A stretch of DNA of 32,421 nucleotides, taken from an uncultured Clostridia bacterium. GTDB taxonomy: Bacteria; Bacillota; Clostridia; Oscillospirales; CAG-272. Location of the stretch: positions 1-32,421 of the forward strand of contig CANQNM010000007.1 of assembly GCA_947625265.1 (NCBI GenBank), written 5' to 3'. Made by a program: the position numbers and the translations under genes. Positions 1-32,421 of this stretch are shown piece after piece. The notes beneath the pieces are model-generated. The model had not been told where the DNA came from, did no database searches, and was given only the letters and a program-made list of their open reading frames with translations. Position 1 is the first letter of the stretch; each line of letters starts with the position of its first letter.

Positions 1-154
1 AAGAGCAAAAGACCAGTTTGCCGCCACCCATGACAAAAAAATTCAAAGCGGGGCCGCCAACGCGGTTTTTGTGAACGAAATCGGCACTTTCGAAATTGTC
101 AGGACGTCTTTTGAGGAGTTGTCCCGTCGTCTTACCCGTGTGATTCGTCAATGA
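1..154 (+). CDS. aroB: 3-dehydroquinate synthase, C-terminal fragment (truncated by window start)
   Basis: Open frame from base 2 translates RAKDQFAATHDKKIQSGAANAVFVNEIGTFEIVRTSFEELSRRLTRVIRQ*; DKK...G...FV..IG pattern fits the AroB C-terminus, and aroC follows immediately. Confidence 0.7.
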   Translation, partial: RAKDQFAATHDKKIQSGAANAVFVNEIGTFEIVRTSFEELSRRLTRVIRQ

Positions 155-334
155 CCGAGAGACGGCGGACGGCTTGTCGCCGCCGCGCCGCCGACACGGC
201 GAATGCCGTCGGTGAGTTTGCTGACGCTGCCACAAAAATGGCAGGAAAAAGTGCCGAGAACTGCTGGCGGGCCTTAAATGTTTTGCGGAAAGGAAAATTT
301 CACACCGACTAAGGTGGGAAAATCGGGAGAAACC

Positions 335-1450
335 ATGAAGAACACCTTTGGCCAAAGTGTGGCGCTGACGCTTTTCGGCGAAAGCCACGGTGCGTATATC
401 GGCGCGGTACTGGATGGATTGGCGCCGGGGATTGCGGTAAACGAACAGTTCATCGCGCAAAGACTGAAGCGCCGCCGTCCGTCGGGGGCTATTTCCACCG
501 GAAGAGCGGAGGAAGATCCCTTTGAAATCGTCAGCGGTGTGTTTGGCGGCAAAACCACCGGCACGCCCCTATGCATTGTGATCCCCAACAAGGCGCAGAG
601 AAGCGCCGATTATGAGAAGGACGAGGGAAAAGCGCGCCCGGGACACGCGGATTATACCGCCTATATCAAATATCATGGGTTTCAGGACGGGCGCGGCGGA
701 GGGCATTTCTCCGGAAGGATCACGGCGGCGCTCGTGGCCGCCGGCGCGGTGTGCGAGTCAGCGCTGCATCTGTGCGGCGTGCGCGTGGGAACACACGTAC
801 TGCGTTGCGCGGGCGTACAGGATATCCCCTTTTCCGGCAGCGGAGAGGAGTTGGATATTCTCGACAGAGAGGAGTTTCCCACCCTTTCTTCGAAGGCGCG
901 CGAAGACATGAAAGAAGCGATTCTCGCGGCCCTAAAAGACCGGGACAGCGTGGGCGGCGTGCTTGAAACTGAGGTTTTGGGTCTTCCCGCGGGTGTGGGC
1001 GAACCGTGGTTTGACAGTCTGGAGGGGATGCTGTCACACGCGGTGTTCTCTGTTCCGGCGGTGAAGGGCATTCAGTTCGGCGCGGGATTCGCTCTTTCGG
1101 AAATGCGTGGAAGCGCGGCCAACGATAGTTTTTATTCTGAAAACGGCAGAATCTATACGAAAACCAACAACAACGGGGGAATCAACGGCGGGATTTCCAA
1201 CGGAATGCCCATCGTCTTCTCCTGCGCGGTGAAACCCACGCCCTCCATCGGAAAAGCGCAGCAAACCGTGAATTTTTACACGGGAGAGGAGCAGATTCTT
1301 GAAATCGTAGGCAGGCACGATCCGGCGATTGTGCACAGAGCCTGTCCGGTGGTTTCGGCGGTGACCGCCTTGACGGTGTGCGACGCGTTGGCGCTGAGGT
1401 ACGGCACCGATTTTCCTTTTTGCAATTTAAAAGGCGGTCGGAACCTTTGA
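335..1450 (+). CDS. aroC: Chorismate synthase
   Basis: MKNTFGQSVALTLFGESHGAYIGAVLDGLAPG..., RRRPSG, GGGHFSGRITA motifs; GGGAGA RBS before ATG 335. Confidence 0.97.
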   Translation: MKNTFGQSVALTLFGESHGAYIGAVLDGLAPGIAVNEQFIAQRLKRRRPSGAISTGRAEEDPFEIVSGVFGGKTTGTPLCIVIPNKAQRSADYEKDEGKARPGHADYTAYIKYHGFQDGRGGGHFSGRITAALVAAGAVCESALHLCGVRVGTHVLRCAGVQDIPFSGSGEELDILDREEFPTLSSKAREDMKEAILAALKDRDSVGGVLETEVLGLPAGVGEPWFDSLEGMLSHAVFSVPAVKGIQFGAGFALSEMRGSAANDSFYSENGRIYTKTNNNGGINGGISNGMPIVFSCAVKPTPSIGKAQQTVNFYTGEEQILEIVGRHDPAIVHRACPVVSAVTALTVCDALALRYGTDFPFCNLKGGRNL

Positions 1451-1481
1451 AATTTTCGCTTGAAGGGGGAACGAACAGAGA

Positions 1482-2732
1482 ATGAAAGCGGGTTTGCTTG
1501 GCGAAAAGTTGGGGCACAGTTTTTCAAAACAAATACATGCGGAACTGGGCGACTACGTCTATGAGAATTTTGAGGTGCGCCGGGAGGAACTGGAGGAATT
1601 TTTACGCCGCAGGGAATTTGACTGTATCAACGTCACCATTCCCTATAAAAGCGCGGTCATTCCCTTCCTTGACGGAATTGATCCGGAGGCACAGAGTATC
1701 GGTTCGGTAAACACGGTGCTCAACCGGGGGGGAAAACTGTGGGGATACAACACGGATTTGTACGGGATGATCCAACTGATCAGGCACGCGCGTGTGGATC
1801 TTTCGGGAGCGACCGCTCTGATTCTGGGATCAGGGGGAACATCCAAAATGGCGACCGTCGCCGCCAAAAAGTTGGGTGCGGCAAAGGTCGTGACGGTAAG
1901 CAGAACCCCAAAAGATCAAAACATTGGCTATGAAGAGGCGAAAAGGCTCTACAGAACGGCGCCGACAGTGGTGATCAACACCACTCCTGTCGGCATGTAT
2001 CCGGACATTCTCCATAGCCCTTTGGACATCGGAACGTTTGAAAATCTCTCGGGAGTGATTGATGCGGTGTTCAATCCCCTGCGCACGCAGTTGGTTCAGG
2101 ACGCTCTTGAACGGAATGTGCCTGCCGAAGGGGGACTGTACATGCTTGTGGCGCAGGCGGTACGGGCATCGGAACTCTTTACGGGAAAAACACAGCCGGA
2201 GGACGCTACCGAAAGAATTTTTCAAAAACTGGCGGCCGAAAAGGAGAATGCCGTGCTTGTGGGCATGCCTTCCTGCGGAAAGAGCAGCGTGGGTCAAATG
2301 CTCTCGGCGTATACGGGAAGACCCTTTATAGACAGCGACGAGGAAATTGAAAAACGGTTCGGCAAATCTCCCGCACAGATTCTGAGGGAGGAAGGGGAAC
2401 CTTCTTTTCGGGAGAAGGAGCGCCTGATTGTGGAGAAAATTTCCGAAAGAACCGGGTGTGTGATCGCCTGCGGCGGCGGCGCGGTACTTAAAAAAGAGAA
2501 CGTTAAAAATTTGAAAAAAAACGGCAGGGTGGTGTTCATCGACCGTTCCCCGGAGAAACTTATGGCAACCGACGACCGTCCGCTTTCCAACAGCAGGGAA
2601 TTGATCGCGCGCCGCTATGCCGAACGGTACGACGTCTATTGTGCGTCGGCAGACCTTCGGGTAGAGGGTGATGGAACGGTGGAAGAGACCTTTGAGGCGG
2701 TGCTGTCGGCGCTCGGCCTTCGGCATTTGTGA
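1482..2732 (+). CDS. aroE-aroK: Shikimate dehydrogenase / shikimate kinase fusion protein
   Basis: N-terminal SDH (GEKLGHSFSKQIH, NVTIPYK, NTDLYG, GSGGTSK) continuous with C-terminal SK (GMPSCGKSSVG Walker A, DSDEEIEKRFG, GEPSFREKE, ACGGGAVL) in one frame. Confidence 0.95.
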   Translation: MKAGLLGEKLGHSFSKQIHAELGDYVYENFEVRREELEEFLRRREFDCINVTIPYKSAVIPFLDGIDPEAQSIGSVNTVLNRGGKLWGYNTDLYGMIQLIRHARVDLSGATALILGSGGTSKMATVAAKKLGAAKVVTVSRTPKDQNIGYEEAKRLYRTAPTVVINTTPVGMYPDILHSPLDIGTFENLSGVIDAVFNPLRTQLVQDALERNVPAEGGLYMLVAQAVRASELFTGKTQPEDATERIFQKLAAEKENAVLVGMPSCGKSSVGQMLSAYTGRPFIDSDEEIEKRFGKSPAQILREEGEPSFREKERLIVEKISERTGCVIACGGGAVLKKENVKNLKKNGRVVFIDRSPEKLMATDDRPLSNSRELIARRYAERYDVYCASADLRVEGDGTVEETFEAVLSALGLRHL

Positions 2733-2871
2733 AACTGAAAAAAATTCGAAAAACCGCCGCACGGTTTTTCAGATACTTTTGGGGCGGATACACTTAGGAA
2801 GTTTTTGGTGTGTACGCGCTGTCCTGCAATACAAAAAACACAGAAACGGGTGGGAAAGGAAGAGCCGTCAA

Positions 2872-3321
2872 ATGAAACTGCTTGTACTCAACGGGCCGAA
2901 CCTCAACATGCTGGGAATCCGGGAACCCGATATTTACGGGAGGGAAACCTACCGTTCCCTTGAAAAAAAGATCAAAACACACTGCAAGCGCAGGAAAATC
3001 GGCGTGAAGATCTTTCAATCCAACTGCGAGGGGTCGTTGGTTTCGAAAATTCAGAAGGCATATCATAAATATGACGGGATCGTCCTGAATCCCGGTGCGT
3101 ACACGCACACCAGCGTCGCGCTTCTCGATGCGCTCAAGGCGGTGGGGATTCCTGCGGTGGAAGTACACATTTCGGATGTGGACGCGCGGGAGGAGTTCCG
3201 AAAAATCAGTTTTGTGCGGGCGGCGTGTCTGAAAACGATATCGGGACACGGTACAGACGGGTATTTGGAGGCCATCGACACGCTTGACGCCATCTGCCGT
3301 GACCGGAAAGGAAGTTTATGA
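2872..3321 (+). CDS. aroQ: Type II 3-dehydroquinate dehydratase
   Basis: MKLLVLNGPNLNMLGIREPDIYG, QSNCEG, LNPGAYTHTSVAL, EVHISD motifs. Confidence 0.96.
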   Translation: MKLLVLNGPNLNMLGIREPDIYGRETYRSLEKKIKTHCKRRKIGVKIFQSNCEGSLVSKIQKAYHKYDGIVLNPGAYTHTSVALLDALKAVGIPAVEVHISDVDAREEFRKISFVRAACLKTISGHGTDGYLEAIDTLDAICRDRKGSL

Positions 3322-4535
3322 AGGTTTCAATCAAAAAAGGAATTCCCGCCGGGAAATTTGTCGCTCCTCCCTCCAAAAGTTTTTCGCACAGAGCGCTGAT
3401 CTGCTCCGCGCTCGCGCGGGGGGAGAGTGTTTTGGAGGGGATTTACCCCTCAAAAGATGTTGTCGCCACCGTCGATTGCCTGAAAGTTTTGGGCGCTTCT
3501 TTTGACCGCGACGGATTGCCCCCGTCCTTTCTCCGTGTTGTGGGATTTGACCCTGTGTGCGCGCGGGCTTCAGCGCCTCTGCCCTGCGGAGAAAGCGGCA
3601 GCACTTTGCGGTTTATGACGGCCGTCGCGCTGCTTTCACGGGAACCCGCAGTTTTAACCGGCACCAAACGCCTTTTGGCAAGACCGCTGTCGGAATATGC
3701 CGCAATCTGCGAAAAACAAAAACTGCCCTTTGTTTCCAAAGAGGAATCGTTATTTGTTAAAGGACCGCTTTCCAGCGGAGACTATGAAATCAGCGCCCAG
3801 GTTTCAAGTCAGTTCGCCAGCGGTTTGATGATGACTCTTCCTCTTCTTGAAGGAAACAGCCGGATTGTTTTCAATGGGAAAGTTACCAGCCGCTCCTACA
3901 TGAAAATGACCTTGGAGGTGATGGCGAAGTTTGGAGTTTCGGCAAAATTCACCGATGATTCCGAAATTTTGATCCCCGGCGGCCAGAAGTATACGCCCCG
4001 AAGATACGCAGTGGAGGGAGACTACTCAGGCGCTTCCTTTTTTGCGGCGATGAACGCGGTGGGCGGAAAGATTGATATTTCGGGCCTTGAACCGGACAGC
4101 GTTCAGGGCGACCGGATTTATGAAAAATATTTTCCCCTTCTTGAAAAGGAGGGAGCGGAACTGGACATTTCCGATTGCCCGGATCTGGCGCCCATTCTTA
4201 TGGCTCTGGCCGCAGCGAAAAACCGGGTGAAACTTTTGGGAACCGGTCGGCTTGCCGCAAAGGAGAGCGACAGAGGCGCGGCAATGGCGGAAGAACTGAA
4301 GAAATTCGGCGTCCGGTGCGACATTGCAGAGGATGAAATCACCGTTTACGGAGGAAGATTGATCCCTCCCACCGTTCCGTTGACCGCCCATGGCGATCAC
4401 CGAATCGTCATGGCCTGCGCCGTTCTTCTGACGCTGACGGGGGGAGAAATTGAGGGCGCGGAGAACGCTTCAAAAAGTTTCCCTGACTTTTTTGAACGTC
4501 TTGCTGCTCTGGGAATCGAGGTGACCAAGGAGTGA
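3318..4535 (+). CDS. aroA: 3-phosphoshikimate 1-carboxyvinyltransferase (EPSP synthase)
   Basis: APPSKSFSHRALI, CGESGSTLRF, GDYSGASFF, DHRIVMA; ATGA overlap with the aroQ stop. Confidence 0.96.
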   Translation: MKVSIKKGIPAGKFVAPPSKSFSHRALICSALARGESVLEGIYPSKDVVATVDCLKVLGASFDRDGLPPSFLRVVGFDPVCARASAPLPCGESGSTLRFMTAVALLSREPAVLTGTKRLLARPLSEYAAICEKQKLPFVSKEESLFVKGPLSSGDYEISAQVSSQFASGLMMTLPLLEGNSRIVFNGKVTSRSYMKMTLEVMAKFGVSAKFTDDSEILIPGGQKYTPRRYAVEGDYSGASFFAAMNAVGGKIDISGLEPDSVQGDRIYEKYFPLLEKEGAELDISDCPDLAPILMALAAAKNRVKLLGTGRLAAKESDRGAAMAEELKKFGVRCDIAEDEITVYGGRLIPPTVPLTAHGDHRIVMACAVLLTLTGGEIEGAENASKSFPDFFERLAALGIEVTKE

Positions 4536-5392
4536 CGAAAACCGGAATGGACAAGGATCAGAATATTCTGATTGTGTTGGGGCTGATTGGCGGAAGTTAT
4601 GCCCGCGCGTTGACCAAACAGGGATATCGGGTATACGCCATCGACTGCTCCCCTTCCTCCATAGAATTCGCTTTGAAAAACAAAATCGTTGCGGGAGGAG
4701 CCGTCGAGCCTACAAAGGAATTGGTAGGCAGCGCGGATCTTCTCATCTTCGCGCTGTATCCCCATACCTTTATCGCTTGGATCGAGCGCTATCAGGATAT
4801 GATCAAACCTCATGCGCTTTTAACCGACGTGACGGGTGTGAAAGGATGCGTGGTCTATAGAGTTCAGGAAATGCTGAGAGATGATCTGGAATTCATTTCC
4901 GCGCACCCCATGGCCGGGAGAGAGCGCAGCGGCGTGGAAAACAGCGACGAAAGCGTTTTCAGAGGCGCAAACTATATCATCACGCCCACGTCCAAAAACA
5001 CGCCCTCTGCCATTGAACGCTGTCGGGAGTTGGGGAAGGTTCTGGGCTTTGAGAAAATTTCTCAACTTTCTCCCGAGGAACACGACGAAGCCATCGCTTT
5101 TCTTTCACAACTCACCCACTGTATTGCCGTTTCTTTGATGACTTCCAACGATAACCCCAATCTTCAGTTCTACACGGGGGACTCTTTCAGAGATCTGACC
5201 CGCATTGCCAAGATCAACGATGAAATGTGGAGCGAACTGTTTGTGCTCAACAAAGACGCCCTCCTGCGCGAAATGAACGCTTTTGAAAGGGAATTCGAGC
5301 GGTTAAAGAAGGCGGTGGAAGAGGGGGACAAGGAAGAAATGCGTCGTATGATGAAAAAATCCACCGAGAGAAGGACGCTGTTCGATAAATGA
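4532..5392 (+). CDS. tyrA: Prephenate dehydrogenase
   Basis: ILIVLGLIGGSYA Rossmann region, TDVTGVKG, SAHPMAGRERSG, FLSQLTHCIA; GTG start overlaps the aroA stop (ATG 4547 is the alternative start). Confidence 0.93.
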   Translation: MTKTGMDKDQNILIVLGLIGGSYARALTKQGYRVYAIDCSPSSIEFALKNKIVAGGAVEPTKELVGSADLLIFALYPHTFIAWIERYQDMIKPHALLTDVTGVKGCVVYRVQEMLRDDLEFISAHPMAGRERSGVENSDESVFRGANYIITPTSKNTPSAIERCRELGKVLGFEKISQLSPEEHDEAIAFLSQLTHCIAVSLMTSNDNPNLQFYTGDSFRDLTRIAKINDEMWSELFVLNKDALLREMNAFEREFERLKKAVEEGDKEEMRRMMKKSTERRTLFDK

Positions 5393-5420
5393 ATTTTGTT
5401 GAAAGAAGGAAAGCAACGCT

Positions 5421-6449
5421 ATGAATATGAATTTTAAGAGAAAACTCCCCATTCCACAGGAAATCAAGAAGATGTATCCCCTGCCCGAGAAATATGTGAA
5501 GATCAAGGCCGAACGGGATGTGGAAATCAAGAAGGTTTTTTCGGGAGAGAGCGATAAATTTTTGCTGATCATCGGCCCGTGCTCCGCAGACAATGAGACT
5601 TCGGTCTTGGACTATATTGGGAGACTGAAGAGACTTTCCGAGCGTGTGAGCGATAAAATTCTCGTTATCCCACGGATTTATACCAACAAACCCCGCACGG
5701 TGGGCGACGGATACAAGGGCATGCTGCATCAGCCGGATCCCACGGAAAGCCCGGACATTCTCAAGGGGATCGTCGCCATCCGCGATCTGCACATGCGCGC
5801 CATCATTGAAAGCGAACTGACATGCGCCGATGAAATGCTCTATCCCGACAACCACAGATATCTCTCGGATCTATTGTCCTATGTGGCGGTGGGCGCGCGT
5901 TCCGTGGAGGATCAGTTCCACCGTCTCACTGCCAGCGGATTGGATATTCCTGTGGGACTGAAGAATCCTACAAGCGGCGATCTCTCGGTGATGCTCAACT
6001 CCATCATCGCGGCGCAGCATCCCCACACCTTTATCTACAGAGGCTGGGAAGTGGAGAGCACAGGCAACCAATATGCCCACGCAATCCTGCGCGGATACGT
6101 GAACAAGCACGGCGAGTCTCAGCCCAACTACCACTATGAGGATCTCATGTTCCTCTATGAACGGTATGAGAAGCAGAATCTGAAAAACAAAGCGGTGATT
6201 GTGGACACCAATCACTCCAATTCGGGAAAGAACTGGATCGAGCAGATCCGCATTGCCAAAGAAGTGCTTCATTCCTGCCGCCACAACAACGACATTCGAA
6301 AGATGGTGAAGGGCCTGATGATCGAGAGTTATATTGAGGACGGCTGCCAGAAAATCGGCGAGGGAATTTACGGAAAATCCATCACCGATCCCTGCATCGG
6401 ATGGGAAAAAACCGAAAGACTGGTCTTGGATATTGCAGACGTTCTTTGA
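5421..6449 (+). CDS. Class I 3-deoxy-7-phosphoheptulonate synthase (DAHP synthase)
   Basis: IIGPCSADNE, RIYTNKPRTVGDGYKGMLHQPDP, GLKNPTSGD, DTNHSNSGK, IEDGCQ motifs of the AroF/G/H family. Confidence 0.95.
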   Translation: MNMNFKRKLPIPQEIKKMYPLPEKYVKIKAERDVEIKKVFSGESDKFLLIIGPCSADNETSVLDYIGRLKRLSERVSDKILVIPRIYTNKPRTVGDGYKGMLHQPDPTESPDILKGIVAIRDLHMRAIIESELTCADEMLYPDNHRYLSDLLSYVAVGARSVEDQFHRLTASGLDIPVGLKNPTSGDLSVMLNSIIAAQHPHTFIYRGWEVESTGNQYAHAILRGYVNKHGESQPNYHYEDLMFLYERYEKQNLKNKAVIVDTNHSNSGKNWIEQIRIAKEVLHSCRHNNDIRKMVKGLMIESYIEDGCQKIGEGIYGKSITDPCIGWEKTERLVLDIADVL

Positions 6450-6541
6450 ACATTCCAAGGTGGACGTTTCAGCCGGATGTATCGGGATGCTTTTAGGAAA
6501 AGGCCAAAAAACGATGCGGATGGCCGACGGTAAACGAAAAG

Positions 6542-6588
6542 GGAGCATGTGCGCCGGATCCGGCGCACATGCTCCTTATATTTTTTGG
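6542..6588 (+). terminator. Intrinsic terminator formed by a perfect 34-nt palindrome plus T-tract, end of aro operon
   Basis: GGAGCATGTGCGCCGGATCCGGCGCACATGCTCC equals its own reverse complement; followed by TTATATTTTTT. Confidence 0.85.
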
Positions 6589-6703
6589 TGTACTCCCGAA
6601 CTCCCTCTGATTTGCGGGAATTCCTCTGTGGGAGTTTTCTCCTTACAGAAGTCTCGGCTTGAAGGGCAGCAGGGATGGAACGCTTCCTTCAGAAGTTCCG
6701 TGC

Positions 6704-6924
6704 GCGAAGACCTATCGTGCGCGAAGATCCATCGTGCGCGAAGACCTATCGTGCGCGAGGATCCATCGTGCGCGAAAATCCATCGTGCGCGAAAATCCAT
6801 CGTGCGCGAAAATCCATCGTGCGCGAGGATCTATCGTGCGCGAGGATCTATCGTGCGCGAGGATCTATCGTGCGCGAGGATCTATCGTGCGCGAGAATCT
6901 ATCGTGCGCGAGGATCCATCGAAC
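6704..6924. repeat. 17-bp tandem repeat, 13 contiguous units (consensus GCGARGATCYATCGTGC)
   Basis: Units at 6704, 6721, 6738 ... 6908 in strict 17-bp register; last unit degenerate (ends ATCGAAC); array stops 2 bp before the purB stop codon. Confidence 0.97.
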
Positions 6925-6926
6925 GG

Positions 6927-8351
6927 TTATACAACAATTTCGTTGCCGGCGCCCACTTCTCCGCTTTCAAGCAGCGGTTTTACCACGTTTTTTACAAATT
7001 CTTCGGTCTGGCGGGGAGCCAATCCCACATAGTTGTGGCTGTCAAGAACAGGAAGCAGTTCTTCCATGGTGGTTTGGAACGCGGGATCAGCGCAGATGCG
7101 TTCCAAAAGATCGTTTTCCAACCCCTCTTCTTTCACTCTTTTTCCGGCGGCGATGGAGTGAATTCTGATACGCTCGTGGAGATCCTGCCGGTCGCCCCCC
7201 TTGCGCACGGCGTTCATCAGAATGTTTTCACTGGCCATGAAAGGCAGTTCGGCCGCCACTCTTTTGGCGATCATTCTGGGGTACACCACCATACCGGACG
7301 TCACGTTGATGTACAGATTGAGAACGGCGTCAATGGCGAGAAACGCTTCGGGCACCGACAGACGCTTGTTTGCCGAATCGTCCAGGGTTCTCTCCATCCA
7401 TTGGGTGGAAGCGGTGACGGCCGGATTGAGCGCGTCCGCGATCACGAATCTGCACAGCGCGCCGATGCGTTCGCTGCGCATGGGATTGCGCTTGTAAGGC
7501 ATGGCGGAGGATCCGATCTGATTTTTCTCAAAGGGTTCCTCCATCTCCTTAAACGATTGAAGGAGTCTCATATCGTTGGAGAATTTGTACGCCGACTGTG
7601 CGATGCCCGAAAGCACGGACAGAACCCTGGAATCAAATTTTCTTGAATATGTCTGTCCGGAAACGGGTACCACTTTGGGAAATCCCATTTCTTTTGCGAT
7701 GAGTTCTTCGGCTTTTTGGACCTTTTTCTCATCTCCGTCAAAAAGTTCGGCAAAACTTGCCTGTGTACCGGTGGTGCCTTTGGAACCCAAAAGGCAAAGG
7801 GAATTTGCCACATGATCAAGGTCTTCCACATCCATGGTGAGATCATACATCCAAAGAGTCGCGCGCTTGCCCACTGTGGTTAACTGCGCCGGCTGCAGGT
7901 GCGTATATGCCAGCGTGGGTTCGTCCTTCCATCGGAGCGCGAATTCAGAAAGGTTTTCCAGAACCTTCAGCAGTTTTTTCCTGACCACTTTGAGCGCTTC
8001 CCGCATGATGATCATGTCGGTATTGTCACCCACATAGCAGGAAGTCGCGCCCAAATGGATAATGGGACGGGCCTTGGGGCAGATGTCTCCCCATGCGTGA
8101 ATGTGCGCCATCACGTCGTGGCGCAGTTTTCTCTCATATTCCGCCGCTGCCTCATAGTCGATGTCATTTACATGGGCTTCCATCTCGGCGATCTGCTCGT
8201 CGGAGATGTTCACGCCCATTTTCTGCTCCGCCCTTGCGAGGGCAATCCACAGACGGTGGAAGGTGGTGAACTTCATGTCGGGGGAAAACAGATACTGCAT
8301 TTCCTTTCCGGCATAGCGGGTGGACAGGGGACTGGTATAACAATCGTTCAT
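6927..8351 (-). CDS. purB: Adenylosuccinate lyase
   Basis: MNDCYTSPLSTRYAGKEM..., LGATSCYVGDNTD, signature GSSAMPYKRNPMRSE. Confidence 0.96.
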   Translation of the reverse strand: MNDCYTSPLSTRYAGKEMQYLFSPDMKFTTFHRLWIALARAEQKMGVNISDEQIAEMEAHVNDIDYEAAAEYERKLRHDVMAHIHAWGDICPKARPIIHLGATSCYVGDNTDMIIMREALKVVRKKLLKVLENLSEFALRWKDEPTLAYTHLQPAQLTTVGKRATLWMYDLTMDVEDLDHVANSLCLLGSKGTTGTQASFAELFDGDEKKVQKAEELIAKEMGFPKVVPVSGQTYSRKFDSRVLSVLSGIAQSAYKFSNDMRLLQSFKEMEEPFEKNQIGSSAMPYKRNPMRSERIGALCRFVIADALNPAVTASTQWMERTLDDSANKRLSVPEAFLAIDAVLNLYINVTSGMVVYPRMIAKRVAAELPFMASENILMNAVRKGGDRQDLHERIRIHSIAAGKRVKEEGLENDLLERICADPAFQTTMEELLPVLDSHNYVGLAPRQTEEFVKNVVKPLLESGEVGAGNEIVV

Positions 8352-8474
8352 TTTTGGAATTCCTTTCAGGAAATATCGTTTCAGCGCCGGATTTCGAATG
8401 TTTGCGTCTCCGGACGCTTTAAATTCTTTTTCGGCCTGCGTCTTTTTAGAAATTTTCTTATGGTTTTTGCCCTT

Positions 8475-9749
8475 TCACCGGCTTAGATATTTTTCAACCG
8501 CCGCAAGTTTGGCGCAAAGGCAAAGGGCCTCCGTCGCCTTTGTCAATTCTTCAATTTCAGGAAAGGAAGGAGCGATGCGTAGATTTCGGTCCAGAGGATC
8601 CTTTCCGTAGGGGAAGGTGTCACCTACATTTGTAAGTGTTACTCCCAGAGTTTTCGCCAACTCATAGGTGCGCGCGGCGGTTCCTTCGGGCAAATCCAGC
8701 GAGATAAAATATCCTCCCCGGGGTTTTGTCCAACTCCCCACGCCTACCGGGGCAAGTTCGCGTTCAAAAATTCGCAGAACCGTCTCAAATTTCGGACGGA
8801 GAATCTCTGCATGCTTTTTCATGTGTGCATATACGCCCTCCGCGTTGCCGAAGAAGAGCACGTGCCGCAGTTGGTTGAGTTTATCGTTGCAGATGGTCTG
8901 CTTTTCGATGATGCTTCTTGAGAATTCCATGTTCTCCTTCCCGGAGGCCATCATTGCCACACTGCCGCCGGCATAGGTGACTTTGGAGAAGGAAGCGAAA
9001 ATATATGCCATGTTCTCCTTGCCCGTTTTTTTGAGTTCCTCATAGAGATTGAGCAGAGGTTCGCCCCGATCATACAGATCATGAAACGCATAGGCGTTAT
9101 CCCAGAAAATGCGGAAGTCGTCGGCGGCGGGTTCAAGAGCGGCGAAACGACGCACCGTTTCGGGCGAATAGGTTACGCCGGTGGGATTGGAATATTTGGG
9201 TACGCACCAGATGGCTTTCACCGTCGGGTCCTTCACATAGTTCTCCACCTCGTCCATATCGGGACCGCTGGCGGTCATCTTTACGGCGATCAGTTGGGCG
9301 CCGAAGCATTGGGCAATGGCGAAGTGGCGATCATATCCCGGCGCCGGGCAGAGAACCTTGAGATTCTTCACGGTGCACAGGGGCGCGGCCCCTTTGTACG
9401 CGCCGAAAATCATGTGGCGGGCGAAGGTGTCAAACATCATTTGAAGGGAGGAGGACCCTCCCACAAAGATATTTTCGTAGGGAATGTCCAACAGTGCAGC
9501 GAAGAGTTTTCGCATTGCCGGCAAACCGTCAAGAACGCCGTAGTTCCGGCAGTCGGTTCCTTCAAAGCGGGTTTGCGCGTCTTCGTTTAACACGGTGAGC
9601 AGTCCTTCGGAAAGTTCCAATTGTGATGGGGAGGGCTTTCCTCTGGACATATCCAATTTCAGATTGGATTTTTTGTATTCATCGTACTTTTTTAAAAGCG
9701 CTTCTTTTTCTTTGATCAGTTCGCCGTGGGCGGCGGTTTCATAAAGCAT
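8475..9749 (-). CDS. Class I/II PLP-dependent aminotransferase (aspartate aminotransferase-like)
   Basis: LDMSRGKPSPSQLELS, NYGVLDGLPAMRKLFA, VPKYSNPTGVTYS, ASFSKVTYAGGSVAM (PLP lysine region); start set to MLYETAAHGEL. Confidence 0.85.
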   Translation of the reverse strand: MLYETAAHGELIKEKEALLKKYDEYKKSNLKLDMSRGKPSPSQLELSEGLLTVLNEDAQTRFEGTDCRNYGVLDGLPAMRKLFAALLDIPYENIFVGGSSSLQMMFDTFARHMIFGAYKGAAPLCTVKNLKVLCPAPGYDRHFAIAQCFGAQLIAVKMTASGPDMDEVENYVKDPTVKAIWCVPKYSNPTGVTYSPETVRRFAALEPAADDFRIFWDNAYAFHDLYDRGEPLLNLYEELKKTGKENMAYIFASFSKVTYAGGSVAMMASGKENMEFSRSIIEKQTICNDKLNQLRHVLFFGNAEGVYAHMKKHAEILRPKFETVLRIFERELAPVGVGSWTKPRGGYFISLDLPEGTAARTYELAKTLGVTLTNVGDTFPYGKDPLDRNLRIAPSFPEIEELTKATEALCLCAKLAAVEKYLSR

Positions 9750-9884
9750 CACGACCATCCCTCTCATGTACGGTTTATTTGCGGATTTACACCCCACACC
9801 ATTATATCCGCCTTTTTTCTTTTTGTACAGAGGATTGATCAAAATTTCCTTATTCCCGTTTTTTATGGTTTTTATAGGTTTATC

Positions 9885-9907
9885 TTATACTTTCATCTAA
9901 AGTATAA
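9885..9907. promoter_or_regulatory. Perfect 9-bp inverted repeat (operator-like) TTATACTTT-CATCT-AAAGTATAA
   Basis: Lies in the divergent gap between the aminotransferase gene and thyA. Confidence 0.45.
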
Positions 9908-9936
9908 ATATATTTTATATATTGTGCTCGAAAATT

Positions 9937-9970
9937 CTCTTTGCAAAGGCGAAAAGCTATGGTATACTGT
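9937..9970 (+). promoter_or_regulatory. Candidate sigma70-type promoter for thyA
   Basis: TTGCAA - 16 nt - TATACT with extended -10 TGG (ctatggTATACT). Confidence 0.6.
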
Positions 9971-10235
9971 CGGAGGGACGTCTGCATTCAAGAATTCCCA
10001 TGTTCCGATGTGCCCAAAAACCGACGCGTTTGAGCGCGGCGTTTGAAAAAAAAATACCGCCCGTGCGGCGCATAAAGATTTTTGAGAGCGCGTTTTTCAA
10101 ACGGGAGCGCGGGGGAAGGGCGCCACAGCGCCGAAATTCCTTATTCTTAAAGTTCTTAAAAGCGCGTAAGATTCAGGTCGGCCTAAAAACTCAAAAATCC
10201 GGAATTCAAAAATTCAGAGAGGAGCGGTCATAAAA

Positions 10236-11066
10236 ATGAGTTCGGCAGACAGAGCGTTTATCGCCACCTGCAAAGATATTCTCGAAAAGGGAACCATGGT
10301 CACCGATCCCAAAGTCCGTCCCCGGTGGGAGGACGGAAGCCTTGCGTATACGAAAAAACTTTTCGGCGTGGTGAACCGCTACGATTTACGGGAGGATTTC
10401 CCTTTGATCACCCTTCGTCCCATCTCCCTTGAGGCGGCGGTGGATGAAGTGCTGTGGATCTGGCAAAAGAAGTCCTCCAATATAAAGGATCTGCACAGTC
10501 ACATCTGGGACGCCTGGGCGGATGAGAACGGATCGATCGGAAAGGCGTACGGGTATCAGTTGGGCATCAAGCACCGGTATAGGGAGGGGATGTTCGATCA
10601 GGTGGACAGGGTACTCTTCGACCTGAAAAACAACCCCTGTTCCAGGAGAATCTTAACCAATCTTTACAATTTTGAGGATCTGCACGAGATGCGTTTGTAT
10701 CCCTGCGCATACAGTGTGACCTTCAATGTGACGGGCAATACGCTCAACGCCATCCTGAACCAACGCTCTCAGGATATGCTTGCCGCAAATGCCTGGAACG
10801 TGGCCCAATATGCGGCGCTGCTGATGATGTTTGCCCAGGTTTCGGGTCTTGTGGCGGGGGAACTGGTGCATGTCATTGCGGATGCGCACATCTACGACCG
10901 CCACATTCCCATTGTGGAAAATCTTCTCTCCCGTCCCACATACGAAGCTCCAAAAGTGACCCTTGACCGATCGGTCACGGATTTCTATGCTTTTACTCCC
11001 CAAAGTTTTGTTGTGGAAAATTACCGTCACGGTGAAAAGATTCCCAAATTTCCTGTCGCAGTGTGA
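10236..11066 (+). CDS. thyA: Thymidylate synthase
   Basis: LFGVVNRYDLREDFPLITLRPIS, LYPCAYSVTFNVTGNTLNAILNQRSQDMLAANAWNVAQYA; RBS GAGAGGAG. Confidence 0.96.
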   Translation: MSSADRAFIATCKDILEKGTMVTDPKVRPRWEDGSLAYTKKLFGVVNRYDLREDFPLITLRPISLEAAVDEVLWIWQKKSSNIKDLHSHIWDAWADENGSIGKAYGYQLGIKHRYREGMFDQVDRVLFDLKNNPCSRRILTNLYNFEDLHEMRLYPCAYSVTFNVTGNTLNAILNQRSQDMLAANAWNVAQYAALLMMFAQVSGLVAGELVHVIADAHIYDRHIPIVENLLSRPTYEAPKVTLDRSVTDFYAFTPQSFVVENYRHGEKIPKFPVAV

Positions 11067-11106
11067 ATCTGACGGCCTTGGAAGGGACAAAAAACCGGAA
11101 ATCCCC

Positions 11107-11135
11107 TTGACAAACCGGTTTGTGCGTGCTACAAT
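11107..11135 (+). promoter_or_regulatory. Near-consensus sigma70-type promoter with palindrome overlapping the -35
   Basis: TTGACA - 17 nt - TACAAT; ACAAACCGGTTTGT palindrome at 11110-11123. Confidence 0.75.
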
Positions 11136-11141
11136 TCCGCT

Positions 11142-11262
11142 TGCGTTCGGAAAAGAAAAGGGCGCGCAGCCGGGTTTGCCGGGAATGTACGGCGATTGTC
11201 CGCCCAACTTTTTTCGGGATCTGAGGTGCGCCAAAAGCGCTTGCGTCCGCAAGTGCTTTTTT
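11142..11262 (+). ncRNA. Candidate ~120-nt structured RNA (sRNA or attenuating leader)
   Basis: Begins at the predicted TSS of the 11107 promoter and ends in a terminator; closing stem GGCGCGC (11161-11167) with GTGCGCC (11226-11232), internal stem GGCG/CGCC (11191-11204); no convincing ORF. Confidence 0.4.
11233..11262 (+). terminator. Intrinsic terminator
   Basis: AAAAGCGCTTGCG-TC-CGCAAGTGCTTTTTT (one G-U pair) with T-tract. Confidence 0.75.
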
Positions 11263-11346
11263 CAATGAGCGAACAAACTGAAAAAATGCCCGAAGGGTGC
11301 AAAGTCCGCCAAGAGGACTCGCAGGTTCGGCGTTCAGAAAATGCCG

Positions 11347-11435
11347 GGCATGGGGATACTTGGCATGGGGATACCTGGCATGGGGATACCTGGCATGAGG
11401 ATGCCGGGCATGAGGATGCCGGGCATGGGGCGCCG
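11347..11435. repeat. 15-bp tandem repeat, about 6 units (GGCATGGGGATACCT / GGCATGAGGATGCCG)
   Basis: Strict 15-bp register at 11347, 11362, 11377, 11392, 11407; sixth partial unit at 11422. Confidence 0.95.
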
Positions 11436-11556
11436 TCTTCGGACGATGACCGCGCTGTCTGTATGCACACGGAGCGGTTTGCGGGCATTTCAAAATTTGA
11501 ACGTTTAAATTTTTGCATAAATAAAAATGTTTAAAAAATTGGAAAGGACGATAGTC

Positions 11557-11910
11557 ATGGCGAAAAAAGCGGCGACGCCTTCCGCACAGCGGGTGGTGAT
11601 CAGCATTGTGTATATATTCATGGGTGTGGGAACGCTTCTTACGGCGTTGGACGTTCTCAAAGGACTTTTTCATGGGGTCATGCCCGGAACCACCTCTCTT
11701 TTGACGGCGGTGGTGGGCGTGATCACGCTTCTTGCGGGAATTTTCGGGCTGTTCAAACTGAAACGGTCAGCCAGCATCTGGATGGGTGTTTTGATTTTCG
11801 CGGTTTCGGTGCTGAATCTTGTTTTTGCGGTGCTGGACTTGGATTTTCACACTGTCGGAACGGCGCTGATGCAGGCGGCGATTGCCTGGCTTTACATCGT
11901 ATGCGTCTGA
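11557..11910 (+). CDS. Small multi-pass membrane protein of unknown function (117 aa)
   Basis: MAKKAATPSAQRVVISIVYIFMGVGTLL..., about four hydrophobic segments; RBS GGAAAGGA. Confidence 0.75.
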   Translation: MAKKAATPSAQRVVISIVYIFMGVGTLLTALDVLKGLFHGVMPGTTSLLTAVVGVITLLAGIFGLFKLKRSASIWMGVLIFAVSVLNLVFAVLDLDFHTVGTALMQAAIAWLYIVCV

Positions 11911-11930
11911 AAAAGTTTCTTCTGAATCAT

Positions 11931-12040
11931 TCCTGATTTTGAGAAATTGCTCCTGCTTTTGGGGAGGCCGTTTCTGCTTTTTTGGAGAATCGCTTCTGAT
12001 TTCGGAAAGTTATTCCCGATTTAGGGAACCTTCCCCTGTT
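11931..12040. repeat. Degenerate ~20-22 bp tandem repeat (5 quasi-units, CTGATTTTGGGAAAnnnTTC-like)
   Basis: CTG(A/C)TTT-type blocks recur at 11933, 11953, 11974, 11996, 12016 and 12036. Confidence 0.5.
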
Positions 12041-12229
12041 TAAAGCGACCTGAACGGTTCTGAGAACCCGGACTGGAACGGAACTTTTTGAGACTGTTTC
12101 GGCATTTTGTCTGGCCAACGGGCGAGGCGAAAATTGAGGCGGCCGCGTTTGGTCTGCGTCCTGCCGAGAGGGAGGAAAGCGCGCGCCGTTTCACGGCAAA
12201 ACGCCGTGTGCGAGAAAGGAAAAACGGGC

Positions 12230-13618
12230 ATGAACACATTGATTGGGACTTTTACGGAATGCTCCAGAAGTCTTTCTTTTCCGGGGTGCGGAAAAAAGAA
12301 AATTTTTTGCGACAGCCGAGAAACCGCGGCGCACTGCGTCATCCCTTTCGGAAATTTCAAGGCTGATTTTGTCTTTATGCTGAGGGGCGCGGCGCCCGGT
12401 TTACGCAACCTGCTCTCTGTGCGGCTCCTCCAGACGGGTGAAAGTCCTCTGTGTCTTTCACTTTCCGCCGCGGCGCTTCGTGTTTTCCCTGACCGGTACA
12501 TTAGTTATGACTACCCGTATGTGGCGACGTGCGAGCAGTTGACCGACGCCTTTTCGGAACTGGGCGAATCTTTCACGCGGATTCTTCCGGGGCTTTCGGA
12601 ATATATGGCAAACGCCGCGAACCGGAAGAAACTTTTTGCAGACGCTGCAAAAGAAGTGAATGAGTCTTTTAAAAACGATCTTTTTGTCTATGAAAGCGGA
12701 GAGTATACTGTTGCGGAAGAAATGGAGGGATACGACGCCGAAAGGGCGATGCAATATTTTGAGCGCATGAAGACCGCAAGACGTTTTCTTCCTCCCTTCA
12801 CCGAATTTTATTTTGGAAGGACCGGGAGGGCTCTTGAGGGGCTGGGGGGCTACGCGCAGGGAGATGACGACGTGCGAAGACTTCTGGATGTGCCGGAGGA
12901 TCGGATTTTTTTTACCTCCCTGCAAAAGCAGTTGTTCCTTCTATCGAGAAAAAGCAACCGTTTTTCCGCTCTTCCCAAGATCTTTCTGTCCTTTGTTTTG
13001 GCAGAACTTCTGGTTTGTATTCCCTCCGCGCTGATTTTTTCGACGCTTTATCTCTTTTCCGCCGGCGTTTTTGACAGAGCCACCATATTCTCCACCGCCA
13101 TGTCGGAGGGACAGATACAGTTTTTGGCGGTGCCGGTGCTGCTTTCGGGACTGATATTTCTTTGCTTTGATCAAAGCATCATCTACAGGCTTCTGTATCC
13201 GAAGAAACAGTATAAAAGTTACGCAGCGATGGCGCATCCTTTGGAACGGAGGCTTTTTAAGGGACTAGGGACTGTGCTTCTGACGGTATTTGTGACGCTT
13301 ACACTGCTCATGGGCAACATGACCGTCCGGTTTGAGGAGAACCGTTTTGCCAACGGCACGAACTTTTTTACCTACGGCCAGACGTTCTATCTTTACGAAC
13401 AGATCGAAAAGGCGGCGTGGGTAGACCGCCGCGTTGTGTCGGGCGGGAGGACTGTCGAGGGCACCAACATGGTTTTTGAAATGTCTGACGGAACGGTCAT
13501 TGATTTTTACGCTTACGCGTCAAAGGAAAAAATGGAGAAAGAAGTGGCTCCGCTGCTTCTCAAAAAGGGCATAGAAATCGGTCACTTTGAGACTCTTGAG
13601 GAATTCAGTGCTTCGTAA
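12230..13618 (+). CDS. Membrane protein of unknown function
   Basis: ATG 12230 after GAGAAAGGA; at least three strong hydrophobic segments (e.g. IFLSFVLAELLVCIPSALIFSTLYLF, FLAVPVLLSGLIFLCF, VLLTVFVTLTLLMG). Confidence 0.75.
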   Translation: MNTLIGTFTECSRSLSFPGCGKKKIFCDSRETAAHCVIPFGNFKADFVFMLRGAAPGLRNLLSVRLLQTGESPLCLSLSAAALRVFPDRYISYDYPYVATCEQLTDAFSELGESFTRILPGLSEYMANAANRKKLFADAAKEVNESFKNDLFVYESGEYTVAEEMEGYDAERAMQYFERMKTARRFLPPFTEFYFGRTGRALEGLGGYAQGDDDVRRLLDVPEDRIFFTSLQKQLFLLSRKSNRFSALPKIFLSFVLAELLVCIPSALIFSTLYLFSAGVFDRATIFSTAMSEGQIQFLAVPVLLSGLIFLCFDQSIIYRLLYPKKQYKSYAAMAHPLERRLFKGLGTVLLTVFVTLTLLMGNMTVRFEENRFANGTNFFTYGQTFYLYEQIEKAAWVDRRVVSGGRTVEGTNMVFEMSDGTVIDFYAYASKEKMEKEVAPLLLKKGIEIGHFETLEEFSAS

Positions 13619-13628
13619 ATGCAAAGAA

Positions 13629-13648
13629 TTTTGGGACTTGTCCCAAAA
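13629..13648. other. Inverted repeat TTTTGGGAC-TT-GTCCCAAAA
   Basis: 9-bp perfect arms directly after the 12230-13618 gene and before the PHP gene. Confidence 0.6.
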
Positions 13649-13702
13649 AACGGGGAACGGAGCGCGGATGTTTCGAAGAAGTCACAAAGACGGAACAACC
13701 GT

Positions 13703-14452
13703 ATGAAGGTTTTCAAAACCGAAAGGGGGAAAGGAAAAATCAAACTTTTTGACATGCATGTGCATACCAAGGGAATCTCCCTTTGCAGCAGACTCTCCGC
13801 TGGGGATCTGTGCCGGGCGTTGAAGGAGGATCAAACCGACGGTTTTGTACTTACCAACCACTACTCCCCAGCACATCTGAGGGGATCTTTGGGGCAGTGG
13901 CTGAAGAACTATCAGGAGGAATACGAGCGCACTGCCGAAGAGGCGGAAAGATGGGGACTGCGCGCTCTGTTCGGCATGGAAGTAACGCTGGGAACGAGGG
14001 ACTTTCTGCTCTACGGCGTGACGCCGGAGTGCCTGTATGGGAGCGAGCGGCCGCTATGGGAATATACCCTTGAGGAACTGTGGGAATTTGCGCATGAAAG
14101 GGAGGCGCTGCTTGTGCACGCTCATCCCTATCGCGGAGGCGGCGTTCCCGCGGATTTCAGATATCTGGACGGCGTGGAGATCAACTGTCACCCTCTGTAC
14201 CTTCAAAACGCAAAGGAAGAGGTGACCGCTTACGCGAAGGAGCATCGATTGTTCGTGACCTGCGGCAGTGATTATCATGGGGATGTTTACAAGGCGCACT
14301 GCGGGGTGTGGCTGCCGGACGGACTTTCGGGGGAAAAGGAGTTGGCGATGTTTCTAAAAAGCGGTCAGCCGGAACTTCTTGTGCACGACATTGATCCCCG
14401 CCGGGCAGAGCAAACCAACATCTACAACAGGAACCGGAGGAAAGACTCTTGA
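13703..14452 (+). CDS. PHP-domain metal-dependent phosphoesterase
   Basis: FDMHVHT, LTNHY, GMEVTLG, VHAHPYRGG, CGSDYHGD metal-binding motifs. Confidence 0.85.
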   Translation: MKVFKTERGKGKIKLFDMHVHTKGISLCSRLSAGDLCRALKEDQTDGFVLTNHYSPAHLRGSLGQWLKNYQEEYERTAEEAERWGLRALFGMEVTLGTRDFLLYGVTPECLYGSERPLWEYTLEELWEFAHEREALLVHAHPYRGGGVPADFRYLDGVEINCHPLYLQNAKEEVTAYAKEHRLFVTCGSDYHGDVYKAHCGVWLPDGLSGEKELAMFLKSGQPELLVHDIDPRRAEQTNIYNRNRRKDS

Positions 14453-15336
14453 AAAGCGAAGATTTTTACGCTTTTTGCGGGGAATTCGGTTTTCCGGAAG
14501 AGGCGTGCCGGGAACTTCTTGAAAACTATGAGAAACTTCTTTCATTTGACAGGGCGCGCATGCTGCTTGAGGACGTCCGCGCGCGCTGGGAAAGGGGAGA
14601 ATCCCTTGACTTTTGCCGGGTGTGCGGCGATTTGCGGGGAATGCGGGCGGAAACGCGGGTCCACCCTTTTACCTCGGATATGATTTTCTATCTGTACCTC
14701 GCGCCGACGCTCCGGAAACTGTACGAAAAAAGAGGGTACCCCGCGCGATGGTTTACCGGCGTTATGGAGGATCTGCGGTGCAAACTGCTGGAGTGCCGCA
14801 CTGTATACGGAATCTGGGGATCCTTCGTTTCCTCCTGGTTCGCGCGTTTTTACCAATTTTCGCTGTTTGCAATGGGACGTTTGGAATTCTGTCTGATCCC
14901 CTGTCCCTTCGACTATGAAAAGGGCGGCCTTTCCATTCGAAAAGGACAGAAGTGCGTGGATGTACATATTCCGTCCAAAGGGAAGTTGGTAAGGCGGGAA
15001 CTTGCCGATTCCTACAGGGAGGCGGCGGAATTTTTCGGCCCCATGCTTGAAGCGCCCGTGGCCTTTTACTGTGAGAGTTGGCTGCTTTTTGAACACCATG
15101 CCGAGATGCTTCGGGAAGGTTGCGGCATCAGACGTTTTGCGGAGGACTATACCTACATGAGAAGCGCACCGGATGAGCAGGACCTTTGGAGAATTTTTGG
15201 CGCGGAGGACACCGAAACTCCTCAAAACCTCTCGGAGGACACGTCGCTCAAAAGGGCGTACAAGAAAAGATTGCTGGAGGGAAAGCCCGTGTACGGCGGA
15301 GAGGGCATATTCTTCTACCGCTTTTTTGAAATCTGA
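14449..15336 (+). CDS. Acyltransferase-domain (GNAT-like C-terminal) protein, putative
   Basis: TTG start overlapping the PHP gene stop; VDVHIPSKGKLVRRELADSYREAAEFF and FYCESWLL resemble the NAT_N/GNAT_C-type clostridial acyltransferase family (recalled from memory). Confidence 0.5.
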   Translation: MKSEDFYAFCGEFGFPEEACRELLENYEKLLSFDRARMLLEDVRARWERGESLDFCRVCGDLRGMRAETRVHPFTSDMIFYLYLAPTLRKLYEKRGYPARWFTGVMEDLRCKLLECRTVYGIWGSFVSSWFARFYQFSLFAMGRLEFCLIPCPFDYEKGGLSIRKGQKCVDVHIPSKGKLVRRELADSYREAAEFFGPMLEAPVAFYCESWLLFEHHAEMLREGCGIRRFAEDYTYMRSAPDEQDLWRIFGAEDTETPQNLSEDTSLKRAYKKRLLEGKPVYGGEGIFFYRFFEI

Positions 15337-15408
15337 AAAAAGGAAGTCTTCGTCCGGGTGCGCGGATGTACGTGCGGACATGCGGGCGCATGGCTGCAGC
15401 AGGCGCGC

Positions 15409-15513
15409 CGGTGCCCGGTGACCGATACCCGGTATCCGATACCTGGTGCCTGATACCTGGTGCCCGATATTCGGTACCCGGTACCCGGTACTCGGTACCC
15501 GGTGCCCGGTGCA
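15409..15513. repeat. 7-bp tandem repeat, 15 units (consensus CGGTACC / CGATACC / TGGTGCC)
   Basis: 105 bp in strict heptamer register upstream of the carboxypeptidase gene. Confidence 0.93.
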
Positions 15514-15618
15514 CAGACGGAAACTGCGGGAATCCGGCGTAAGACCGGTGCGGGTTTGACACTTTTGGCGGCAGGATGCGCGGGTTTTCGGTGCAAACCC
15601 GCGGAAATTCGGAAAGGA

Positions 15619-15660
15619 ATGAACATGAAAATGAAAATGAACATGAAAATGAAAATGAAA
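15619..15660 (+). repeat. Hexanucleotide repeat ATGAAA/ATGAAC x7 at the start of the carboxypeptidase gene
   Basis: ATGAAC ATGAAA ATGAAA ATGAAC ATGAAA ATGAAA ATGAAA; encodes MNMKMKMNMKMKMK. Confidence 0.97.
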
Positions 15661-16716
15661 TCGCTGTTTTCTCCCCGTCTTTTTTCTTTTACGCTGATAC
15701 TTTCGCTGCTTCTTTGTTCCTGTTCCTCTTCGCGGATCACGGTAGTGACTCACGGCCCGAACGATCCGGGGTACATCCCGGTTTTCGGGGAGACTTTCGA
15801 ACGGACCGATTCCTCGCTGTCGCGCCCTGGCCCTTCCGCCGAACCGTTTTCACCGTCGCCGTCTTCTAAAAACAGTTCGAGCCCTACGCCCCCTCCTTCC
15901 TACCCCGCACCGAATTTTCTCTGCGGACAAAGTTTTGTTTACGACGTTCAGAGGAAAGCTTTTCTTTTCATCGAGGGGAACAATCGGGTAGTTTATCCCG
16001 CCAGCACCACAAAACTGCTCACCATCCTTTACGCGCAGACGCTTCTCCCTCTGGATCGGGTGGTGCGGCCGGGCGATGAACTGGAACTGGTGGGGCCGAA
16101 TTCCTCCATTGCCTACATCAAACCCTATGATACGTCCGGACACAGCCTGACAGTGGAGCAGCTCATCGAGGGAATGCTGCTCCCTTCGGGAAACGATGCG
16201 GCGTATGTTCTCGCGGCGGAAGCGGGCAGGGCGTTGAATCCGGAATGCGCCGATGGCAAGGAGGCGGTGCAGGTCTTTGTTGCCGGTATGAATGCCTATG
16301 CGAAGGAACTGGGACTTTGCGGAAGTGTTTTCCTCACGCCCGACGGGTACGACGATGAAGGACACTATTCCACGCTTGAGGATATGGCGCTGGTGGCACG
16401 GTTGGCGTACGAGGATCCGGTCATTCGCAAATATTCCTCGCTTCTCTATGACGACGTGGTATACCACAGCGGCCACACCAACACCTGGAGAAACACCAAC
16501 TGGTGTTTGGATCCTGAAAGACCGGAGTACTATCTGCCGGAGGTGAACGGGTTAAAAACCGGGGCGGTGAACAAAAACTACTATTGCATCATCTCTTCGG
16601 CGGAAATCGACGGGCAGTCCTTTATCTTCGGCTTTTTCGGAGAAAAAACGATGGAAAACCGGTTTGTCGATACCAAGACGGCTGTGGAGTGGATCAAAAC
16701 GTATATCCTTGTGTGA
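15619..16716 (+). CDS. D-alanyl-D-alanine carboxypeptidase (S11 serine peptidase family), predicted lipoprotein
   Basis: YPASTTKLLTI (SxxK), LLPSGNDAAY (SxN), NGLKTGAVNKN (KTG); signal peptide with lipobox-like LLLCSC. Confidence 0.9.
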   Translation: MNMKMKMNMKMKMKSLFSPRLFSFTLILSLLLCSCSSSRITVVTHGPNDPGYIPVFGETFERTDSSLSRPGPSAEPFSPSPSSKNSSSPTPPPSYPAPNFLCGQSFVYDVQRKAFLFIEGNNRVVYPASTTKLLTILYAQTLLPLDRVVRPGDELELVGPNSSIAYIKPYDTSGHSLTVEQLIEGMLLPSGNDAAYVLAAEAGRALNPECADGKEAVQVFVAGMNAYAKELGLCGSVFLTPDGYDDEGHYSTLEDMALVARLAYEDPVIRKYSSLLYDDVVYHSGHTNTWRNTNWCLDPERPEYYLPEVNGLKTGAVNKNYYCIISSAEIDGQSFIFGFFGEKTMENRFVDTKTAVEWIKTYILV

Positions 16717-16737
16717 TACGGATTATTTTTAGACGTC

Positions 16738-16784
16738 AAAAACCGTCTTGCGGGATCGGCGAGATCCACCAAGGCGGTTTTTGT
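16738..16784. terminator. Intrinsic terminator, probably shared by the convergent dac and rqcH genes
   Basis: AAAACCGTCTTG ... CAAGGCGGTTTTT stem with T-tract. Confidence 0.75.
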
Positions 16785-16907
16785 TTCGGTTCCGATTGTG
16801 TTTTTCCTGTTGCTTGCCGCGGCGACTTTATACAAAAGGCAAGTCCAGGTCCTAAAAAACAGGTCTTTGCGGACTTTACGCTGCCGGAGGAAGCGTTCAG
16901 GCCGCGG

Positions 16908-18662
16908 TCATTTGCATTCCAACTTTTTTACCAGTTGTGCGTCGGGCGTGACAATCGCCGAATAGTTGGTGTGATAAATGACGAATCCCGGTTTGGAACG
17001 GGGCGGTTTTTTGAGGTTTCGCACCTTCGTGTAGTCCACCGTTACCTGGCCGCTCCCGGCGAGACTGCTGTTCACCGCTGCGATCATCGCGGCCTGTGTG
17101 AAATTTTCGGCGGGAGGATCGTCCACCCCGTCGCACATCAGAATCACATGGCTGCCCGGCGCGCCGTGTACGTGGAACCACCAGTCGTCTTTATCGGCCG
17201 TCTGGAAAGTCAGCGCCTCGTTTTGAAGGTTGTTTCTGCCGCACAGAACCTGAAAGCCTCCGCTTGTCTTATAGACAAGATGCTTTGAAACGGCCGTCTT
17301 TTTTTTCGGCGGTGTGTGTTCGGTTTGGGAAATATAGCCGGTGTGCGCCAGTTCCAGCCGGATTTCCTCAATGTCCGCGGGCAGGGAGGCGCGATCCAGC
17401 GCGTCGATGACAGAACGTATATACAGCAGTTCGCTTTCTGCTTTTTTCAGTTGTTCGGTCAACTCTTTCTCGGCATTTTTTGCTTTGGTGTAGCGTTTGA
17501 AGTACTTTTGCGCGTTGGCGGCGGGGGAGAGTCTGCCGTCAAGAAGCAGCGTTACTTCTTCCATTTCTTCCGAAAAATAGTTTGTGAGCGTTACCCGTTC
17601 CTGCCCCTTTTTCAAAGCGTACAGGTTGGCGGTGATGAGTTCTCCCAATTGCCTGAAAGTTTCCTTTTCGCCGCAGGCGGCCAACTCTTTCTGTTGGATT
17701 TCCATTTTGCGCAGCAACCGATTTTCGGTGTTGGTCAGAAGTTTATACAGATCCTGCGCTCTCCTGCGCACTAAAAGACTCCTGTCCCTCTCGGCAAAGA
17801 ACTCTTCAAGCATCCGCGACGGGCTGTCGTAGAGCCTTTTTTCCGACGAGGCGCCGTATTGTAAGATGGGCAGAAAACTGTATTCGGTGTTGACGCCCTC
17901 TATACGCACGGCGCAGGGAGCGAAGCGCTTGAAGCGCAGAATGTCTGAAACTTTCCGGAACTCCTCCCAAAGTTCATGGGTGAAGGAGGACGTTTTACAA
18001 TCGGTGCAGCCGGAAGCTCTGAAAGCGATTTCCCTTGCCAAAAGAGGAGAGATTCCCCTGTACGTTGATACAATAAATTTGTCTGCCGGTCGGTCCAGCG
18101 CGTTTTCCGCTCTTTGAGAGAACCCCTCTTCGGTTTCGGCAAGAAAATCTGTTTTCCCTTCTTGCAGGGGAGGATACTCATAGATCATGCCGGGCAGAAG
18201 TTGTCTTTTTTCGCTTGCGGTGAAGTCTACGGGGCGAAGGACGCCGAGAATTTTTCCCTCTCCGTTCGTAAAAATCAGGTTGCTGTATTTGCCCAGCATC
18301 TCGCAGATGATTTTTCTCTTTGTCTCATAACCCATTTCATCTTTTGAAAGAAAGGAGAATTCCACCGCCCGTTCAAAACCCGGCTGAGTGATTTCGGAGA
18401 GAATACCTCCCGACAGATGTTTGCGCAGCAGAGTGCAGAACATGGGCGGAACGGTGGGGTTCTCTTTTTTTTCTTCCGACAGGAAAACCTTTGAGTTTCC
18501 GGGCGTCGCCGAAAGCACCAGACGCACGGGCTTGCCTCCCGCGCGCAGGTACAGGTCGATTTCGTCCTTTTCAGGTTGGTGAATTTTCTCCAGTTTAGCG
18601 CCCGTCAGCGTTTTTTGAAATTCGTAAGTCAGCGCGCTGACCATTCCGGCGTCCAATGCCAC
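16908..18662 (-). CDS. rqcH: Rqc2/RqcH-type NFACT protein (ribosome-associated quality control; formerly fibronectin-binding FbpA)
   Basis: NFACT-N (MALDAGMVSALTYEFQKTLTGAKLEKIHQP, EMLGKYSNLIF), coiled coil, NFACT-R (DDWWFHVHGAPGSHVIL). Confidence 0.93.
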   Translation of the reverse strand: MALDAGMVSALTYEFQKTLTGAKLEKIHQPEKDEIDLYLRAGGKPVRLVLSATPGNSKVFLSEEKKENPTVPPMFCTLLRKHLSGGILSEITQPGFERAVEFSFLSKDEMGYETKRKIICEMLGKYSNLIFTNGEGKILGVLRPVDFTASEKRQLLPGMIYEYPPLQEGKTDFLAETEEGFSQRAENALDRPADKFIVSTYRGISPLLAREIAFRASGCTDCKTSSFTHELWEEFRKVSDILRFKRFAPCAVRIEGVNTEYSFLPILQYGASSEKRLYDSPSRMLEEFFAERDRSLLVRRRAQDLYKLLTNTENRLLRKMEIQQKELAACGEKETFRQLGELITANLYALKKGQERVTLTNYFSEEMEEVTLLLDGRLSPAANAQKYFKRYTKAKNAEKELTEQLKKAESELLYIRSVIDALDRASLPADIEEIRLELAHTGYISQTEHTPPKKKTAVSKHLVYKTSGGFQVLCGRNNLQNEALTFQTADKDDWWFHVHGAPGSHVILMCDGVDDPPAENFTQAAMIAAVNSSLAGSGQVTVDYTKVRNLKKPPRSKPGFVIYHTNYSAIVTPDAQLVKKLECK

Positions 18663-18754
18663 GAAATGCTCCTCCCCTCTTTTTTCAATTTCCGGTTTTG
18701 GGTTTCAAGTTCCGGCCTTGGATTCTGTGCCTGCCGATTCGGAATTTGAAGAAC

Positions 18755-19489
18755 CTATGGTTTTTTCCTGTAGGCGTCCACCGCGTAGAATCTGCTCTCG
18801 GCTCTGAAACCTACCGCTTTTGCCACGGCGATGGACGCGCGGTTGTGGCAACTGCAGCAGTATACAATTCCTTTTTTATTTTCAAGCAGATGCTTGCAGA
18901 GCAGCGCGACGTTTGATTTGGCGTATCCCTTGCCTCTTGCTTCCGGCAGGGTATATACCGTCGCTTCAAGAAGTCTTTGGTTTTCGCTGTGCTCGTTGAC
19001 CGTTGCGACAGAGAGAAGTTTTCCGTCTTTAACCGTGAGTGCGGCGGGAAGTTCTTTTTTTAAAAGTTCCCTAAGATCAAAGTCGGTCTTGTTGATTTTG
19101 ATTTTTTCAAGAACGTCGGTGCAGAGCATTTGAGAAGTTTCACAGAGACTGCCGGTGCGGAGGTTTCTCTTGTCCCACAGCACGAAGGATTTGTAAAAGC
19201 GGTACACGCCGCTCCCCCGCTCATAGCCCTGGCTTTCAAGGTATGGAGCAAGGCGTCGGTCAAGGTCTTCCAAAGCCTTCTTTGAAAAGGGATTCCGGTC
19301 ATGCTCAAAAAGAAAGGTTCGCACGATGTCGTATACGCCAAAATAGCATTCGACTTCCGTTTTTCCTTTATACCTGCTGAACACCGTTGGCACAATGGCA
19401 GGCAGAGGCCAATCTTCTATGGCCTCCTCATCCTCAAGGGAAAAGATCAGTTTGTTTTTGTTTTTTTCCTGCTTCCTCTTTGTTTCCAT
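18755..19489 (-). CDS. GNAT family N-acetyltransferase
   Basis: TVYTLPEARGKGYAKSNVALLCKHLLE (acetyl-CoA site), NRASIAVAKAVGFRAESRFYAVD. Confidence 0.8.
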   Translation of the reverse strand: METKRKQEKNKNKLIFSLEDEEAIEDWPLPAIVPTVFSRYKGKTEVECYFGVYDIVRTFLFEHDRNPFSKKALEDLDRRLAPYLESQGYERGSGVYRFYKSFVLWDKRNLRTGSLCETSQMLCTDVLEKIKINKTDFDLRELLKKELPAALTVKDGKLLSVATVNEHSENQRLLEATVYTLPEARGKGYAKSNVALLCKHLLENKKGIVYCCSCHNRASIAVAKAVGFRAESRFYAVDAYRKKP

Positions 19490-19507
19490 AGTGATCGGTC
19501 ATTTCCT

Positions 19508-20473
19508 TTACAATTCTTCCTCGTCGAGGCGTTTATATCCTTTGCCAAGCACCTGGCTGGCGCTGGTGACGATCATGAAAGCGTCGGGATCCTCCTGCAA
19601 AACGATCTCCCGCGCGCCGGGAACCTGCTGCTTGCGCATGGCGCACATGAGTATCTGACGGTCTTTGCCCGTGTAAGCGCCTTTGCCCTGCAGGTAGGTA
19701 ACGCCCGAATGCAGTTCTCCGTTGATTCTTTCGGAGATTTCCTCTTCCTTGGTGGTGATGATGTAGATCATTCTGGCGCCTTCCGAACCGTAGAGCACGA
19801 AGTTTGCGAAATAAGACTGCACGAAGATGGCCATCACCGAATAGATCAGAATTTCCACATCGAAATTCTGAAACTCAAAAGAACCGGACGCGAAGAGCGC
19901 GCAGAGCGTGCCGAAGACCACGATAGCGCCGTCCACGAAGAGATAGAAGGTCCCGGTTTGCATATATTTGTAGCGCAGGCGCAAAACTTTGACGACAATA
20001 TCTGTACCTCCGAAAGTCGCGCCCGCTCGCATGGCGAGCCCTACGGAAATTCCGATGAGCACGCCTCCTCCCACGGCTGCGGGCAGAGGGGAGATGGTGT
20101 ACCCGGCGTCGAATTTTTCAATGAGGAAGTCGAGAACCTCCATAAGACCTGAAGAAGTGAGAATTGCCGAGATGGTGGTGGCAAAAAATTTGGGACCGAA
20201 CTTTACGATACCCAGAATGACGATGGGGATGTTAAGAATCAGGACGATGATTCCCTTTCCAAAGGGCAAAATTCTCAGACGTTCCAGTGCGATAGAGACA
20301 CCCGAAAGCCCGCCCGGCGTGAGTCCGGATGGACCGAAAAAAAAGGAAACGCCGATGGAATAAAGGATTACCGCCAAAATGAGCATTCCCAGATTCTTCA
20401 GCCGGTTTGTTAGGGGCGTTCGTTTCAACTGTTGGCTCTGTTTTTGGGTTTTTTTGATTTTTTGCCTTTTCAT
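19508..20473 (-). CDS. YitT family membrane protein (DUF161/DUF2179)
   Basis: SIGVSFFFGPSGLTPGGLSGVSIAL, GTDIVVKVLRLRYKYMQTGTFYL, C-terminal MIYIITTKEEEISERINGELHSGVTYLQGKGAYTGKDRQILMCAMRKQQ. Confidence 0.88.
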   Translation of the reverse strand: MKRQKIKKTQKQSQQLKRTPLTNRLKNLGMLILAVILYSIGVSFFFGPSGLTPGGLSGVSIALERLRILPFGKGIIVLILNIPIVILGIVKFGPKFFATTISAILTSSGLMEVLDFLIEKFDAGYTISPLPAAVGGGVLIGISVGLAMRAGATFGGTDIVVKVLRLRYKYMQTGTFYLFVDGAIVVFGTLCALFASGSFEFQNFDVEILIYSVMAIFVQSYFANFVLYGSEGARMIYIITTKEEEISERINGELHSGVTYLQGKGAYTGKDRQILMCAMRKQQVPGAREIVLQEDPDAFMIVTSASQVLGKGYKRLDEEEL

Positions 20474-20476
20474 ATG

Positions 20477-20500
20477 CCTGTACCTGTTATCTGTATCTGT
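20477..20500 (-). repeat. Hexamer repeat (4 units, ACAGAT/AACAGG/TACAGG) directly upstream of the yitT-like start
   Basis: + strand reads CCTGTA CCTGTT ATCTGT ATCTGT. Confidence 0.6.
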
Positions 20501-20836
20501 TTGTTTTTTGGGAATGGATGTTCCCGTTTTCGCCGCGACGAAAACTTCTTTCTGTTCTGAAAATTTCTGTTTGGCGCAGATCGCAGCAGGACCGTTTTGC
20601 GCGCCGCTTTGTTTTCTGATTTCTCCATTTACACATTTGCCGACGGGAAAGCGCTGCGGGAACAGAAATTCTCCGAAGAACGCCGGAAACGCTTCCGATT
20701 CAAGACGGCGGGAATTCCGGACATAACGTTCCCCGCGCCCAAAGGACGCGGGGTGTTGACGGTGTATGGGTTGAGGGCGAGCGCCGTGAGGCGCGCACGG
20801 GGCATGCGGCACATGCGGAATGTGCCGGTCAATCTT

Positions 20837-22168
20837 CTACCGATCGCTTAAATATTTTTTGGGATTTACGCTTTTGCCGTTTACGCGGAACTCATAGTGG
20901 ACGTGCGGCCCTGTGACCCGGCCTGTCGCGCCCGAATATCCGACCAAATCGCCCTTACACAATTTGTCGCCCTCTTTGACGGCAACTTTGGACATGTGCC
21001 CGTAGTATGTGACGATGCCGTTTCCATGATCAATAACCACATAAATGCCGTAGCCGTTTCCCGCGTCGCCCGCGTGGATGACCGCTCCGCCGTCCCCGGC
21101 GTAAAGGGGCGTGCCAGTGGGAACGGCGATGTCGATACCGGCGTGCAGTTTGGTTTCGCCGAAAAGATCCCTGTAGCCGTAAAGAGAGGAAATATACCCC
21201 TCCGAGGTGGTCCAAATGAATTCGCCTGTGGCGGCACCCGGCGGGAGCATCCCCTCCCGGATCACTTCATTTGAGGGTGGGACAAGAATCTCCTCAAGAA
21301 AAACCTCCCGGGAAGTTTCCTGTCCGTCTTCGTAGGTTATAAGAACCGTCACTCTTTTTGTTCCGGGATGTCCTTCCGCTTCGACAACGCGCGCACCGAC
21401 GTACAGACTTTTGTCCTCGACGATCACCGTTTCGAACGGGACGGTTTCTTCGTAGGATTCGCTCACCTGCTCTACAATAACCGGAGACAACTGGGGAACC
21501 TGGTGGTTTTCCAGGAACGTCACGACTTTTTCATCTTTCACAAAAAAATCAAACTTCTCTTCCGAACAGCAGACGGCCAGCACCGCTTCTATCTCTTCGC
21601 AGGAAAGCAGATCTTCCTCGGGCACGGTGCAGGAACCGAGAACAGAATTCTTTAACACCGCCTGCCCCTCGCTCTCTTTCAGTTCGGCAAAAGCGTCAAG
21701 AAACGCGTCCAGTGCCTCTTGCAAAGTACCGTCGTCCCGCGCCGCCGCGATCAGCGTACCGTTTATGTAAAGCCCGCGGGCGTCGGTGTACTCGCTCTGC
21801 ACCGCATTGCTCGCGGTGCGCAGGCAACGATCAAAGTTCAAAGGCGTCTCATCGCTTCTTTCCTGACGCAGGGAAAATTCCTTTCGCGGAGTGCGGGACT
21901 CACCCAACTCCCCCTTCAGAATCGTGAGGAATTCTGCTTGGTCAAAGTCCTCTTCCACCCTGCCAATGCGTTGTTCTCCATAGTACAACACGGGGCAAAT
22001 CGGCGTTTCGGGAAGATCCGCAAGGGACAACGCTCCGCTGCAGAGGGAGGACGTAAGGGGCGAATCCTTCAAGTTTCTCTGTGCGAAGAACCCGAAAGAG
22101 AATACGGCCGTCGCGGTCACCATCACTGTTGCGGCGCACGCCGCCAGACAAACGATTCGTTGCTTCAT
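20837..22168 (-). CDS. M23 family metallopeptidase with G5-like domain (cell wall hydrolase)
   Basis: G5-like VPFETVIVEDKSLYVGARVVEAEGHPGTKRVTVLITYEDG; M23 HAGIDIAVPTGTPLYA, GPHVHYEFRVNGK. Confidence 0.92.
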   Translation of the reverse strand: MKQRIVCLAACAATVMVTATAVFSFGFFAQRNLKDSPLTSSLCSGALSLADLPETPICPVLYYGEQRIGRVEEDFDQAEFLTILKGELGESRTPRKEFSLRQERSDETPLNFDRCLRTASNAVQSEYTDARGLYINGTLIAAARDDGTLQEALDAFLDAFAELKESEGQAVLKNSVLGSCTVPEEDLLSCEEIEAVLAVCCSEEKFDFFVKDEKVVTFLENHQVPQLSPVIVEQVSESYEETVPFETVIVEDKSLYVGARVVEAEGHPGTKRVTVLITYEDGQETSREVFLEEILVPPSNEVIREGMLPPGAATGEFIWTTSEGYISSLYGYRDLFGETKLHAGIDIAVPTGTPLYAGDGGAVIHAGDAGNGYGIYVVIDHGNGIVTYYGHMSKVAVKEGDKLCKGDLVGYSGATGRVTGPHVHYEFRVNGKSVNPKKYLSDR

Positions 22169-22214
22169 CCTGTATCCTCCCTAGATGTGACCGAAAATTC
22201 AAAACCTTAAATAC

Positions 22215-22243
22215 ATTCTAGCATTTTTTTACCGGTTTGTCAA
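22215..22243 (-). promoter_or_regulatory. Near-consensus promoter for the M23 gene
   Basis: - strand: TTGACA - 17 nt - TAGAAT; shares CCTTGACAAACCGGT with the promoter at 11107. Confidence 0.72.
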
Positions 22244-22360
22244 GGAAAAAATCGCCTCTTTTATGTTGTGAAGAAGGAAATATATGAGAAAAAATTCCCC
22301 TTTTTATATCAAATTTGGAGATTTGTGCGGTGCGTTCCATTTTGAAAAACAGTCCGCCAC

Positions 22361-22388
22361 TTGATTTTCTCCTGATTTATGGTATAAT
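22361..22388 (+). promoter_or_regulatory. Candidate promoter for tadA
   Basis: TTGATT - 16 nt - TATAAT with extended -10 TGG. Confidence 0.65.
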
Positions 22389-22647
22389 TCAAACTGGACG
22401 TTCCCACGGAAGCAAAAACGGAGGATAGTACGCGAAGAACGGAGGCCGGAAAACCGAAAAAAGGACAAGGCGCAGGGACGAACGGAGACGTAGACGCCAA
22501 AGAGACGCCCTGAAAACGCTCTTTTGGACAGTTGGCGCCTCTGCGTTCAAGGGAGGAAATTTAAAATCTATGGCGGACAGTACGACAGAAAAAAAAGAAG
22601 TTCCGGAGAACCTGCTGCCCGGGGAGGAGCGCACAGAGGATCGGTTG

Positions 22648-22707
22648 CTGCCCGATCAGGCTCTGTCTGGTCAGTCTCTGCCCGGGCAGTTTCTGCCCGA
22701 ACAACCC
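22648..22707 (+). repeat. 15-bp tandem repeat, 4 units (CTGCCCGRNCAGNCT)
   Basis: CTGCCCGATCAGGCT / CTGTCTGGTCAGTCT / CTGCCCGGGCAGTTT / CTGCCCGAACAACCC. Confidence 0.85.
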
Positions 22708-22797
22708 ATGGCGGAAGAATTTTTGTCGGTTCGACCCGCGGCCGACCGGCTCTTCAAGGATCAACCTGAGAAGGACCTTGCGGAAAAGGAGACGTAC

Positions 22798-23250
22798 ATG
22801 TCCCGGGCGCTGGCGCTGGCGAAAGAAGCGGCGAAGGACGGGGAGGTTCCGGTGGGCGCGGTTCTCGTATGGGAGGACGGAAGAATCATCGGAGAGGGGA
22901 GAAACCGCAGGGAAAAGGACAGATGCGCGCTCTGCCATGCGGAAATGGAAGCCATAAAAAAGGCCTGCAGGACGCTTGGCGGATGGCGGCTGCACAAGGC
23001 GACACTGTATGTGACAATGGAGCCCTGTCCCATGTGCGCGGGGGCGATTCTCAATGCCCGCATTCCCCGAATCGTTTTTGGGGCGCCGGATCCGAAGTCG
23101 GGAGCCTTTGGATCGGTGTTGGATCTCAACGCCTTCCCACTGAATCACAAAACCCGGGTAGAGGGCGGTTTTATGAACGGGGAGTGTTCTCTCATTCTTT
23201 CAGAGTTCTTCAAAAATCTCCGAAAGTCCAGAAAGAAGGAGGAGGGATGA
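22798..23250 (+). CDS. tadA: tRNA-specific adenosine deaminase (an upstream in-frame start at 22570 is also open)
   Basis: MSRALALAKEAAKDGEVPVGAVLV, CHAEMEAI, PCPMCAGAI; AAAGGAG 6 nt before ATG 22798. Confidence 0.93.
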   Translation: MSRALALAKEAAKDGEVPVGAVLVWEDGRIIGEGRNRREKDRCALCHAEMEAIKKACRTLGGWRLHKATLYVTMEPCPMCAGAILNARIPRIVFGAPDPKSGAFGSVLDLNAFPLNHKTRVEGGFMNGECSLILSEFFKNLRKSRKKEEG

Positions 23251-23476
23251 TTCCCCTTGGTGATCTTTGGGCGCGGTCTTGGAATCAGAGTTTGAAAACC
23301 GTTTACGCGCGAGTTTCTGAACGTCAAAAAAGGCCTTGAAAGCGCCGCGGCGGCCGTTCGTTCGTCACGCTTGCCATCCGGAAAACGGCGTCGGCGCGGA
23401 TTTTCCCCGACAGAGCGCTCGTCGAAACCTGTGAAAGCATGAAAGGCAAATTTCGGGGACGGTTTGCTGTATTTTG

Positions 23477-23520
23477 GGCGGAACATGCCGTTTTGGGCGA
23501 CAGGGTTCCGCCTATTTTTT
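23477..23520 (+). terminator. Intrinsic terminator
   Basis: GGCGGAAC ... GTTCCGCC + TATTTTTT. Confidence 0.7.
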
Positions 23521-23598
23521 ATGGCTGTAAAAAATGTTTACCCGTGACGCGCCGGTTCTGGAAGGCGCACGTCGGGGTCGGGAAGAGAATATACTTGT

Positions 23599-23625
23599 AA
23601 GGGAAGGGTGCTGTCCTTCCCTTTT
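23599..23625 (+). terminator. Terminator-like hairpin
   Basis: AAGGGAAGG-GTGCTGT-CCTTCCCTT + TT. Confidence 0.5.
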
Positions 23626-23860
23626 CTTACGCGTTTTACGTGTCTGTCCTCTTCTTTCGGTTTTTTCCTTTTTCCCTGTTTTCTCATTGCGACCGACAGA
23701 AGACAGGACAAAACTCTACAAATATTTCCATGTTTAGAAGCGCATGGAGACGTCAATACTATGGATGAAAAAACCAAAGAACGGAGAAAGCCCCAAAGGA
23801 TGTATTCCTGTGGGGGCGGAACAGCCGTGCGGCGGACGACACGGCGTTCGGAAAAAGTGT

Positions 23861-24325
23861 ATGAAAATGACTGTCAGAAGGGGCGACATTTTTTACGCGG
23901 ACCTCAGTCCGGTGGTCGGTTCTGAGCAGGGTGGGCTTCGTCCGGTGTTGGTGGTGCAAAATGACGTGGGCAACAAATACAGCCCGACGGTGATTGTTGC
24001 CGCCATCACCAGCCGTCTGGACAAGGCGAAACTGCCCACGCACATAGACATCAGCATCAGTGACCGGAGAGAGCACACGGAAGGTTTGGCGAAAGATTCG
24101 GTGGTTCTGTTGGAGCAGGTGCGCACGGTGGATAAACGCAGACTCAGGGAACGTATGGGCCATGTTTCGGCGGAACTTATGGGATCGGTGGATAAGGCGC
24201 TGCTGGTCAGTTTCGGACTGATGCCCAGAGAAGAGATTCCGGAGGAATTGCGTTCGGGCGCCGCGCGCGTTGAAGACGGGGCGGTTGCCGCGTCTACCGC
24301 CGTTCTTCCCCCGAAGAGTAAGTGA
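23861..24325 (+). CDS. Type II toxin-antitoxin PemK/MazF-family endoribonuclease toxin
   Basis: [60 protein letters not shown] motifs (EndoA/MazF). Confidence 0.92.
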
Positions 24326-24527
24326 CGCGAATTTTAGGATTTTAAAAACGGAAAGCGAAAAAAATTTTTGGGGAAGAATTTTTTCGGGAATTTTCGGAAA
24401 AATTTTTCCCCAACCCCTTTCGGGTTCTTCGGGTGCGGTTTCGCTTCGGCGCGGAAATGAAAACGCCCGAGGGCGAAGGGAGAACGCCTTGAGGGGTCCT
24501 TGTGCGGTTTTACCTTTTCACTGGGAG

Positions 24528-25322
24528 TTATAAGGCGTGCGGCAGGGCGATGAGTGCGGCCATGGTGCCGCGCAGGCCGTGGGAAGCGCGGTGCGAAAAG
24601 AAAAGCGTGGGATCGCAGCAGGTACATAGAGGGCAGACGTCGATGTGTTCCTCCGCTACGCCCGCTTCCATGAGGAAATGTTTGTTGAGCGCTTTTAGAT
24701 CGGCATGCGGCTGATTGGGCCCTTCAAAAATAAAATTTTTTGCCGTATCTGCCCCCACAAGCGCCGAGAATTCGTCAATGAAGTCCTGACGCACGCCAAA
24801 GCAGCACCTTCCGATGGAAGGACCGATGGCGGCGCGGATGTTTTTTTCGTCGGCCCCCAGATTTTTCATTTTTAAAACGCCCATGCCCGCGATGTTTTGC
24901 GCGCTGCCCCGCCAGCCGGCATGGAGCGCGGCCGCAGTTTTGGCCTGCGGGTCGTAGAGAAGAATGGGGACGCAGTCGGCGATTTTCACACAGAGAGTGA
25001 GATTCTCCTGGTCGGTGTAAAAGCCGTCGCAGGAAGGTTTGCCTGCAAAGGGTTCGGCTGCGTACAGGATTTCTTTTGAATGAATCTGAATGGCGGAAAC
25101 ATAGGTTTGCGGCAAGTTTGCCGCCAGAAGAATTCTTCTGAAATTTTCTTTTACGCACGCCGGATCGTCCCCTCTGTTTTCTCCCAGATTCATGGAGAAC
25201 AGGTGGGGTTGAGTGCTGACGCCGCCCAGCCTTGTGGAGAAGGCATGGGGGCAGGAGAGCATCGTTGAAACAAAAAAGGGAATCTTGTTTACCGTCTTTT
25301 TTATAAAACTCATGAATCTCAC
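24528..25322 (-). CDS. pgeF: Peptidoglycan editing factor / purine nucleoside phosphorylase-type YfiH (laccase-domain) protein
   Basis: FSTRLGGVS, VKIADCVPILLYDPQAKTAAALHAGWRGS, AAIGPSIGRCCFGV, CTCCDPTLFFSHR. Confidence 0.9.
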   Translation of the reverse strand: MRFMSFIKKTVNKIPFFVSTMLSCPHAFSTRLGGVSTQPHLFSMNLGENRGDDPACVKENFRRILLAANLPQTYVSAIQIHSKEILYAAEPFAGKPSCDGFYTDQENLTLCVKIADCVPILLYDPQAKTAAALHAGWRGSAQNIAGMGVLKMKNLGADEKNIRAAIGPSIGRCCFGVRQDFIDEFSALVGADTAKNFIFEGPNQPHADLKALNKHFLMEAGVAEEHIDVCPLCTCCDPTLFFSHRASHGLRGTMAALIALPHAL

Positions 25323-25587
25323 CTCTCCGCCGTCAGGCGGATTTTATTTTTTTGGATCGTGAACCGCAAGAAGGCGCGCAAATGGGGATCACGGGATGTG
25401 GATGCGGAACCGAGGGCAAAGGACAGCGGCGGGACAAAACCGGAACGCATCCGGAGGTTCTCCGATTTTAAAGATTTCGTCTGACGAATTCCTCGTGCGT
25501 CCTTTGGGGAACCGCAGTGAGCGGACGCAGACTGTGAAAGGTGACGTTTTTGTTTCCGGCGCAGCGAATCGGAGAGAACGAAATTTT

Positions 25588-25671
25588 ATGGAAGATATTT
25601 TCCTATGCGTTTTTCGTTTTGGCGCTCCTTTTTTGATCGTTTTTTGCGTTTTGTTTCTTTTGCGATTTTGA
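25588..25671 (+). CDS. Possible 27-aa hydrophobic small protein
   Basis: MEDIFLCVFRFGAPFLIVFCVLFLLRF*; single predicted TM segment in a ~0.5 kb intergenic gap; weak RBS. Confidence 0.25.
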   Translation: MEDIFLCVFRFGAPFLIVFCVLFLLRF

Positions 25672-25814
25672 ACCGCCGCGCCCCGTCTCTGTCTGTGACG
25701 ACATCCGCGTTCTTTTCTGAAGATGAAAGCCGAACATTTATTGGAGCGGCGGTTTTGCCGGCGCCGGACGCTGTCTACAGTATATGCTAAAAATATCTTT
25801 TTGGCAAGAAAAAC

Positions 25815-25843
25815 TTTACAAACGCCAAAAAACGTGGTATACT
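25815..25843 (+). promoter_or_regulatory. Candidate promoter for the yybS-gdpP-rplI-dnaB cluster
   Basis: TTTACA - 17 nt - TATACT with extended -10 TGG. Confidence 0.65.
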
Positions 25844-25951
25844 AATTTTGTGTACCCCGAATGCCCCCTTTTCTGCGTTCCCCTGCTCATTGGGATGCGG
25901 GGAAGCGGTTGGATTCAGTGTTCAGGGCTTTGCCGAAAGACGGGAACCGCC

Positions 25952-25999
25952 TGCGGCGAAGACTTCCCGCGATGAAGACTTCCCGCGATGAAGATCTCC
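25952..25999. repeat. 16-bp tandem repeat, 3 units (CGCGATGAAGACTTCC)
   Basis: TGCGGCGAAGACTTCC / CGCGATGAAGACTTCC / CGCGATGAAGATCTCC. Confidence 0.85.
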
Positions 26000-26228
26000 A
26001 GCGACGGAGTTTTTTGTCGGCGGAGGTATTCTGTCGAGAACGGCGGGGGAAGTCGGTCTAAAAAATCTGCGAAAGGGAACATGCGGCGGCCGCACGACGA
26101 AGCGGACGGACAGAGGGATACACAAACCGAAGATCGAACGGCCGCGAGCAGCGTTTCAACCGACAGGCGATACGGGCGGCGGGCGTTTGGAAAACGCTCG
26201 GTGAAACAACGGAAAGGCGGATATACAG

Positions 26229-27416
26229 ATGGAAGAAAGGGCAAAAAAGGAAGAGAATCGGAAAATCCGGTCGGAACGGACGGGACAGGCGAGGCGAATC
26301 AAACCGATGCTCGCAGTGTTTTTGATTCTCGTTTTGTGTGTTCCCGCCCTGTTTTTTCTGGCAGAAGGCTGCTCGTTTTTACACTTTTTTTCCGCTCTGA
26401 CCGATGAGGCAAGGGCCGCGAGTCCGGTGATTTCGGCGTTTTCTTTTATCTGCTTCCTGCTTTTTGAATGTTTTTGCTCGGCTCTATTGGCCGAACTGTT
26501 TTTAACAGGTTCGAAGACGGCGTACCTGTGGCTCCTTCTTCCGGCAATTTACGGAGCGGGACTTGCTGTATTGCGGTGGATGTGCGGAACCTGGATGTTT
26601 CCGGAGGCCCTGCTTTCCCTTGCGTTCTTTCCGTCGGGCTATTTCCTCTGCAGGGCCCGTCAAAAAAACATGGGAAAAACTGCGGGCGTTCTCTTTGCGT
26701 CGGTTCCTGTCATGTTGCTTATTGCGCTGGTGTTTGTTTCCAAGGCGTTGATCGCAGAACGCGCGGGCGCACAGTTTCTCACCGATTATATCAGAAACTT
26801 AAAGGACTCCTGCGCGCTTCTGTCGGAGAGCATGACGAGAATTCTCTACGATTCGTACCAATACAAGGAAGAGTTGCTTTCCCAACTCATTGCCGCCGGA
26901 TATCTTACGGGAGAAACTACCAATGAGGCTGTAAGAGAACTGTATCTGTCGGCTGCTGAAAATCTTTGCATGGTGGTTCTGCTGCTGTTGCCCGGCCTTG
27001 CGGTCGCCGCGTGCAATATCGCCGGATATTTTTCGGCGGGTCTTCTGGGGCTGATGCACCGCGCGTACGGTGAAAAGATCGAATGGCGGTTGACGTCTTC
27101 GCTTTTCGGAGTAGGTGTTTTTGTGATTTCCAGCGTTTTTGTGGCGTTTTTTCTTCCGCTGGGCGTGGGCGGTGCGCTCGCGGTGATCTTTCTCAATCTG
27201 ATGATCGTCTACATGCCTTTGATGATGGCGCTGGGCGTCAGAACCCTTTCAAAAGTAAAATGGAAGATGATTGCGGCGCACAAAATCACGGCGCTCCTGT
27301 TTTTGGTTTTCTTTATTTTTAATCCGCTTTTGATGCTCTCCATGATCGGAGCGTACGCTTCTTTTGCGGAGAAATTCTTTGCGCGCATCGCCCCTCCGCC
27401 CGAAAACGGACGGTAG
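26229..27416 (+). CDS. YybS-like (DUF2232) multi-pass membrane protein
   Basis: Polytopic protein directly upstream of gdpP-rplI-dnaB, the canonical yybS position. Confidence 0.75.
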   Translation: MEERAKKEENRKIRSERTGQARRIKPMLAVFLILVLCVPALFFLAEGCSFLHFFSALTDEARAASPVISAFSFICFLLFECFCSALLAELFLTGSKTAYLWLLLPAIYGAGLAVLRWMCGTWMFPEALLSLAFFPSGYFLCRARQKNMGKTAGVLFASVPVMLLIALVFVSKALIAERAGAQFLTDYIRNLKDSCALLSESMTRILYDSYQYKEELLSQLIAAGYLTGETTNEAVRELYLSAAENLCMVVLLLLPGLAVAACNIAGYFSAGLLGLMHRAYGEKIEWRLTSSLFGVGVFVISSVFVAFFLPLGVGGALAVIFLNLMIVYMPLMMALGVRTLSKVKWKMIAAHKITALLFLVFFIFNPLLMLSMIGAYASFAEKFFARIAPPPENGR

Positions 27417-27656
27417 AAAAGCAAAAAATCATGAAGATGCAAAGGGAAGATTCAAGGTAAGATAAAGGCGAGAGTTCCGAACGTTCAAAACGGTCGCCTG
27501 CGTGCTTTTTGCCGTTTCTCAACTTTGTTGGCTGATTGCCTGTGTGTTTTCCGTGCGTTTTCGCGCGGTCACAGGTTGTAGATTGTTCGCACCGGCTGCG
27601 TTTTCTATTGTTTTTGCCTTTTGTGGCGTTTCCCGTAAAAGAAAGGAGTTCGGCAC

Positions 27657-29678
27657 ATGAAAATTTTCTTCCGGAAACTGAAGAAACTGTTTACCCCCCT
27701 TACCGTCACGTCCATCGGCGCGGCGGCACTCACACTGCTTGTTTATTTTGCTTTGGGAGACACGCAAAACAAACTGGAAAGCGTCCTGTTCATGCTTATC
27801 CTTTACGTTTGTCTGCTGTTGTTGGGCACAATGGCGGTATATCTGCTCAGCGACCGTTTTAAAGACGGGGGGTATGCGGCGGAAGCCACCGATCCCACTT
27901 TCGCCCTTTTGACCAACCTCGATCAACCGGTGCTGATATGCGCTGAAAACGGGGAAATCCGATGGATCAACCGCGCTTTTTACAGACTGTGCGGCAACAA
28001 GGACATGTCCGGACAGAATACCTCGCTGTATTTCTCAGCCCAGCCTTTCCTGCTCTGCCATGAGGAGCGCTTCAGGAACGGCGTAGAGGTTAAACTCGGT
28101 GGGAAGCAGTTTGAGGTGCGAGGATATAAGGTTCTCGTGGGGGAGGAGGAAGTGTGCATCACTGTCTGGCAGGACACCACCGAATTGATCAAATGGCAGG
28201 AGAAGTATAAGGCGGATGCCCCGCTGATTGCGTATGTGGTGATCGACAATTTGGACGAGATCCTGCGCTTTGCCGAAGGAAACTACCGAACGGTTGCCTC
28301 CCGGATTGATGAGGTGATGCAGACATGGGCCAAGGAGAACAAAGGAATCATCCGGGAATACGACAGAGACAGGTATCTTTTCGTATTCCACGCCTCGGTT
28401 CTTCAGCGGATGGTGGAAAATAAATTTGAAATTCTTGACCGTATTCGCGAAGTGAAAGTCGGTGAAAACAACATCCCCGTCACGGTTTCCATAGGTATTG
28501 GCGAGGTGCCTGGAGATATGGAGGAGCGTTCCGCCGCTTCAGTGAGCGCTCTTGAGACGGCGCTTCAGCGGGGAGGAGATCAGGCGGTGGTCAGATTTGA
28601 AAAAGAGATCGCCGTGTACGGGGGGAAAACCAAGACGGTTCAGAAGAAAACAAAAATCAGAGCGAGAGTCGTGGCGACCGAACTTACCGACATGATCTGT
28701 TCCTCCGACAACGTTCTGATCATGGCACACCGATACGCGGATTTCGACGCGTTTGGCGCCTGTATCGGATTGGCGCACCTTTGCGCCATGTGCGGTGTGG
28801 AGTACAACATTGTCAGCAATCTCCGTGATCCGAATCTTCAGAAATGCTTCGAGAAAGCAAGGGCGATTCCTGGTATTGACAGCGATACCTTTGTGGACGC
28901 CGCAACGGCACAGGACCGTCTCAGATCCGAAACGCTGCTGATTATCGCCGACGTGAACAATCCCGATCAGTTTGAATCGGCGGAATTGGCGAAAAACGCT
29001 TCAAAGATCGTCTGCATTGATCACCACAGGAAAACCGGGGAATTTGCGGTACCGCCCAAAATCACGTACATTGAGCCCTCTGCGTCATCCGCCTGCGAAT
29101 TGGTGGCGGACATGTTGGAACAAAGCATCCCCGCGGGGAGTTTGTGCAAGGAGGAAGCGGATCTCATGCTCGCGGGCATTGTGCTGGACACCAAAAAATA
29201 TGAGATCAACACGGGCACCAAAACCTTCGGAGCAGCCCAGTACCTGAAGGGTGAAGGAGCCGATCCGGGAGACGTTCAGCAGCTTTTCGTTACCGACTTT
29301 GACGACTATCGCAGGGAGGCCGGGTTCGGCGCCAAGGTGACGGTATACAGGGAGAAGTACGCCATTTCGGTCAACGAAAACAGCGACGACGATCCCGCCA
29401 ACCGTATTGCGGCCGCCAAAGTTGCCGATAAATTGCTGTCGGTGGAGGGCGTGGGCGCGTCTTTCGCCATCTGTGTGATCGGGGATGCGGTGCGCATTTC
29501 GGGCAGATCTTCCGGAAAAATCAACGTACAGTTGATTTTGGAGAGAATCGGCGGCGGAGGAAGGTTCGACGCTGCCGCCGCAGAGATCAAATCGGCAATG
29601 CTTACGGACGTGCTGACCAAACTGAAGAAGTCCATTGATCTCTACGAACAGGAACTGACGGAATCGGCGATTGAATAA
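27657..29678 (+). CDS. gdpP: Cyclic-di-AMP phosphodiesterase (PAS-degenerate GGDEF-DHH/DHHA1)
   Basis: Two N-terminal TMs, PAS-like region, HRYADFDAFGACIG, CIDHHRKTGEF, C-terminal GGGGRFDAAAA. Confidence 0.93.
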   Translation: MKIFFRKLKKLFTPLTVTSIGAAALTLLVYFALGDTQNKLESVLFMLILYVCLLLLGTMAVYLLSDRFKDGGYAAEATDPTFALLTNLDQPVLICAENGEIRWINRAFYRLCGNKDMSGQNTSLYFSAQPFLLCHEERFRNGVEVKLGGKQFEVRGYKVLVGEEEVCITVWQDTTELIKWQEKYKADAPLIAYVVIDNLDEILRFAEGNYRTVASRIDEVMQTWAKENKGIIREYDRDRYLFVFHASVLQRMVENKFEILDRIREVKVGENNIPVTVSIGIGEVPGDMEERSAASVSALETALQRGGDQAVVRFEKEIAVYGGKTKTVQKKTKIRARVVATELTDMICSSDNVLIMAHRYADFDAFGACIGLAHLCAMCGVEYNIVSNLRDPNLQKCFEKARAIPGIDSDTFVDAATAQDRLRSETLLIIADVNNPDQFESAELAKNASKIVCIDHHRKTGEFAVPPKITYIEPSASSACELVADMLEQSIPAGSLCKEEADLMLAGIVLDTKKYEINTGTKTFGAAQYLKGEGADPGDVQQLFVTDFDDYRREAGFGAKVTVYREKYAISVNENSDDDPANRIAAAKVADKLLSVEGVGASFAICVIGDAVRISGRSSGKINVQLILERIGGGGRFDAAAAEIKSAMLTDVLTKLKKSIDLYEQELTESAIE

Positions 29679-29919
29679 AGGCAGTGACAGCAGGAGGCAG
29701 GGAATCGGTCGGCGGAAGTTTGGATTGCCGGTATTGGCTGTCGAATGTTGAACATAAACCGTTGCCGCAGCACGTCAAAACCCCGAAACGTCAAGACGGT
29801 CAAAACACGGAAAGGCCAAAGAGGGCGTGCGGGTTTTTGACCCCACGCAAAACGGGACGCGAAACTCTAAAAAGGTAAGTAAAAAAAGAACAAGAGAACG
29901 GGAAGAGAGGAACGGGAGT

Positions 29920-30363
29920 ATGAAAGTCATTTTGTTGCAGGATGTGAAAGCACAGGGCAAAAAGGGCGAATTGGTGGATGTTTCCGACGGGTACGCCAGA
30001 AACTACCTGCTTCCCCGTAAATTGGCCAAAGAGGCCGATGCGGGGGCTATAAACGATCTGAAGAACCGGGAAGCGGCGAAGAAGTATAGGGAAGAATGCG
30101 AAAGAAAAGAGGCGGCAGCGCTTGCTGAAAGGCTGAGCGGTCTTGTGGTGACGGTGACGGTGCAGTCGGGCGCGGACGGAAAGGTTTACGGTTCGGTGAC
30201 GTCCAAGGATGTGGCGGATCAACTGAAAAAAGATCACGGAATTGAGATCGACAAAAGGAAGATCGAATCGGAGAACATCAAGACCTGCGGGGAGCACCAA
30301 TTGACCGTCAGGGTTTATCCGGGCATACAGGCGAAACTGAATCTACAGGTGGTCGCCCGGTAG
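29920..30363 (+). CDS. rplI: 50S ribosomal protein L9
   Basis: MKVILLQDVKAQGKKGELVDVSDGYARNYLLPRKLA. Confidence 0.97.
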   Translation: MKVILLQDVKAQGKKGELVDVSDGYARNYLLPRKLAKEADAGAINDLKNREAAKKYREECERKEAAALAERLSGLVVTVTVQSGADGKVYGSVTSKDVADQLKKDHGIEIDKRKIESENIKTCGEHQLTVRVYPGIQAKLNLQVVAR

Positions 30364-30491
30364 CGCTCTCATGTTGGCGGGGCGGCGGTTGGCATTCGAA
30401 AGCGCGGAAAACCTAAAACGGCTTGGGTGCATATTCGAATTGCCACAGGTTGGATGGGAAGTTCAAATCAAAGGGAGAGGAATTCAAGGCA

Positions 30492-31829
30492 ATGGAGGAA
30501 TTCGAATTCGGACAGACGCGCAGGATGCCTTTCAGTCTGGAGGCGGAGCAGTCGGTTCTTGGCTCCATCATGATCGACCCTGAAAGTTTCACGAAGATTG
30601 CGGGGGTGATTGCGCACACCGATTTTTATCTGGAAGAGCACAGGGATATCTACCTTGCCATGCAGAAACTTTTTCTTGAAAGCAGGCAAATTGATCCGGT
30701 TACGCTCATTGACGTTCTGGTGGGGGAAGGGTTAAAAGATCGCGAACGGACGGTGGCCTATGTGAAAATTCTGGCGGAGGCCGTTCCCACCGCGTCAAAT
30801 ATTTTAGATTACGCGGGTATTGTGCGCAACAAAAGCCTGCTAAGACAACTTATTGAAGTCAGCAATGAGATTTCGGAGATGGCCTTTGAGGAACATGACG
30901 ACGCCAGGGATGTTCTAAGCGCTGCTGAATCCAAAATCTCCGCTCTTTCGGATAAAAATATGTCAGGGGATTTTGTGCACATCCGGGATGTGCTCATCGA
31001 AACCTACGCGCAGATTGACGAACTGGTCAAAAACAGAGGAAAAGTCGGCTGTCCCACGGGCTACGGAAAGTTGGACAGGGTTTTGGTGGGTCTGGGCAAA
31101 GGGGATCTTGTTTTGGTGGGGGCCAGACCCGGTATGGGAAAAACCTCCTTCGCGCTGAATCTCGCCACAAACATTGCGCATAGCACCGGGAAAGCGGTCT
31201 GCGTTTTTTCGCTTGAAATGTCCAACACGCAGTTGGTCACGAGAATGCTTTCGAGCGAAGCGCTGGTGGACAGTTTCGCTCTGCGTTCGGGAAATCTGAC
31301 GCCCGAACAGTGGAACAAACTGGCAGGAGCGTCCTCCTATCTCTCTTCCTGTGACATTTATATCGACGACACTTCAGGAATCAACGTGACGGGAATGAAG
31401 GCCAAACTGCGCAGGGTAAAAAATTTGGGCCTGGTGGTGGTGGACTACCTGCAATTGATGCAGGCGGATAGAAAAATCGACAACAGAGTGCAGGAGGTGG
31501 CCGATATTTCAAGAAACCTGAAATTGTTGGCAAAGGAATTGGGTGTTCCGGTGATCTGCTGCGCGCAGCTTTCAAGGGGTCCGGAAAGCCGGAACGACAA
31601 GCGTCCGATGCTGTCGGACCTGCGGGATTCGGGAGCCATCGAGCAGGACGCCGACGTGGTGATGTTCCTATACAGGGACGAGTACTATAACACACAGACA
31701 GACGGAGTCAGCAAAGCGGAAGTCATCATCGCGAAGAATCGCCACGGAACCACCGGGAAAGTGGAACTGGGATGGTTCGGACAGTATACAAAGTTTACGG
31801 ATCTTGAGGAAAACGGGGAAACGGTGTAA
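30492..31829 (+). CDS. dnaB: Replicative DNA helicase
   Basis: PFSLEAEQSVLGSIMID, GARPGMGKTSFALN, FSLEMSNTQL, DYLQLMQ, LRDSGAIEQDADVVMFLYRD. Confidence 0.97.
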   Translation: MEEFEFGQTRRMPFSLEAEQSVLGSIMIDPESFTKIAGVIAHTDFYLEEHRDIYLAMQKLFLESRQIDPVTLIDVLVGEGLKDRERTVAYVKILAEAVPTASNILDYAGIVRNKSLLRQLIEVSNEISEMAFEEHDDARDVLSAAESKISALSDKNMSGDFVHIRDVLIETYAQIDELVKNRGKVGCPTGYGKLDRVLVGLGKGDLVLVGARPGMGKTSFALNLATNIAHSTGKAVCVFSLEMSNTQLVTRMLSSEALVDSFALRSGNLTPEQWNKLAGASSYLSSCDIYIDDTSGINVTGMKAKLRRVKNLGLVVVDYLQLMQADRKIDNRVQEVADISRNLKLLAKELGVPVICCAQLSRGPESRNDKRPMLSDLRDSGAIEQDADVVMFLYRDEYYNTQTDGVSKAEVIIAKNRHGTTGKVELGWFGQYTKFTDLEENGETV

Positions 31830-31940
31830 GGAAGAATCGGGAAGTCCGGCGCCCTGCCGAAGGAGGCGTTTAAGCATCGAAAAACTGCGGGCGCATGAAC
31901 GGAAGAAAAGAGAAACGAAAAAGAAAAAGCGAAGAGATCT

Positions 31941-32421
31941 ATGGACGAAGGAGAACACAGCGCCGTTTTTTTAAAATTTGAAAACGCGTTGGCACGGTGT
32001 GTGGGACAGGAGGCTTGTTCCTCGGTGCTGGTAGCGCTGTCGGGCGGAGCGGATTCCACGGCGCTTTTACTGCTGTTTGCCGAAAAGAGGAAAAAAGAGG
32101 GGACGCGGGTGGAGGCTTTTCATCTGAACCACATGTTCCGCGGCCAGGAAGCGGATCGGGACGAGGCATTTTGCAGAGAACTCTGCGGGCGGTTGGAGAT
32201 TCCTCTGACGGTAGAAAAAAGGGACGCCGCGGCTTTTTGCACACAAAAAAAGGTGGGTTTTGAAGAGGGCGCGCGGATGCTGCGCTACGAGGCGCTGGAG
32301 CGAATCAGGAAAGAGCGCGGACTTATGTTTATCGCCGTGGCGCACAACGGAGAGGATCAGTTGGAAACATTGCTGTTTCGTTTGGCCAGAGGCAGCGCAG
32401 GCCGGGGACTGTGCGGAATTC
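31941..32421 (+). CDS. tilS: tRNA(Ile)-lysidine synthase, N-terminal part (truncated by window end)
   Basis: MDEGEHSAVFLKFENALARCVGQEACSSVLVALSGGADSTALLLLF...FHLNHMFRG...AHNGEDQLETLLFRLARGSAGRGL; SGGxDS PP-loop. Confidence 0.92.
   Translation, partial: MDEGEHSAVFLKFENALARCVGQEACSSVLVALSGGADSTALLLLFAEKRKKEGTRVEAFHLNHMFRGQEADRDEAFCRELCGRLEIPLTVEKRDAAAFCTQKKVGFEEGARMLRYEALERIRKERGLMFIAVAHNGEDQLETLLFRLARGSAGRGLCGI

Follow-up and report, generated by a model that had tools for sequence, protein, structure and literature searches.

In the 32,421-nt stretch of uncultured Clostridia DNA analysed here (the window), a promoter and a terminator enclose an RNA of ~100 bases just downstream of thyA, and the question that this arrangement raises is what kind of RNA lies between them. 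The thyA gene (Pfam PF00303, E 4.7e-82) ends at 11066, and 41 nt further on, on the same strand, the unit starts with its promoter (the sequence of 11105-11262 was read directly). An earlier note had proposed either a free small RNA (sRNA) or a leader of the gene at 11557, which encodes a membrane protein. Our best reading, to which we give a probability of about 0.5, is a stand-alone, lineage-specific non-coding transcription unit that would yield a free orphan RNA. Its features are listed in Table 1.

Table 1. Coordinates of the transcription unit downstream of thyA and the basis of each feature
Feature	Coordinates	Strand	Basis
Predicted ~120-nt transcript	11142..11262	+	Promoter and terminator positions; start 11142/11143 from the -10 box, end in the U-run
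Sigma-A promoter TTGACA-N17-TACAAT (-35 box 11107-11112, -10 box 11130-11135), extended -10 TGn (TGC)	11107..11135	+	11/12 consensus; top matrix score in the window
73-nt body with 7-bp closing stem (11161-11167/11226-11232), then A11233	11161..11233	+	Minimum-energy fold
Internal GGCG/CGCC hairpin (11191-11194/11201-11204)	11191..11204	+	Pair probabilities 0.96-0.98
Intrinsic terminator AAAAGCGCTTGC-GTCC-GCAAGTGCTTTTTT, then CAATGA	11233..11262	+	Stability far above that of shuffles (z -4.8); type adjoins tRNA genes in relatives

The promoter had been described as near-consensus, and this description held. A match at 11 of 12 consensus positions with a spacing of 16-18 is expected 0.04 times per strand of a 32-kb window in Markov sequence. 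When all positions on both window strands were scored with a matrix built from 15 of the genome's own tRNA promoters, the promoter at 11107 ranked first with a score of 30.9, inside the range of the training set (17.5-36.6). When 11095-11234 was searched against 295 family genomes, most matches were short and due to chance, and one set covered the promoter only. Reading these promoter-only matches revealed a clade-wide form, CTTGACAAACCG-N-TGTGCTATAAT; in relatives it precedes tRNA genes, coding genes, and T-box-like and cobalamin-riboswitch-like leaders (leader types assigned by eye), and the same pattern occurs at many tRNA promoters of the genome itself. The distance from the -10 box to the body is 25 nt, compared to 9-46 nt at the genome's own tRNA genes. 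Judged by its sequence, the promoter is real. A perfect 14-bp palindrome, ACAAACCGGTTTGT, lies within it at 11110-11123 and is possibly an operator; we do not claim this spacer palindrome as a regulator site because half of it is the clade's common TTGACAAACCG, the usual -35 extension. Among the window's tRNA-type promoters the runner-up is TTGACAAACCGG-N-TGCTAGAAT at 22243-22215 on the minus strand, in front of a gene on that strand (20837-22168) that by eye resembles an M23 peptidase.

At the other end of the unit, the terminator proved as strong as first described, with a 12-pair stem (pair probabilities 0.73-1.0) followed by a U-run. No small ORF stopping before the terminator was found in the unit, and the 27-codon frame that opens at ATG 11185 has no Shine-Dalgarno sequence and runs past the terminator to a stop at 11266-11268, in agreement with the initial view that no credible ORF lies between promoter and terminator. 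Since no other strong terminator is present between the thyA stop at 11066 and 11233, the terminator might merely be that of thyA, with the promoter driving nothing useful. We consider this unlikely, as a promoter among the window's best, placed 41 nt past the thyA stop, would be wasteful without a product.

A second alternative is that the RNA is a terminating leader (an attenuator or riboswitch) of the gene at 11557, which follows next on this strand and for which the scan gave no separate strong promoter match. Against this, no antiterminator was found: forcing the 3' arm of the terminator to be unpaired cost 11 kcal/mol, forbidding the terminator helix cost 17, and the terminator was retained in all near-optimal folds listed. 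Moreover, 295 nt separate the terminator from the start of the gene, a stretch that contains a 15-bp minisatellite (11347-11430), and the gene has few homologues. No Rfam riboswitch matched and no conserved aptamer upstream of a regulated gene was seen, with no homologues in the relatives searched. The ORF at 11265-11534, which starts in the terminator tail after the U-run, also counts against a leader; it has no Shine-Dalgarno sequence and weak codon-position bias, and its only homologue was a marginal 34-residue match (E 0.01). We believe control of the 11557 gene to be highly improbable. Thus, of the two possibilities proposed at the outset, the free RNA is the one that still holds (promoter, terminator, no ORF, no Rfam family), and the attenuator is disfavored by the missing antiterminator, the long gap and the scarcity of homologues. 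The 15-bp minisatellite yields the open frame 11265-11534 with its (W/G)H(G/E)D(T/A) repeats; further minisatellites in intergenic or doubtful frames of the window lie at 6699-6921 (17 bp) and 15408-15510 (14 bp). A perfect 34-bp palindrome, GGAGCATGTGCGCCGGATCCGGCGCACATGCTCC, was noted at 6542-6575, close behind an aroF-like gene (5421-6449).

The terminator pattern AAAAGCRCTTGC-N2-8-GCARGYGCTTTTTTCAA occurred at 12 further sites in the genomes of 59 relatives, and the reversed control gave 0. At 10 of these sites a tRNA gene (Ser, Tyr, Met, Gln, Met, Leu, Gln, Trp, Val and Asn) ended 4-6 nt before the terminator copy, mostly with 4 nt following the CCA end. Since most copies lie behind tRNA genes, the terminator belongs, by its pattern, to a type that is linked with tRNA genes within this order. 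The usual joint in the relatives is CCAGAA-AAAAGCACTTGC and the joint in the window is GTGCGCC-AAAAGCGCTTGC, so that, unlike in the tRNA genes, AAAA of the terminator follows directly after the stem without CCAGAA. The same terminator type was found at L004, L007 and L020 with no whole adjacent tRNA gene by ARAGORN; L007 retains a stretch resembling a tRNA 3' end (CACCAGAAAAAAAG), perhaps the attachment site of an integrated element. The CAATGA that follows the U-run is also present behind the genome's own tRNA-Leu terminators. In the DNA retrieved, no hexamer follows T6 more often than CAATGA, which stands mostly behind tRNA-type terminators (relatives L002, L006, L011, L017 and L080; own genome L089 and L116; window 11257-11268), and the variants CAACTA and CAACGA occur as well. 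Beyond CAATGA, the relatives have tandem small hairpins linked by (G)TGAAATA or TGATATA.

The body thus stands between a promoter and a terminator of tRNA type, and it also has the dimensions of a tRNA: it is 73 nt long, and the 7-bp stem that closes it adjoins the terminator. Random sequence of equal composition shows this exact 7-pair geometry with a chance of 0.0027, a post hoc figure that is weaker than it appears. The leader length is a further likeness to the tRNA genes of the order. The two flanking elements, the shape of the body and the CAATGA tail speak for the main rival to the free RNA: a former tRNA gene has left its promoter and terminator, while the tRNA itself decayed or was replaced, for example by recombination, since tRNAs are common insertion sites, and the RNA is made but functionless. 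However, the body is not a tRNA gene. ARAGORN found 0 tRNA genes in the window, Rfam returned no tRNA on 11155-11240 even at E 10, and the best alignments of the body to 58 tRNAs of the own genome and relatives were matched by 5-19% of shuffles. The T-loop GTTCRANYC is absent from the body, which also differs from the tRNA genes in having no D-arm or anticodon-arm features. Plain decay should have eroded the promoter and terminator too, yet both are intact, and no tRNA was seen downstream of thyA in the relatives read. The neighbours of thyA differ among relatives; in G003 a purB-like gene directly follows thyA. We regard a relic as possible but doubtful. The body could be what remains of a tRNA unit, or else a new RNA that makes use of the ends of such a unit. 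A version of the latter, in which a regulatory RNA was born inside a tRNA unit whose body was remodelled or replaced to give a non-tRNA 73-nt domain while the promoter, the acceptor-like stem and the terminator were kept, seems to us quite unlikely.

The fold of the body gave a mixed result. Both helices that had been proposed, the 7-bp closing stem abutting the terminator and the internal GGCG/CGCC stem, were present in the minimum-energy fold, with probabilities of about 0.8 and about 0.97, respectively. The idea that the body is specially structured was not confirmed by comparison with shuffled sequence: without the terminator its fold was ordinary (z -1.3 for 11155-11232 and -0.4 for 11142-11232), and 18% of 78-nt tiles of the window score equally well. 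An alternative fold in which the 5' purine tail pairs with the inner U-run was only 1.3 kcal/mol worse. The retention of a promoter and a terminator is no proof of function for the RNA between them.

Searches for related RNAs yielded only chance matches to Rfam at both curated and loose thresholds, consistent with the original remark that the RNA was not recognised as a known class. By blastn, no homologue of the body was found in 59 relatives and 295 family genomes, in which the promoter and the terminator alone matched; the body matches at L042 and L045 were due to chance and lay in apparently coding stretches. A single-sequence covariance model recovered the body only in its own genome among the 295 family genomes and four congeners (the genus sample, three of which are at most 80% complete), and a weak match in G002 looks like coding sequence. 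The conservation and covariation that had been suggested as a check therefore found no homologue to align. Because no homologue appeared among ~300 family genomes or the four congeners, the unit appears to be an orphan without sign of selection on its body. Plasmids, phages and viral contigs gave no match to the body. A 20-mer that matched only Martelella in a genome contig search has 21 bases in common by chance, and a site on C26 of its own genome that the RNA might pair with in antisense (E 0.07) corresponds to no convincing gene. With its long interrupted hairpin, the candidate resembles 6S RNA (RF00013) as a stand-alone RNA, but it is shorter and does not match the RF00013 model. The genome has its 6S RNA match at C53:12352-12560; therefore the unit at 11142-11262 is not the genome's 6S. 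Neither Hfq nor CsrA was matched in the assembly, which is 87% complete; roles for the RNA that depend on Hfq or on binding CsrA are therefore without support.

Returning to the free RNA, we propose that the housekeeping RNA polymerase, recruited by a strong promoter like those of the genome's tRNA genes, would start at about 11142 and would stop in the U-run at 11256-11262. From 5' to 3', the resulting RNA would have a purine-rich tail of ~19 nt, a hairpin domain of 72 nt and the terminator hairpin. Transcripts that run on from thyA would end at this terminator, too. If functional, the RNA would act as a free molecule and not through control of the 11557 gene, and the simplest guess is base pairing through the single-stranded 5' tail without Hfq. 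That the unit is transcribed, where its RNA begins and ends, and whatever function it may have, we infer.

With its own promoter, an intrinsic terminator and no ORF, the unit has the makeup of a free regulatory sRNA locus. Orphan intergenic loci of promoter and terminator are what sRNAscanner is reported to look for (PMC2916834). The unit resembles such candidates in its intergenic promoter, nearby intrinsic terminator and lack of an ORF, and differs in being known from sequence alone and without conservation. It is a further orphan sRNA candidate, of a kind already known, and we consider it a modest and unproven small-RNA candidate, not a gene switch. If the RNA is not made or not used, the locus is a reminder that a promoter and a terminator alone do not amount to a structured RNA class. 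If it is made and used, it would add to the lineage-specific small RNAs of a clade that has been little studied, and would hint that new small RNAs can arise from tRNA transcription units.
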